Source: Sphingorhabdus sp. SMR4y
GTDB taxonomy: Bacteria; Pseudomonadota; Alphaproteobacteria; Sphingomonadales; Sphingomonadaceae
Direction: 5' to 3'
Assembly (NCBI RefSeq): GCF_002218195.1
Contig: NZ_CP022336.1
Location: 620,001 to 684,000 of the forward strand
Length of the DNA: 64,000 bases
Shown: one piece after another, positions 1 through 64,000 of the stretch
Numbering within the stretch: the first letter of the stretch is position 1
Layout: each line of letters starts with the position of its first letter
Program-made: the position numbers and the translations under genes
The notes under the pieces: model-generated
What the model saw: the letters and a program-made list of their open reading frames with translations, nothing else
Told to the model about the DNA's origin: nothing
The model's database searches: none

Positions 1-497
1 CCCTGGCAGTTTGTCATCCTGAACCTGTTTCAGGATCTCCGGGGGGCCTGAAACAGGTTCAGGATGACGAGCCAGTGGAAAAAATCACCCTTTCGGCCAC
101 AGTCTCCAAGGGCACCTACATTCGTTCGTTCGCCCGCGATATCGCCCGGGCGCTGGGCACGGTCGGCCATGTCACCATGCTGCGCCGGACAAAGGCGGGG
201 CCATTTAGCCTGAAGCAGGCGATTTCGCTGGACAAACTCAACGAAATTGGTAAGGGCGCGGACATCAAGGAATACCTCTTGCCGCTTGAGGCGGGGCTGG
301 ACGACATCCCGGCTTTCGACCTCGACCCTGATCAGGCAAGAATGCTTCGACAAGGCTTGACGCTGGACGAGCAGGATTTGGTCGGGAACCCCGCAGTCAA
401 CGGGCTTTTTCTAGCGACAGAGAATGAAGGTTCTCCGGTTGCTCTGGCAGAGATTGTTGATGGCACCGTAAAGGTTGTCCGCGGGTTCAATATGTAA
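1..497 (+). CDS. truB: tRNA pseudouridine(55) synthase TruB, 3' part
   Basis: TruB makes pseudouridine-55 in the T loop of tRNAs. Only the C-terminal part is in the window; the frame is open from base 3. The catalytic-domain motif GTYIRS, followed by DIARALGTVGHVTMLRR, is typical of TruB, and the C-terminal PUA-like region ends at Met before the stop at 495-497. A GTG at 75 could look like a start, but the frame continues upstream, so the gene is simply cut by the window edge. Bases 13-68 are a palindromic repeat read through in the same frame (see findings). It is followed 24 bp later by rpsO, the usual truB-rpsO-pnp order. Confidence 0.93.
   Translation, partial: LAVCHPEPVSGSPGGLKQVQDDEPVEKITLSATVSKGTYIRSFARDIARALGTVGHVTMLRRTKAGPFSLKQAISLDKLNEIGKGADIKEYLLPLEAGLDDIPAFDLDPDQARMLRQGLTLDEQDLVGNPAVNGLFLATENEGSPVALAEIVDGTVKVVRGFNM
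13..68. repeat. Palindromic repeat inside truB
   Basis: Two 22-bp arms, GTCATCCTGAACCTGTTTCAGG (13-34, quoted in part: GTCATCCTGAACCTG) and its exact reverse complement at 47-68, are separated by 12 bp. The truB frame stays open through it. The arms may extend imperfectly to 11-70, which would make a 60-bp unit. The sequence is of the REP-like type frequent in sphingomonads (family assignment from memory, not checked). Confidence 0.85.
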
Positions 498-521
498 AAG
501 ATGTTCGAAGGAATGATATAA

Positions 522-791
522 ATGACGATTACCGCAGAAAAAAAGCAGGAACTGATCAAGAAATTCGGCCAGTCTGAGGGCGATACCGGTTCCCCGGAAG
601 TTCAGGTTGCTGTGCTCACCGAGCGCATCGTGAACCTGACCGAACATTTCAAAGGTCACCACAAGGATAACCACTCCCGTCGCGGATTGCTGATGATGGT
701 GAACAAGCGGCGCAGCCTGCTGGATTATCTTCGCAAGAAAGATGTCGAGCGTTACGCCAAGCTGATCAAGGACCTTGGTCTCCGGAAATAA
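522..791 (+). CDS. rpsO: 30S ribosomal protein S15
   Basis: S15 binds 16S rRNA in the central domain and nucleates assembly of the small-subunit platform. The 89-residue length and the segments [27 protein letters not shown] and KRRSLLDYL are those of the family. ATG at 522 follows a short purine-rich stretch (GAAGGAATG). It lies between truB and pnp and is followed by a hairpin terminator at 803-826, so pnp is probably transcribed partly from its own promoter. Confidence 0.97.
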
Positions 792-802
792 GATTTCGAG
801 AG

Positions 803-826
803 CGGCCTCCATGCGGGGGCCGTTTT
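803..826 (+). terminator. Rho-independent terminator after rpsO
   Basis: CGGCCTCC (803-810), loop ATGC, GGGGGCCG (815-822) form an 8-bp stem with one G-T pair, followed by TTTTC. It would end or attenuate rpsO transcription before pnp. Confidence 0.75.
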
Positions 827-964
827 CATATTGGGTATCGCGGCAATAAGGCAGCGCTATCTATCGACTGGGGTACAATGACCCCGAACCGCTGTTCAGC
901 CGGATTGCTGGACACAGGAAAGCCCCCGCACTGCATAGGGCAGGCGGGACAAAGGAAAATACGA

Positions 965-3229
965 ATGTTTGATGTAAAGAAAGTTGAAATGGAGTGGGGC
1001 GGACAGACCCTCACCCTCGAAACGGGCCGTATTGCCCGTCAGGCTGATGGCGCGGTTCTCGCGACCCTCGGCGAAACGGTTGTGCTGTGCGCAGTTACCG
1101 CCGCCAAATCGGTGCGCGAAGGACAGGACTTCTTCCCGCTGACCGTCCACTATCAGGAAAAATTCTCAGCCGCCGGCCGTATTCCGGGCGGTTTCTTCAA
1201 GCGCGAAGGCCGTGCGACGGAAAAGGAAACGCTGACATCGCGTTTGATCGACCGTCCTTGCCGTCCGCTGTTTCCCGAAGGCTTCTACAACGAAATCAAC
1301 GTAATCTGTCAGGTGATGAGCTATGACGGCGTCAACGAACCGGACATTCTGGCGATGGTTGCGGCGTCTGCTGCACTGACCATTTCCGGCGTTCCGTTCA
1401 TGGGGCCGATCGGTGCCGCACGCGTCGGTTACAAGGAAGGCGAATATCAGCTGAACCCGTCGATGGAAGAAGTTGCCGAAGGCGAACTCGACCTGGTGGT
1501 TGCAGCAACGCATGGCGCGGTGATGATGGTGGAATCGGAAGCACAGGAGCTGTCCGAAGAAGTCATGCTCGGTGCTGTCCAGTTCGCTCACGAAGCGTCC
1601 AAGCAGGTTGCTGGCCTGATCATCGATCTGGCGGAGCAGGCTGCGAAAGAGCCCTGGAAGCTCGACGCCGGTGATGACAATAGCGAAATCAAGGAAGAGC
1701 TGCACAAGCTGGTCGGAGACGATATCGCTGCGGCTTACAAGAAAACCGACAAGTCAGAGCGTAGCGACGCGCTGAACGCGGTTCGCGAAAAAGCCAAGGA
1801 AAAATATGCCGAGGCTGACGGCCAGACGCAGATGACCGCCGGCAAGATGGTCAAGAAGCTGGAAGCCGAAATCGTTCGTGGTGCCATCATCAAGGACGGC
1901 ACCCGTATCGATGGCCGCAAGCTTGATCAGGTTCGTCCGATCGAAGCCATGGTTGGCCTGTTGCCACGGACCCACGGTTCGGCTCTGTTCACGCGCGGTG
2001 AAACGCAGGCGATTGTGACCACGACCCTGGGCACCAAGGACGCGGAGCAGATGATCGACGGTCTCGACGGTCTGAGCTACACCAACTTCATGCTGCACTA
2101 TAACTTCCCGCCTTATTCGGTTGGTGAAGTGGGCCGTTTCGGCTTTACCAGCCGCCGCGAAACCGGCCACGGCAAGCTCGCATTCCGTGCGCTCCGTCCG
2201 GTTCTGCCGACAGTGGAAGAATTTCCGTACACGATCCGTGTTCTCTCGGACATTACCGAGTCCAACGGTTCCTCTTCGATGGCGACCGTTTGTGGCGGTT
2301 CGCTGGCAATGATGGATGCTGGTGTGCCTCTGGCGCGTCCGGTTTCCGGTATTGCCATGGGCCTGATCCTCGAAGGCGAAGATTTCGCCGTTCTTTCCGA
2401 CATTCTCGGCGACGAAGATCATCTCGGTGACATGGACTTCAAGGTTGCGGGTACCGAAAAGGGCATCACCTCCCTGCAGATGGACATCAAGGTAGCCGGC
2501 ATTACGCAGGAAATCATGAAGTCTGCTCTGGAACAGGCCAGTGGCGGTCGCGCGCATATCCTCGGTGAAATGAGCAAGGCGCTGTCTTCGGTTCGGACCG
2601 AAATGTCCGAACATGCTCCGCGCATCGAAACGCTGCAGATCAACAAGGAGAAGATCCGCGACGTTATCGGTACCGGCGGCAAGGTCATTCGCGAAATCGT
2701 TGCTGAAACCGGCGCGAAGGTCGACATTGATGACGAAGGCCTGATCAAGGTTTCCTCTTCCGACAAATCCCAGATTGACGCGGCCATCGCATGGATCAAG
2801 GGTATTGTCGAAGAAGCTGAAGTCGGAAAAGTCTATGACGGCAAGGTTGTGAACCTGGTCGACTTTGGCGCATTCGTGAATTTCATGGGTGGCAAGGACG
2901 GTCTCGTCCATGTTTCCGAAATCAAGAACGAGCGGGTCGAGAAGGTCTCCGACGAACTGAGCGAAGGCCAGGAAGTCAAGGTCAAGGTTCTCGAAATCGA
3001 CCAGCGCGGCAAGGTTCGCCTGTCGATGCGGGTTGTCGACCAGGAAACCGGTGAAGAACTGGAAGACACGCGTCCTCCACGCGAAAACAAGCCACGCGGC
3101 CCGCGTCGTGATGGCGGTGGCGGTCGTGGACGCGGCCGTGACGGCGGCGGACGTGGCCGGAACAATGATGGTCCGAAGAACGAAGGCGGCGGCGATATTC
3201 CATTGCCGTCCTCGATCACCGAAGACTAG
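965..3229 (+). CDS. pnp: Polyribonucleotide nucleotidyltransferase (PNPase)
   Basis: PNPase degrades RNA 3' to 5' by phosphorolysis and is part of the degradosome in the cytoplasm. The 754-residue product has two RNase PH-like domains (about 1-215 and 310-540) separated by a helical domain, then a KH domain with the loop VIGTGGKVI, an S1 domain ([15 protein letters not shown]), and a Gly/Arg-rich tail ([16 protein letters not shown]) that probably adds RNA binding. I start at ATG 965 ([13 protein letters not shown]), which matches the family; the frame is open 29 codons further upstream but that stretch is not PNPase-like. A strong terminator follows. Confidence 0.96.
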
Positions 3230-3253
3230 ATTTTCGACCAAGAGAGAAATCAG

Positions 3254-3286
3254 GGGCCCGGAGTGATCCGGGCCCTTTTTCTTTTG
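3254..3286 (+). terminator. Rho-independent terminator after pnp
   Basis: GGGCCCGG (3254-3261) and CCGGGCCC (3268-3275) form a perfect 8-bp stem with loop AGTGAT, followed by TTTTTCTTTT. Confidence 0.92.
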
Positions 3287-3422
3287 CCGGGAAATTTTTG
3301 CCCGGACCCCGCCGGATTAATGTCCGGTAAAGCTGAAAGCGAACAGGGAGTAGCACTCTGCTCCAGCGGTTTTTTTGCTTTATTCTTGGCTGGATGAAAA
3401 CAAGCGGTTAAGAGGTTGGCAT

Positions 3423-4205
3423 ATGACAAAACACATTATCAGATGGGCCGCTCTGGGTCTCTCCGCCTCGCTTCTCTCCGGTTGCGCCATGTTTGGCGGC
3501 GGCGGTGGTAGCGGAACCGACACCCGTTATGTCGCCCGCGATGTCAACACGCTGTACAGCGCCGCAAAAACGCGGCTTGACCGCGGCGAGTACAAGATTG
3601 CCGCTGCCCTGTTCGACGAGGTCGAGCGCCAGCATCCCTATTCGCCCTGGGCCCGTCGCGCGCAGCAGATGAGCGCGTTCAGCTATTATCTGTCGGGCGA
3701 CTATAGCAAGGCGACAGAATCGGCGCGCCGCTTCCTGTCGATCCATCCGGGTAACAAGGATGCGCCGTATGCCTATTATCTGATCGCGCTCTGCTTTTAC
3801 GAGCAGATCGGCGATGTGACCCGCGACCAGAAGATTACCGAACAGGCGCTGGCGACGTTGGGCGAGGTGGCCCGCCGCTATCCCAATTCGCGCTATGCAG
3901 CCGATGCCAAGCTGAAAATCGATCTGGTCAACGACCATCTGGCCGGCAAGGAAATGGAAATCGGACGTTTCTACCAGCGTCGCGGCAAATGGCTTGCGGC
4001 CACGATCCGTTTCCGGACGGTAATCGAGAAATATGAGACCACCACCCATGCGCCGGAAGCGCTGATGCGGCTGACAGAATCCTATCTGGCTCTCGGTATT
4101 CCGGTGGAAGCGAAGAAAACAGCTGCTGTTCTGGGCGCCAATTATCCTGGCAGCAAATGGTATGAGCGCGCTTATGACCTGGTCAACAAACATGGTGCGA
4201 CTTAA
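3423..4205 (+). CDS. bamD: Outer membrane assembly lipoprotein BamD
   Basis: BamD is the essential lipoprotein partner of BamA in outer-membrane protein assembly. The 260-residue product begins with a lipoprotein signal peptide whose lipobox LLSGC places the lipidated Cys at residue 21, followed by a Gly-rich linker and TPR repeats (YSAAKTRLDRGEYKIAAALF, DYSKATESARRFL, YPNSRYAADAKLKID). ATG 3423 is chosen because it opens the signal peptide; the frame is open 16 codons upstream without a better start. It precedes recN by 57 bp, an arrangement common in alphaproteobacteria. Confidence 0.93.
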   Translation: MTKHIIRWAALGLSASLLSGCAMFGGGGGSGTDTRYVARDVNTLYSAAKTRLDRGEYKIAAALFDEVERQHPYSPWARRAQQMSAFSYYLSGDYSKATESARRFLSIHPGNKDAPYAYYLIALCFYEQIGDVTRDQKITEQALATLGEVARRYPNSRYAADAKLKIDLVNDHLAGKEMEIGRFYQRRGKWLAATIRFRTVIEKYETTTHAPEALMRLTESYLALGIPVEAKKTAAVLGANYPGSKWYERAYDLVNKHGAT

Positions 4206-4206
4206 A

Positions 4207-4240
4207 AGCCTGTGGCGCTGCAATCCGTTGCAGCCAGGCT
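4207..4240 (+). other. Hairpin between bamD and recN
   Basis: AGCCTG + GCTGCAA on one side pair with TTGCAGC + CAGGCT on the other (loop TCCG, four-base bulge). There is no T-run after it, so it is more likely an mRNA-processing or attenuation structure than a full terminator. Confidence 0.35.
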
Positions 4241-4262
4241 GAACCTGTTTTAAGAGGGACCT

Positions 4263-5927
4263 GTGCTGCAGTCCCTTTCCATTCGCGATATCGTGCTGAT
4301 TGAGGCGCTCGATCTGGAGTTCGGATCGGGCCTCACCGTACTGACCGGCGAGACCGGCGCCGGCAAGTCGATCCTGCTCGACAGTCTCGGGCTGGCGCTG
4401 GGTAATCGGGCGGATAGTGGTCTGGTCCGGCAGGGAACGGACAAAGCCCAGGTCACCGCCAGTTTCGAACCGCCGGCCAGGGACAGCAAACTGGCCGCGA
4501 CGCTGGCCGAAAATGATATCGATATAGAGCCCGGCGAACCGCTGATCATCAAGCGATCGGTCAAGGCCGACGGTGGCAGTCGCGCGTTCATCAACGACCA
4601 GCCCTGCTCGGCAAGCCTGCTGCGAACAGTGGGCAGCCAGCTGATCGAAATTCACGGCCAGCATGATGATCGCGGCTTGATCAACCCCAAGGGGCACAGG
4701 GCCTTGCTCGACATTTTCGCCGGTGTGGAAGGCGCTGCGGTGGCCGCTGCCTTTGATGCGTGGCAAGATGCGAAAACGGCACTGGAACAGGCCAGGCAGG
4801 AGCAGGAAGCGGCGGAAAACGACCGGGACTATCTCGAGCATAGCGTTGCCGAACTGTCCAAGTTCGCACCGCAACCGGGGGAAGAGCAGGAACTCGCGCT
4901 GGAGCGTGCGACGATGATGAAGGGCGAGAAGCTTACCGGCGACCTGGAAGCGATTCGCGCGGCCTTTGACGGCTCCAACGGCGGACTGGCGTCGTTGCGA
5001 TCGGCGGCGCGGCGGCTCGACATGATCGCCGAGGATCACGCGCTGTTGAAGGAGGCACTGGAGTCGCTCGACCGGGCGATCATCGATGCAACCGATGCCG
5101 AGGACAAGCTCAATGCCGCGGCCGATGCGCTGAGCTTTGACCCGCAGAGACTCGACGATATGGAGACCCGCCTGTTCGATCTGAGAGGCCTGGCGCGAAA
5201 GCATCGGGTGGAGCCGGACAAGCTGTCGGATCTGCTCAATGATCTGCAGAACAGGCTGGCGGCAATCAGCGATGGCGGGCGGACATTGGAAGATTTGGAA
5301 GCATCTTTGGCCGATGCCAGAAACTCCTACATTGCGGCGGCGGAAGATTTGCGGGCGAAGCGGGCGAAGGCGGCGAAAGCACTGGACAAGGCGGTGGCCG
5401 GCGAATTGGCGCCGCTCAAGCTGGATGCGGCAAGATTTGAGACATTGCTTGAACAATTGCCCGAAGAGCATTGGAGTAAAGGCGGAATGGACCGGATCGA
5501 GTTCCTGATTTCGACCAATCCCGGCGCCCCGCTGGCACCTTTGGGCAAAATTGCGTCGGGTGGTGAACTTTCGCGGTTCATTCTTGCCCTTAAAGTTGCA
5601 TTGGCGGAAGAATATGGTCTGAAAACGATCATTTTTGACGAAGTCGACCGCGGCGTCGGTGGCGCGGTAGCCTCGGCGATCGGCGACCGCCTGTCGCGCC
5701 TGTCGCAGGGCGCGCAACTGCTCGTCGTGACCCACAGCCCGCAGGTTGCCTCCAAGGGCGACGCGCATATGTTGATCAACAAGTCACGCAGCGGCACCGT
5801 CTCGCGCACCGATGTCCGCGCGCTGGACGCCGAAGGCCGGCGGCAGGAAATTGCCCGAATGCTGTCTGGGGCGGATGTGACCGACGAGGCGAGAGCGCAG
5901 GCGGATCGGTTGCTGGAGGGGGTTTGA
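4263..5927 (+). CDS. recN: DNA repair protein RecN
   Basis: RecN is an SMC-like ATPase that acts on double-strand breaks together with RecA. The 554-residue protein has the Walker A GETGAGKS at 29-36, a long coiled-coil middle region rich in Ala, Glu and Lys, and near the C-terminus the ABC signature ASGGELSRF and Walker B IIFDEVDRGVGG. GTG 4263 gives the normal N-terminus (MLQSLSIRDIVLIE) and follows a purine-rich AAGAGGGA. It probably shares a transcript with bamD. No SOS box was identified by eye. Confidence 0.95.
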   Translation: MLQSLSIRDIVLIEALDLEFGSGLTVLTGETGAGKSILLDSLGLALGNRADSGLVRQGTDKAQVTASFEPPARDSKLAATLAENDIDIEPGEPLIIKRSVKADGGSRAFINDQPCSASLLRTVGSQLIEIHGQHDDRGLINPKGHRALLDIFAGVEGAAVAAAFDAWQDAKTALEQARQEQEAAENDRDYLEHSVAELSKFAPQPGEEQELALERATMMKGEKLTGDLEAIRAAFDGSNGGLASLRSAARRLDMIAEDHALLKEALESLDRAIIDATDAEDKLNAAADALSFDPQRLDDMETRLFDLRGLARKHRVEPDKLSDLLNDLQNRLAAISDGGRTLEDLEASLADARNSYIAAAEDLRAKRAKAAKALDKAVAGELAPLKLDAARFETLLEQLPEEHWSKGGMDRIEFLISTNPGAPLAPLGKIASGGELSRFILALKVALAEEYGLKTIIFDEVDRGVGGAVASAIGDRLSRLSQGAQLLVVTHSPQVASKGDAHMLINKSRSGTVSRTDVRALDAEGRRQEIARMLSGADVTDEARAQADRLLEGV

Positions 5928-5928
5928 T

Positions 5929-6225
5929 TTGAATAGCAAATTTATAGATACGACCAATCCATTGATTTATTTTGGTCTGATTGCTCTGGCTTTGCTGTTT
6001 CTTGTCTTATCGGTTTTCGGGATAATCGCGCTCGGGTTTCTAATGGCAGTAGCTTTTGGAGATTCCGGATTTCCTCATCCGGTATCTTTTGTGGTGATAA
6101 TTGCCATGGTGAGTTTGGGCGTCTGGAATTTGATCGATTCTGTAAAGTTGATAAATGACGCTGAACCCAAGCGATTGGCTTTCATTTTGATCCGGTCGCT
6201 TTTGGCGACAACTCCAGTGGCATAA
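5929..6225 (+). CDS. Small hypothetical membrane protein
   Basis: The 98-residue product has two or three hydrophobic helices (about 13-45, 52-70 and a possible amphipathic end) and no motif I recognise. The proposed start is TTG 5929, one base after the recN stop, so it would be translationally coupled if real; the next Met is internal. The region is clearly more AT-rich than its neighbours, which suggests later acquisition. No partner or function can be inferred. Confidence 0.5.
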   Translation: MNSKFIDTTNPLIYFGLIALALLFLVLSVFGIIALGFLMAVAFGDSGFPHPVSFVVIIAMVSLGVWNLIDSVKLINDAEPKRLAFILIRSLLATTPVA

Positions 6226-6304
6226 TCGCAACGACCTCGGCATGGAACTAACTTCTGAGGATATCTTCGGAATGAGGTCGGTCGCTAAACTGATCTGCCA
6301 TCTT

Positions 6305-6466
6305 AAGCCCCTCCTCTTCAGAGGAGGGGTTGGGGTGGTGGCGGTGCGTCAGCATCGCTCGCGTAGCGAATTCAGATGGTGCCGACCGGAAGGCATCGCA
6401 AAACAGGGGGACGGCTCTTTGCCGAGAGAAACCACCCCAACCCCTCCTTTAAAAAGGAGGGGCTAA
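6305..6466. repeat. Composite inverted pair of CCCCTCC palindromes
   Basis: Copy 1 (6305-6340) has a 10-bp stem CCCCTCCTCT/AGAGGAGGGG, then TTGGGGTGGT. Copy 2 (6431-6466) is the reverse arrangement: ACCACCCCAA, then CCCCTCCTTT/AAAGGAGGGG. The two face each other across about 90 bp, resembling a REP/BIME pair. Further copies lie at 6839-6877, 6926-6960 and 7002-7039. Confidence 0.85.
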
Positions 6467-6470
6467 GAGA

Positions 6471-6881
6471 GTGACGGACCGGGCCACTCTTCTCGCTCGT
6501 GCTAGGGAGATGCGGCGCAATCCTACCGAGCCGGAAAAGCGTTTGTGGCGGCATCTGTCGGCTTCGCAGTTGGCTGGGCATAAGTTTCGCCGGCAAGCGG
6601 TGATTGACTATTATATCGCTGATTTTTTCTGTCCGCTTAAAAAGCTGATTGTTGAGGTGGATGGTGATACGCATGATATCGATTCTGACTTCAAACGCGA
6701 TGATCGATTGCGGAAAAAGGGATATCGGACGGTGCGTTTTAGTAACTTAGATGTGATGGGGAATATGGACGGGGTTTTGCTGGCTTTGGTGGAGGTATTG
6801 GACGGGACTCCTGATCGGTGGGCTGGGCGTCGGGCCGGCACCACCCCAAACCCCTCCTCTGAAGAGGAGGGGCTTCAGTGA
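6471..6881 (+). CDS. DUF559 (Vsr-like) endonuclease-domain protein
   Basis: A 136-residue DUF559 protein, related to the very-short-patch-repair/restriction-like nuclease fold. Typical parts are RAREMRRNPTEPEKRLWRHL (about 9-28), HKFRRQAVIDYYIADFFC with the probable catalytic Asp, and LIVEVDGDTHD with the E-x-D pair. The cellular function of the family is not established. The gene starts at GTG 6471, five bases beyond repeat copy 2. Its last 13 codons ([13 protein letters not shown]) are encoded by repeat copy 3, so the normal stop appears to have been replaced by read-through into a palindrome. Confidence 0.85.
   Translation: MTDRATLLARAREMRRNPTEPEKRLWRHLSASQLAGHKFRRQAVIDYYIADFFCPLKKLIVEVDGDTHDIDSDFKRDDRLRKKGYRTVRFSNLDVMGNMDGVLLALVEVLDGTPDRWAGRRAGTTPNPSSEEEGLQ
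6839..6877. repeat. CCCCTCC palindrome, copy 3, within DUF559 gene 3' end
   Basis: CACCACCCCAAA is followed by the 10-bp stem CCCCTCCTCT/AGAGGAGGGG (6851-6860 and 6863-6872). It encodes the C-terminal residues of the DUF559 protein. Confidence 0.85.
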
Positions 6882-6925
6882 GCTTGAGCCTTGTCTATGC
6901 TGGTAGCGATCAAAAGGTCCCGTTT

Positions 6926-9348
<2,423 letters not shown>

Positions 9349-9360
9349 CGGATGACGTCA

Positions 9361-9428
9361 CCGTTCGTACTGAGCCTGTCGAAGCACCTGTGTGTCACCA
9401 AGTCCTTCGACAGGCTCAGGACGAACGG
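9361..9428. repeat. Intergenic family A palindrome after ligA
   Basis: CCGTTCGTACTGAGCCTGTC... (9361-9384) and ...GACAGGCTCAGGACGAACGG (9405-9428) are 24-bp inverted arms with one mismatch, 12 bp beyond the ligA stop. There is no T-run, so it is not a typical terminator, although it could stabilise the 3' end of the ligA mRNA. Confidence 0.88.
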
Positions 9429-9523
9429 ATCTCTTGGTCGCCCAAAATGGTTCCATTCGATGAGAAGTCCGGCGGCCGCTTGCACTTCATGCAAACGACC
9501 GCCGCCCCTCTCTCCCAAGCTTT

Positions 9524-10378
9524 CTATGCCTTGGCGCTCGCTTCGATTGTTGCGAGCTCTTTTACGCCGTGGCCGCCTTCCTTATTTTCTGGAAAGATCG
9601 GCCAGGCGAGTTGCTGACCTAAAGTGGCTGGTGCGAGATTTTCCACGCCATAGCTATCGGGATAGCGGCGGGTGATATGGGCGGTGCCGAACAGCACATC
9701 CCAGAAGAATAGCAAATTTCCGAAATTGCCCTTGTAGTGGGTCACGCCGTCGCTCTTGTGGCGGCCGTGATGGGCGTGGTGGGTGGCCGGGGTCGAGATC
9801 GTGCGTTCGACGACCCACATCAGCGGCGACAGCCATTTGATCTGGTAGAGCTTTGCGTCCCAGGCGACATCGCTGTGCGCGCCGACGATCACCGCCATCT
9901 TGACGATGATATAGCCGACATAGACCCAGCCCAACCCGAGATAGATCAGCGCGCCGGAAAACCAGATGCTCGGCATGGTCAGATAATAGAAGATATTGTT
10001 CCGGTAGACGAGCCGCACGCTCATGTAGCGCGCATTATGGTGCGAGCGGTGCAGATTGTAGAGAAAGGGCACGCTGTGCGACAGGCGGTGCCAGAAATAT
10101 TGCATCATGTCGTCGAAGACCAGGAAAAGGGCGATGGCGGCGATTAGCGGAATGTTCGCCAGCGCGCCCTGCCATTGTGGAGCCACGCTGCCGAGAATCA
10201 GCTGGGCGGCGAGGATGATGCCGGGCTGGGTGATGACCAGCAGCACAAACGAGCCGATAATCTCGACCAGCGCGTCGTCGCGAGTCTGTTCAGGTTTGCT
10301 GAACAATTGTGTGCGGGAAAATTCCAGCAGGCCGAAGACGAGGAATATTCCGGTGATCGCCAGTAGCTCAGGACGCAT
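9524..10378 (-). CDS. Sterol desaturase / fatty acid hydroxylase family protein
   Basis: A 284-residue integral membrane di-iron oxygenase of the fatty acid hydroxylase superfamily, which hydroxylates or desaturates lipids or sterol-like substrates. The histidine clusters are HRLSH (about 97-101), HRSHHN (about 110-115) and HHAHHGRH (about 201-208), the expected ligands for two irons. Four or more hydrophobic helices surround them. The substrate cannot be told from sequence; hopanoids, carotenoids or ornithine lipids are possibilities. It is divergent from the Crp-type regulator, which may control it. Confidence 0.87.
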   Translation of the reverse strand: MRPELLAITGIFLVFGLLEFSRTQLFSKPEQTRDDALVEIIGSFVLLVITQPGIILAAQLILGSVAPQWQGALANIPLIAAIALFLVFDDMMQYFWHRLSHSVPFLYNLHRSHHNARYMSVRLVYRNNIFYYLTMPSIWFSGALIYLGLGWVYVGYIIVKMAVIVGAHSDVAWDAKLYQIKWLSPLMWVVERTISTPATHHAHHGRHKSDGVTHYKGNFGNLLFFWDVLFGTAHITRRYPDSYGVENLAPATLGQQLAWPIFPENKEGGHGVKELATIEASAKA

Positions 10379-10468
10379 GATGTCTCTCCCAGAGGATTGC
10401 TTGCAGATCTTCGCTAGCCGATGTAATTGATCAGAAATGCAAACAGGTTATCATTTGCGATATTGCCG

Positions 10469-11125
10469 ATGAACGCGCCCGCACCAATCGCCGGAACCGG
10501 TTTTGTGAAAGCGCTCCCCGAGGCGATCCGCAGCGATTTGCTCGCGCGGGGGCAGGTGCGTAATTTTGCCAGGGGCCAGATCATCCAGCAGCGCGGCGAC
10601 GAGGCAAAGGAATTCTGGTTCATCGAAACGGGATCCGTGCAGGTCGGGCGCTATGGCATGGATGGCCGGTTGACTTTGTTTGCGCTGATTGGCGCGGGTG
10701 ATACATTTGGCGAACTGGCCTTCCTAGGCGAATTTCCGCGGACGGTGGATGCGATCGCCGGCAGCGATTGCCGGCTGATCCGGATCGGGCAGAGCGAGTT
10801 GCAGAGCCTGATGGACTCCGATCCGGCGGTGATCGGGCTGCTGCTCAAGACGATGGCGCTGACGGTGCAGGAATCGTTCGATCTGATCGAGTTCAGTCGC
10901 AACCTGTCGGTGCCGCAAAGGTTGGCGCAGGCGTTGCTGCAGCTATCGGGTGATCGGCCGCAGGTGAGGGTGACGCAGCAGGATCTGGCCGATCTGGTCG
11001 GCGTGTCGCGGGTGTCGCTGGGCAAAGCCGTGGCGAAACTGGAACAGGCGGGGATGATCGAGCCGGGCTATGGTTCTGTCACGATCAGGGACCGGGCGGG
11101 GTTGCAGGATATGGGGGGACGCTAG
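10469..11125 (+). CDS. Crp/Fnr-family transcriptional regulator
   Basis: A 218-residue regulator with a cyclic-nucleotide-binding-like beta-barrel (FWFIETGSVQVGRYG, GDTFGELAFLG) in the N-terminal two thirds and a winged helix-turn-helix (VTQQDLADLVGVSRVSLGKA) at the C-terminus. There is no N-terminal Cys cluster, so it is not an iron-sulfur FNR. GELAF retains part of the cAMP phosphate-binding cassette, but ligand is unknown. ATG 10469 is preferred; a TTG at 10427 is an alternative. It is divergent from the sterol-desaturase gene, the most obvious candidate target. Confidence 0.85.
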   Translation: MNAPAPIAGTGFVKALPEAIRSDLLARGQVRNFARGQIIQQRGDEAKEFWFIETGSVQVGRYGMDGRLTLFALIGAGDTFGELAFLGEFPRTVDAIAGSDCRLIRIGQSELQSLMDSDPAVIGLLLKTMALTVQESFDLIEFSRNLSVPQRLAQALLQLSGDRPQVRVTQQDLADLVGVSRVSLGKAVAKLEQAGMIEPGYGSVTIRDRAGLQDMGGR

Positions 11126-11169
11126 GGCCTGCCTTTCGTTCCGCAGTGTCGATCAGACGCGAGCCGTGG

Positions 11170-11255
11170 TTCGACAGGCTCACCACGAACGGCCTCCATT
11201 GTACCACCCATCGCAAGGTCTCCCCCACCCGTTCGTCCTGAGCTTGTCGAAGGAC
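11170..11255. repeat. Inside-out pair of family A repeat arms
   Basis: TTCGACAGGCTCACCACGAACGG (11170-11192, shown as TTCGACAGGCTCA...CGAACGG) and CCGTTCGTCCTGAGCTTGTC... (11229-11255) are the two arms of the family A palindrome but in opposite order from the copies at 7559 and 9361. They fill most of the gap between the Crp-type gene and the next gene. Confidence 0.75.
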
Positions 11256-11300
11256 CGGTTATGGCGATTGCGGTCGTTCAACGGGGGCGGCGCTGCATCT

Positions 11301-11987
11301 TCACTCCAAGCTTTCAGGAAACCAGCGCATCACGCCGCCCTGGAATGGCGTCCAGCGTCCGGTGCGAATGCCGGCCTGTTGCAGGATGTCGCTGGTCCAG
11401 TTGTTGCAGCTGTACAAGGCGCTGTAATAGCCATGTGCCTCATAGAAAAGATCATCCTCGCCATAGCCGGGCGACGGTTGCGAGCGATAATGATTGTCCA
11501 GATCAAACCGGGCTTCGATCGCTGTTGCGATCTTCCGATATCCGGCCGCGCTGACCTTCAGGGGGCGGCGATAATAGGGATAAGCCTGTGGATATTTCAG
11601 GTGATGGACGTGGACAAGTACATCGTCGCTGCCAAAGACAGCGCTGATCGCGTCGCGTGCGTGCAGGTCGCTCCATTCGCGGGTATTGCGATAAACCCCC
11701 GCATGGCCCCAGCCGACCAGGATATGGCTGCCATAATATGACGGGTCGGCAAGATGTTCGGGACGGACCAGCGGTGTCCAGTCGTGGACCTCGTTCCAGA
11801 TCGGCATGACGATACCGCTGTGCAGGCCGTTGGTCTCGATGAACAGTTCGATTCCATCCGCGGGGCTTTGCCAGTGCTGGTTGGCGGGAAGCAGGCTGCC
11901 GGCGAGCGCCGCGAGCAGATAGAGGGCTATTACCGCAAGCAGGGCCTGGACGCCGCGTTTCAACCAAATGAGCACCGTAGTTGCCAT
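11301..11987 (-). CDS. DUF2459 (TIGR02117) family protein
   Basis: A 228-residue protein of the DUF2459 family, sometimes labelled urease-associated, whose function is unknown. An N-terminal hydrophobic segment (about 9-30) anchors or exports it; the conserved parts are ETNGLHSGIVMP, GWGHAGVYRNT, and the Cys-Asn segment SALYSCNNWTSD, which recalls a cysteine-peptidase-like fold. No urease gene is nearby. It is divergent from phhA with only 29 bp between start codons, so the two promoters must overlap the coding ends. Confidence 0.85.
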   Translation of the reverse strand: MATTVLIWLKRGVQALLAVIALYLLAALAGSLLPANQHWQSPADGIELFIETNGLHSGIVMPIWNEVHDWTPLVRPEHLADPSYYGSHILVGWGHAGVYRNTREWSDLHARDAISAVFGSDDVLVHVHHLKYPQAYPYYRRPLKVSAAGYRKIATAIEARFDLDNHYRSQPSPGYGEDDLFYEAHGYYSALYSCNNWTSDILQQAGIRTGRWTPFQGGVMRWFPESLE

Positions 11988-12016
11988 TGAAACCTTTTCT
12001 GCTGTAAGATGCCGTC

Positions 12017-12919
12017 ATGCTCGACAGTCCCGAAACCGAAACCGCCAAAACCCATGTCTATGACAAGCCGCCAGCGCACGCAAATGCGGACTGGACGATC
12101 GATCAGGACTGGAAAAGCTATTCGGCCGAAGATCACGAGACCTGGGACATATTGTTCGCGCGCCAGCAGAAAATGCTGCCGGGCCGGGCGGCGCAGGCGT
12201 TTCTCGACGGCATTGACATATTGAAGCTGTCCCAACCCGGCATTCCCGATTTTGAGGAGCTCAACCGGATATTGATGGCCGCCACCGGCTGGCAGGTCGT
12301 GGCGGTTCCCGGTCTGGTGCCCGACGAGGTGTTTTTCGACCATCTCGCCAATAGGCGTTTCGTGTCCGGCAATTTCATCCGACGGCGGGATCAGCTCGAC
12401 TATCTGCAGGAACCGGATATTTTTCACGATGTCTTCGGTCATGTACCGATGCTCGCCGACCAGCGTTTCGGCGATTATATGGCGGCTTATGGGCGCGGCG
12501 GGCTGCGGGCGCTGAAATATGGCACGCTGAAACAGCTCGCGCGGCTGTATTGGTATACCGTGGAATTCGGTTTGATCCAGGAAGCCGAGGGCTTGCGCAT
12601 CTATGGCGCGGGCATCGTTTCCAGCTATGGCGAGAGCGTTTTTGCGCTTGATGATCCGAGTCCCAACCGGATCATGTTCGACCTGGAACGGGTGCTGCGC
12701 ACTGAATACAGGATCGACGATTACCAGCAGAATTATTTCGTCATCCCGAGCCTCGACGAGCTGCTGCGGGTGACGGTGGAGACCGATTTCAAGCCGCTCT
12801 ATGACAGGATTGCCGAGCTTCCGGATATCAGGATTGCCGAGATTGTCGAAGGCGATGTGGTGCTGACCGAAGGCACGCAGGCCTATGCGCAGTCGCAGGG
12901 CGAAGCTACGGTTGTCTGA
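12017..12919 (+). CDS. phhA: Phenylalanine 4-monooxygenase
   Basis: This pterin-dependent iron enzyme hydroxylates Phe to Tyr, the first step of Phe breakdown. The 300-residue monofunctional bacterial form carries the 2-His-1-Glu facial triad: H137 and H142 in FHDVFGHVPML, and Glu about 183 in TVEFGLI. No regulatory ACT domain is present, as usual in bacteria. No downstream tyrosine-degradation or pterin carbinolamine dehydratase gene is adjacent. Confidence 0.96.
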   Translation: MLDSPETETAKTHVYDKPPAHANADWTIDQDWKSYSAEDHETWDILFARQQKMLPGRAAQAFLDGIDILKLSQPGIPDFEELNRILMAATGWQVVAVPGLVPDEVFFDHLANRRFVSGNFIRRRDQLDYLQEPDIFHDVFGHVPMLADQRFGDYMAAYGRGGLRALKYGTLKQLARLYWYTVEFGLIQEAEGLRIYGAGIVSSYGESVFALDDPSPNRIMFDLERVLRTEYRIDDYQQNYFVIPSLDELLRVTVETDFKPLYDRIAELPDIRIAEIVEGDVVLTEGTQAYAQSQGEATVV

Positions 12920-12923
12920 TCGG

Positions 12924-13009
12924 GATGTGCTCCGCACGTGATGCGAAGCTCCTGGTCTACGAGCGGCAGTGCTTGCCGGCAAAGCTCCGCATCAGGTGCG
13001 GAGCATGTC
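12924..13009. repeat. Long hairpin between phhA and prmA
   Basis: GATGTGCTCCGCACGTGATG... (12924-12950) and ...CATCAGGTGCGGAGCATGTC (12982-13009) are 27-bp inverted arms with about four mismatches. It fills the gap between two convergent genes and could serve as a two-way terminator, but no T-run follows on either strand. It may equally be another mobile palindrome family. Confidence 0.7.
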
Positions 13010-13992
13010 TAGCATTCCCCGAAATAATCCGATGCCAGTGGTGACTTTTTGCGGTGCGGCTTGCGGGTCCAGCCGTATTTTCTCGCCTTGACCAGAGTCA
13101 GGCAGGGCCATTCATTGTCCAGCCGGGAATGTTTCAGGCGAAAGCCCTCCCGGACATAGGCGCGGACGACTTCGGCTTTTTGCCGGCTGAGCAGGCCGGC
13201 GAGCAGCAGGACGGTCCCGGCACCGGAGGCGGAAGCGATTTGCGGGGCGAGGGCGACCAGCGGGCCGGCGAGAATATTGGCGATGACCAGGTCGAACGGT
13301 GTGCGCTGCCTGAGCGCGGGATGATCGAGGCCGTTGCTCTGGACCAGGCGGATCTGGCTGCGGCCCTTGCCCTGCGGGATATTGTTCAACCGGGCATTGG
13401 TGCCGGTGACGTCCACAGCGACCGGGTCGATATCGCTGGCAATGATTTTCGCATCGCGCCAGAGATGGTGCGCGGCAAAGGCGAGCAGGCCGGTGCCGGT
13501 GCCGACATCGGCGATATTGCGAAAGCGGTGGCCGGTGCGCCGCAGCCGATCGAGACTTTGCAGGCAGCCCATCGTCGTTTCATGATGGCCGGTGCCAAAG
13601 GCGCGGCCGGCGTCTATGCAGATATTGGTCAGTTTCGGATCGTCGGATGGCCGGTCGCTCGACGTGTGAACATGGAACCGCCCGGCGCGCAAAGGTTCAA
13701 GCCCCTGCTGGCTGAGCGTCACCCAGTCCTCGTCGCCGAGCAGAGTGACAATCGGCTGAATCCCGTCCTGTTCCGCCGAAGCTGACAGGTGCAGAAGATT
13801 GGTCAGCATTTCAGAATCCGGCTTTTCCTCGCAATAGACGTCGATCATCCATTCGTCGGGACGCTTGGGATCGGTTTCGCTGGCGACGATCGTGGGCGTC
13901 GAATCGCTGGAGGAGATGAACAGATTGTCCGCTGCCAGCGCCCGGGCCTCGGCGCGGGTACAGGGGATCGAGACTTTCCAGGTCTGGCTCAA
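13009..13992 (-). CDS. prmA: Ribosomal protein L11 methyltransferase
   Basis: PrmA methylates lysines and the N-terminus of ribosomal protein L11 with S-adenosylmethionine. The 327-residue product has an N-terminal L11-binding domain and a C-terminal Rossmann-type methyltransferase with FGTGHHETT, motif I ADVGTGTGLLAFAA, motif II IIASDIDPVAV and motif IV VIANILAGPL. The gene is downstream of the ABC-F gene on the same strand with a 42-bp gap, a plausible translation-related operon. Confidence 0.94.
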   Translation of the reverse strand: MSQTWKVSIPCTRAEARALAADNLFISSSDSTPTIVASETDPKRPDEWMIDVYCEEKPDSEMLTNLLHLSASAEQDGIQPIVTLLGDEDWVTLSQQGLEPLRAGRFHVHTSSDRPSDDPKLTNICIDAGRAFGTGHHETTMGCLQSLDRLRRTGHRFRNIADVGTGTGLLAFAAHHLWRDAKIIASDIDPVAVDVTGTNARLNNIPQGKGRSQIRLVQSNGLDHPALRQRTPFDLVIANILAGPLVALAPQIASASGAGTVLLLAGLLSRQKAEVVRAYVREGFRLKHSRLDNEWPCLTLVKARKYGWTRKPHRKKSPLASDYFGEC

Positions 13993-14034
13993 CGGACGAC
14001 ACCGTCAGAGCTGTGCCGGTCAGAGATCTGCCGG

Positions 14035-15915
14035 TCAGGCATGGGCATTTTCCTGTTCGAGCCTGTCGCTGGCTTCCATCCACCGGGTTTCGGCCGCATC
14101 GAGCTTGTCCTGATTGTCGGCGCGCAGTTTCATCAACTCGGTCATCGACAGATCGGCATGTTGTGCTGCCGCGCTTTCCGGGTCGAACATTGCGCGGTCG
14201 ATTGCGGAGATTTCTTCGGCCAGACGCTTCATTTCCTTGTCGGCGGCAGTGATCGTCTTGCGCAATTCGGTTTGCTGCTTGCGCCGTTCGGCGGCCGCGC
14301 GCCGTTCTTCCTTGCGGTTGCCGCCGCTGGCCTTGCCACCCGCCGATGCCGGCTGGTTCTTGCCGAGGACGAAATCGGTATAATCCTTGAGCGATCCGGC
14401 AAATTCCTTGGCCTTGCCGCTGTCGACCATGACCAGCCGGTCGGCGGTGAGTTCGAGCATGTGGCGGTCATGGCTGACCAGGATGACGGCGCCGCTATAT
14501 TCGTTGAGCGCGTGCACGAGAGCTTCGCGGGCGTCGACGTCGAGATGGTTTGTCGGTTCATCGAGAATCAGCAGATGCGGCGCATCGCGGGTGATCATCG
14601 CCAGCGCCAGCCGCGCCCGTTCGCCACCGGACAGCTTGCCGACCTTGATCGTCGCCTTGTCGCCGGAAAAGCCGAAGCGCCCCAGCTGGGCGCGTACGGC
14701 CCCCGGTTTCGCGTCCTTCATCAGCCGGGTCATATGTTCGAGCGGCGTGTCTGACGTGTCCAGTTCCTCGACCTGATATTGGGTGAAATAGCCGACCGTC
14801 AGCTTGCCGGATTTGTTGATCGCGCCCTTTTTGGGTTCGAGCTGGCTGGCCAGCAGCCGCGCGAGCGTAGTCTTGCCATTGCCGTTGCGTCCGAGCAGCG
14901 CGGTCCGGTCGTCGGGATCGAGCCGCATGTTGAGACCGGACAGGATGATATTGTCGCCATAGCCGACGGCGGCATCGTCCAGCGTGATCAGCGGCGGCTT
15001 CAGTTCCGCCGGGCTGGGGAAATGGAAGCTGAGCGAGGGATCGTCGATCGCGGCGGCAATCGGTTCCATCCGGGCAAGCGCCTTGACCCGGCTCTGCGCC
15101 TGTTTCGCGCTATGTGCCTTGGCGCCCCAGCGGGAGACGAAGGATTCGAGCTTCTCGCGTTGAGCGATCTGTTTCTCGCGCGCCGAGGCCTGTTGCGCCT
15201 GCCGCTCGGCCCGCTGCTTTTCAAACGCGTCATAGCCGCCCGGATAGAGGGTGGTGGTGCCGTGCTGCAGATGCAGGATATGATCGACCACATTGTTGAG
15301 CAGGTCGCGTTCGTGGCTGATCACCAGGATTGTTGCCTGATAGCTGGTCAGGAAATTCTCCAGCCACATGGTCGCTTCGAGATCGAGATGGTTCGACGGC
15401 TCGTCGAGCAGCAGCAGTTCGGGTTGCGAGAAGAGCAGGGCGGCCAGAGCCACGCGCATCCGCCAGCCGCCGGAGAAACTGTCCATCGGCTGCTGTTGCG
15501 CCGCTTCGTCAAAGCCGAGCCCGATCAGGATTTTGGCCGCGCGCGCCGGAGCGCTATGCGCGTCGATCATGTTCAGCCGCTCGTGAATTTCGCCGATCCG
15601 GTGCGGGTCGGTCGCGGTTTCGGATTCTTCCAGCAGTGCGGCGCGCTCGGTATCCGCGGCGAGCACGGTATCGAGCGGGCTGTCCTGTCCGGCGGGCGCT
15701 TCCTGGGCAATATAGCCCATGCGCGCGTCCTTGGGCATATCCACGCTGCCGTCATCGGGCTCGAGCATGCCGGCGATCACCTTCATAAGCGTCGATTTGC
15801 CGGCGCCATTGCGGCCGATCATGCCGACGCGGGCGCCGGGAGGCAGCGAAGCGGTCGCGCCGTCGAGGATCACGGTGCCGCCGAGGCGCACGGTTATATT
15901 GCTGAAATTAAGCAT
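14035..15915 (-). CDS. ABC-F family ATPase (ribosome-associated)
   Basis: A 626-residue soluble protein with two ABC nucleotide-binding domains and no membrane segments, as in ABC-F factors that act on the ribosomal E site. Walker A motifs are GRNGAGKST (about 34-42) and GRNGNGKTT; both halves have Walker B LLLLDEPSNHLD / LLILDEPTNHLD and signatures FSGGW / LSGGE. The linker between them is the P-site tRNA interaction motif region, and the C-terminus is a charged coiled coil (RKEERRAAAERRKQQTELRK). It resembles the YheS/Uup group; which one cannot be decided here. Confidence 0.93.
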   Translation of the reverse strand: MLNFSNITVRLGGTVILDGATASLPPGARVGMIGRNGAGKSTLMKVIAGMLEPDDGSVDMPKDARMGYIAQEAPAGQDSPLDTVLAADTERAALLEESETATDPHRIGEIHERLNMIDAHSAPARAAKILIGLGFDEAAQQQPMDSFSGGWRMRVALAALLFSQPELLLLDEPSNHLDLEATMWLENFLTSYQATILVISHERDLLNNVVDHILHLQHGTTTLYPGGYDAFEKQRAERQAQQASAREKQIAQREKLESFVSRWGAKAHSAKQAQSRVKALARMEPIAAAIDDPSLSFHFPSPAELKPPLITLDDAAVGYGDNIILSGLNMRLDPDDRTALLGRNGNGKTTLARLLASQLEPKKGAINKSGKLTVGYFTQYQVEELDTSDTPLEHMTRLMKDAKPGAVRAQLGRFGFSGDKATIKVGKLSGGERARLALAMITRDAPHLLILDEPTNHLDVDAREALVHALNEYSGAVILVSHDRHMLELTADRLVMVDSGKAKEFAGSLKDYTDFVLGKNQPASAGGKASGGNRKEERRAAAERRKQQTELRKTITAADKEMKRLAEEISAIDRAMFDPESAAAQHADLSMTELMKLRADNQDKLDAAETRWMEASDRLEQENAHA

Positions 15916-16131
15916 GGAGAGCCGTTAGCCGAGCTTGCGGGCTTTTGCCAGCGCCGTAAGAGAGGAAAAATCGACGGGGCGCATATTGGTCTGTTATTGG
16001 TCTGTCCGGTTCGCTGCCGGTTCGGCTTAACACTACGGGTTATTACGCATGGGCAATCGCCAGACCGTCCACCACTGTGCCGACATGATCATGACACGGT
16101 CCGGATTGCACGACGGGGCATCATATTGGCC

Positions 16132-17424
16132 ATGCTGACGGAATTTTCCGGCGAGTGGCTGGTCTATCGCGATCTTGCGATCGCGCTGGCGGCGGGCCTG
16201 CTGATCGGCGTCGAGCGCGGATGGACGATGCGCGACGAGGAAGAAGGCTCGCGGGTTGCGGGAATTCGTACTTTCGGTCTGATCGCCGGGCTGGGCGGGC
16301 TGGTCGCCCTGATCGCGCAGAGCCTCAGTCTGGTCATCTCCGCCATATTGCTGACCGGAGTGGTCACCATGTTGTCGATCAGCCATTTCAGGACCATCCA
16401 CGAACCGGACGGGCGCAGTATCACCAATTTCGTGGTCTCGCTGCTCACGCTCTGCCTAGGCCTGGTGGCGGGGAGCGGCTTTCCGGCGCTGGCCATGGCC
16501 GGGGCCGCGATTGTCACCGGCTTGCTGTCGCTAAGGTCGGAACTGCACGGGCTTATGCGCAGGCTGGGGCCGACAGACATCAAGGTGATGATCCGCTTCG
16601 CCCTGATCGCATTGGCCGTTCTCCCGTTTCTGCCGGAGCGAGACTTCGGTCCCTACGACGCGTTCAACCTGCAGCAATTGTGGTTCGTCGTGATACTGGT
16701 GACGGGTCTCTCTTTCGCCGGCTATGTCGCCAACCGCCTGTTCGGCGCACAACACGGGACGGTGGTCACGGCGGTCATCGGAGGCGCTTATAGTTCCACC
16801 GCGGTGACGGCTTCGCTGGCCCAGAGGTTGCGCGGCGAAGACAGCAACGGGCGGACCCTGTCGGCGGGCATCGCGCTGGCCTCGTCGGTGATGTACGTCC
16901 GGGTATTGCTGCTGACCTTCATTCTCGCGCGTTTTGCCTTTGTGCCGTTGGCGATGATCCTCACTCCGGCCGCGCTGGTGGCGGCCGTCATTGGTTTGCT
17001 GTTGTTGCGGCGAAGCGGGGCAGCCAGAACGGACGAGAGCGTGGAAACACGCAATCCGGTCCGCTTGCTGCCTGCCTTCTTCTTTGCCCTGACGGTTGCG
17101 GCAATGTCCCTGGCGGCGCGCTGGGCGGAAACGGAATTCGGAACCAGTGGAATTGCCTATCTGGTTCTGATCATGGGATCCTTTGACGTCGACGCGGCAA
17201 TCATCACGCTGGGCGCGCTGCCGGCGGACACCATCATGCCGAAACTTGCGGGGTTCGTGCTGGCGATGACGGTCCTGGCCAATATGCTGTTCAAGGCCGC
17301 GGTCGCGGGCGTCACCGCTGGCTGGAAAAGCGGCAGGTCGGCGGTTGCGGCCTTGCTGGCGAGCAGCATCGTTCTGGCGGGGGCGGGACTGTGGAGTTTT
17401 TTGGTGTTTGATATCCGGTTCTGA
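16132..17424 (+). CDS. MgtC/SapB-DUF4010 family membrane protein
   Basis: A 430-residue polytopic membrane protein. The first third is MgtC-like (AAGLLIGVERGW, GIRTFGLIAGLGGL), and the rest is DUF4010, with about ten hydrophobic helices (GGAYSSTAVTASLAQR is a conserved soluble segment). Its transport substrate or role is unknown; the MgtC part is associated with magnesium limitation in other bacteria. ATG 16132 begins the conserved N-terminus. The frame is open far upstream on this strand, but that part is antisense to the ABC-F gene and not coding. Confidence 0.87.
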   Translation: MLTEFSGEWLVYRDLAIALAAGLLIGVERGWTMRDEEEGSRVAGIRTFGLIAGLGGLVALIAQSLSLVISAILLTGVVTMLSISHFRTIHEPDGRSITNFVVSLLTLCLGLVAGSGFPALAMAGAAIVTGLLSLRSELHGLMRRLGPTDIKVMIRFALIALAVLPFLPERDFGPYDAFNLQQLWFVVILVTGLSFAGYVANRLFGAQHGTVVTAVIGGAYSSTAVTASLAQRLRGEDSNGRTLSAGIALASSVMYVRVLLLTFILARFAFVPLAMILTPAALVAAVIGLLLLRRSGAARTDESVETRNPVRLLPAFFFALTVAAMSLAARWAETEFGTSGIAYLVLIMGSFDVDAAIITLGALPADTIMPKLAGFVLAMTVLANMLFKAAVAGVTAGWKSGRSAVAALLASSIVLAGAGLWSFLVFDIRF

Positions 17425-17437
17425 GCGGTGCTGATCG

Positions 17438-18121
17438 CTATGAGCCTTTCTTCCCCAGCCAGATCGTATGTTTGGCGCCTTTGCCATTGGCGCGGGCGGC
17501 AACGGTTTTAACATCGACGGCGAAACCGGACTTGTGCAGGCGAGCGGTGAATTTTGAATCGCCCTCGCTTGACCAGACCGCCAATATTCCTTTGGAACGC
17601 AGCGCCTTCATTGCCGTTGCAAGTCCGGCCATGCTGTAGAGCCGGTCATTGGCTTCGTGGGTCAGGCCATCCGGGCCGTTGTCGACGTCGAGCAATATTG
17701 CGTCATATTCCCGGTCTGCCTTGGCTATGACATCGCACACGTCGCCCAGCGTGATGCTCACGCGGCTGTCGTCGAGGCAATTTTGCGACAGGTCCGCCAT
17801 CGGCCCTCGCGCCCATTTGACGATGGCCGGGATCAGCTCGGCGACTTCGATATACGCCTGTGGCGGCAGCACCGAGAGGGCCGCGCGCAGGGTGAAGCCC
17901 ATGCCGTAGCCGCCGATCAGCAGGCGCGGGTTTTTGACAGCCAGCCGTTCGCAGGCGAGGGTGGCGAGTGCTTCTTCCGACCCGCTGAGCCGGCTGTTCA
18001 TCAGCTCGATCCGCCCGAGCATGATCGAATATTCGTCCGCGCCTTTCAGTTCCCGACGGAACAGGCGGAGTTCATCGCCGCCGGGGATGGGAGCGGTGTC
18101 CAGATGTTCGCGGGCGATCAT
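17438..18121 (-). CDS. Spermidine-synthase-like methyltransferase-fold protein
   Basis: A 227-residue protein with a Rossmann fold like polyamine aminopropyltransferases (LLIGGYGMGFTLRAAL as the nucleoside-binding loop, VAELIPAIVKWARG, YDAILLDVDNGPDG). The substrate-specific residues of true spermidine synthases are not obvious, so an aminopropyl- or methyltransferase role is only inferred. ATG 18121 overlaps the stop of the upstream SDR by four bases (ATGA), indicating translational coupling. Confidence 0.8.
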   Translation of the reverse strand: MIAREHLDTAPIPGGDELRLFRRELKGADEYSIMLGRIELMNSRLSGSEEALATLACERLAVKNPRLLIGGYGMGFTLRAALSVLPPQAYIEVAELIPAIVKWARGPMADLSQNCLDDSRVSITLGDVCDVIAKADREYDAILLDVDNGPDGLTHEANDRLYSMAGLATAMKALRSKGILAVWSSEGDSKFTARLHKSGFAVDVKTVAARANGKGAKHTIWLGKKGS

Positions 18122-18831
18122 CGGACAAAGCTCGCGCCGTTGGCGTCGAGCACGGCGCCGGTCATGCTCGGAGGGGCATCGAGCGCGCAATAGCGCGCGA
18201 TCGAGGCGATCTCTGCCGGCTGGGCGACCCGGCCAAGCGGGATGTCGGCGAGCAATTTATCACCGCCGCGGCTTTCCAGATAATCTTCCGCCATGCCGGT
18301 CATGGTGAAGCCGGGGCAGATGGCAAAGGCCAGAATCCCGTTCCGGGCATAAGCTCTGGCGATGGTCTTGGTCATCGCCACCATACCGCCCTTGGAAGCG
18401 GCATAATGCCAGTGGTCGGGGCTGTCGCCGCGATAGGCGGCGCGGCTCGCGATATTGACGATCCGGCCCGGTTCGTCGTGCTGCTGAAAATGCAGGACGG
18501 CCAGGCGACAGAGTTCGGCGGACGCGGTCAGGTTGATGGTCATCGTCCGGTCCCAGCTTTCCAGCCAGTCGTCGGCGGCGAGCGGGTTGGGCTGGAACAG
18601 GCCGGCATTGTTGACCAGCACGTCGATGCGGCCGTCGAGCCGCTCGAGCGCCTGTTGCCATAACAGGCCGGCGGCGCCGTCCCGCGTGAAGTCGGCTGCC
18701 AACAGGTCGTCATCCCCCGCCGTGCTCTGGCCGACGACCGAAACATTGTCCTGCACAAGTGATTCGACGATGGCCTTGCCGATGCCGCGGCTGGCCCCGG
18801 TTACCAATATATGTGTTTTGCTGTTGCTCAT
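18118..18831 (-). CDS. SDR family oxidoreductase
   Basis: A 237-residue classical short-chain dehydrogenase/reductase. It has the cofactor loop TGASRGIGKAI (about 11-21), NNAG, the catalytic Ser region VNIASRA and the Y-x-x-x-K pair in YAASKGGM, and a conserved ICPGFTMTGM loop. Substrate is unknown. It is translated ahead of, and coupled with, the spermidine-synthase-like gene, and is divergent from sdhC with about 200 bp between them in which I see no clear regulatory site. Confidence 0.88.
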   Translation of the reverse strand: MSNSKTHILVTGASRGIGKAIVESLVQDNVSVVGQSTAGDDDLLAADFTRDGAAGLLWQQALERLDGRIDVLVNNAGLFQPNPLAADDWLESWDRTMTINLTASAELCRLAVLHFQQHDEPGRIVNIASRAAYRGDSPDHWHYAASKGGMVAMTKTIARAYARNGILAFAICPGFTMTGMAEDYLESRGGDKLLADIPLGRVAQPAEIASIARYCALDAPPSMTGAVLDANGASFVR

Positions 18832-19032
18832 GCCGGACGGATTAGAACGACAGGGCGCCCGCGTCCATCGATGATGCGAATTTCAGGCTTTGCAATCGGA
18901 TCGCAGGATTTTGCACTAATAAATTGTCTAAATCATGCGCATCCGGTTTGCATGATACGCGCTTTTCGCTAAGGGATTGGTTCGATTTCAAAGACTCCGG
19001 CATCATCCGGAGATATTGTTCAGGGGAATATA

Positions 19033-19446
19033 ATGTCCGGCGTATCAGGTTCAGCATCGAACAGACCGCTTTCACCGCATCTGCAGGTTTATAAATGGGG
19101 GCCGCATATGCTGGTGTCCATTCTTCACAGGGCCACCGGCGACGCTATGGCGCTCGTGGGCGTGCCGCTTTTGGTCTGGTGGCTTTATGCCATTGCTGCC
19201 GGGCCGGAAAGCTATGACTATTTTCTCAGCTGGTTCCACTGGGGCTATGCCGGTTACATCATTCTCGTCGGCATGAGCTTTGCCTTTTTCGAGCATATGT
19301 ATAGCGGACTGCGCCACTTCGTGCTCGATGCGGGTGCCGGCTATGAACTGCAAGCCAACAAAATGTGGTCGATTGCCGTGCCTCTGGCAGCGATTCTCAC
19401 CACCGGCGCGATGTGGCTCTACATCGCTTCCAAGAATATTCTTTAG
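19033..19446 (+). CDS. sdhC: Succinate dehydrogenase cytochrome b556 subunit
   Basis: SdhC is a membrane anchor of complex II and provides a heme ligand and part of the quinone site. The 137-residue product has RPLSPHLQVYKW, SILHRATG (quinone-site Ser/Arg) and the likely heme-ligand His in HMYSGLRHF, with three transmembrane helices. The start ATG is preceded by AGGGGAATATA. It leads the operon sdhC-sdhD-sdhA. Confidence 0.95.
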   Translation: MSGVSGSASNRPLSPHLQVYKWGPHMLVSILHRATGDAMALVGVPLLVWWLYAIAAGPESYDYFLSWFHWGYAGYIILVGMSFAFFEHMYSGLRHFVLDAGAGYELQANKMWSIAVPLAAILTTGAMWLYIASKNIL

Positions 19447-19461
19447 AACAGGAATCGGAAC

Positions 19462-19851
19462 ATGGGTTCAGGAACCAATATCGGTCGGGTACGCGGCCTC
19501 GGATCAGCGCAGGAAGGCGCACATCACTGGATAGTGCAGCGGGTCACCGCGGCCAGCAATCTGCTGTTGCTGCTCTGGCTGGTCTTTTCGCTCGTCCGGC
19601 TGCCGAACTATGAACATGGCCTGATGGTCGAATGGCTGTCCTCGCCGCTGGTTGCCGTGCCGATGATGCTGATGCTGGTCAGCATCTTCTGGCATCTGCG
19701 TCTCGGGCTGCAAGTGCTGATCGAGGATTATATCCCGGATCATGGCGTCAAATTCGGCCTGATCGTACTGCTCAACTTTTTCGCCATCGGCGGCGCGGCC
19801 CTGGGAATTTTCTCGGTCGCGAAAATAGCCTTTACCGGAGTGGCCGCATAA
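19462..19851 (+). CDS. sdhD: Succinate dehydrogenase membrane anchor subunit
   Basis: A 129-residue protein with three transmembrane helices and the alphaproteobacterial SdhD signature [14 protein letters not shown] and [14 protein letters not shown]. It pairs with SdhC to hold heme b and the flavoprotein/iron-sulfur module. Its TAA overlaps the ATG of sdhA by one base (TAATG), so the two are translationally coupled. Confidence 0.95.
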
Positions 19852-21668
19852 TGACTGATACTTCCACCCAGCCTGCTTACAAGATCATCGATCACACTTA
19901 TGACACCGTGGTTGTCGGTGCCGGCGGATCCGGCCTTCGCGCAACCATGGGCGCGGCGGAATCCGGCCTGAAAACGGCCTGCATCACCAAGGTCTTCCCG
20001 ACCCGCTCGCACACGGTTGCGGCGCAGGGCGGGATTGCCGCATCGCTGGGCAATAACACGCCCGATCACTGGCAGTGGCATATGTATGACACGGTCAAGG
20101 GCTCCGACTGGCTCGGTGACCAGGACGCGATCGAATATCTGGTGCGCGAAGCACCGCAGGCGGTCTACGAACTGGAACATGCCGGCGTGCCATTCTCGCG
20201 CAACGAGGACGGCACCATCTACCAGCGCCCGTTCGGCGGTCATATGCAGAATATGGGCGAGGGGCCTCCGGTCCAGCGTACCTGCGCTGCTGCCGACCGT
20301 ACCGGCCATGCCATGTTGCACGCGCTCTATCAGCAGAGCCTGAAATATGACGCGGATTTCTTCATCGAATATTTCGCTATCGATCTGATCATGGAAGACG
20401 GCGAATGCCGGGGTGTGATCGCGATCTGTATGGAAGACGGATCGATCCACCGTTTCCGCAGCCATGCTGTGGTGCTGGCCACCGGTGGTTCCGGCCGATG
20501 CTATTTCAGCGCCACGTCAGCCCATACCTGCACCGGTGACGGTGGTGGCATGGTGCTGCGCGCGGGTCTGCCCCTGCAGGACATGGAGTTTGTCCAGTTC
20601 CACCCGACCGGAATTTACGGCGCGGGCGTGCTGATTACCGAAGGCGCGCGTGGCGAGGGCGGTTATCTGACCAACAGCGAGGGCGAGCGGTTCATGGAAC
20701 GCTATGCACCGAGCGCCAAGGATCTGGCCAGCCGCGACGTGGTTTCGCGCTGCATGGCCACCGAAATTCGTGAAGGCCGCGGTGTCGGGCCGGAGAAGGA
20801 TCATATCTATCTCCATCTCGACCATATCGCGCCCGAAGTGCTGGCCGAACGGCTGCCGGGTATCACCGAAACCGGCAAGATCTTTGCCGGCGTCGATCTG
20901 ACCCGCGAAGCCTTGCCGGTGGTGCCGACGGTCCATTACAACATGGGCGGCATTCCCTGTAACTATCATGGCGAAGTTATCAATCCGACTGCGGATGATC
21001 CGGACGCGATTGTCGAGGGTCTCTATGCCGTCGGCGAAGCGGCCTGTGTGTCCGTGCACGGCGCGAACCGTCTCGGCTCCAACTCGCTGATCGATCTGGT
21101 GGTCTTTGGCCGCGCGACCGGTCTGCGTCTGAAGGAAAAGCTGACCCCCAATGCGTCGCACAAGCCGCTGCCCAAGGATAGCGCCGACCTGGCGCTGCAG
21201 CGTCTCGACCATTTCCGCAATGCCAAGGGATCGATCCCGACCGCTGACCTGCGTCTCGAAATGCAGAAAACCATGCAGGCGCACGCCGCCGTGTTCCGCG
21301 ACAACAAGCTGCTCGAAGAGGGCGTTGCCGCGATGGACCAGGTCAATGCCAAGCTTGCCGATGTCGGCGTGACCGACCGGTCGCTGATCTGGAACACCGA
21401 TCTGATCGAGACGCTCGAGCTCGACAATCTGATGAGCCAGGCCATGGTCACGATCAAGGCCGCCGCCAACCGCAAGGAAAGCCGCGGCGCGCATATGCAC
21501 GAGGATTATGAAGACCGGAACGACAAGGAATGGATGAAGCACACCGTCATCACCTTCGAAGGCTGGGGCGGCAAGGGTGGCAAGAGCGAAATCAGCTATC
21601 GCCCCGTGCATGATTACACGCTGACCGACGAAGCAACCTATGTGAAGCCGAAGAAGCGGGTTTATTGA
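19851..21668 (+). CDS. sdhA: Succinate dehydrogenase flavoprotein subunit
   Basis: SdhA oxidises succinate to fumarate with covalent FAD. The 605-residue product has the dinucleotide-binding [12 protein letters not shown], the FAD-linking His in [16 protein letters not shown], and the substrate-binding segments [29 protein letters not shown] 19851 matches the family start; the frame extends upstream but overlaps sdhD. The gene that normally follows, sdhB, is not downstream here; a repeat-derived spacer and a LysE exporter follow instead. Confidence 0.96.
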
Positions 21669-21884
21669 TCCCCGGGACTAGTTTGAAAAATTACCGTTGA
21701 CTGGCGTGGTCCCGGCGCAGGCCGGGACTGATAACGGTTGCGTGTGAGGGAACGGCTGTTTCCTCATCGCACCATTGGTTTGGCTGCCAGTCTGCGCTGG
21801 CATGACAGGCCGGAACTTTTAAACATTGCCGCTAAAATCTTCAGTGACTTCCACCCGCCTGGTAATGACGATAGAAGCAATCCG
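21669..21884. repeat. Spacer with repeat remnants between sdhA and LysE gene
   Basis: It contains the perfect hairpin GTCCCGGC-GCAG-GCCGGGAC (21709-21728) without a T-run, and downstream stretches such as CTGCGCTGGCATGAC and GGTAATGACGATAGAAGCAATCC that resemble common alphaproteobacterial intergenic repeats. I find no credible gene here. Confidence 0.5.
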
Positions 21885-22505
21885 ATGCTCGCGCCCATGC
21901 TTCCTTCCTTTCTCCTTGTCGCCCTGCTGGTTGAACTGACGCCCGGTCCGAACATGGGCTGGCTGGCGTTGCTGAGTGCCAGCGAGGGCAGGCGGGCCGG
22001 CTTTGCGGCGACGGCGGGTATCGGGCTGGGGCTGGCGATGGTCGCGGCTGCTTCGGCTTTCGGGCTGGCGCAACTGGCGCAACAGTCCCCCTTGCTGTTC
22101 AATCTGTTGCGTTATGCGGGCGCGGGCTTTCTGTTGTGGCTGGCGTGGGAGGCCTGGGCGGGAGTGCGGGACGTGTCGCCGTCCGCGATCCACAAGGACG
22201 GGACCGCTGCCAGACATTTCCGTCGCGGGCTGATCATCAATCTGCTCAATCCGAAGGCCGCGCTATTCTTTATTGCGGTGCTGCCGGTATATATTGTCCC
22301 CGAGGGTTCGGTAAGGCTGCAGACGGCACAACTGTCGATCGCCTATGTCACAATTGCCACGCTGATCCATCTGGGCATCGTGACGCTCGCCGGTCGCGCG
22401 CATGGCTGGCTCAGCAGCGGTCCCTATGCCGGGCTGATACGGCGCGGATTTGCAATTTTTCTGGCTGCCATCGCCCTGTGGTTCTTTGTCGACACATTCC
22501 GCTAG
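21885..22505 (+). CDS. LysE/RhtB family amino-acid exporter
   Basis: A 206-residue inner-membrane exporter of the LysE superfamily with six hydrophobic helices. It has the family signature TPGPNMGWL (about 20-28) after helix 1, the glycine-rich helix 2, and the conserved NLLNPKAALFF segment. Members export Lys, Arg, Thr, homoserine or their lactones; substrate cannot be assigned. ATG 21885 is chosen as it places TPGPN at the normal position. It converges with the next gene, overlapping it by four bases. Confidence 0.87.
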   Translation: MLAPMLPSFLLVALLVELTPGPNMGWLALLSASEGRRAGFAATAGIGLGLAMVAAASAFGLAQLAQQSPLLFNLLRYAGAGFLLWLAWEAWAGVRDVSPSAIHKDGTAARHFRRGLIINLLNPKAALFFIAVLPVYIVPEGSVRLQTAQLSIAYVTIATLIHLGIVTLAGRAHGWLSSGPYAGLIRRGFAIFLAAIALWFFVDTFR

Positions 22506-23014
22506 GAGGCCAGGGACGGCGGCATGCATCCCTTGCTGACTGCCATGCCCTTGAGGAAACTGCGACGGGCAAAGCCTGCCGACAGGGCGCGCTGGTAGCG
22601 TTCACGCGCGGCATTGGCGCCGGTGACCTCACGAACCACGCCGCGGAAGGGAATGAAACCGCCCAATATTCCGCCGGCAACACGGCTGACACTGCGTTCG
22701 CGCTTTTCCGCGCGGGTGATCCGCGGATCCTCGTTGATATCCGGGCCCAGCATCGGGCGAAGACTGGCGATTTCGGTGGTGATGGCGCGACAACCGCTGA
22801 TCCCGGTCAGGTCATAAGGGGCCTTCTGGATTTCCAGCAGACGCGGCGGTATTTCGTCTTTCTTCAAGTTCACGTCCTTGGCCGGCTGCGTCACCGCGTC
22901 CTCGACATGATTGACCATCGGACGCTCGACATTGGGCGATGCCGCCTGCAATGGCTGGGCCGCCAGCGGCAGCGCCGCTAGTCCGAAGATGATAATATAT
23001 CTGGCTGGCGCCAT
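22502..23014 (-). CDS. Secreted hypothetical protein, paralogue of its upstream neighbour
   Basis: A 170-residue protein with a signal peptide (MAPARYIIIFGLAALPLAAQ..., cleavage near residue 23). The core DLTGISGCRAITTEI, LGPDINEDPRI, IPFRGVVREVTGANAARER and a C-terminal Cys are shared with the gene at 23047-23538. I do not recognise a domain with known function. Two conserved Cys (core and C-terminus) may form a disulfide. It is the second of a tandem pair and likely co-transcribed with it. Confidence 0.8.
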   Translation of the reverse strand: MAPARYIIIFGLAALPLAAQPLQAASPNVERPMVNHVEDAVTQPAKDVNLKKDEIPPRLLEIQKAPYDLTGISGCRAITTEIASLRPMLGPDINEDPRITRAEKRERSVSRVAGGILGGFIPFRGVVREVTGANAARERYQRALSAGFARRSFLKGMAVSKGCMPPSLAS

Positions 23015-23046
23015 GATATGTCTCCCTTGTTGCCCCCAAGGTTGAT

Positions 23047-23538
23047 TTACGGTCGTGCGGGTGCCTTGCATCCGCGTTGCAGGCCGACGCCTTTCAGAAA
23101 ACCGCGCCGGACCGTACCGGCATAGATGGCCTTGTTGTAGCGGCGGCGCTCGGCATTGGCACCGGTTACCTCGCCGATTATCCCGCCGAACGGGATGATC
23201 GACCCGATTGCGCTGCCGGCGACCCGGGCAGCGGTTTCCTCGCGTTTCTTGGCGAGGCTCTTGTCGACCTCTTCATTAACGTCGGGTCCCAGGACGGCAT
23301 TGAGTTCGCGTACCTCGGTGATGATCGCCGCGCAGCGGCGCAATCCTCTGAGCGAATAGGGATCATCCTGTATGTCGAGCAGTTTTTGCGGGACCTCTTT
23401 GCCGTCAAACGGTTCGGTGACCTTGTTGCCTGCTTGTTCCAGCGTCGAATCCTGCTTCGCGCCTTCCTGCGCCAGCAGGGCCGTCCCCGGGACGGTAAAA
23501 GCCAGCATCAGTCCGGCAAATTTGCTCAAATTGTTCAT
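23047..23538 (-). CDS. Secreted hypothetical protein, first of a tandem pair
   Basis: A 163-residue protein with a signal peptide cleaved after about residue 23 (ALLAQ). It shares with its downstream neighbour the blocks DPYSLRGLRRCAAIITEV, LNAVLGPDVNEE, a Gly-rich hydrophobic stretch (VAGSAIGSIIPFGGIIGEV), GANAERRRY and RRGFLKGVGLQRGC. The Gly-rich stretch could be membrane-inserting. The gene lies 22 bp after the FMN dehydrogenase gene on the same strand, so the three may form one operon. Function is unknown. Confidence 0.82.
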   Translation of the reverse strand: MNNLSKFAGLMLAFTVPGTALLAQEGAKQDSTLEQAGNKVTEPFDGKEVPQKLLDIQDDPYSLRGLRRCAAIITEVRELNAVLGPDVNEEVDKSLAKKREETAARVAGSAIGSIIPFGGIIGEVTGANAERRRYNKAIYAGTVRRGFLKGVGLQRGCKAPARP

Positions 23539-23560
23539 TTCAATCCCCTGACCGCGCCGG

Positions 23561-24709
23561 TTATCGAAATCTCAGATTGCCGCGGTTCAACTGATCAACC
23601 GCTGTGACGCCCATTAGTTTCATGTCGCGTTCAATTTCATTCTGCAGCAAATGGAGGATTCGCTCAACCCCCGCCTGTCCGGCGGCAGCGAGGGCATAGA
23701 GATAGAGCCTTCCGCCCGAGCAGGCCTTGGCCCCGACGCTGAGCGCTTTCAGCACATGGCTGCCGCGGGTGATGCCGCCATCGCAGATCACATCCAGCTT
23801 GTCGCCGACGGCATCGCAAATCTCGGCCAATTGATCAAAGGGCGCACGACTGCCGTCGAGCTGCCGTCCGCCATGATTGGATACCATGATCGCGGTGGCA
23901 CCGATATCCACCGCGCGCTTCGCGTCAGCGACCGACATGATGCCCTTCAGACAGAATTCACCGCCCCAGTCCTTCGCGATTTCCTCGGCCATTTTCCAGT
24001 CGAGCGACTGGTCGAGCATATTGGTGAAATAGTCGGCCACCGAGTTGGGCACGCTGGTGCCTTCCGAGACATGGTCCTTCAGATTGGACAGCTCGAACTT
24101 CTCGCGGAACATATAGTTCAGGCCCCAGGCCGGTTTCGCGGCATAGCTCCAGAAGCTGGTCGGGGTGATCCGGGGCGGACTGGTGAAACCCGAGCGCAGG
24201 CAGCGCTCGCGATTGCCACCGACAATCGTGTCGACGGTCAGGGTCAGCGCATCGAATTTTGCCGCCTTGCAGCGCTCGACCATCGACCGGTTGAGATCCT
24301 TGTCCTTGTGGACATAGAGCTGGAACATTTTCGGCGTGCTGATGCTTGCGCCGATTTCCTCGATGCTCACCGTACCGAGCGAGGATATTCCGAAATAGGT
24401 GCCGAATTTCTCTGCTGCGCGCGCGACCGCCCGTTCGCCCTGCCAGTGGAACAGTCGCTGCAGGGCGGTGGGGGACAGGAATAGCGGCATCGCCAGCTTC
24501 TGGCCCATGACGGTCGTGCTCATATCGATATTCTCGACACCAGCAAGCACATTGGGCACGAGATCGCAGCGCTCGTAGGCTTGCGTGTTGCGCCGCCGCG
24601 TCACTTCGTCGTCTGCCGCGCCGTCGATATAGTCAAATATCGGAAAGGGCAGGCGTTTTTTGGCGAGCGCACGGAAGTCATTCACATTGTGGCAATCCGA
24701 AATATTCAT
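23561..24709 (-). CDS. lldD: FMN-dependent alpha-hydroxy-acid (L-lactate) dehydrogenase
   Basis: A 382-residue FMN enzyme that oxidises L-lactate or a related alpha-hydroxy acid. Conserved parts are FDYIDGAADDE at the N-terminus, LSPTALQRLFHWQGE, QLYVHKD, LTVDTIVGGNRERC, and the catalytic-base segment SNHGGRQLDG followed by the phosphate-binding DGGITRGSHV. ATG 24709 gives the family N-terminus (MNISDCHNVNDF). The gene name assumes lactate; mandelate or glycolate cannot be excluded. It is divergent from creD. Confidence 0.88.
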   Translation of the reverse strand: MNISDCHNVNDFRALAKKRLPFPIFDYIDGAADDEVTRRRNTQAYERCDLVPNVLAGVENIDMSTTVMGQKLAMPLFLSPTALQRLFHWQGERAVARAAEKFGTYFGISSLGTVSIEEIGASISTPKMFQLYVHKDKDLNRSMVERCKAAKFDALTLTVDTIVGGNRERCLRSGFTSPPRITPTSFWSYAAKPAWGLNYMFREKFELSNLKDHVSEGTSVPNSVADYFTNMLDQSLDWKMAEEIAKDWGGEFCLKGIMSVADAKRAVDIGATAIMVSNHGGRQLDGSRAPFDQLAEICDAVGDKLDVICDGGITRGSHVLKALSVGAKACSGGRLYLYALAAAGQAGVERILHLLQNEIERDMKLMGVTAVDQLNRGNLRFR

Positions 24710-24838
24710 AACGGCCTTTCGATTGGGCGCGCGTGCGCCTCTGCTTGTCGCAGATTGAAACATGGTCTGGGCTGGAGTTTAGACGAACGCGCGCGTCCCG
24801 CAACCAACCTTTGTTACCATGGAAGAGGGAGACACAAG

Positions 24839-26251
24839 ATGCAAGAAACAGGCGGCGCGAGCAGTCGCGAGAGGGCGGAGCGATCTCCCGGGCGAAAATT
24901 TCTGATGGTTCTCATGATGGGATTTTTGCTGACGATTCCGTTGTTCGCGACATGGCTGCTTGTGTACGACCGGCAGAGCCAGAGCGAGACCGCTCAGCAA
25001 TCGATCGTATCGGGCTGGGGTGGGGAGCAGGTATTTGCCGGGCCGAAGCTGGTCCTGCCCTACAAGACCAAGGTGCAGGAAACGGTCGAGCAGAATGGCA
25101 AGAGCGTGACGCGAACCAACGAAGTCACCGCTGAACTGTATCTGGCACCTGAAACTGTCACTCTGGACAGCGGCCTGAAGACCCAGACCAAGAAGCGGGC
25201 GATCTATGAAGTTGTCGTATACGACAGCAATATCGCAGGCGCCGCCAGTTTCCGACTGCCCGACGATTTCGAGCGCAACGGTATATTGAAATCGGACATC
25301 GACTTTGCCCGCGCCGAGCTGCGCTTTGGATTGTCCGACGCGCGCGGTCTGGCCGGTGACAATAAAGTCACCGTTAATGGCGAGCCGCTGACGCTCAAAC
25401 CGGGCCGGGGACTAGGCGAGACCGGCAACAGCGGATTCTTTGCCTGGGTCGATGCCAGTAGCCTGCTGGACGGCAACCTCGACGCGGATTTTACCGTGCG
25501 TTTCAAGGGCAACCAGAGCCTGACCGTCGCGCCGCACGCCGGCCTTACCGAATGGACGGTCCGGTCCCAATGGCCCCATCCGAGCTTTACCGGCGGCTTT
25601 CTCCCTGAAACGGAAGAAACCAAAGTCACGGCTGATGGCTTTGAAGCAAAATATGCCATAACAAATCTTGCTCTGGGAAGCTCGCTGGTTTCCCTGCAGG
25701 CCGGACAGCCAGTGTCTCCCGATGTCGTGTTGCGGGCGGATCTTTACGATTCCCCCGGCAGCGCGGCAGCGAGCGCAACGGTGAATCTGATCCAGCCGGT
25801 CGATCTCTATGGTCAGGTCGACCGGGCAGCCAAATATGGCTTTCTGATCATCGGCTTCACCTTTGTCGCCTTTCTTCTGTTCGATCTGATCGGTGGCGTG
25901 CGGATATCCTCTGTGCAATATATTCTGATCGGGGCGGCGCTGGTGCTGTTCTTCGTGCTGCTGCTGGCCTTTGCCGAAATCATCGGCTTCGCCTTGGCTT
26001 TTGTCGCAGCCTCGGCGGCCACGATTGGATTGATTACCGCCTATTCGGCTTCGGTCCTGGCAAGCTGGCGCAAGGCAGGGCTGGTCGGCGGATTGCTCGC
26101 GGGTCTATATGGTGCGATCTACATCCTGCTCAGCTTGCAGGCTTATTCGCTACTGATCGGATCTTTGCTGATATTCGCCGCTCTGGCCGGGGTGATGTTC
26201 GTTACCCGGCGGCTCGACTGGTCGGGCAGTCTGGGCCGGGCGAAGGCATAA
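24839..26251 (+). CDS. creD: CreD-family inner membrane protein
   Basis: A 470-residue protein of the CreD family. It has an N-terminal transmembrane helix (about 22-42), a large beta-rich periplasmic domain starting RQSQSETAQQSIVSGWGGEQ, and five or six C-terminal helices beginning YGFLIIGFTFVAFLLFDLI. In enterics CreD is a target of the CreBC two-component system, tied to envelope integrity; no creBC is present here. ATG 24839 follows a good Shine-Dalgarno GGAAGAGGGAG. Confidence 0.85.
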   Translation: MQETGGASSRERAERSPGRKFLMVLMMGFLLTIPLFATWLLVYDRQSQSETAQQSIVSGWGGEQVFAGPKLVLPYKTKVQETVEQNGKSVTRTNEVTAELYLAPETVTLDSGLKTQTKKRAIYEVVVYDSNIAGAASFRLPDDFERNGILKSDIDFARAELRFGLSDARGLAGDNKVTVNGEPLTLKPGRGLGETGNSGFFAWVDASSLLDGNLDADFTVRFKGNQSLTVAPHAGLTEWTVRSQWPHPSFTGGFLPETEETKVTADGFEAKYAITNLALGSSLVSLQAGQPVSPDVVLRADLYDSPGSAAASATVNLIQPVDLYGQVDRAAKYGFLIIGFTFVAFLLFDLIGGVRISSVQYILIGAALVLFFVLLLAFAEIIGFALAFVAASAATIGLITAYSASVLASWRKAGLVGGLLAGLYGAIYILLSLQAYSLLIGSLLIFAALAGVMFVTRRLDWSGSLGRAKA

Positions 26252-26260
26252 GTCAAAAAC

Positions 26261-26285
26261 GGGCTCCGGCTTCGCGCCGGAGCCC
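26261..26285 (-). terminator. Intrinsic terminator between convergent genes
   Basis: GGGCTCCGGC/GCCGGAGCCC is a perfect 10-bp stem with loop TTCGC. Read on the minus strand it is followed by GTTTTTG, fitting termination of the metallopeptidase gene; it probably also stops creD transcription. Confidence 0.85.
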
Positions 26286-26292
26286 CTGTTGC

Positions 26293-27201
26293 CTAGACAG
26301 CGCCGCGTGCAAAAGTGTCGCAGGCGGACGGATCGCCGGTCTGCATGCCCTTGCGTAGCCACGCCATGCGTTGGGCGGAAGAGCCGTGGGTGAACATGCT
26401 TTCGACCGGTTGTTGGCCAGCGCCGCGCATCAGCGTATCATCACCGATAGCATGGGCCGCATTCAAACCTTCCTCGACATCGCCGGCTTCCATCCGGTCG
26501 GCATTCTGCGCCGCCCATACACCGGCATAGCAATCCGCCTGTAACTCCATCCGCACTTGCAGGGCGTTGCCTTCCGCCTTGCTGGCGCTGCGCTGGGCAT
26601 TGCGTACCTGTTCGGCGACACCGGTCAGGTTCTGGATATGGTGACCGACTTCATGCGCGATCACATAGGCCTGGGCGAAATCGCCCTTCGCGCCCATGCG
26701 CGTGGACATTTCGCGGAAGAAGCTGGTGTCGAGATAGACGCCCTGATCCGCCGGGCAATAAAAAGGCCCCATGGCGGCCTGCGCCGCGCCGCATCCGGAC
26801 TGGCCTGACTGGTCGTAGAAGGTGAGCGTGGTCGGACGATAGCGCTGCCCTTGCTGACGGAACAGTCTGTCCCAGGTCTGTTCGGTCGAGGCGAGTACCT
26901 GGCAGGCGAAAAGCTCTTCCTCCGTGTCGCAGGCCACATTGCCGCCGGTTTTCTCTGACTGGAATCCGCCGGTGTCGGTGTCTCCTGCCAGTTGCAGGCC
27001 GCCGCCGCCGAAATACAGGAAGGCAAGCGCGGCGCCTCCGATCAGCAGGATCGTGCCGCAGCCCAGTTTTCGACCCAGCAGCATCGGCAGAAAGCTTAGC
27101 AGCAGGCCGAGGCCGCCTCCGCCACCGCCGCCAAAGCTCCGGCCGCCGCCACGGCCCTGATCACGAACATTCTTGCTGGGGTCGAGATCGTCTAAACGCA
27201 T
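26293..27201 (-). CDS. Neutral zinc metallopeptidase (YpfJ family)
   Basis: A 302-residue membrane-anchored protein of the putative neutral zinc metallopeptidase family (PF04228). After a Gly-rich cytoplasmic start and one transmembrane helix (about 49-71), the extracytoplasmic domain carries the zinc-binding motif HEVGHHIQNLTG, the segment YCPADQGVYLDTSFF, and ELQADCYAGVWA with the third ligand candidate. Substrates are unknown. ATG 27201 (MRLDDLDPSKN) is the family start. Confidence 0.88.
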   Translation of the reverse strand: MRLDDLDPSKNVRDQGRGGGRSFGGGGGGGLGLLLSFLPMLLGRKLGCGTILLIGGAALAFLYFGGGGLQLAGDTDTGGFQSEKTGGNVACDTEEELFACQVLASTEQTWDRLFRQQGQRYRPTTLTFYDQSGQSGCGAAQAAMGPFYCPADQGVYLDTSFFREMSTRMGAKGDFAQAYVIAHEVGHHIQNLTGVAEQVRNAQRSASKAEGNALQVRMELQADCYAGVWAAQNADRMEAGDVEEGLNAAHAIGDDTLMRGAGQQPVESMFTHGSSAQRMAWLRKGMQTGDPSACDTFARGAV

Positions 27202-27326
27202 TACTTGTCTCCTCGTCTGGTTCCAATTCGCCTGATTCCGGAAAAAGCGCAAGTTCCGCCAGATAGTTTTACAAAATCATTGCAGTCCGGTGCGACTGAT
27301 TTAAGGTCGCGGCAAAGGAGATATCT

Positions 27327-28112
27327 ATGTTTTTGAAGGGCAAGACGGCGCTGATTACGGGGTCAACATCGGGCATCGGTGGCGGCTATGCGAAGGCGCT
27401 GGCAGCGGAAGGCGCGGCGGTGATGATCAACGGCTTCGGGGATGCGGAGGAAATTGAAACGCTGCGTCAGGAACTGGAAGAGCTCAGCGGCACCAAGGCC
27501 GCCTATAGCAGCGCCGACATGACCAAGCCGGAAGAAATCCGACAGATGTGCAGTGATTGTGCCGAGCAACTGGGGCCGGTCGATATCCTGATCAACAATG
27601 CCGGTATCCAGTTTGTCTCGCCGGTCGACGAATTTCCGGAGGAGAAATGGAACGCGGTGATGGACATCATCATGAACAGTGCCTTCCACGCGACCAAGGC
27701 AGTGCTGCCGGGAATGAAAGCAAAAGGCTGGGGCCGGATCATCAACACCGGGTCGATGCACAGCAAGGTCGCGAGCCCTTATAAATCGGCCTATAATGCG
27801 GCAAAGCACGCGATCGACGGGTTCGGCAAGACGGTTGCTCTGGAAGTCGCGCAGAATGGTATCACCGTGAACACGATTTCGCCGGGCTATACCTGGACGC
27901 CGCTGGTCGAGGGACAGATCCCGAATACCATGGAAGTGCGCGGCCTGACCCGCGAACAGGTCATCAATGACGTGCTGCTGGCGCCGCAACCGACCAAGGA
28001 ATTTGTCCAGATTGACCAGATCGCAGCGCTCGCCATCTTTCTGTGCAAGGACGAGGCGCGGGCGATTACCGGAGCGAATATCTCGATCGACGGGGGCTGG
28101 ACAGCGCAATGA
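27327..28112 (+). CDS. bdhA: 3-hydroxybutyrate dehydrogenase
   Basis: An SDR enzyme that interconverts (R)-3-hydroxybutyrate and acetoacetate, used in polyhydroxybutyrate and ketone metabolism. The 261-residue product has TGSTSGIGGG, NNAGIQFVSPVDEFP, Tyr-Lys in YNAAKHA, the C-terminal EGQIP and LLAPQPTKEFVQ segments typical of this enzyme rather than of other SDRs. A strong Shine-Dalgarno (AAGGAG) lies seven bases before ATG 27327. It is divergent from the metallopeptidase gene. Confidence 0.92.
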   Translation: MFLKGKTALITGSTSGIGGGYAKALAAEGAAVMINGFGDAEEIETLRQELEELSGTKAAYSSADMTKPEEIRQMCSDCAEQLGPVDILINNAGIQFVSPVDEFPEEKWNAVMDIIMNSAFHATKAVLPGMKAKGWGRIINTGSMHSKVASPYKSAYNAAKHAIDGFGKTVALEVAQNGITVNTISPGYTWTPLVEGQIPNTMEVRGLTREQVINDVLLAPQPTKEFVQIDQIAALAIFLCKDEARAITGANISIDGGWTAQ

Positions 28113-28221
28113 TCCGGTAATGTCCACGTGAGAGCGGGCGAGACGGACGAGCGGGGCATATTGGGGACTGACAAGAGCCCCTGAGCAGATTAGGCTTGAT
28201 AAGGAAAAACAGGGATTGGGG

Positions 28222-29550
28222 ATGAAGATGCGGAAATTTGCAAAACTGACTTTGATGGCGGCGGCTTCGATACTGGCGACCGTTCCCGCGCATGCAGACA
28301 GCCTGAAGGAGGCTATCGCAACGGACATGCCATCGCTGATGGAAATTTATCGCGATCTCCACGCCAATCCTGAACTCAGCGGAGAGGAAGTGCGCACCGC
28401 CGCCAAGCTGGCGGCCGAAGCGCGGCGGCTTGGCTTTAAGGTCACCGAAAACGTTGGTGGCACCGGCGTTGTGGCTGTCATGGAAAATGGCGAAGGCCCG
28501 ACCGTGATGCTGCGGGCCGACATGGATGGGCTGCCGCTGGAGGAAAAAACCGGGCTCCCCTTTGCCTCGAAAGTCCAAGCCAAAACCCGGGAGGGCAACG
28601 ACACCTATGTCATGCACGCCTGTGGTCATGACACACATATGACCGGCTGGGTCGCGGCCGCCCAGCAACTGGCCGCACGCAAGGACGAATGGTCCGGCAC
28701 CCTGGTGATGATCCTGCAACCGGCAGAAGAGACGGGCGAGGGCGCCATGGCCATGCTTGAGGATGGCCTCTACACCCGCTTCCCCAAGCCGGATTATGCG
28801 CTCGCCTTTCATGATGCAGCGGGCGTTCCTGCGGGATATGTCGGTTATGCGCCCGGTTTCGCGCTGGCCAATGTCGACAGCGTCGATATCAAGGTGATGG
28901 GCGTTGGCGGTCACGGCGCCTATCCGCACACGACCAAGGACCCGGTGGTACTGGCCAGCCGGATCGTCGGCTCCCTCCAGACATTGGTGAGCCGCGAAAT
29001 CGATCCGCAGGACCCCGCCGTTGTTACGGTGGGCAGCTTTCAGGCCGGTTCCAAGCATAACATCATTTCGGATGAGGCCTTGCTGCTGATTACCGTGCGC
29101 AGCTATGGCGATGACACGCGGGCCAAGCTGCTCGACGGGATCAAGCGGATTGCACGGGGGGAAGCGATCGCAGCGGGCATGCCCGAGGACCGGATGCCGG
29201 TTGTGTCGGTGCGCGAGGCAGAATTCACGCCCGCGACCTACAATAGTCCCGAATTCTCGATGGAAATGGCAAAATTGTTCGAAACGCGCTTTGGCAAGGA
29301 CCGGGTCGTGCAGGCGAAACCGGTGATGGGCGGCGAGGATTTCAGCCGCTACCGGCGGGCAGATGAAAATATCAAGAGTATGATCTTCTGGGTCGGCGGC
29401 GTGCCGATGGATGAATATCAGGCATCGGTGGCCGAAGGCACGAAATTGCCTTCGCTGCACAGTCCCTTCTGGGCGCCTGACGCAGAAACGGTGATTACGA
29501 CCGGCGCCGAAGCTCTGACCGCAGCGACGTTGCAGATCTTGAAGAAGTAG
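28222..29550 (+). CDS. Exported M20-family amidohydrolase/peptidase
   Basis: A 442-residue M20D-type metal hydrolase (like N-acyl-amino-acid or hippurate hydrolases) with a signal peptide ending AHA|D near residue 25. Metal-binding and catalytic segments are DMDGLP, HACGHDTHM, PAEETGEGA and HDAAG, followed by the dimerisation domain GVGGHGAYPHTTKDP and the C-terminal MGGEDFSRY. It should deacylate peptides or acylated amino acids in the periplasm. ATG 28222 is preferred over TTG 28216. Its stop directly abuts the next start. Confidence 0.9.
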   Translation: MKMRKFAKLTLMAAASILATVPAHADSLKEAIATDMPSLMEIYRDLHANPELSGEEVRTAAKLAAEARRLGFKVTENVGGTGVVAVMENGEGPTVMLRADMDGLPLEEKTGLPFASKVQAKTREGNDTYVMHACGHDTHMTGWVAAAQQLAARKDEWSGTLVMILQPAEETGEGAMAMLEDGLYTRFPKPDYALAFHDAAGVPAGYVGYAPGFALANVDSVDIKVMGVGGHGAYPHTTKDPVVLASRIVGSLQTLVSREIDPQDPAVVTVGSFQAGSKHNIISDEALLLITVRSYGDDTRAKLLDGIKRIARGEAIAAGMPEDRMPVVSVREAEFTPATYNSPEFSMEMAKLFETRFGKDRVVQAKPVMGGEDFSRYRRADENIKSMIFWVGGVPMDEYQASVAEGTKLPSLHSPFWAPDAETVITTGAEALTAATLQILKK

Positions 29551-29919
29551 ATGGTCTGGACGTGGTCCGCACCGGGGCTTTTGGCGATGTTCGCCTCTCT
29601 GGCCACTGCGCAACCGACTGGCCTGGCTGATTCTTCCTATTTTGCCGGCCGCTGGGCCTTTGTTGACGAACATTGCTCGGCACCGACCAGCTGGACGATG
29701 ATAGCCGGCGGGAATTTTGTCTCGGAGGACCTGATCGGCACCTGGGCCTGGCAGGATGGCAAGCTGGTTTTAAGCCTCAACGATCTCGCGGTCGACGAGG
29801 AGACAGGCGAAACGGGCGGTCGCTTCCGGATGGACGGTCCGGTTGCCATCATCGACCGGAACCGATTTGATTTCACCATCGCGCCCGCTGTCTATCAGAT
29901 GCAACGCTGCTCCGACTAG
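29551..29919 (+). CDS. Secreted hypothetical protein coupled to M20 hydrolase
   Basis: A 122-residue protein with a short signal peptide (cleavage near Ala20). The mature part reads as a small beta-rich domain (FAGRWAFVDEHCS, GTWAWQDGKLVLSL, RFDFTIAPAVYQMQRC) with two Cys that could form a disulfide; it looks like a lipocalin-type or META-like barrel, but I cannot assign it. ATG 29551 begins at the base after the upstream stop, so translation is likely coupled. Confidence 0.7.
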   Translation: MVWTWSAPGLLAMFASLATAQPTGLADSSYFAGRWAFVDEHCSAPTSWTMIAGGNFVSEDLIGTWAWQDGKLVLSLNDLAVDEETGETGGRFRMDGPVAIIDRNRFDFTIAPAVYQMQRCSD

Positions 29920-29966
29920 CCGGACGTGATTGCGGTAAATTGCCCGATACGGGACGGTGATTGGGG

Positions 29967-30389
29967 CTAGAAGTCGTCCATGTCCACCGGTGGTGGGCCA
30001 CCGTTGTTCCGTTCAATGGGATTCTGCTGGCTACCCAGTTCGCCAGGTCGCGGACTGCCTGCCAGCGGGCGGACGCTGCTGCCGGAATACCGGGTTTTTG
30101 ATGTCAGCTTGTCGGGCTGATATTGCAGACTGGGGTTGGTGTCCTCGTCCCACGGTTCCTGACTCTCGCTACCGGCAATCGTCATCGGTTCTCCGAAGAC
30201 AAAATTCTCGTCATCACCGTCTTCGCTGTCATCTGCTTCCCAGCTGTCCTCGGGTTCCGGCGGCTCAGCTTGAATTATTGCGGGCGCTTCTTCCACGACC
30301 GGCTGCACCTGGGGCGGCTCTTCCGATGGCGTGACGAAATAAATGAGCACCCCGGTGGACGCGACAAGCAGGAGAGATTCTTTGAGCAT
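29967..30389 (-). CDS. Hypothetical membrane-anchored acidic protein
   Basis: A 140-residue protein with one N-terminal transmembrane helix (about 4-20) followed by a low-complexity extracytoplasmic tail rich in Pro, Glu and Asp (EEPPQVQPVVEEAPAIIQAE, DDSEDGDDENF). No domain is recognised. ATG 30389 is chosen because the longer frame upstream has no signal-like start; the Shine-Dalgarno is poor. It is divergent from the ScfR-type regulator. Confidence 0.6.
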   Translation of the reverse strand: MLKESLLLVASTGVLIYFVTPSEEPPQVQPVVEEAPAIIQAEPPEPEDSWEADDSEDGDDENFVFGEPMTIAGSESQEPWDEDTNPSLQYQPDKLTSKTRYSGSSVRPLAGSPRPGELGSQQNPIERNNGGPPPVDMDDF

Positions 30390-30530
30390 AACTGGTACCA
30401 ACGTCTTTCGAATGACCTGAAGGAGATAGCCGGACGCGGTTAACAAACATTTACCCTGCGGGCCTGAGGTCTGCAGCAGATAGCGGTTTGCGCTGAATGT
30501 GACTGGATCTGGCAATATATCTTGAAATTC

Positions 30531-30546
30531 TGTAAATTTATTTACA
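30531..30546. promoter_or_regulatory. Palindromic operator candidate before the ScfR-type gene
   Basis: TGTAAAT-TT-ATTTACA is a perfect 7-bp inverted repeat, 10 bases before the start codon at 30557. Its position fits autorepression by the downstream regulator. Related half-sites occur at 31972 and 32055. Confidence 0.6.
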
Positions 30547-30556
30547 TAGACACCCG

Positions 30557-31948
30557 ATGACCGTTCAGAAACTTTTTGCCGGAGCCGCGATCAAGCGGCT
30601 TCGCCGCAGTGCTTCGATGACGCAGGTTGCACTGGCCGAAGCGCTCGACATTTCGCCGAGCTATCTCAATCTGATCGAGCGCAACCAGCGACCATTGAGC
30701 GCGCGGCTGATGCTTCTTCTGGCCGAAAGATTCGATTTTGATCCACGGCAGCTGATCGCTGCAGAACCCGGTGGCGGTATTGATGCAATCCGTCAGCGGC
30801 TGGCCAGCCCGCTGTTCGAGGACTTGTCCATCGACCGCTCGGAGCTGGAGGAATGGCTGATCGCTTCGCCCAATACGGCGGAAGCCTTTGCCCGTCTCTT
30901 TGACAGTCGCAAGACCGGCGATGAGACAGAAGGCAATCGTGCACCCGATCCGATCCAGGCGGTTCGCCGTGAAATCGAACGCTGGCGCAACCATTTCGCT
31001 GATCTCGATTCAATGGCCGAGGAACTGGCCGACGAGCTGAGGCTGGGGGCGGGTGATCTTTATGGAGCGATTACGGAAAGACTGCGGGTCAAGCATCAGC
31101 TGACGATCCGGATCCTGCCGGAAACCGTGCTTCCCGACAAGCTGCGCCGGCTCGATCTGCACGCCCGGCAGTTGCAGCTTTCGGAAATGCTCGATCCGGC
31201 ATCGCGCACGTTTCAGGCCGCGCTTCTGCTCGGCCAGATCGAGGCAAAGGCAGAAATAGACGCGCTGGCAGCGGGCGGAAAATTTACCGACCGGGCGGCA
31301 GAGAAACTGTTCCGGCGTCATCTGTCGGGCTATTTTGCCGCCGCATTGATGATGCCCTATGGCCGGTTTCTGAAAGCATGCGAACAGAGCGGCTACCGGA
31401 TCCAGTTGCTCCAGCGCCGCTTTGGTGCGGGTTTCGAGCAGGTGGCCCATCGTCTGACCACCTTGCAGCGTGTGGGCTCGCGCGGGCTTCCGTTTTTCAT
31501 GGTTCGTATCGACCGTTCCGGCATGATTTCCAAACGATATGCCGGGGCGAGCAACGCGCCGCTGGTCGAAAGCGCCCATCGTTGTCCGCTGTGGGATATC
31601 CACCGGGTGTTTGAGCAGCCGGCAGAAATCCGCTCGCAACTGGTCGCGCTGGAAGACGGTTCGACCTGGTTCACCCTGTCGCGCGCTGTTCAGGGGATCG
31701 GCTCGGGCGCTGGCGGACATACGCCTGCTTTTGCGATCGGGCTCGGGGTTTCCGCGGATGTGGCGTCCGCGCTCTATTATGCCCGGGGCAAGGATCTGGC
31801 GATCGAGCAGGCGGATGCTATCGGCCTTGGTTGCACCGCCTGTACCCGTCCGCAATGTTCGCAACGATCCGCCCCGCCGCGCAGCCGCGCGCTCAAATTT
31901 GACGAAAGAGAACGCGGTCTGACGCCCTTTGATTTCGTCAATGACTAG
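30557..31948 (+). CDS. ScfR/RamB-type XRE transcriptional regulator
   Basis: A 463-residue regulator with an N-terminal XRE helix-turn-helix (MTQVALAEALDISPSYLNLIERNQRPLS in pieces, about 20-47), a middle IrrE-like domain (DLHARQLQLSEML, though its HExxH is not kept) and a C-terminal DUF2083 domain with four Cys (CPLW, CTACTRPQCS) that could bind a metal. Family members (RamB, ScfR) sense short-chain acyl-CoA and control the glyoxylate and methylcitrate pathways, but no such gene is adjacent here. An inverted repeat sits directly upstream. Confidence 0.88.
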   Translation: MTVQKLFAGAAIKRLRRSASMTQVALAEALDISPSYLNLIERNQRPLSARLMLLLAERFDFDPRQLIAAEPGGGIDAIRQRLASPLFEDLSIDRSELEEWLIASPNTAEAFARLFDSRKTGDETEGNRAPDPIQAVRREIERWRNHFADLDSMAEELADELRLGAGDLYGAITERLRVKHQLTIRILPETVLPDKLRRLDLHARQLQLSEMLDPASRTFQAALLLGQIEAKAEIDALAAGGKFTDRAAEKLFRRHLSGYFAAALMMPYGRFLKACEQSGYRIQLLQRRFGAGFEQVAHRLTTLQRVGSRGLPFFMVRIDRSGMISKRYAGASNAPLVESAHRCPLWDIHRVFEQPAEIRSQLVALEDGSTWFTLSRAVQGIGSGAGGHTPAFAIGLGVSADVASALYYARGKDLAIEQADAIGLGCTACTRPQCSQRSAPPRSRALKFDERERGLTPFDFVND

Positions 31949-31971
31949 GATTTTGCGCTGATATCATCCGT

Positions 31972-31987
31972 GTAAACCGGCGTTTAC
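31972..31987. promoter_or_regulatory. Inverted repeat GTAAAC-CGGC-GTTTAC
   Basis: Perfect 6-bp arms, 102-117 bases upstream of the sugar-transferase start, in the gap after the ScfR-type gene. The distance fits an enhancer site for a sigma-54 activator such as PrsR, or a second site for the ScfR-type protein. Confidence 0.5.
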
Positions 31988-32054
31988 GCTGCCGGCCGAC
32001 TGTCGGTATATTGAACAATATCGACGAAACAGGGCGCCTGCGCGCATTTTATTC

Positions 32055-32072
32055 TGTAAAATTTACCGACAG
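32055..32072. promoter_or_regulatory. TGTAAAATTTAC site before the sugar-transferase gene
   Basis: TGTAAAATTTAC (32055-32066) is a near palindrome and lies inside a wider CTGT...ACAG pair (32054-32072), 17-34 bases before the start at 32089. It shares the TGTAAA/TTTAC halves of the sites at 30531 and 31972. Confidence 0.45.
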
Positions 32073-32088
32073 ATAACGAATTTTCCTT

Positions 32089-33513
32089 ATGGCCAATGCG
32101 GACCAAGGAAAGATGACGCGCGATATGATCCGATTGTTCAAACATTATATTCCATACCCCGTGATCTTTCTGGGTTTTATCGACTTTGTGCTGTTGCTTG
32201 CAGCAGCAGAAGTCGGCTGGATTCTCCGTGCTTTGCAAATCAACATGGAGGTCGGGAGCCTCTCTGACCGACCGGCACCGATCTTCAGTTTCGCCTTCGC
32301 CCTGCAACTTGCACTGATCGCGGTCGGTGTATACGGATCGGAAGCGTTGCAATCCCTGCGCTTTGCCACCGCCCGCATTCTGGTCGCGATTTCCCTGGGG
32401 GTGATTTTCGTTTCACTGCTGGCATTCGTGCTGCCCGGTATCACGCTCTGGCGCTCCAATTCCCTCTATGCGATGATATGCGCGATCACCTTTCTGATGA
32501 TCATTCGCATCTTGCTGGGGACCATGCTCGACAGCGATATTTTTAAACGGCGGCTTCTGGTTCTGGGAGCTGGCCCCCGGGCCGCGCGTATTGCCGCGCT
32601 GGAAAAACGCCCGGATTCCGGCTTCATTGTTTCCGGCTATGTCGCGATGAACGAAGGCGCGAGCGTGATCGACAGCGCGGTACGCCGTCAGGATATTGAC
32701 AATTTGCCGCAGCATGTGATCGATCTGGAGGTCAGCGAAGTCGTTCTGGCGCTCGAAGAGCGCCGCAATGCGCTGCCGGTTGCTGATTTGCTGACGATCA
32801 AGACCACCGGTGTTCATGTCAATGACCTGTCCAGCTTTCTCGAACGCGAAACCGGTCGGGTGGATCTGGACAGCGTCAACCCGAGCTGGTTCATCTTTTC
32901 CGATGGATTTTCGTCAGGACGAAGGCTTTCGACCATTTTCAAACGGGGCTTTGATATATTCCTGAGCTTCATGCTGCTGCTGCTGACAGGGCCAATAATT
33001 CTGCTCTTTGCGGTGCTGATCCGGCTGGAAAGCCGTGGCGGATCATTTTTCAAGCAGGAACGGGTCGGTCTTTATGGCCAGACGTTCAACATTCTGAAAC
33101 TGCGTTCCATGCGCGCTGATGCGGAAGCCAATGGCGAGGCGATCTGGGCGAGCGAAAATGATCCGCGGATCACGCGTATCGGCAATTTCATTCGCAAGGT
33201 GCGGATTGACGAGCTGCCGCAGGCCTGGAGCGTGTTGAAGGGCGAAATGAGCTTCGTGGGCCCGCGTCCCGAACGGCCGCAATTTGTCGACGATCTGCAA
33301 ACGCAGATGCCCTATTATCCCGAACGGCATATCGTCAAGCCGGGGATTACCGGATGGGCCCAGATCAACTATCCCTACGGGGCGTCGACCGAAGATGCCC
33401 GGCACAAGCTGGAATATGATCTCTATTATGCCAAAAATTACACGCCTTTCCTCGATCTGCTGATCATCCTGCAGACCATAAGGGTGGTATTGTGGCCGGA
33501 AGGCGCGCGCTAG
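32089..33513 (+). CDS. XrtA/PEP-CTERM-associated EPS sugar transferase
   Basis: A 474-residue polyisoprenyl-phosphate sugar transferase that starts exopolysaccharide repeat synthesis at the inner membrane. The N-terminal half has four transmembrane helices and a Rossmann-like domain (RLLVLGAGPRAARIAALEKR); the C-terminal bacterial sugar transferase domain has KRGFDIFLS, FKQERVGLYG, KLRSMRADAE, DELPQAWSVLKGEMSFVGPR and GWAQINYPYGAS, the last typical of the group associated with the exosortase system (TIGR03013). It is one base ahead of prsK. Confidence 0.92.
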   Translation: MANADQGKMTRDMIRLFKHYIPYPVIFLGFIDFVLLLAAAEVGWILRALQINMEVGSLSDRPAPIFSFAFALQLALIAVGVYGSEALQSLRFATARILVAISLGVIFVSLLAFVLPGITLWRSNSLYAMICAITFLMIIRILLGTMLDSDIFKRRLLVLGAGPRAARIAALEKRPDSGFIVSGYVAMNEGASVIDSAVRRQDIDNLPQHVIDLEVSEVVLALEERRNALPVADLLTIKTTGVHVNDLSSFLERETGRVDLDSVNPSWFIFSDGFSSGRRLSTIFKRGFDIFLSFMLLLLTGPIILLFAVLIRLESRGGSFFKQERVGLYGQTFNILKLRSMRADAEANGEAIWASENDPRITRIGNFIRKVRIDELPQAWSVLKGEMSFVGPRPERPQFVDDLQTQMPYYPERHIVKPGITGWAQINYPYGASTEDARHKLEYDLYYAKNYTPFLDLLIILQTIRVVLWPEGAR

Positions 33514-33514
33514 G

Positions 33515-35611
33515 ATGGCGTCGCTTCTCGATTATATCAGCCTGTTCGGACATGGCATAGCGGCCGCGCTTTTCGGCGCGCTGGCGATCTGGCAGTTCCA
33601 GCGCAAGATCGACCGCAACAGCAAGCAGGTCTGGTTGATCATCGCGATCACGCTGACCAGTTTCTGGGCGCTGTCAATCGCGGTTGAAGGCTATCTGTCA
33701 CCGATATCGCGATTTTCCGAAAGCCTGCGCAATTTTGCCTGGCTCGCCTTCATGTTCATCCTGCTGCGCGCAGGCGAGGGGCGCGACGAGCCGAAAACGG
33801 TGAATGGCATCTATGCTGCACTTGCCTTTGTGCTTCTTGGCCAGTTGCTCGTCGATTCCATGATTCCCGCCTTTTCAGACAGTCCGAATCTGGAAAGCGT
33901 GACCCTGTATACATCGCTGGTTTTGCGGATGATCTTTGCCGTCGGCGCGCTGGTGCTTGTGCACAATCTCTATTCGATTTCCGCGCCGGAAACCCGCTGG
34001 GGTATCCGGCTGCCGATGGCATCGCTCGCGGCGATCTGGACTTACGATCTCAACCTGTTCACGATCACCTATCTCACCCAGAGCACGCCGCTGGAACTGC
34101 ATGCAATGCGTGGACCGATGATGGCGGTGATCGCGCCGATCCTGGCGCTTGCATCCTTGCGCAACACCGAATGGAACCTGAAACTGTCGCGCAGCGTTGC
34201 CTTCCGCTCCTTGTCGCTGGTGGCGATCGGCAGCTATTTGCTGATGATGGTCGTGATCGCGACAGCGTTGCAGATCATCGGCGGCGACTATGCCCGCCTT
34301 GCCCAGATCAGCTTCCTGTTCGGGGCGACCATCGGCGCCTTGCTGCTGCTGCCGTCGGGCCGTTTTCGTGCCTGGTTCAAGGTCAAGCTGGCCAAGAATT
34401 TTTTCCAGCATCGTTATGATTACCGGTCGGAGTGGATCCGCTTCACTGATACGATCGGGCGGCCCGGACCCGAAAGCGCGCCCTTCCACGAACGCGTGAT
34501 CAAGGCGATCGCGGATATAACGGAATCGCCCGCCGGCATTTTGCTGATGCCCGACGAGTCTGGCCAACTGGTGCTGCAATCGCGCTGGAACTGGTCGTCG
34601 CTCGACGTCCCGGCGCGTGCCTGTACGACCCAAACCATCCCCTTTCTGGAGCGCACCAATCATATCGTCGAATTCGACGCCTTGCGTGCGGGCAAGGATG
34701 ACCAGTGCGATGCCGCCGCCATTCCCGACTGGATGAGCAAGGATGACCAGGCGTGGGTAGCGGTTCCGCTGGTACATTTCGATCGGCTTGCCGGCCTGAT
34801 GCTGCTGGCCCGGCCCAGGATCGATCGCAAACTGGATTGGGAAGATCTGGATATGCTGCGCGTGGTCGGTCGCCAGGTCGCCAGCTATCTGGCGGAATCG
34901 CGCAGTCAGGAGACCCTGTCGGAGGCGCAAAGGTTTGACGAGTTCAATCGCCGGATGGCCTTCATCATGCACGATATCAAGAATCTTGTCAGCCAGCTCA
35001 GTCTGCTCGCGCGCAATGCCAAGCGCCATGCCGACAATCCGGAATTCCAGTCGGACATGATCGAAACACTGCAGGATTCAGCCGACAAGATGAACGGTTT
35101 GCTGGAACGCCTGTCGCAGCACAACAAGAGCAATCCGGAAGAACCGAAGTCGGTCAAGGTAGCCGATCTGATCCGCTCTATTATCGAGAAGAAGCGCTTG
35201 CTGCACAGTCTGGAAAGCAGTCATGTGGAAGACCTGACGGTCTTCGCGGATCCTGCAAGGGTTGAACAGATTCTGGGCAATCTGATCCAGAACGCGATTG
35301 ACGCCAGCCCGGACGGCCAGACGATAACGATCAACGCGCGCCGGCGCGACCTGAGCGTGGCGATCGAAGTCTGTGATCAGGGAACGGGTATGTCCGCCGA
35401 ATTCATCCGCAACCAGCTTTTCAAACCCTTTGCATCGAGCAAGCAGGGCGGGTTCGGCATTGGCGCCTATGAAGCTCGCGAACTGGCGAGGGCAATGAAG
35501 GGGCGTCTGGAAGTCGAAAGCACCGAGAATGTGGGGAGCCGGTTCACCTTGATTCTCCCGCTCGCCACGCATCTACCGAATGATATTCCCGCAGACGAAA
35601 GGGCAGCATGA
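33515..35611 (+). CDS. prsK: XrtA/PEP-CTERM system sensor histidine kinase PrsK
   Basis: A 698-residue membrane sensor kinase. The first ~290 residues hold seven or eight transmembrane helices, followed by a GAF-like domain (about 320-470), the phospho-acceptor region MHDIKNLVSQLSLL (His486), and an ATPase domain with NLIQNAIDASPDG, CDQGTGM and GGFGIGAYEAREL. This layout is that of PrsK, which signals to PrsR to control exosortase-linked surface proteins and exopolysaccharide. The stop overlaps the prsR start by four bases. Confidence 0.92.
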   Translation: MASLLDYISLFGHGIAAALFGALAIWQFQRKIDRNSKQVWLIIAITLTSFWALSIAVEGYLSPISRFSESLRNFAWLAFMFILLRAGEGRDEPKTVNGIYAALAFVLLGQLLVDSMIPAFSDSPNLESVTLYTSLVLRMIFAVGALVLVHNLYSISAPETRWGIRLPMASLAAIWTYDLNLFTITYLTQSTPLELHAMRGPMMAVIAPILALASLRNTEWNLKLSRSVAFRSLSLVAIGSYLLMMVVIATALQIIGGDYARLAQISFLFGATIGALLLLPSGRFRAWFKVKLAKNFFQHRYDYRSEWIRFTDTIGRPGPESAPFHERVIKAIADITESPAGILLMPDESGQLVLQSRWNWSSLDVPARACTTQTIPFLERTNHIVEFDALRAGKDDQCDAAAIPDWMSKDDQAWVAVPLVHFDRLAGLMLLARPRIDRKLDWEDLDMLRVVGRQVASYLAESRSQETLSEAQRFDEFNRRMAFIMHDIKNLVSQLSLLARNAKRHADNPEFQSDMIETLQDSADKMNGLLERLSQHNKSNPEEPKSVKVADLIRSIIEKKRLLHSLESSHVEDLTVFADPARVEQILGNLIQNAIDASPDGQTITINARRRDLSVAIEVCDQGTGMSAEFIRNQLFKPFASSKQGGFGIGAYEARELARAMKGRLEVESTENVGSRFTLILPLATHLPNDIPADERAA

Positions 35612-36993
35612 TGCCACATAGAGAGCAACCACCAAAAGAGAAGCTGCTGATCGTCGAAGACGATCCGGGTCTGCAGAAACAGCTGAAATGGGCTTATGAC
35701 GATTTCGAGGTGATTATCGCTGGCGATCGCGAAACCGCGATCGAGAAGCTGCGCTCGGAAGAGCCGGATGTCGTGACACTCGACCTTGGTCTGCCGCCGG
35801 ATCCGGATGGCACCACCGAAGGTTTTGCAACGATGGAGGCGATATTGAGCCTGAAGCCCGATACCAAGGTCATTGTTGCATCCGGCCATGGCGAGAAAGC
35901 CAGCGCGCTGCGCGCCATTTCCGGCGGTGCCTGGGACTTTTACCAGAAACCGGTGGACATTGACGAGTTGGGCCTGATCGTCCGTCGGGCTTTTCATGTC
36001 CGCAATCTGGAACAGGAAAATGCCAGCCTGGCCGCCAAGAGCAATGGCGAAGGTTATATATTGGGCGGCATTATCACGGGCGCGCCGGAAATGCTGAAAG
36101 TGGCTCAAATGGTCGAGCGCGTGGCCAATACCAATGCGTCGGTGATGCTTCTGGGCGCCAGCGGAACCGGCAAGGAGTTGCTGGCCAGAGGTCTGCACGA
36201 TTGCAGCGACCGGCGCGACAAGGCCTTTGTCGCAATCAATTGTGCGGCCATTCCCGAAAACCTTCTGGAATCCGAATTGTTCGGCCATGAAAAGGGTGCA
36301 TTTACCGGGGCCATCAAGACGACCGAGGGGAAGATCGAACAGGCGGATGGCGGCACCCTGTTCCTCGATGAAGTTGGCGATATCCCATTGCCGCTGCAGG
36401 TCAAATTGCTGCGCTTTCTCCAGGAGCGGGTGATCGAGCGGATTGGCGGGCGCAAGGCCATCGCTGTCGACACGCGGATCGTGTGTGCGACCCACCAGAA
36501 TCTTGAAACCATGATCAGCACCAATGATTTTCGCGAGGATCTATATTATCGCCTGGCCGAAATCGTCATCAAGATTCCGCCTCTTGCCGAACGATCAGGG
36601 GATGCCAGCCTGCTTGCCCGGCATTTCCAGAAGAAATTTGCTGCCGAGATCAATCCGGCCGTCAAGGGGCTGGCGCCCGACGCTCTGGCTGCGCTGGAAG
36701 CCTGGCACTGGCCCGGCAATGTCCGCGAACTGGAAAACCGGATCAAGCGTGCGGTGATCATGGCTGATGGCAAAATGGTCAGCGCCCATGATCTCGACCT
36801 GGATGTCGATGAAAATGCCGCAACTGATCTGCTGAACCTGAAAGCGGCGCGCGAGGCGGCCGACCGATCGGCGATCCTGCGCGCGATTTCCCAGACCAGC
36901 GGTAATATATCCAATGCTGCCAAATTGCTCGGGATCAGCCGTCCGACGCTTTATGATCTGCTCAAGCAATATAAGTTGCAGCAAGCCAGCTGA
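35608..36993 (+). CDS. prsR: PEP-CTERM-box response regulator PrsR
   Basis: A 461-residue NtrC-type activator: receiver domain with LLIVEDD and phospho-acceptor Asp59 in VTLDLGLPPD, AAA+ sigma-54 interaction domain with GASGTGKELLA, GAFTGA and FLDEVGDIPLPLQ, and a C-terminal Fis-type helix-turn-helix (NISNAAKLLGISRPTLYDLL). GAFTGA means it needs sigma-54 (RpoN). It should bind enhancer repeats upstream of exosortase-linked genes. Translation is coupled to prsK by an ATGA overlap. Confidence 0.94.
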   Translation: MMPHREQPPKEKLLIVEDDPGLQKQLKWAYDDFEVIIAGDRETAIEKLRSEEPDVVTLDLGLPPDPDGTTEGFATMEAILSLKPDTKVIVASGHGEKASALRAISGGAWDFYQKPVDIDELGLIVRRAFHVRNLEQENASLAAKSNGEGYILGGIITGAPEMLKVAQMVERVANTNASVMLLGASGTGKELLARGLHDCSDRRDKAFVAINCAAIPENLLESELFGHEKGAFTGAIKTTEGKIEQADGGTLFLDEVGDIPLPLQVKLLRFLQERVIERIGGRKAIAVDTRIVCATHQNLETMISTNDFREDLYYRLAEIVIKIPPLAERSGDASLLARHFQKKFAAEINPAVKGLAPDALAALEAWHWPGNVRELENRIKRAVIMADGKMVSAHDLDLDVDENAATDLLNLKAAREAADRSAILRAISQTSGNISNAAKLLGISRPTLYDLLKQYKLQQAS

Positions 36994-36995
36994 AT

Positions 36996-38999
36996 ATGAC
37001 GATTGCTCTTGTCCAGAAACTCCGGCTGACCAGCAAACCGGTCCTGCTGGGTCTGGCGCTGGCAGTGGCTCTGGCCGCTGCTCCGTCGGCCATCTATGGC
37101 GCCAGTGAGGGCAATGAAGAAGCGCGCGCCGCCTTCGCCAAGGCCGCGCAATTCCGTGCTCAGCGGGACGCTCGATCAGCGCGGATCGAACTGATGAATG
37201 CGATCAAGGCCGATCCGGACTGGATTGCCCCGCGCGTCGCACAGGCGAAAGTGCTGCTGAAGCTCAGGGATGGTATCGGGGCGGAGGCGGAACTGGACCG
37301 GGCGGTGCAACTCGGCATCGATCCTGCGGCGGTGCGGCATCTCTATGGCCATGCCTATTCGCTGCAAGGCAAGGTGGACAAGGCGCGCGAACAACTGTCG
37401 GCCAGTGACATCCCGCCTGAATACGCGGGCTATGCGGCCCGGATATTGGGCAGGGTCGCGCTGCAGATGGGCGATGAGTCACTGGCAGGCGCGGCCTATA
37501 ACCGGGCCATGGCGCTGGACCGTACAAATCCGGACCTGTGGGTCGATATCGCCCGCTTTCGTTCGGCCTCCGGGGATCAGGCGGGCGCGACCAATGCGGT
37601 TGACGAAGCCGTCAGGCTGGACCCTGTCAATGTCCGGGCGCTGCAATATCGCGGCGAGCTGCTGCGCTTCCAGTTCGGACTGGGGGCGGCCTTGCCCTGG
37701 TTCGAACGGGCGCTCCAGCTTGATCCCAATGATATCCCCTTGCTGACTGAATATGCGGCAACATTGGGGGATATGGGCCGGATGACCGACATGCTGGCCA
37801 TCGCCCGCAAGATTATCGCGCTCGATGGCAAAAACCCGCGGGCTTTTTTCATGCAGGCGGTGCTCGCTGCCCGGGCCGGCAAATATGATCTTGCCAGACG
37901 GTTGATGCAGAAAACAGATGGTGTGATCGACAATGTTCCGGCGGTTCTGCTGGTGCAGGGCATTATCGCCCATGGCGAAGGCAATCACAATGCCGCCGTG
38001 GACAAGTTCCAGCGACTGGTTTCGATGCAGCCGAACAACCGGCAGGCGCAAAATCTGCTGGCGCGGTCGCTCTATCTTGCCGGAAGTGCAGGCGATGCGG
38101 TCGATATCCTGATTCCGCAGGTCAATCGCAGCGGCGCCGATCCCTATGCCTTGTGGCTGGCGGGCCGGGCGCTGGAATCGATCGGCGAGCGGGGGCAGGC
38201 GGCCGCGGTCATGAACCGCGCCGCCGTTCATGATTATGGCCGGGAAAGCGCCTTCATGGCGGCTGCGCCGCTCAATGTGTTGCGGGCTGAGGCCCAACGC
38301 AATCCTAGCGATGCCCGGGTGGTCGTGCCTTATATCCGGGCGCTGTATAATGCTGCCGACTATGATGCCGCCTTCGCCGAAGCCAAGCGCTTGCAGCAGG
38401 GCAACAAGGGCGCGAGTGCTGCGCATATACTGGTCGCCGATGTGGCGGCGGCCATGGGCAATTATGACGAGGCTCTGGATGCGCTGGAACAGGCGCGTAA
38501 TATCCGTTTTTCCGAATCGGTGATGCTGCGTCTTGTCGAAGTGTTGCGGGCCAGGGGAGATATGCAGCAAGCGGGTGAAGATCTGGCACAATATCTTAGC
38601 TATAATCCCGGCAATATCGCCGGTTTGCGCTGGATGGCCTATGCCCATCTGGAAACCGAAAGCTGGTCGGTCGCTGCTCAGATACTCGAAAATCTGCGCG
38701 AGCGGATCGGCGACAATGATGCCCTGATCATGGCGGGGCTGACGCAGGCCTATACCGGTCTCGGGGAGACCGATAAGGCGATTGCCGCAGGCCGGATAGC
38801 CTATCGAGTGCAGCCGTCAAGTCCGGTGGTGACGCATCTCTATGGACTGGCCCTGCTGGCCGATGAGAGCCGCCGGAAAAATGCCATCAGCCTGCTGAAA
38901 AAGGCAGTGGCGATCATGCCGGACAATCCGGTCTATCGCAAAAGCCTGCGGCTTGCTTATGCAAGGCAGCGTGCGGGGCAGGGGAAAGGCACGGGCTGA
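36996..38999 (+). CDS. prsT: PEP-CTERM system TPR-repeat protein PrsT
   Basis: A 667-residue exported protein made almost wholly of TPR repeats (for example AAFAKAAQFRAQRDARSARI, AAYNRAMALDRTNPDLWVDI, YDEALDALEQARNIRF). The N-terminal signal sequence (LGLALAVALAAAPSAIYGA) has no lipobox Cys, while many PrsT homologues are lipoproteins; it is also shorter than the usual ~900 residues. It starts two bases after the prsR stop. Its role is thought to be scaffolding of exopolysaccharide or surface-protein export. Confidence 0.88.
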   Translation: MTIALVQKLRLTSKPVLLGLALAVALAAAPSAIYGASEGNEEARAAFAKAAQFRAQRDARSARIELMNAIKADPDWIAPRVAQAKVLLKLRDGIGAEAELDRAVQLGIDPAAVRHLYGHAYSLQGKVDKAREQLSASDIPPEYAGYAARILGRVALQMGDESLAGAAYNRAMALDRTNPDLWVDIARFRSASGDQAGATNAVDEAVRLDPVNVRALQYRGELLRFQFGLGAALPWFERALQLDPNDIPLLTEYAATLGDMGRMTDMLAIARKIIALDGKNPRAFFMQAVLAARAGKYDLARRLMQKTDGVIDNVPAVLLVQGIIAHGEGNHNAAVDKFQRLVSMQPNNRQAQNLLARSLYLAGSAGDAVDILIPQVNRSGADPYALWLAGRALESIGERGQAAAVMNRAAVHDYGRESAFMAAAPLNVLRAEAQRNPSDARVVVPYIRALYNAADYDAAFAEAKRLQQGNKGASAAHILVADVAAAMGNYDEALDALEQARNIRFSESVMLRLVEVLRARGDMQQAGEDLAQYLSYNPGNIAGLRWMAYAHLETESWSVAAQILENLRERIGDNDALIMAGLTQAYTGLGETDKAIAAGRIAYRVQPSSPVVTHLYGLALLADESRRKNAISLLKKAVAIMPDNPVYRKSLRLAYARQRAGQGKGTG

Positions 39000-39005
39000 A
39001 CCCGT

Positions 39006-39350
39006 TCAGGCGTTGCTTTTCACCAGATCATCGATCGACAGGTCCAGCCGTTTCATCTGGCGTTCGACCGGAGGCCAGATATTCCTGATGAAATCTTCTC
39101 TTTGCGCGAGCCGCAGGCGGTTTTTCGCACCGGCTGCGACGAACATGCCGACGCCGCGCTTCACCGTGACCAGCCCGTCTTCCTGAAAGCCCTGATAGGC
39201 TTTGGCGACGGTCAGCGGGTTGGCGCCCTGTTCCGCTGCAAACACGCGGACCGACGGCAACATATCGCCTTCGCCATATTCCCCATCCAATATGGAATCG
39301 GAAATAATGTCCCGCAATTTCAGATAGACCGGTTTGTTGCTGTTGTTCAT
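39006..39350 (-). CDS. GntR-family regulator, YtrA type
   Basis: A 114-residue GntR protein with only the winged helix (KLRDIISDSILDGEYGEGDM, LPSVRVFAAEQGANPLTVAKAY, GLVTVKRGVGMFV) and a short C-terminal helix for dimerisation, as in the YtrA subfamily, which usually represses ABC transporter operons. No such transporter is adjacent. It follows the nitroreductase gene on the same strand with an 80-bp gap and converges with prsT. Confidence 0.88.
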   Translation of the reverse strand: MNNSNKPVYLKLRDIISDSILDGEYGEGDMLPSVRVFAAEQGANPLTVAKAYQGFQEDGLVTVKRGVGMFVAAGAKNRLRLAQREDFIRNIWPPVERQMKRLDLSIDDLVKSNA

Positions 39351-39430
39351 GCTGCTACACTGCCATAATACAGCGATGCAGACAAGGTGAAAGTTCCGTT
39401 TTCTCGGGAGCTTGGCCTAGTATTTACCTG

Positions 39431-40033
39431 CTAATCTTGCGTTGCCGGATCCCAGAAGGACAATATTTGTTCCAGATCGGGCCGGGGGCGTTCGGACAAT
39501 TCGGCGCCGGCCGTCCCGAGAAAAAGGAAACCGGCAATTTTCTCCGGAGCTGCACCAAACAGGTCGCGGACATCGTCATTGAAGGCCGGCCAGCCGGTGA
39601 TCCAGCTACCGACAAAGCCCAGGGCGTGGGTAGCGTGAAGAATGTTCATGGCAAAGGCGCCGCAGCTGAGTTCCTGTTCCCATAGCGGGATTTTGGTCGA
39701 TTCGACCGGCGAATAGATCAGGACAAGCAGGGTCGGTGCCTGTCGGGCCATCGACTCGAGCGATTCGAGCTCCATTCGGCCGGCATCCGGTCGTTCTTTC
39801 AGATAGGCCTTGTGGATGCCCTCGACCAACCGGCTGCGCTGATCGTCGCCGACCGCAACCACGCGCCAGGGCGCCAGCTTGCCATGGTCCGGCGTGCGCA
39901 GGGCGATTGCGACAATCTCTTCAATCTGCGACTTGCCGGGCCCGGGGGCGACCATATCGCGCGGCCGTCCGGACCGGCGGGAGGGAAGATAGCGGGCAAG
40001 GCTGCTGAGATCGTTGAATTGCTTTTCGGTCAT
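39431..40033 (-). CDS. Nitroreductase family protein (YdjA-like)
   Basis: A 200-residue FMN protein of the nitroreductase superfamily. The FMN phosphate-binding segment SRRSGRPRDMV, ALRTPDHGKLAPWRVVAVG, the Gly-rich SCGAFAMNILHATHALGFVGSW in pieces and the C-terminal GFLFLGTAGAE match the YdjA group, whose natural substrate is not known. ATG 40033 (MTEKQFNDLSSLARYL) is chosen; the longer frame overlaps the POT gene promoter region. It is divergent from the POT transporter. Confidence 0.85.
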   Translation of the reverse strand: MTEKQFNDLSSLARYLPSRRSGRPRDMVAPGPGKSQIEEIVAIALRTPDHGKLAPWRVVAVGDDQRSRLVEGIHKAYLKERPDAGRMELESLESMARQAPTLLVLIYSPVESTKIPLWEQELSCGAFAMNILHATHALGFVGSWITGWPAFNDDVRDLFGAAPEKIAGFLFLGTAGAELSERPRPDLEQILSFWDPATQD

Positions 40034-40191
40034 ATTCGTCACTTCGGAAGAGACGCACCCGATTGCAAGGCGAATTTGCGGAAAACCAGTCTCGCTTGAA
40101 ACAATATGCTTCACTTGCGCATTTTTATCATTAGGGTGCGAGGCAACCGGGCCGATTATGCGGCCCAAATCTATAGCCGGGGAGTATTTAT

Positions 40192-41787
40192 ATGGCGGGA
40201 GCGTATCTGGAATCGGGTGATGCAAAGGGAACATTCCTTGGTCATCCCAAAGGGCTGTTCGTTCTGTTTTTTGCAGAAATGTGGGAACGTTTTTCCTATT
40301 ATGGCATGCGCGCCCTGTTGATATTCTATCTGACCAAGCACTGGCTCTTTTCCGATAGCGAATCCGGGATCATTTACGGCGCCTATACGGCGCTGGTCTA
40401 TATTACGCCGGTCGTCGGCGGTTATCTGGCTGACAAATATCTCGGGCAACGAAAGGCAGTACTATTTGGTGCCGTGCTGCTCACATTGGGACATTTTTTC
40501 ATGGCTTTCGAGGGCGATGCGGGGGTTGGTCATGCCGACAATCCGATCATCAGCGTCTTCTGGCTGGCCCTCGCGCTGATCATCGTCGGTTCCGGTTTTC
40601 TGAAAGCCAATATCTCGGTGATCGTCGGCCAGCTCTATCCCCGTACCGATGTGCGGCGCGACGGCGCCTATACCATCTTCTATATGGGCATCAATCTCGG
40701 CGCCGCGCTGGGGTCGCTGCTTTGTGGCTATATCGGTGAAACCTATGGCTGGGCTTATGGTTTCGGTCTGGCCGGGATCGGAATGCTGCTTGGCCTGATC
40801 GTTTTCATCTGGGGCAAGCCGTTGCTGCTTGGTCGCGGCGAAGCCAAGGATCCGGAACTTCTGAACAAGCCTGTCGGCGGACTGAAACTGGAATGGTGGA
40901 TGTATATCATCGGTCTGGTGCTGGTGGGTATCTGCTGGCTGGCCATCCAGTTCCAAGATATGGTCGGCTACGTGCTCGGCCTGTTCGGCGGCGCGCTGGT
41001 TCTCTATGTGCTGGTCACTGCCGTTACGAAGCTGGCGTCTGATGAACGGGACCGCATCTTTGCGGCCATGTTCCTGATCCTGACTTCGATCATATTCTGG
41101 GCTCTGTTCGAGCAGGCTGGTTCTTCGCTGAACCTGTTCACCGACCGTCATGTCGACCGGGCCGGTGTTCCCGCCTCGACCTTCCAGTCGATCAACGCGA
41201 TCTACATTATCCTGCTGGCGCCGGTATTTGCCACAGTCTGGACAGTGATGGGACGCAAGGGCATCGAGCCATCCGCTCCGTTCAAATTCGGACTGGGTGT
41301 CGTCCAGGTTGGTCTCGGCTTTCTGGTTCTGGTCTGGGGCGCGCAGTCTGCCGGACTTGAAAATGCAACGCCGGTGATCTTCATCTTCCTGATCTACCTG
41401 CTGCACACAACCGGTGAACTCTGCCTGTCTCCGGTCGGTCTGTCGGCCATGAACCGACTGGCACCCGCACACATGGCAAGCCTGATCATGGGGACGTGGT
41501 TCTTCGCATCGGCAACGGGCAATTTTGCCGCGGGTCTTATCGCATCTGCCACTGGCGCAGAAGGTGTGGGAGAGGAAGCCGGCAAGCAGGTGGTGCTGGA
41601 CGTCTATTCCACCGTTGGCTGGGTAGCGATTGCCGTAGGCATTGGTGTGCTCGTGGTGTCGCCGCTGATCAGAAATCTGATGCATCTCGACACGCTGAAG
41701 GACGACAATGTCGGCGATGATCTGGAAGGCCAGCGGGAAGTGGGCGAGCCACAGGCTGCCGGGGTCCATCCGTCGATCAAATCATAA
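40192..41787 (+). CDS. POT family proton-dependent peptide transporter
   Basis: A 531-residue inner-membrane symporter for di- and tripeptides. It has 12 or more helices, the family motif EMWERFSYYGMRALL (about 25-39) with the ExxERF proton-coupling residues, GGYLADKYLGQRKA, the second signature FYMGINLGAALG, and a conserved FFASATGNF in the late helices. It is followed 17 bp later by two exported amidohydrolase-fold proteins, suggesting that peptide derivatives are first processed outside and then taken up. Confidence 0.92.
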   Translation: MAGAYLESGDAKGTFLGHPKGLFVLFFAEMWERFSYYGMRALLIFYLTKHWLFSDSESGIIYGAYTALVYITPVVGGYLADKYLGQRKAVLFGAVLLTLGHFFMAFEGDAGVGHADNPIISVFWLALALIIVGSGFLKANISVIVGQLYPRTDVRRDGAYTIFYMGINLGAALGSLLCGYIGETYGWAYGFGLAGIGMLLGLIVFIWGKPLLLGRGEAKDPELLNKPVGGLKLEWWMYIIGLVLVGICWLAIQFQDMVGYVLGLFGGALVLYVLVTAVTKLASDERDRIFAAMFLILTSIIFWALFEQAGSSLNLFTDRHVDRAGVPASTFQSINAIYIILLAPVFATVWTVMGRKGIEPSAPFKFGLGVVQVGLGFLVLVWGAQSAGLENATPVIFIFLIYLLHTTGELCLSPVGLSAMNRLAPAHMASLIMGTWFFASATGNFAAGLIASATGAEGVGEEAGKQVVLDVYSTVGWVAIAVGIGVLVVSPLIRNLMHLDTLKDDNVGDDLEGQREVGEPQAAGVHPSIKS

Positions 41788-41804
41788 TATTGAGGGGCTT
41801 TGCT

Positions 41805-43205
41805 ATGAAATATCGGGCTTTGCTGGCGCTGGCTGCCGGCGGATCGCTATTGGCTGGCTGCACGGCCAGCGCGGCGGATACCAATTCGGCGAGCGCTACG
41901 GCGCCAATTCAGTCGAGCAAGCCTGCAAGGACTGCCTTTCCCTCCACCTACAGAGCGTATCCTTCGGTTCCCACTGCCATCACCGGCGTGACCATTTACG
42001 ACGGTGAGGGCGGCCGGATCGACCGCGGGACAGTGTTTATGGCGGGCGGCAAGATTTCCTCGATTGGTGGCCCCGAAACCGCGATACCGGCCGATACGAC
42101 GATCATCGACGGCACCGGTAAATTTGTGACGCCGGGCATCATTGATGTGCACAGCCATCTGGGTGATTATCCGACGCCCAGCGTGGCGGCTCATGATGAT
42201 GGCAACGAAGCCACTTCACCGGTCACGCCGGAAGTCTGGGCCGAACATAGCGTCTGGCCGCAGGACCCCGGCTTTTCCCGTGCCATGGCGAATGGCGGTA
42301 TCACGGCGCTGCAGATCCTGCCCGGTTCGGCCAATCTGTTCGGAGGTCGCTCGGTGACGCTGAAAAACGTGCCTTCGCGAACCGTGCAGGGGATGAAATT
42401 TCCCGGCGCGCCTTATGGGATGAAAATGGCCTGTGGCGAAAATCCGAAGCGGGTTTACGGCAGCCGTAACCGCATGCCGTCCACCCGCATGGGCAATCTT
42501 GCACTCAACCGGCAGACCTGGATTGATGCGCAGGACTATCGCGACAAGCGCAAGGCCGGCAAGAGCCAGAAGCGCGACCTGGGCAAGGAAACGCTGGCCG
42601 GCGTGCTGGATGGCGATATTCTCGTCCACAATCACTGCTATCGCGCCGACGAGCTGGCCCAGATCATCGATATGTCGAAGGAATTCGGCTACAAGGTCAC
42701 CGCCTTCCATCACGCGGTCGAAAGCTACAAGATCGCCGACATGCTGGCCGAAGAGGGGATTTGCTCGGCCGTCTGGGCCGACTGGTGGGGATTCAAGATG
42801 GAAGCCTATGACGCGATCCCGGAAAACGCGGCGCTGCTGCAGAAGGCCGGCGCCTGTGTGATCATCCATAGCGATGACGAGAACCAGATCCAGCGGCTCA
42901 ACCAGGAAGCCGCCAAGGCGCTCGCCGATGGCCGGGCGATGGGCATAGAGATCAGCGACGCGCAGGCGATCCGCTGGATCACGCTCAACCCGGCAAAAGC
43001 CATGGGCATCGATGCAATGACCGGTAGCCTGAATCCCGGCAAGATGGCTGATCTGGTACTCTGGAATGATAATCCTCTCAGCGTTTACGCGCGGCCCGAG
43101 AAGGTCTGGATTGACGGTGCGCTGATGTTTGACAGCGCCGACCCGAACCGGAGACCCGTCAGCGACTTTGAACTCGGCCAGCCCGGTGAAGGAGACGTGA
43201 AATGA
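41805..43205 (+). CDS. Amidohydrolase family lipoprotein
   Basis: A 466-residue metal-dependent hydrolase of the amidohydrolase superfamily, related to imidazolonepropionase and prolidase-like enzymes. The signal peptide ends in the lipobox LLAGC (Cys19), so it is a lipoprotein of the cell envelope. Metal ligands are seen in DVHSHLG (His116, His118), VHNHCY, FHHAVES and the final Asp in IIHSDDENQ. ATG 41805 is chosen over TTG 41790. Its stop overlaps the start of the next, catalytically incomplete homologue. Confidence 0.88.
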   Translation: MKYRALLALAAGGSLLAGCTASAADTNSASATAPIQSSKPARTAFPSTYRAYPSVPTAITGVTIYDGEGGRIDRGTVFMAGGKISSIGGPETAIPADTTIIDGTGKFVTPGIIDVHSHLGDYPTPSVAAHDDGNEATSPVTPEVWAEHSVWPQDPGFSRAMANGGITALQILPGSANLFGGRSVTLKNVPSRTVQGMKFPGAPYGMKMACGENPKRVYGSRNRMPSTRMGNLALNRQTWIDAQDYRDKRKAGKSQKRDLGKETLAGVLDGDILVHNHCYRADELAQIIDMSKEFGYKVTAFHHAVESYKIADMLAEEGICSAVWADWWGFKMEAYDAIPENAALLQKAGACVIIHSDDENQIQRLNQEAAKALADGRAMGIEISDAQAIRWITLNPAKAMGIDAMTGSLNPGKMADLVLWNDNPLSVYARPEKVWIDGALMFDSADPNRRPVSDFELGQPGEGDVK

Positions 43206-44497
43206 AGCGTTTTTCTCTGTTGCTCGCCTCCGCTGCGGCGCTGATTGCCGCGCCGGTTGCCGCCCAGACCACCGCGATTACCGGTGGCAAGCTTGTCATC
43301 GGTGACGGCAGCGCGCCGATTGAAGGCGGCACGGTATTGATCCGCAACGACCGGGTTGTCGCTGCCGGTGCCAATATTTCCATTCCCGCCGATGCGCGAC
43401 GGATCGACGCCAGTGGCAAATGGGTAACGCCCGGCATTTTCGCCGGATTCAGCCGGATAGGTCTGGTCGAGGTCGGCGCGGTCAGCCAGACCAATGACAT
43501 GAATGCCAGCCGTTCGCCCTTTTCCGCTGCGCTCGATGTGCAATATGCGATCAACCCATTTGCTTCCGCCGTTGCCGTAAACCGTGCCGCCGGAGTAACC
43601 CGAGCGGTTGTCTCTCCGAGCACGTCCGACTCCATTTTCGGAGGTTTCGGTGCGATTGCCGATCTTGGCCAGGATGAATATCCGATCACCCGGGCGCGCG
43701 CGTTTCAATTTGTCGAACTGGGTGAAACCGGCCACCGCAGGGCAGGGGGCAGCCGTTCCGCCTCGCACATTCACTTCCGCGCGCTGCTCGAGGAGGCTCG
43801 CACGTATGCGCGCAATCCGTCAGCCTTTGACAGCGATTTGCTCAAGGCATCGGATGCCAAAGCGTTGTTGCCGGTGATCAACGGCAGCACCAAATTGCTC
43901 ATCCATGTCGAGAGCGCCAATGACATTCTGAAAGTCCTCGGCCTGCGCAAGGATTTCCCGGCCCTGAAAATGGTGCTGGTCGGTGCCAATGAAGGCTGGC
44001 GGGTTGCCGATCATATCGCCGCAGCGGGCGTGCCGGTGCTGGCATCTGCGCTTGCCGACCTGCCTTATGGTTTCGAGGACCTGGCTTCGACCCAGTCCAA
44101 TATCGGGCGGATGAAGGATGCCGGTGTCAAGGTAGCCATTGGCATGATCAACGACCGGGATGCGCACCAGCTGCGCTATTCAGTGCAATATGCCGGTAAT
44201 CTTGTCGCGCTCAACAAGGTGCCGCGCGCAACCGGACTTAGCTGGGACGAGGCCTTTGCCGCGATCAGCTCGGGGCCTGCAGAAATCATGGACATGGGCG
44301 GGCAACTGGGCTCGCTCAAGGCCGGTCGCCAGGCCGATGTGGTAATCTGGACCGGCGATCCGCTGGAGCTGTCGACCCAGGTGGAAAAGGTGATCATCGA
44401 CGGCGTTGACCAGTCGCTCAGCAACCGCCAGATGCGCCTGCGCGACCGCTATGCCAATCCGGCTCCGGGCGCCTTGCCAAAGGCCTATGACCGCTAG
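43202..44497 (+). CDS. Exported amidohydrolase-fold protein lacking metal ligands
   Basis: A 431-residue exported protein (signal peptide to about residue 21, AAPVAAQ) with the amidohydrolase fold: VTPGIFAGFSRIG aligns with VTPGIIDVHSHLG of the upstream protein, but the HxH is replaced by GFS. The later ligands are also changed: LLIHVESAND for LVHNHCYRAD and VGANEGW for HHAVESY. The C-terminal GSLKAGRQADVVIWTGDPL, common to the family, is kept. It is probably a non-catalytic or altered partner. The ATGA overlap (43202-43205) indicates coupled translation. Confidence 0.85.
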   Translation: MKRFSLLLASAAALIAAPVAAQTTAITGGKLVIGDGSAPIEGGTVLIRNDRVVAAGANISIPADARRIDASGKWVTPGIFAGFSRIGLVEVGAVSQTNDMNASRSPFSAALDVQYAINPFASAVAVNRAAGVTRAVVSPSTSDSIFGGFGAIADLGQDEYPITRARAFQFVELGETGHRRAGGSRSASHIHFRALLEEARTYARNPSAFDSDLLKASDAKALLPVINGSTKLLIHVESANDILKVLGLRKDFPALKMVLVGANEGWRVADHIAAAGVPVLASALADLPYGFEDLASTQSNIGRMKDAGVKVAIGMINDRDAHQLRYSVQYAGNLVALNKVPRATGLSWDEAFAAISSGPAEIMDMGGQLGSLKAGRQADVVIWTGDPLELSTQVEKVIIDGVDQSLSNRQMRLRDRYANPAPGALPKAYDR

Positions 44498-44500
44498 ACC

Positions 44501-45489
<989 letters not shown>

Positions 45490-45493
<4 letters not shown>

Positions 45494-46710
45494 GTCAAAT
45501 CTCCTTCGCTTCTGGCGATTGTGGCGGTCACGCTCATATTGGTGCTGACATTGGCGACTGTCCGGATGATATCAGGAAAGGTCTCGATCGCCAAAAGCAG
45601 AACCAGCGGTTCGATGGGCAGCCCCATGGCAATGCATATGGGGGCGATGGACGTGATGAAGCTGATTGACCCCGGCAGGCTGACGGCGCCCATGGTGGTG
45701 ATTGCGGCGACGACCGCCCCGATGGCCAGCATGGCGAAGGACAATTCTATCCCCATCAGATGGGCGATATAGATCGCCACCGCCAGGTTCATGCAGGGGC
45801 CGGTGGCCCGGAAGAGAGCGACCGCAATCGGCAGCACGATATCGGCGGACCGTTCGCCTACGCCCATCGCTTTCACGCCGCTGACCATGGCCGGTAGCGA
45901 AGCGAGCGAGCTTTGCGTGGAAATCGCGACCGCCTGGGCCGGAGCGGAAGCCTTGAAGAAGACTATGGGGCCGCGCTTGCCACCGACAAAGGTGAGGACA
46001 TAGCTGAAAATCCAGATCACGACGCCGACGCTGCTGACGATCAGCACATAATGGAGCAACGCGCCGAAGGCGGCCAGGCCGGCATTTGCGCCGACGCCCA
46101 GTGCCAGGGCAAAGACGCCGAGCGGTGCCAGAGCAAGCACCCACTGGATGAGGATCAACAACGCATCGGCAAGTGCATTGAAAAACTGGTCCAGCATCAT
46201 TCGCTGGGTTTCGGGCAACCGGGTGATGGCAAAGGCAAAGGCCAGGGCGAAGACCATCAACGGAAGAACCGCGTCCTCTGCAGCGGCAGCAATCGCATTG
46301 GTCGGGATCAGCGCGCGCAGAAATTCGCTGAACGGCGGCACGTCTCCCGGTGGTGCTGCGCTGCCGAGCGCTGCGCGGAGGGCAGCGGCTGCATCGCCAT
46401 CGAGCGGAAACAGCTCGAGCAGGGCGGGTGTCACCAGCGCGGCCATGGCAGAGGAGCACCAGAGAATGAAGATCATGAACCCGATCGCGCGCGCGGTCAT
46501 CCGTCCGGCACGCGCCATCGATGCGGCCTTGCCGATACCGACGATGAGCAGCGTGAAAACAAGCGGGATGACGGTCATCCGCAAGGCATTGAGCCACATA
46601 TTGCCGACCACATCGGCCGCTTCGACCAGCATAGCGTTTCTGGGACCGGCATAGAGGCCGGTCATTATGCCCAGGACCAGAGCAAGCAATATGATCAGCG
46701 CTTTTATCAA
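45490..46710 (-). CDS. Dicarboxylate/amino acid:cation symporter (DAACS)
   Basis: A 406-residue transporter of the GltP/DctA family. It begins with a transmembrane helix and retains the serine-rich reentrant loop region ([15 protein letters not shown]), the segment [20 protein letters not shown] equivalent to the substrate/cation site, and the second hairpin [12 protein letters not shown]. It probably imports glutamate, aspartate or C4-dicarboxylates with Na+ or H+. It is the first gene of a two-gene operon with the aldo/keto reductase. Confidence 0.9.
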
Positions 46711-46901
46711 TGGTCTGCCCCTTGTTTCCTGTGCTCGATATTATCCAGAGCCGGGGAACCATCAACCATGGCGGGCGGGTGCTGGCAAGGGGCGATTGCT
46801 GGTAAAATTCGCTATTGCTTTCATTCCCTCTTGGTCTCCAGCCGATCCATCGGCTAGAGACTGGCGCGACGGGCGCGATCAATGGCGGGATATGATTGAA
46901 T

Positions 46902-48242
46902 ATGGGAAAGAAGTTTTTTGGCACTGATGGCATTCGCGGCTTGACCAATGCGCATCCGATGACAGCCGAAATCGCGATGAAAGTGGGGCAGGCTGCCGGC
47001 CGGCATTTCCAGCGGGGCAACCATCGCCACCGCGTGGTGATCGGCAAGGATACCCGGCTGTCAGGATATATGATGGAAAATGCACTGGTCGCGGGCTTTA
47101 CCAGTGTCGGTATGGACGTCGTGCAGGTCGGTCCGATGCCAACTCCGGCAGTGGCGCTGCTGACCCGTTCGATGCGGGCCGATCTGGGCGTCATGATATC
47201 GGCCAGCCACAACCCCTATTATGACAATGGTATAAAATTATTCGGGCCGGACGGTTTCAAGCTGTCAGACGAAGATGAATTCACCATCGAAGCCTATATC
47301 GAAGAAGACGCAAAGCTGGCACCGGCGGCCGATATCGGCCGCGCCAAACGGTTCGAAGACGCCCGTGGCCGCTATATTCACGCGGTCAAGATGTCGTTGC
47401 CCGACCATATCCGGCTGGATGGCCTGAAAATCGTGTGCGATTGCGCCAATGGCGCGGCGTATCAGGTGGCCCCCTCCGCGCTCTGGGAACTGGGCGCCGA
47501 GGTGGTCGCACTGGGGATCAATCCCAATGGCTTGAACATCAACGACAAATGCGGGTCCACCGACGTTGCGGTCTTGCAGGAAACCGTGGTCGCATCCGGC
47601 GCCGATATCGGCATCGCGCTGGACGGGGACGCCGATCGCCTGATCGTTGTCGACGAAAAGGGGCAGGTCGTCGATGGCGACCAGCTGATGGCGCTGATCG
47701 GGTCCAGCTGGAACCGGCAGGGTCTTTTGCGCGGCGGCGGGATTGTTGCAACGGTCATGTCCAATCTCGGACTGGAGAGATTTCTCAATGCGCAGGGTCT
47801 CGATCTGGTGCGGGCCAAGGTCGGCGACCGCTATGTTCTGGAAGAGATGAAAAAGGGTGGTTATAATGTCGGCGGCGAACAGTCCGGCCATATGATCTTG
47901 CTGGACCACGGAACCACCGGCGATGGCACGGTCGCAGCGCTGCAGGTGCTGGGTGAACTGGTCGAGAGCGGCAAGCCGGCGAGCGAATTGCTGCATCTTT
48001 TCGATCCGGTTCCGCAATTGCTGAAAAATGTGCGGTACAGCGGTGGCCAGCCGCTTGAAAGCGACAAGGTCAAGGCCGTGATTGCGGACGCGGAAAAGGA
48101 ACTCGATGGCAGCGGCCGCCTCGTGATCCGCAAGTCGGGCACGGAACCGCTGATCCGGGTGATGGCCGAAGGGGATGATGAAGATCAGGTTCATACGGTC
48201 GTCGACCGGATTTGTGCCGTGGTAGAGGAGGTTGCAGGCTGA
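46902..48242 (+). CDS. glmM: Phosphoglucosamine mutase
   Basis: GlmM converts glucosamine-6-phosphate to glucosamine-1-phosphate for UDP-GlcNAc and peptidoglycan synthesis. The 446-residue product has the start [11 protein letters not shown], the phosphoserine loop [12 protein letters not shown] (Ser102), the metal-binding DGDADR, the sugar loop GGEQSGHM and the phosphate-binding [15 protein letters not shown] 46902 is preferred to TTG 46896. It starts a chain of four genes with overlapping ends. Confidence 0.96.
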
Positions 48243-48433
48243 TGCTGGGCTTGCTTGATGCGATGGATGCCCGGACGATCGTCGCGATGGGGCTGGTCCT
48301 GCCAATTCTTGTAACGCTGCTTCTCTATATTTTTGCGCGCGGATTCTTTCGCCGGTTCTGGCTTCCTATTGTCCTGATCGCCGGCGCTTTTGAATGGTTT
48401 CTGATCGTTCAGGTCGGGCCCTTGTTCCTGTGA
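48242..48433 (+). CDS. Small membrane protein between glmM and thiD
   Basis: A 63-residue protein with two transmembrane helices (about 11-30 and 39-58) separated by FARGFFRRFW. The start ATG overlaps the glmM TGA by one base (TGATG), and its own TGA overlaps the thiD GTG start (GTGA). The tight overlap on both sides is good evidence that it is translated. The function is unknown; a small envelope protein next to glmM could be linked to wall synthesis, but this is a guess. Confidence 0.75.
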   Translation: MLGLLDAMDARTIVAMGLVLPILVTLLLYIFARGFFRRFWLPIVLIAGAFEWFLIVQVGPLFL

Positions 48434-49203
48434 CCGGAAACTGCCCCCGGATTTTGTCCATTGCCGGTTCCGACAGTGGCGGCGGCGCGGGCATACAGGC
48501 TGATATCAAGACCATCACCATGCTCGGCGGACACGCGATGACGGCGATTACCGCCATTACCGCGCAGAACACGCTCGGAGTACAGGCGGTCCACCAATTG
48601 CCCACCGATCTGATCCTGCAGCAGATCGAGTCCGTGGTCAGCGATATCGGCGTCGATGCGGTCAAGATCGGCATGATCGGAAGCGCCGAGGCCGCCCTTG
48701 CGGTGGCGGAATATCTGCAGAGACTGGGTGTCGCGATTATATTCGATCCGGTGATGGTCGCAACCAGCGGCAGCCTGCTGGCCGATAGGGAGACCATCGC
48801 CGCCTTTGGCAAGCTGATGGATGTGGCATCGGTAGTCACGCCCAATCTACCGGAATTGGAGGCGCTGGGCGGCAAGGAAGCCATATTGGACCACGGCTGC
48901 CATCTGGTGATCAAGGGTGGACACGGAGAAGGATCGGTGGTTGTTGACGAACTCCATGCCCCGGGTGGCCTGATCAGGCGGATCGAAGGCAAGAGGATCG
49001 AAAGCAGTGAAACGCACGGTACCGGTTGCACCTTTGCCAGCGCTCTGGCTGTTGGTCTGGGCAGCGGGCTGGACCTGAACGCGGCCTTCGAACAGGCGAT
49101 ATCGTTCACGCGCATTGCGATACTGGAAGCACCCGGGCTCGGTGAGGGCAACGGTCCGCTGGGCCACCAGTTTGTCACGGATTTTCAGGATGATGACGGG
49201 TGA
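48430..49203 (+). CDS. thiD: Hydroxymethylpyrimidine/phosphomethylpyrimidine kinase
   Basis: ThiD phosphorylates HMP to HMP-PP for thiamine synthesis. The 257-residue ribokinase-fold protein has the substrate loop [34 protein letters not shown] and the anion hole [13 protein letters not shown] with the catalytic Asp replaced in the usual ThiD manner. GTG 48430 overlaps the upstream stop. No TPP riboswitch is seen before the operon. Confidence 0.93.
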
Positions 49204-49757
49204 TTGCCGGCGTTGATGAAGTGGGGCGGGGGCCTCTGGCGGGCCCGCTCGTCGCTGCCGCCGTCATTCTGCCGGAAAATCACGCGATCGCGGAGCTGGA
49301 TGACAGCAAGAAGCTGACGGCCAAAAAACGGGCGCGGCTCGAACGGGACATCATTCAATGTGCCCGATTCTCGGTTGCGCAATGTTCCGAAGCCGAGATT
49401 GACGAGATCAATATCTTGCAGGCGACGATGCTGGCGATGACCCGCGCGGTTGAAGCGCTGGATACGGTACCGGATCATATTCTGGTCGACGGCAACCGCT
49501 TGCCGAAATGGACCTATTCAGCCGAAGCGGTGATTGGCGGCGATGCGCTCCATCCCTGCATTTCGGCGGCGTCCATTCTCGCCAAGGAATATCGCGACCG
49601 GCTGATGATCGCGGCGGCCGAGCGCTATCCGCAATATGGATGGGAACGGAACAAGGGTTATGGCACGGCCGAGCATCTGGCGGCGCTTCGGCAATTTGGG
49701 CCGACGCCGCTGCACCGCAGAAGCTTCGCACCGGTTTCCCAGATGGAATTGCTCTAG
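49200..49757 (+). CDS. rnhB: Ribonuclease HII
   Basis: RNase HII cleaves RNA in RNA-DNA hybrids and removes misincorporated ribonucleotides. The 185-residue product has the catalytic [10 protein letters not shown] (Asp6, Glu7), LDDSKKLT, the Asp in [10 protein letters not shown], and [15 protein letters not shown] 49200 overlaps the thiD stop by four bases (GTGA). Its stop overlaps the convergent desaturase stop by four bases. Confidence 0.95.
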
Positions 49758-50785
49758 GCTTCGGCCTTGGCCGGTTTCGGAGCTATCTTGCGCTCCGCAA
49801 GAACCCATTCGCCGCTTTCGTCTTTGATATATTTGGGCTGGCGGGTGACATTCCAGACCAGCCCCATCTTTTCGAGCAAAAGCAGAACATAGCCTGCGAT
49901 GTCGATTTCCCACCAGGCCATGCCCTGGAAGCTGGCCCGCGGATGCTTGTGGTGGTTATTGTGCCAGCCTTCGCCAAAGGTCAGCAATGAGAATATGAAG
50001 CTGTTTCTGGCGGTGCCGACACCCTTTGTGTGGCGCTGCGATCCGACGACATGGGCGTAGCTGGAAATGCCCAGAGTGATCTGCAGGACGACAAATGTCC
50101 GAAAATAGCCGCCGATCAGGATCGTGCCGATGACATGGTCCCAGCCGCCGAAGGCAAGACCCCAGATGCCGGGAAAGATGATCAGCGAGAAGACCAGCCA
50201 GAACCAGCGGGTCCTGTGCAGCCAGAGCACGACCTCGTTGTCGGCCAGGCCTTTGCCGTAGATGCTCATGTCGGTGACGCAATCGTCCATGAACCAGCCG
50301 AAATGCGAGTGGAACATGCCCTTCAGTCTGCTGGTCGGCTTGCCCTTGCCGTCGAGCCAGGGGCTGTGAACATCGCCAACTTCATCGCTATGGGCATGGT
50401 GCCGCCGGTGATCGGCGGCCCAGCGCAACACCGATGACTGGATCGACATTTGCGCCATCGCCCCGAGAATATATTGCATCGGTACCGAGGTTTCGAAGGC
50501 CTTGTGCGAATAATAGCGGTGAAAACCGAGGACGATGCCGAGCATCAGCACGATATAGCCGGCGATGAAGGCGGACCATTCGACCCAGCCGGTATCATAG
50601 GTGAACATCCACCAGACCGCGGCGATCGATCCGAAAATCTTGGAACCGAACACGATCGCATATTCCTTGCGTTTCTCCCGCCCGGCCTCGCCGCCGACGA
50701 TCACACCGGGATGCGGGCGCGGTTCATCGCTCTGCTGGGCGATGCCATATTCATGCTGATATTTGTCGCGAAAATTACGTGCCAT
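49754..50785 (-). CDS. Acyl-CoA/lipid delta-9-type fatty acid desaturase
   Basis: A 343-residue integral membrane di-iron desaturase that introduces double bonds into acyl chains. The three His boxes are HRYYSH (89-94), HRRHHAHSD (126-134) and HNNHHKHP (about 272-279), with four transmembrane helices between them. ATG 50785 is chosen because it gives the normal N-terminus; the frame upstream to 50935 is AT-rich leader. It is divergent from ccrM across a 331-bp control region. Confidence 0.9.
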
Positions 50786-52268
<1,483 letters not shown>

Positions 52269-52281
52269 CCGGGTTGAGGCC

Positions 52282-53415
52282 ATGACGCAAATGGAAGATT
52301 TGGAAGCATGTGGAGCGGATAGCAGGCTCTATCTGAAACCTGTTGGACTGGTTGACAGTCCGCAATGGCATCCTGAAAAAAACCAACGATTAAACAATAG
52401 TTTAGCATGGTTTTCTCAGGTTGAATATCTGATTATCGAAGCAGATAAACCGAACCGGCGCGGGCTCGTCAATATCACGCAGTGGCCGGAATGGTCGAAA
52501 GCGCTTCCAGAGCATCTGTCGCAACGCGCGGAGACAGTATTCGCCAATCTCACTCGCCAGCACCCGGCGCTGCAATGCGGTGACCGGACTATCCGCTTTG
52601 ACCAGCCGCATGTCATGGGCATCCTCAATATCACACCCGACAGTTTCTCCGACGGTGGCAGACATCAGGATGATCCGGAAAAGGCCGCCGAAGCGGGCCT
52701 CGCTATGACGGTGGGCGGTGCTTCGATCCTCGACATTGGCGGTGAAAGCACCCGGCCCGGCGCCAGTCCGGTTTGGGAAGGTGATGAAATCAAACGGGTG
52801 GTGCCGGTCATCGAAAGACTGGCCCATTGTGGCGCAGTCCTGTCGGTCGACACGCGCAAGGCGGCGGTAATGGAAGCGTCGGTCGCGGCGGGCGCGCATC
52901 TGATCAACGATGTCTCGGCGCTGCTGCATGACAAAAGATCGCTGGAGGTGGCCGGAGTGTCCGGCCTGCCGGTGGTGCTGATGCACGCGCCTTCGAGCGG
53001 CAAAAACCCCCACGAGGGTAGCGGCTATGGCAATATCGTCACCGATACGCTCGACTGGCTGGAACAGCGGGTCGCCGACGTGGTGGCTGCGGGCTTTGAG
53101 CGCGAAAAAATAATCATCGATCCGGGGCTCGGCTTCGGCAAGTCGCTGGCTGACAATCTGGCGCTGATGAACAATATCGCGATGTTTCACGCGCTCGGCC
53201 AGCCGCTGCTGATCGGCGCCAGCCGCAAGCGGATGATCGGCGCGCTGTCCCGCGAAGCCCCGGTGGACCAGCGGCTCGGCGGCTCGATCGCTTTCGCGCA
53301 TCACGCGATACAGCAGGGCGCACAGATCGTCCGGGTACATGATGTACCGGAAACGGTACAGGCTATGCAGATATGGCGCGGGATGCGCGATGCAGGGGTG
53401 ACGGCGGCGCTCTGA
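52282..53415 (+). CDS. folP: Dihydropteroate synthase
   Basis: FolP joins p-aminobenzoate to dihydropterin pyrophosphate and is the sulfonamide target. The TIM-barrel domain (about 110-370) has GILNITPDSFSDGG, GGESTRPGA, SVDTRKAAV, IIDPGLGFGKS and the C-terminal IVRVHDV. The 377-residue length includes an N-terminal extension of about 105 residues with no motif I recognise. It follows ccrM by 13 bp and may share its transcript. Confidence 0.92.
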   Translation: MTQMEDLEACGADSRLYLKPVGLVDSPQWHPEKNQRLNNSLAWFSQVEYLIIEADKPNRRGLVNITQWPEWSKALPEHLSQRAETVFANLTRQHPALQCGDRTIRFDQPHVMGILNITPDSFSDGGRHQDDPEKAAEAGLAMTVGGASILDIGGESTRPGASPVWEGDEIKRVVPVIERLAHCGAVLSVDTRKAAVMEASVAAGAHLINDVSALLHDKRSLEVAGVSGLPVVLMHAPSSGKNPHEGSGYGNIVTDTLDWLEQRVADVVAAGFEREKIIIDPGLGFGKSLADNLALMNNIAMFHALGQPLLIGASRKRMIGALSREAPVDQRLGGSIAFAHHAIQQGAQIVRVHDVPETVQAMQIWRGMRDAGVTAAL

Positions 53416-53491
53416 TTATCCGTTTGGCGAACGTGCAATAATCGGGCAGTCTGCTGCTTGCATCGATTGTGCAAGCAAACGGGGAAACGCA

Positions 53492-55027
53492 TTGAAAGAT
53501 CGCGGCGATCGAGCCATTCGGGAGATTGTCATTGTCGGTGGCGGCACGGCAGGCTGGATGACGGCGGCGGCTCTATCCCACAGGCTGGGAAACAGTGGTC
53601 CCGATATCCGCCTGATAGAATCGGCGGAGATCGGGACCGTGGGCGTCGGCGAGGCAACGCTGCCGCAGATCCGGGATTTCAACCGGATGCTCGGGATCGA
53701 CGAAGCGGAACTGATGGCGCGAACCAGCGCGACCATAAAATTGGGCATTGAGTTTTGCGACTGGGGCAGGGAGGGCGATTCCTATATTCATCCTTTCGGC
53801 GTGCACGGCGAACCGATCGGACCTGTTGATTTTCATCATTACTGGGTCAGGCAAAAAGGGGAAGGCAAGGCGGAAGAATTCGGCCGTTACAGTCTCGCGA
53901 TCGAAGCGGCTCGGCTTCATAATTTCAGTCTGCCGCCCGACGTGCCGGCCTCGCTGTTCGAGGCTTATTCCTATGCGTTTCAGTTTGATGCCAGTCTTTA
54001 TGCCGCTTTCCTGGCGGAATATTCAGCAGCGCGCGGAACCGAGCGGATTGAGGGGAAGGTTGTCGCGGTAGGGCGCGATGGCGAGACTGGTTTCATCCGG
54101 TCGGTGACGCTGGCATCCGGGGAACAGATAGCGGGCGATCTGTTCGTCGACTGCTCGGGATTTCGCGGTCTGCTGATCGAGCAGGAACTGGCGACCGGCT
54201 TCGCGGACTGGAGCGCGTATCTGCCGTGCAATCGTGCCTTTGCCGTTCCCTGCGAGATTGGCGATCCGGTTGGCCCCTTCACCCGGTCGACTGCCCGATC
54301 TGCGGGCTGGCAGTGGCGCATTCCATTGCAACACAGACTTGGCAACGGTCATGTCTATTGTGACCGGTATATCAGCGATCAGGATGCGCTCGACGATCTG
54401 ATGGAGAATCTCGAGGGCGAGCCGATCGCCGAACCGAAGCAATTGTTCTTCAAAACCGGCAAGCGCGAGAAATTATGGAACCGGAATTGTGTGGCGATCG
54501 GGCTGTCCGGCGGTTTTCTGGAGCCGCTGGAGTCGACCAGTATCGACTTGATCCAAAGCGGAATCCTGAACCTGATCGCGCTGTTCCCGGAAAAGCAGTG
54601 CGCCGCTTCCGACGTCGAGGAATATAATCGCGTGATGGATCTCGAATATGATCGCGTACGTGATTTCCTGATGCTGCATTATGTACTCAACCAGCGCGAC
54701 GAGCCGTTCTGGCGGGATATGCGGGAAATGGTCTGGCCGGACAGTCTGAGCGAAAAGGTCGAAGCGTTCAAGCGACGGGGGCTGGTTCCGCAATATGATC
54801 ACGGCCTGTTTCAGCCGGCGAGTTGGCTATCCGTGTTTATCGGCCAGAATCTCCTGCCGGAAACCTGTGATCCACGGGTCGACAGCATGGCCGCTGGCGA
54901 TCGTGCGAGCGAGCTGGAGCGTATCAGGACAGCGATCGACGCCAGCGCCGGCAGAATGGGCAAGCATCTCGCGTTTATCGAGACATATCGGGCCCGCTTT
55001 TCCGGTTCCCGGAGCGACGCGCGATGA
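53492..55027 (+). CDS. Flavin-dependent halogenase (tryptophan halogenase family)
   Basis: A 511-residue FADH2-dependent halogenase-fold protein. All signature residues are present: GGGTAGWM (16-23), GVGEATLP, the catalytic Lys83 in ATIKLGIEF, WQWRIP (273-278) that prevents mono-oxygenase behaviour, and Glu347 in LEPLESTSI. It should form HOCl or HOBr from halide, O2 and FADH2; the substrate is not evident and may not be free tryptophan. It is coupled by an ATGA overlap to a degenerate homologue. Confidence 0.88.
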   Translation: MKDRGDRAIREIVIVGGGTAGWMTAAALSHRLGNSGPDIRLIESAEIGTVGVGEATLPQIRDFNRMLGIDEAELMARTSATIKLGIEFCDWGREGDSYIHPFGVHGEPIGPVDFHHYWVRQKGEGKAEEFGRYSLAIEAARLHNFSLPPDVPASLFEAYSYAFQFDASLYAAFLAEYSAARGTERIEGKVVAVGRDGETGFIRSVTLASGEQIAGDLFVDCSGFRGLLIEQELATGFADWSAYLPCNRAFAVPCEIGDPVGPFTRSTARSAGWQWRIPLQHRLGNGHVYCDRYISDQDALDDLMENLEGEPIAEPKQLFFKTGKREKLWNRNCVAIGLSGGFLEPLESTSIDLIQSGILNLIALFPEKQCAASDVEEYNRVMDLEYDRVRDFLMLHYVLNQRDEPFWRDMREMVWPDSLSEKVEAFKRRGLVPQYDHGLFQPASWLSVFIGQNLLPETCDPRVDSMAAGDRASELERIRTAIDASAGRMGKHLAFIETYRARFSGSRSDAR

Positions 55028-56481
55028 GCGGTGGTGAGCAGCCGTTGAGGCGGATTGCCATATTCGGCAAAAGCCATGAACTCTGGCCGGTCGCGGCTTT
55101 GCTCGAACTCGAATTGCCACCGGATATCACGCTGGTGCTGGTCGAAGATACGCGCCCGGTCGAACCGGCGGCGGTGACCGTCCGCCTTGATGATCCGCTG
55201 TTGTTAAGGCTCGGGATCAATGGTGAGGACTTGCAAAAGACGAGCAGCGCCGTTTTTGCTCTGGGATGCGAATTGCGGGACTGGAAAGATGGCAGCAGCA
55301 GCTTTTTCCTGACCGGTTCCGGGAGCCTGCCTGCGGTTGATGATGTGGCCATTCACCAGATCATGTTGCGGGCTGCGGAACTCAATGACCAGCGAGATCG
55401 ACTTGCCTATCTCTATCAGCCCTTTCGTCTGCCAGCCCGTGCGGCGGCAGCCGGAAAATTTGCCTTTCAATCGCCGGACCCGCGGTCGCCGCTGAGCATG
55501 TTGCGTCCGACCGTCCAGATTGATCGCGCCGAATATGCCGAACTGTTCAGGCAGAGAACGAAGTCGCGGCGGACGGAGATTGTCAAGGCGAGCCCAAAAT
55601 TTGCTTTCCCGTCATCAGACGGCGGGGCGATCGATCGGATCGCACTCGACAACGGTGCTGCGATAAAGGCCGATTTCCATATCGATATGTCAGGCGAAGC
55701 CAGCGGTTTGGTAACAGATTTTCCCCGCCCGGACTGGCACTCGATTGCCGGTAAACTGCCTTTCGACCGATTGCTCTCCGGCACGCAAACGGGCGTGCCG
55801 TCAGCAGCCGAAAGACATGTTGTTGCTCGGGCGATCAGGGGGGGATTGATGATCAGCACTCCGCTGCGCGAACGATCGACCGTGCAGCTCCTCTGCCTAT
55901 CCGGCCATTTGTCCGCGGATGAATGGCGGGCGCTTGTCGGGAGCGAGGCGCAGGAGATCCGGCTTGATCCGGGATATGTCGACCAGGCCTGGACTGGCAA
56001 TATGGTGCGACTGGGCAGCGCTTCCGCCAGCCTTGGACCGTTTTTATCCGCCGACACGACGATATTGCACCGGCAGGCGGTCATTCTGGCAAATCATTTG
56101 CCAGCCCGGCTGGACATGACGGTCGAAGCCCGCGAATATAACCGGCGACACCTGGCTGCGGTGGAACATGTGCGCGATTTTACGCTGCTGCCTTTCGCAC
56201 TCAACCGCCGGACCGATTTGCCCTGGTCGGGAATTGAGAAGCAGAGGATGCCGGAAAATCTGCGCAGAAGAATTGACCAGTTTCGTAGTCGCGGCCGGTT
56301 GGTCGCGTTCGAAGATGAAATATTCGACGAACAGAGCTGGATCGATCTGATGATGGGCTTTGGTATAGTACCCGACCGGTTCGATCCGATGGCGCAAACG
56401 CTCGATATGGCAGCAATGCCCCGGCGGTTGAAAAACCTCACCAGGGCCTTTGATCGGGCTCTAGCGGAAATGCCGTTATAG
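55024..56481 (+). CDS. Degenerate halogenase-fold protein (pseudo-halogenase)
   Basis: A 485-residue protein that aligns along its length with the upstream halogenase but has lost each signature: the FAD loop is FGKSHELW instead of GGGTAGW, the catalytic Lys is Ala79 (SAVFALGCEL), WxWxIP is replaced by GLMISTP, and the Glu is replaced by Leu (SLGPFLSAD). The C-terminal region RDFTLLPFALNRRTDLPW keeps family residues. It is probably a non-catalytic partner or an enzyme with a changed activity. Alignment by eye. Confidence 0.7.
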   Translation: MSGGEQPLRRIAIFGKSHELWPVAALLELELPPDITLVLVEDTRPVEPAAVTVRLDDPLLLRLGINGEDLQKTSSAVFALGCELRDWKDGSSSFFLTGSGSLPAVDDVAIHQIMLRAAELNDQRDRLAYLYQPFRLPARAAAAGKFAFQSPDPRSPLSMLRPTVQIDRAEYAELFRQRTKSRRTEIVKASPKFAFPSSDGGAIDRIALDNGAAIKADFHIDMSGEASGLVTDFPRPDWHSIAGKLPFDRLLSGTQTGVPSAAERHVVARAIRGGLMISTPLRERSTVQLLCLSGHLSADEWRALVGSEAQEIRLDPGYVDQAWTGNMVRLGSASASLGPFLSADTTILHRQAVILANHLPARLDMTVEAREYNRRHLAAVEHVRDFTLLPFALNRRTDLPWSGIEKQRMPENLRRRIDQFRSRGRLVAFEDEIFDEQSWIDLMMGFGIVPDRFDPMAQTLDMAAMPRRLKNLTRAFDRALAEMPL

Positions 56482-56534
56482 GCGGGTATAGGCAGATAGC
56501 CGCAGCAGCGCTGCTTGAAACTCGCTGCCCTGGC

Positions 56535-57776
56535 CTAGTCCGCCAGCTCTACCTGCCGCACGTCATAGCCGGACTTGTTGAGATCGGCGATCAGGGCTTC
56601 GAGCTGCTCGCGGTCCTTGGCTTCGCATTCGATGTCGGTAATCAGGCCCTTGGCCGGCAGGTTGGTGAACACCCGCTGGTGATAGACCTCGATGATATTG
56701 ACATCATGCTCGGCAAATTGCTTGACCACATTATAAAGCGCACCGGGCTGGTCACGGAGATGCAGGCGGAGACGGGCGAGGCGACCCGAGCGGGCGAGAT
56801 CGCGCAGCAGGACATTGGCCAGCAGACGCGTGTCGATATTGCCGCCGCACAGGACCAGGCCGACTTTTTCGCCGCTGAATTTTTCCTTGTTGGCGAGCAG
56901 CGCGGCAAGACCGGCCGCGCCGGCGCCTTCGACCACAGTCTTCTCGATCTGCAGCAGCAGGCTGACCGCGCCTTCCAGCTGCGCTTCGCTGACCAGCAAG
57001 ATCTCGTCGACATATTTCTGGATGATCGCCGCGGTAAATTCAGAGGGATTGCGCACGGCGATGCCCTCGGCCAGCGTGTCGCCGCCGGCTGTCACCGTCT
57101 GGCCGGTCAACTTGCCGTACATGCTGGGGTAGAGCGCGGCCTGCACGCCGGTCATCTTGATATCCGGATTGAGGGCGCGGGCTGCGGTTGCCATGCCGGA
57201 AAATAATCCGCCGCCGCCGATCGGGATGATCAGCCGGTCGAGATCGGGAATGGCCTCGAGCATTTCAATTGCCACGGTTCCTTGCCCCGCCGCGACATGC
57301 GGATCGTCAAAGGCGTGGATATAGGTGAGGCCCCGCTGGTCTGCGAGGAGCATGGCATGGGCATAGGCCTCGTCATAATTGCCGCCAAAAATGACGATCT
57401 CGGCGCCATGTCCACGGGTCTGCTCGACTTTCACCATCGGCGTCGTGCTCGGCATGACGATGGTCGCCGGGATGGCGAGTTTTTTGGCGTTATAGGCGAG
57501 CCCCTGGGCATGATTGCCGGCGGAAGCGGCGATGACACCGGCCTTGCGCTTGCTTTCATCCATCAGCAGCAGGGCGTTCAGCGCGCCGCGCTCCTTATAG
57601 GCAGCGGTGAATTGCAAATTCTCGAACTTCAGGAAGACTTCCGCGCCGCTCAGTTCGGACAGGGTAATGCTCTTCAAAGTCGGCGTGTGGACGACGCGGT
57701 CTTTGATCCGGTCGTGGGCGGCTTTTACATCTTCATAGTCGAAGGAGGGGAGAGCGGGCTTTTGCAAATCATTCAT
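56535..57776 (-). CDS. ilvA: Threonine ammonia-lyase (biosynthetic/catabolic)
   Basis: A 413-residue PLP enzyme that makes 2-oxobutanoate from Thr. The PLP Lys61 lies in FTAAYKERGA, the phosphate-binding loop is PIGGGGLFSG, and the ACT-like domain is at the C-terminus (about 335-413, RLRLHLRDQPGALYNVVKQF in part). One ACT-type domain and this length match the short form, which is less clearly tied to Ile synthesis. ATG 57776 (MNDLQKPALPSF) is preferred. Confidence 0.9.
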   Translation of the reverse strand: MNDLQKPALPSFDYEDVKAAHDRIKDRVVHTPTLKSITLSELSGAEVFLKFENLQFTAAYKERGALNALLLMDESKRKAGVIAASAGNHAQGLAYNAKKLAIPATIVMPSTTPMVKVEQTRGHGAEIVIFGGNYDEAYAHAMLLADQRGLTYIHAFDDPHVAAGQGTVAIEMLEAIPDLDRLIIPIGGGGLFSGMATAARALNPDIKMTGVQAALYPSMYGKLTGQTVTAGGDTLAEGIAVRNPSEFTAAIIQKYVDEILLVSEAQLEGAVSLLLQIEKTVVEGAGAAGLAALLANKEKFSGEKVGLVLCGGNIDTRLLANVLLRDLARSGRLARLRLHLRDQPGALYNVVKQFAEHDVNIIEVYHQRVFTNLPAKGLITDIECEAKDREQLEALIADLNKSGYDVRQVELAD

Positions 57777-57851
57777 ATCGCCTGTGCCCCTAACGCATCT
57801 GGTCATCGAGGGAAACAATGATTATGGCCGTGCAACAGCTTAGGGGATATT

Positions 57852-58724
57852 ATGGCAAAAATTGCATTTATCGGGATCGGTGTGATGGGTGGCCCCATGG
57901 CCGGGCATCTGGCTGCAGCGGGACATGAGCTTACTGTCTATAACCGGACCAGGGCCAAGGCCGAAACATGGGTTGCCGAACATGGCGGTGAGATCGCGGA
58001 AAACCCCGCCGAGGCAGCACGCGACAAGCAGATCGTGATTAGCTGTGTCGGCAATGACGATGATCTTGCCTCGGTCACCATGGGCCGCGACGGTGCCTTT
58101 TCGACCATGGCTTCTGCTGCCCTGTTCATCGATCATACCACCGTTTCGGCGCGCATTGCCCGGCAATTGTCGGTAGAGGCCGAAGGACGCGGTATCCATG
58201 TCGTCGACGCGCCGGTCTCCGGCGGACAGGCCGGCGCGGAAAACGGGACTCTATCAATCATGTGCGGCGGCAGCGCAGAAGCCTTTGCCGCAGCCGAACT
58301 GATCATGACCGCCTATGCCGGGCGGATCGTCCACGTCGGCCGCACTGGCGCCGGACAGACGACGAAAATGTGCAACCAGATCGCGATCGCCGGGGTCCTG
58401 GAAGGGCTGTCCGAAGCGCTGCGATTTGCCCAAGCCAGCCGGCTCGATCTGGACAAGGTGTATGAGGCAATTTCCGGCGGCGCGGCGCAGAGCTGGCAGA
58501 TGGACAATCGCTGGGCGACGATGGCCGAAGACAAGTTCGATTTTGGTTTTGCCGTTGACTGGATGCGCAAGGATCTGGGGCTGGCCATGGAAGAGGCCCG
58601 GACCAACGGCGCGACTATTCCGGTCGCCGCGCTGGTCGATCAATTCTATGCAGAGGTGCAGGCCGCAGGCGGCGGACGCAATGATACCAGCAGCCTGATC
58701 TCCCGCCTTCCGAAAAGAAAATAA
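57852..58724 (+). CDS. NAD(P)-dependent beta-hydroxyacid dehydrogenase
   Basis: A 290-residue member of the 3-hydroxyisobutyrate dehydrogenase / tartronate semialdehyde reductase family. It has the cofactor loop GIGVMGGPMAGHL (about 7-19), the substrate-binding DAPVSGGQAGAENGTL, and the catalytic Lys in GAGQTTKMCNQ. Substrate could be 3-hydroxyisobutyrate, tartronate semialdehyde or a similar acid. It is followed 13 bp later by the YtcJ-like amidohydrolase. Confidence 0.9.
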   Translation: MAKIAFIGIGVMGGPMAGHLAAAGHELTVYNRTRAKAETWVAEHGGEIAENPAEAARDKQIVISCVGNDDDLASVTMGRDGAFSTMASAALFIDHTTVSARIARQLSVEAEGRGIHVVDAPVSGGQAGAENGTLSIMCGGSAEAFAAAELIMTAYAGRIVHVGRTGAGQTTKMCNQIAIAGVLEGLSEALRFAQASRLDLDKVYEAISGGAAQSWQMDNRWATMAEDKFDFGFAVDWMRKDLGLAMEEARTNGATIPVAALVDQFYAEVQAAGGGRNDTSSLISRLPKRK

Positions 58725-58737
58725 GAGGATCGATGAC

Positions 58738-60408
58738 ATGGGCGGCAGACTGAAGAAATTTGGCGGGATATGCAGCGCGATTGCAGCGAGCGTCATGCTG
58801 TTTCCCGCTGTCGCGCAAGCCGACAGCCTGATCGAGAATGTCAATGGCATGACTCTCGACAGCGAGGGCAGGGTGATCCGCTTCGTCGCGATGCTGGTCG
58901 ACGATGCGGGCAGGGTGAAGCAGTTGCTCGACCGGAACGACAAGCGGCCGCGCGACGTCGATTTCCAGTTCGACGGCAAGGGCCGCACGCTGATACCGGG
59001 TTTTTTTGACGCTCACGGCCATGTCATGGACACGGGATTCAGCGCTCTCACCCTGGATTTGTCGGGCAGCGAGACGCTCGCCGATGCGCTCGCCAGAATA
59101 GAACGATATGCCGCCGACAATCCGGGCAAGCCGTGGATTATCGGCACGGGCTGGAATCAGGAAACCTGGGGGCTCGGCCGCTTTCCCAACGCGGCAGAAC
59201 TGGATGCAGTGATCCCCGATCGTCCTGTCTATCTCTCCCGCGTTGACGGCCACGCGGCCTGGGTCAATGGCACAGCGATGAAGGCTGCTGGTATTTCCAG
59301 TGCATCCAGATCTCCCCGTGGCGGCACGATTGAAAAGGCGGGTGGCAAGCCGACGGGCATTTTTGTCGATGCGGCGATGAAGCTGTTCGAGGCAGCCATT
59401 CCGGCGCCGCGCCCGGTCGAGCGCGATCTGGCGCTCGCCAAGGCGCAGGACATGTTGCTGGCCAACGGGGTAACCGCGATCGCCGATATGGGCACCACCA
59501 TGCAGGATTGGCAGAGCTTTCGCCGGGCGGGAGACAAGGGGCAGCTTAAGATCCGGATTATTTCCTATGCCGCCGACATCGACAATATGATCGCTATCGC
59601 CGGGCCGTCGCCGTCGCCCTGGCTCTATGAGGACCGTCTTAAACTGGCAGGCGTCAAATTATATCTCGACGGGGCGCTGGGCTCGCGTGGCGCTCTGCTG
59701 AAACAGCCTTATGCGGACAAGCCGGGCGAAAGCGGACTGGCGATGCTCGGATCGGCGCAACTGAAGAACAAGATGAGCCGTGCCGCCATGGACGGTTTCC
59801 AGACCGCGGTTCATGCGATCGGCGACAAGGCCAATGACGAAATCCTGTCGGCTGTCGAAGAGCTGCAGATCACCTACAAGGGGGATCGTCGCTGGCGGGT
59901 GGAACATGCACAGATTATCGATCCGGCCGATCTCAGCCGGTTTGCCGCAACCGGCACGATTGCCTCGATGCAGCCCGTGCACCAGACCTCCGACCGGCTG
60001 ATGGCGGAAGCCCGCCTCGGGCCCGACCGTTTGCACGGCGCCTATGCCTGGAAATCACTGGCGGATTCAGGCGCCCGCCTGGCCTTTGGCACCGATGTTC
60101 CGGTGGAATCGCCGAACCCCTTCGCCGGACTGGCGGCGGCGCTGACCCGGGAGGATGCCGACGGTCAGCCGTTCGGTGGCTGGATGCCGGCCGAGCGGCT
60201 AAGCCGTGCGCAGGCCTGGCAAGCCTATACATCCGGCGCGGCCTATGCCGCGTTTTCCGAAGACCGTCTGGGAACGCTGGAACCGGGGAAAAGAGCGGAT
60301 TTCCTGATCGTCGACCAGGATGTCATGCTGGCAACTCCGGCGCAGATCCGGCAAATGCAGGTTCTGCAGACCTGGATCGCCGGCAAGCCCGTATTTGTTC
60401 GAAAATAA
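58738..60408 (+). CDS. Exported YtcJ-like amidohydrolase
   Basis: A 556-residue amidohydrolase of the YtcJ/PF07969 type, with a signal peptide (cleavage near AQA, residue 29). The metal ligands are kept: HGHVMD (in FFDAHGHVMD), the Lys/His segment KLYLDGALGSRGA, VHAIGDKAND and HAQIIDPAD, and FGTDVPVESPNP with the final Asp. These enzymes hydrolyse N-acyl or formamide-like bonds; substrate is unknown. It is probably co-transcribed with the dehydrogenase upstream. Confidence 0.9.
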   Translation: MGGRLKKFGGICSAIAASVMLFPAVAQADSLIENVNGMTLDSEGRVIRFVAMLVDDAGRVKQLLDRNDKRPRDVDFQFDGKGRTLIPGFFDAHGHVMDTGFSALTLDLSGSETLADALARIERYAADNPGKPWIIGTGWNQETWGLGRFPNAAELDAVIPDRPVYLSRVDGHAAWVNGTAMKAAGISSASRSPRGGTIEKAGGKPTGIFVDAAMKLFEAAIPAPRPVERDLALAKAQDMLLANGVTAIADMGTTMQDWQSFRRAGDKGQLKIRIISYAADIDNMIAIAGPSPSPWLYEDRLKLAGVKLYLDGALGSRGALLKQPYADKPGESGLAMLGSAQLKNKMSRAAMDGFQTAVHAIGDKANDEILSAVEELQITYKGDRRWRVEHAQIIDPADLSRFAATGTIASMQPVHQTSDRLMAEARLGPDRLHGAYAWKSLADSGARLAFGTDVPVESPNPFAGLAAALTREDADGQPFGGWMPAERLSRAQAWQAYTSGAAYAAFSEDRLGTLEPGKRADFLIVDQDVMLATPAQIRQMQVLQTWIAGKPVFVRK

Positions 60409-60606
60409 TCGCATTTGAGTCATTGGCGACAAATTGTTCGCCGGGATCAATCAATTTTGCGAGATGGTTGCGGCGAATCGCCAACTAGGATAAATAGTCG
60501 CGTACGAAGGCCGAAGTATCGAGGGAAGTCTTCGTAATTCAACAGGGCGCTGGTTAGTTCATTTTTCGACTTTTAATTTTTTGATAAGACCTGATTGGAG
60601 CATTTT

Positions 60607-60843
60607 ATGAAATTCGGTTCTCTGGCTGCGAGCCTCGCAGTCTTCACTCTGGCTGCCTCCCCGGTTGCAGCCCAATCGACCGGCAGAGTCGACTCGACTG
60701 TTCAGCGTGCTGACGCCAAGCTCGCTACGCTTGACAATCTGGAAGGCGAAAACGGCATTCTGATTGCTCTGCTGGCAGCGGCAGCGGTTATTGCGGGAAT
60801 CATCATCATCGCCGATGATGATGATGAACCGACGAGCCCCTGA
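60607..60843 (+). CDS. Small exported membrane protein with acidic tail
   Basis: A 78-residue protein: signal peptide (cleavage after about Ala21, PVAAQ), a short soluble segment, a strong transmembrane helix (ILIALLAAAAVIAGIIIIA) and the acidic tail DDDDEPTSP. The shape is common in small sphingomonad proteins without known function. It has its own 198-bp leader and a strong terminator, so it is an independent, perhaps highly expressed, unit. ATG 60607 is preceded by a GATTGGAG Shine-Dalgarno. Confidence 0.75.
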   Translation: MKFGSLAASLAVFTLAASPVAAQSTGRVDSTVQRADAKLATLDNLEGENGILIALLAAAAVIAGIIIIADDDDEPTSP

Positions 60844-60870
60844 ACCCGCTGCGCAGATAAAACTGATTTG

Positions 60871-60898
60871 AAAACGGGGCGATTTTCGCCCCGTTTTT
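60871..60898 (+). terminator. Rho-independent terminator
   Basis: AAAACGGGGCGA (60871-60882), loop TTT, TCGCCCCGTTTT (60886-60897) with continuing T residues. It ends the small exported protein gene. Confidence 0.93.
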
Positions 60899-61017
60899 AT
60901 TGGATCCATCCAATCCTGACTATTGTGAACGTTTGTGGTAAATCGCCTTTTCATTTTGATTGTCGCGATGCATATTGTCCCTGTCGATTCTCAAGAATGT
61001 AACAAAAGGCTGGCTTT

Positions 61018-61782
61018 GTGACTGCACCCGTTCGCTTTCCGCGATTCTTTGTGACAAACCCAAGCCCATGCCCCTATCTGCCCGGAAAAAGCGAACGCAA
61101 GGTGTTTACCGAGCTGAACGGTCCTCATACCGAAGAGCTGAATGACGCGCTTGGGCGGATCGGATTCCGCCGCAGCCAGAATGTTGCCTATCGGCCAAGT
61201 TGTCTGGATTGCAAAGCCTGCGTTTCGGTGCGGGTGCTGACCGATGAATTCCGTCCCAGCGCCACGCAAAGGAAGCTGATCCGGCGGAATAGCGATCTGG
61301 TCGTGGAGGCGTGCGAACCCTGGGCCACCGACGAGCAATTCCAGCTGCTCCAGAAATATCTCGCAAAACGCCACCCGGGCGGTGGCATGGCGGAAATGGA
61401 CGAGATGGATTATTCCGACATGGTCGAGCAATCGCCAGTCAAAAGCTTTGTAATAGAATATCGCGAGCCGACGGACGATGGCAGCAAGGGACGGCTGGTC
61501 GGCGCCTGTCTTACTGACCAGCAGGGTGATGGGTTGTCCATGATCTACAGTTTCTTTGACGCGGACCATGGAGAGCGCAGCGGTCTCGGCAATTATATCA
61601 TCATGGATCATATCCTGCGCGCCAAGTCTGCCGGGCTGCCCTATGTCTATCTTGGCTATTGGGTCGATGGCTCACCGCAGATGGAGTATAAAGTCCGTTT
61701 CCGGCCGCTCGAGAAGCTCGGCCCTGATGGATGGCAGCGGTTTGATCCCGCCGCATTGCTCCGGTCACAATGTCCCAACTGA
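61018..61782 (+). CDS. bpt: Aspartate/glutamate leucyltransferase (Bpt)
   Basis: Bpt attaches Leu from Leu-tRNA to proteins with N-terminal Asp or Glu, marking them for ClpSP degradation. The 254-residue product has the [16 protein letters not shown] start region, the Cys pair in [12 protein letters not shown], and the GNAT-like core [19 protein letters not shown] and [17 protein letters not shown] of the bacterial ATE/Bpt family. GTG 61018 gives the family N-terminus. It ends at a bidirectional terminator. Confidence 0.94.
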
Positions 61783-61808
61783 TCCTGCGATAGATAGAGC
61801 GCATAAAA

Positions 61809-61844
61809 AAGCCTGCCAACCGCATGAGGTTGGCAGGCTTTTCA
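61809..61844. terminator. Bidirectional terminator between bpt and the next gene
   Basis: AAGCCTGCCAACC (61809-61821) and GGTTGGCAGGCTT (61828-61840) form a perfect 13-bp stem. TTTTC follows on the plus strand; on the minus strand the stem runs into TTTTTTATG. Confidence 0.93.
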
Positions 61845-61860
61845 ATGACTGGCTGACGGT

Positions 61861-63246
61861 TCAGTCGTACATGCAACGCGCCTGCTGGCAGCCCTTAAGC
61901 GGCACAGCCTTCGGCGCCGGTTTCCAGACTTTCTTTGCCGCCGGCTTCCAGCGCTTCTTGTGCTTCGGTTTCGAATAGACGACTTCTTCCTCGATATAGG
62001 TCGTTGTCGTTGTCGTCGTCACCGGTGTGGACTGAACGACGATCGTCGTGATCATCGGTTGTTGGGCCTGCGGATAATAATAGCCCGGGCTGTAATATCC
62101 GTTCCAGCCGCTCGGATAGGTCGCATGGGGTTGCCGAGCATGATGCTGGACGGGCGGATGATCGCGACGATAGTCCTGATGTCGGCTTGCCTGCTGGTCA
62201 TAGCCATATTGCTTGAGCAGCTTGCGGCAGCGATCGGTCCCCTGATCGATAGCCGCACCGGCAACAGCGCCGACGCCACCGCCGATCAGCGAGCCGGCCA
62301 GCCGGTTGCCGCTCCCTGCAATGCGATTGCCGGCCAGAGCGCCAATCGCGCCGCCAACCAGCGCCCCGCCAATGCCGCTGCTTTTCTTGCAACGTTCCAG
62401 ATAGGCCAGTTCTTCCGCCCGCTGGTCGTCATAGCCGCGATCTGCCGGATAATAGGCATGCTGACCGGAACGGGTTTCGTCGTCCGAACTCCAGTGCGGG
62501 GCCATGTTGCCGTCGCCGATGAACGTGCCGGAATATTCACCCTGATAGATATGGCCGTCGGCGTCGCGATAAGTGCCTTGCCATTCGCCCTGATAGCTGC
62601 CGTCCTCGCGATAAGAGCCCTGCCAGTCGCCCTGATAGGTTGACTGGTCGCCATGCTTGTACGCGCGGGGGGTCGCAACCACCCGGTCATCGCCGGTGAG
62701 TACGCCGGGATCATAGGCGGCATAACCGTCACGATAGCCGTCGTGATAGCCCTGATTATAGCGGTCCCAATCGACATTATAGCGCGCGTCCTGAACGACG
62801 CCGTAGCGGTCGGTCAGCACAGCATCGTCATAGTAGCGCGACCAGCCATAGCCGTAATTGGGCTGGCTGAGGCCATAATAGCCGAAGTTTCCGATAAAAT
62901 AGCTAGGCTGGACATAGGTTCTCGGCAGACGGAACCCGCGATGCGGCTTGCGATAGTTGCGATCATAGCCCATCCGGCCGCGGCGCACATAGCTGCTAGC
63001 ATGGCGGTTGCCCCGCATATGTTTCATATGGCGCATCTTGCCCATATTTCCCATCTGGCGACTGCTGCCCATCCGTTTCATGGATTTGGTCCCGGCTACC
63101 GTCCCGGCCAGCGCTTCTGGCGAAGCGAAGGACAGATCGATGACAGCGGGTGTGGTCATCTCGGAGACCGAGTCGACAGCTGCTTCGGCCGATCCTGGCG
63201 CCACCAGCAAAACACCGGTTAGGCCGCTAAATAAGAGGGTCTTCAT
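61861..63246 (-). CDS. RcnB-like / YxGxW-repeat / glycine-zipper exported protein
   Basis: A 461-residue exported protein with a mosaic layout: signal peptide (about 1-23), a Met/His/Arg-rich stretch (GNMGKMRHMKHMRGNRH), an RcnB-like segment (YRKPHRGFRLPRTYVQPSYF), three short repeats YQGDWQGSY / YQGEWQGTY / YQGEYSGTF, a double glycine zipper (GGALVGGAIGALAGNRIAG, GGGVGAVAGAAIDQGTD) with flanking Cys, and a Lys/Trp/Pro-rich C-terminus. RcnB is linked to nickel/cobalt homeostasis and the zipper to outer-membrane 17-kDa antigens. ATG 63246 is preferred to the upstream start. Confidence 0.82.
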   Translation of the reverse strand: MKTLLFSGLTGVLLVAPGSAEAAVDSVSEMTTPAVIDLSFASPEALAGTVAGTKSMKRMGSSRQMGNMGKMRHMKHMRGNRHASSYVRRGRMGYDRNYRKPHRGFRLPRTYVQPSYFIGNFGYYGLSQPNYGYGWSRYYDDAVLTDRYGVVQDARYNVDWDRYNQGYHDGYRDGYAAYDPGVLTGDDRVVATPRAYKHGDQSTYQGDWQGSYREDGSYQGEWQGTYRDADGHIYQGEYSGTFIGDGNMAPHWSSDDETRSGQHAYYPADRGYDDQRAEELAYLERCKKSSGIGGALVGGAIGALAGNRIAGSGNRLAGSLIGGGVGAVAGAAIDQGTDRCRKLLKQYGYDQQASRHQDYRRDHPPVQHHARQPHATYPSGWNGYYSPGYYYPQAQQPMITTIVVQSTPVTTTTTTTYIEEEVVYSKPKHKKRWKPAAKKVWKPAPKAVPLKGCQQARCMYD

Positions 63247-63407
63247 GGTTAACAACTCCCTAGTTTCAGACATGCATGAGGCGTGTCCGAGCGAAATTTG
63301 GTTAATTAATATTTACCACTTTTCGGGGGCTTTGACCATTAGCGGGTTGTAAAATAGGGTAGATTTACGGGTTTGTCTCGAAATGGGGCATGTTGGTTAC
63401 CCGGAAT

Positions 63408-63893
63408 TTAACCAAGATTATTGGCAATTGCCCCGATCAGCCCGACCATTCCGTCCTCGTCCTCTTGCGTGAAACGATCGGGCCGGGGACTGTCGAGATC
63501 GAGCACGGCGATTACGGCGCCGTCCTTGACAACCGGAACAACCAGTTCGCTTCGGCTTTCTGCATCACAGGCGATGTGACCGGGAAAGGCATGGACATCG
63601 GCGACCCGCTGGACCTGGCCGGTCGCCACAGCCGTACCGCACACGCCGGAGCCGATGGCGATCCTGTTGCAGGCGGTCTTGCCCTGAAACGGTCCGAGTA
63701 CCAGTTCACTACCCTGGACGCGGTAGAATCCGGCCCAGTTCAGGTCAGGTATATATTGCCAGATCAAGGCGGAGATATTGGCCATATTGGCGATGGCATC
63801 CGGCTCGCCATCGACCAGCGCACTGGCGAAGGATGTCAGTTCGGTATAGATTTCCGTTGCGGGTTGATCCGGGTTGATGGAAATATCCAGCAT
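63408..63893 (-). CDS. GAF-domain free methionine-R-sulfoxide reductase
   Basis: A 161-residue GAF-domain protein of the free methionine-(R)-sulfoxide reductase (MsrC) type. The three catalytic/resolving Cys of the family are present in GKTACNRI, GSGVCGTAV and HIACDAESRSE; NWAGFYRV and ELVVPVVKDGAVIAVLDLDS complete the domain. It repairs oxidised free Met. No gene is seen between it and the end of the window. Confidence 0.9.
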   Translation of the reverse strand: MLDISINPDQPATEIYTELTSFASALVDGEPDAIANMANISALIWQYIPDLNWAGFYRVQGSELVLGPFQGKTACNRIAIGSGVCGTAVATGQVQRVADVHAFPGHIACDAESRSELVVPVVKDGAVIAVLDLDSPRPDRFTQEDEDGMVGLIGAIANNLG

Positions 63894-64000
63894 ATCTGGT
63901 TTGCCTTTCGGGGCTGAGCCTTGGTTCGCGATCCCTTAACCCTTTCCTGTATCGCATACCAGCCTGTCGACAGATGGCCGAGTGTTTTGCCGGAGCGACG

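Follow-up and report, generated by a model that had tools for sequence, protein, structure and literature searches.

An intact and a degenerate halogenase gene overlap by four bases

The window analyzed here, a stretch of 64,000 nucleotides of Sphingorhabdus sp. SMR4y (NZ_CP022336.1, positions 620,001 to 684,000), contains two adjacent genes, designated A and B, in which the start codon of B shares bases with the stop codon of A (Table 1). Translation of B is probably coupled to that of A at this site. The two products could be aligned nearly end to end (23% identity, 114/499, E 3e-31), and an initial reading made from the sequence alone was thus right about both the overlap and the homology throughout. 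Across the 3.48-Mb genome, PF04820 is matched over its full length by A and B alone; two further matches are confined to the first 76 and 61 positions of the profile. The pair is flanked at 52282-53415 and 56535-57818 by what we take from the sequence to be folP and ilvA.

Table 1. Features of the A-B locus (positions within the 64,000-nucleotide window) and their occurrence in 80 clade members or their 80 partners.
Feature	Position	Strand	Residues	Description
Gene A	53492-55027	+	511 aa	TTG start; flavin-dependent halogenase, PF04820, BrvH/Xcc4156-like
A, FAD loop GGGTAGW	53537..53557	+	16-22	FAD loop present in 80/80 clade members
A, catalytic Lys83	53738..53740	+	83	Lys in 80/80 clade members
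A, WQWRIP	54308..54325	+	273-278	WxWxIP-type motif in 80/80 clade members
A, Glu347	54530..54532	+	347	Glu in 80/80 clade members
A, substrate loop	54776..54808	+	429-439	Aligned to BrvH substrate-loop "region 2" (434-444); includes Y435 and G438
ATGA overlap	55024..55027	+		ATG of B shares bases with TGA of A
Gene B	55024-56481	+	485 aa	ATG start; degenerate halogenase homologue (pseudo-halogenase)
B, GKSHELW	55066..55086	+		Replaces FAD loop (IFGKSHELW); no GxGxxG in the window's B
B, Ala79	55258..55260	+	79	Replaces catalytic Lys; Lys in 0/80 partners
B, GLMISTP (GLMISTPL)	55843..55863	+		Replaces WxWxIP; motif in 0/80 partners
B, Leu341	56044..56046	+	341	Replaces Glu347; Glu in 6/80 partners, none within the B clade
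B, RGRLVAFEDEI	56290..56322	+	423-433	Loop equivalent to A 429-439

The A protein matched the PF04820 profile over positions 1-457 of 458 with 592.6 bits and carries all of the family signatures (IVGGGTAGW, Lys83, GWQWRIPL, and GGFLEPLES with Glu347), the full set of hallmarks that the sequence-only reading had ascribed to it. By these signatures it is a flavin-dependent halogenase of PF04820 with predicted halogenating activity. Among solved structures, A is closest to BrvH (6frl), a Pseudoalteromonas halogenase (9luq), and Xcc4156 (6y1w), and its AlphaFold2 model had a pLDDT of 90.4. The same three structures are the closest to B, for which AlphaFold2 predicted a full halogenase fold (pLDDT 90.2, pTM 0.91). 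B belongs to the same family, with 197.3 bits over profile positions 2-456 against a cut-off of 21, and the profile search returned no match to any Pfam family beside PF04820. Assignment of B to another family, a result that the sequence-only reading had named as weighing against it, was rejected on the grounds that, PF04820 aside, even the top Pfam or NCBIfam match fell far under any cut-off.

Alignment to the clade orthologues bore out the replacements in B that had been proposed at the outset, namely Ala for the catalytic Lys, GLMISTP for the tryptophan motif, Leu for Glu, and the missing FAD loop. All of the B-clade orthologues that were compared lack the Lys, WxWxIP, and Glu, so that the losses are conserved. 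Judged by its sequence, B is unable to perform the chemistry of hypohalous acid and Lys.

A degenerate partner follows the first halogenase throughout the clade

A profile built from eight B sequences was run on 397 sampled genomes of the family to which the window belongs (Sphingomonadaceae), and a clear score gap was seen between the B-type proteins (299-835 bits, 17 genomes) and the rest (≤260). The top scores of the A profile, 818-1071, were found in 16 genomes, all among these 17; the seventeenth (G413) has its A in two frames. In other arrays, the position directly after the first intact halogenase is taken by a degenerate homologue that has diverged further. We therefore refer to the degenerate homologues collectively as partners. 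Profile A4, made from 27 first halogenases, splits these (≥790 bits) from other intact halogenases (≤770). With the best 3 to 5 candidates scored per genome, scores above 780 bits were obtained at no fewer than 73 places in at least 68 of the 397 family genomes, and these clade member counts are thus lower bounds. Sampling 289 genomes of the class brought in two from another family, both with the pair; among 259 genomes of a phylum sample no clade member from outside the class was found, the best outside match (753.9 bits) lying below 780. The two loci from the other family (f51, same class; L229 and L230, genomes G591 and G686) each show a run of A, a degenerate homologue, and two intact halogenases, and the arrangement is hence not limited to the family of the window.

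The resulting set of 80 pairs comprises the 73 family places, the two from the class sample, four from further genomes of the genus, and one Novosphingobium contig. In all 80, the gene after A is a degenerate halogenase-like frame, and in 68 of the pairs the two genes share exactly 4 bases, the spacing in the remaining pairs ranging from -11 to +10. This count is partly circular, in that 27 of these loci had gone into the profile and another 15 were already known with partners; the other 38 (L193-L230) were new at testing, and a partner was present in 38/38 of these previously unseen loci. As a control, we examined the 112 intact halogenases other than A found in the fetched stretches: for none does the next gene encode a degenerate homologue, for 41 it encodes an intact halogenase, and 71 have no halogenase after them (3 of the 71 lie at a stretch edge). 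The 80/80 pairing against 0/112 controls rules out chance neighbors. The search for the same pair in other sphingomonads, proposed as a check in the sequence-only reading, has thus extended the pairing well beyond close sphingomonads.

Within the genus the picture is patchier. B was found in 8/32 genomes including that of the window (five at 59-100% identity, three at 36-38%) and was missing from 24/32. Its absence or frameshift in close relatives had been put forward as evidence against a functional pair; absence was indeed observed, whereas the frame was open in each of the eight B-bearing genomes. We located folP in 29/32 genus genomes, with A beside it in 5/29; A was not found beside folP in the other 24, in two of which ilvA lies inside the short flank of folP. 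Two genomes have an interrupted A next to an open B: a metagenome bin that is 82% complete (G012) has an in-frame TAG in A (L037, 3699-5210), and G413, 66% complete, has A split in two frames on a 4.1-kb contig (L054, 3-1504). These interruptions may be assembly errors or real losses, and an interrupted A with an open B is not predicted for an obligate pair, unless the interruptions are assembly errors.

Purifying selection and co-inheritance

Selection was assessed using NG86 and codon-model ω values, all of which are approximate because synonymous distances are near saturation: the codon model gave ω of 0.212 for B (bootstrap range 0.153-0.267 for the window versus G019), 0.128 for A, and 0.088 for folP, and a second comparison set gave 0.193 for B versus 0.056 for A. 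The B frames have stayed fully open over synonymous distances that approach or exceed 1, and B is under purifying selection. Pseudogene status was ruled out by the ω value, the openness of the frame, and its conservation; the claim that B is not a pseudogene, along with the dN/dS check proposed for it, came through this analysis intact.

A tree of 134 proteins placed the first halogenases in one clade (41 rows, SH-aLRT 99) and split the 93 intact rows from the degenerate rows by a branch with a support of 100; in a 37-row tree, 14 partners fell together on one side of a branch, again with a support of 100. Because both trees are of the "quick" kind and have long branches, a single origin of the partners is favored, short of proof. 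When trees of the 80 A proteins and their 80 partners were compared, the patristic distances were strongly correlated (Mantel r 0.912, 0/999 permutations as high), 48/77 splits were common to both, and 33 well-supported splits were shared (of 44 and 43). The partners diverge ~1.8 times faster than A. Such mirrored trees report joint descent and not contact, being expected from shared inheritance alone. The best reading of these data is that A and the pseudo-halogenase form an ancient, co-inherited pair.

Conserved residues and the substrate loop

The distribution of invariant residues differs between the two proteins. In B (20 rows), 23/41 invariant residues lie in the C-terminal third (323-485, a share of 0.34 of the length; binomial P 0.0026), versus 39/118 for A (27 rows), as length predicts (P 0.76). 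Among 22 diverse partner rows only five residues are invariant and 15 nearly so. Nine positions (L57, R61, M75, D374, D383, R388, Y435, G438, and R462) are ≥90% fixed in A-type proteins and ≤25% in other halogenases. Two of them, Y435 and G438, fall in the stretch aligned to BrvH residues 434-444, assigned as substrate-binding region 2 in the crystallography paper (PMC7336383). Position 438 is Gly in 80/80 A-type proteins and Glu in 92/112 other halogenases; Glu is found there in 39/80 partners, that of the window included. The equivalent partner loop retains an Arg (R423) in 74/80 and a Gly (G424) in 77/80. The pattern at position 438 and the kept loop Arg and Gly suggest, and do no more than suggest, a substrate site common to A and its partner.

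The partners are not uniform. At the Lys83 column they carry Arg (41), Ser (11), Gly (10), Ala (8), or other residues (10). A GxGxxG/A pattern near the N-terminus is retained in 54/80, and the loss of cofactor binding is therefore not general; many partners may still bind a cofactor. Partners with Arg at the Lys site, many with GxGxxG/A, include those of L151 (5210-6625) and L155 (3455-4912), and may be functionally distinct from the B of the window. Shortened partners of 337-416 aa were also found, six in one subgroup and one at L227, from which it follows that part of the fold is dispensable in those partners. Those of the subgroup, at L133-L138 (337-396 aa), score just 90-156 bits, and still come after a halogenase with a 4-base overlap.

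Genomic surroundings of the pair

One or two further intact halogenases occur in the fetched stretch for 57/80 pairs. A TonB receptor lies near at least 32/80 pairs; the search employed one receptor query and flanks of 3-5 kb on each side for many loci, and absence of a receptor thus carries little weight. Three loci (L040 1092-17755 from G031, L041, and L042) exhibit runs of four PF04820 genes, comprising A, a degenerate B, and two intact genes C and D, that adjoin a TonB receptor, GH3 genes, and a Cupin_8 gene (full Pfam naming for L040). The window's pair resembles the A-B part of such runs without the remainder, and is one of 23/80 stretches with the pair and no further intact halogenase. 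For 17 of these 23 stand-alone pairs, more than 7 kb on each side are free of any other intact halogenase or receptor. That A and B persist as a pair at loci lacking C, D, and the receptor is, in our view, the strongest genomic clue that they form a single unit.

Proposed function of the pair

The reading that we favor, and regard as reasonably probable, is that A and B are one enzyme system consisting of an active halogenase and a pseudo-halogenase that have been co-inherited since the origin of the clade and act as a heteromer. Halogenases of the family use reduced FAD, oxygen, and a halide to form hypohalous acid, which moves to the substrate site where the Lys acts (PMC8269204, PMC7336383). 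In our proposal, coupled translation would provide equimolar A and B, which would bind each other by the surface through which halogenases of the same fold homodimerize, B taking the place of one subunit in the usual dimer. A would produce hypohalous acid and then halogenate, while B, released from FAD chemistry, would supply or shape the contact to the substrate (or to a carrier or receptor) by way of its conserved C-terminal half and loop; the substrate might be large. A stable A-B heterodimer with substrate binding by B would make the system analogous to ketosynthase/chain-length factor pairs, in which an inactive homologue shapes the active one. BrvH eluted as a dimer, and its crystal dimer is like those of PrnA and RebH (PMC5945002). 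Xcc4156 likewise forms a crystal dimer and is possibly monomeric in solution (PMC7336383), and such a monomer counts against the heteromer, as do the interrupted A genes, the shortened partners, and the GxGxxG/A pattern kept in 54/80 partners. Co-inheritance and coupling also fit with two proteins of the same pathway that do not touch.

That last point leaves room for B as a substrate adaptor or chaperone without a lasting complex with A, holding or delivering a peptide, protein, or glycan-linked aromatic in the same pathway. Conservation of the C-terminal third and the loop in B would suit this role; the whole fold has nevertheless been kept, and because the fold dimerizes in the family its retention suggests use of the dimer surface, although this is no test. 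We consider the adaptor unlikely, yet a contender. Purifying selection on B would equally be expected if B were an enzyme with another activity, a neofunctionalized flavoprotein or other, acting before or after A, and the partners with GxGxxG/A or with Arg at the Lys site may include some that bind a dinucleotide. The loop of the window's B (GKSHEL) has no GxGxxG, however, the few invariant and nearly invariant positions fall below what a common new active site should leave, and partners can be as short as 337-416 aa, all of which makes another activity improbable. We hold it very improbable that B is a regulator of A, for example an inhibitor that blocks hypohalite production until substrate arrives: coupled translation would suit a fixed ratio, and pseudoenzymes elsewhere serve as allosteric activators or inhibitors through heterodimers (PMC10211241), but the data fit activation just as well. 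A decaying duplicate retained by chance beside A would explain the long branches, the higher ω of B than of A in both sets, and the shortened versions in one subgroup; it is in the main refuted by ω values well below 1, by open frames at synonymous distances of about 1 or more, and by the pairing in the clade against none in the controls, and we give it almost no credence.

The pair of halogenase and pseudo-halogenase can be extended to a bolder reading, which we offer tentatively as a possibility: the whole environmental clade, with many members beside TonB receptors, would consist of obligate heterodimers in which the pseudo-halogenase forms part of the substrate site. The Gly at position 438 of every A, against Glu in about half of the partners, is in line with a site formed by the partner. 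If the pair is obligate, single-protein assays would miss the function; BrvH/Xcc4156-like halogenases may appear weak on small indoles because they were tested with neither the partner nor the true, large substrate present. The substrate could then be sought by co-expressing the two proteins, and addition of B would serve halogenase engineers as a control. An inactive sister fixed across at least 28 genera, in a series from full-length down to 337 aa, would also offer a view of evolution from enzyme to subunit.

Comparison with known systems

BrvH, Xcc4156, and the Pseudoalteromonas L11 halogenase (PDB 6frl, 6y1w, and 9luq) make up the indole-brominating branch of PF04820. They have been studied as single active enzymes, and BrvH is weak on indole, which is thought not to be its natural substrate (PMC5945002), with no mention in the accessible parts of the reports of an inactive partner for BrvH (PMC5945002) or Xcc4156 (PMC7336383). 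A second halogenase gene upstream of that for BrvH is described there as 42.7% identical (PMC5945002), in contrast to the 23% between A and B. Searches of an open-access collection that leaves out bioRxiv and the majority of subscription journals gave no account of a pseudo-halogenase partner shared by a whole clade of the BrvH-like branch.

PltD, from the gene cluster for pyoluteorin, is reported to lack the cofactor motif and to be required for formation of that product. It is entered in a review as "Not clear if FHal" (PMC6864650), and resembles B in being halogenase-like, questionable in activity, and located next to active halogenases. PltD differs in belonging to a secondary-metabolite cluster of the carrier-protein type, and a fixed pairing with one halogenase clade is seen for B. 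In type II polyketide synthases, the ketosynthase and chain-length factor are adjacent homologues, one without catalytic residues, that form a working heterodimer (PMC13311259); fold and chemistry are unrelated to those of the halogenases, and the heterodimer is solved there and proposed for A and B.

The same paper names the ketosynthase/chain-length factor pair as the model for Ams8-Ams9 of the armeniaspirol cluster, a close parallel in print. A heterodimer is predicted for these two (ipTM 0.86 vs 0.77 and 0.73 for the homodimers; PMC13311259, 2026). The paper describes Ams8 as essential even though its catalytic Lys is replaced (Asn90) and it no longer binds FAD. An active halogenase (Ams9) stands beside an inactive homologue (Ams8), as A does beside B. 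The sequence-only reading had suggested that a partner-assisted heterodimer would be new for this enzyme class. This holds in part: the pairing of a halogenase with an inactive homologue has already been put forward in print, as a prediction, for Ams8-Ams9 in another branch, whereas the clade-wide BrvH-like pair is what lacks an open-access description. Ams8-Ams9 are PltA-type proteins of a carrier-protein pathway in one cluster (PMC13311259), and the likeness of Ams8 to B is one of description. The A-B pairs, unlike Ams8-Ams9, belong to the BrvH/Xcc4156-like branch, extend across a whole clade, and in many cases lie beside TonB receptors.
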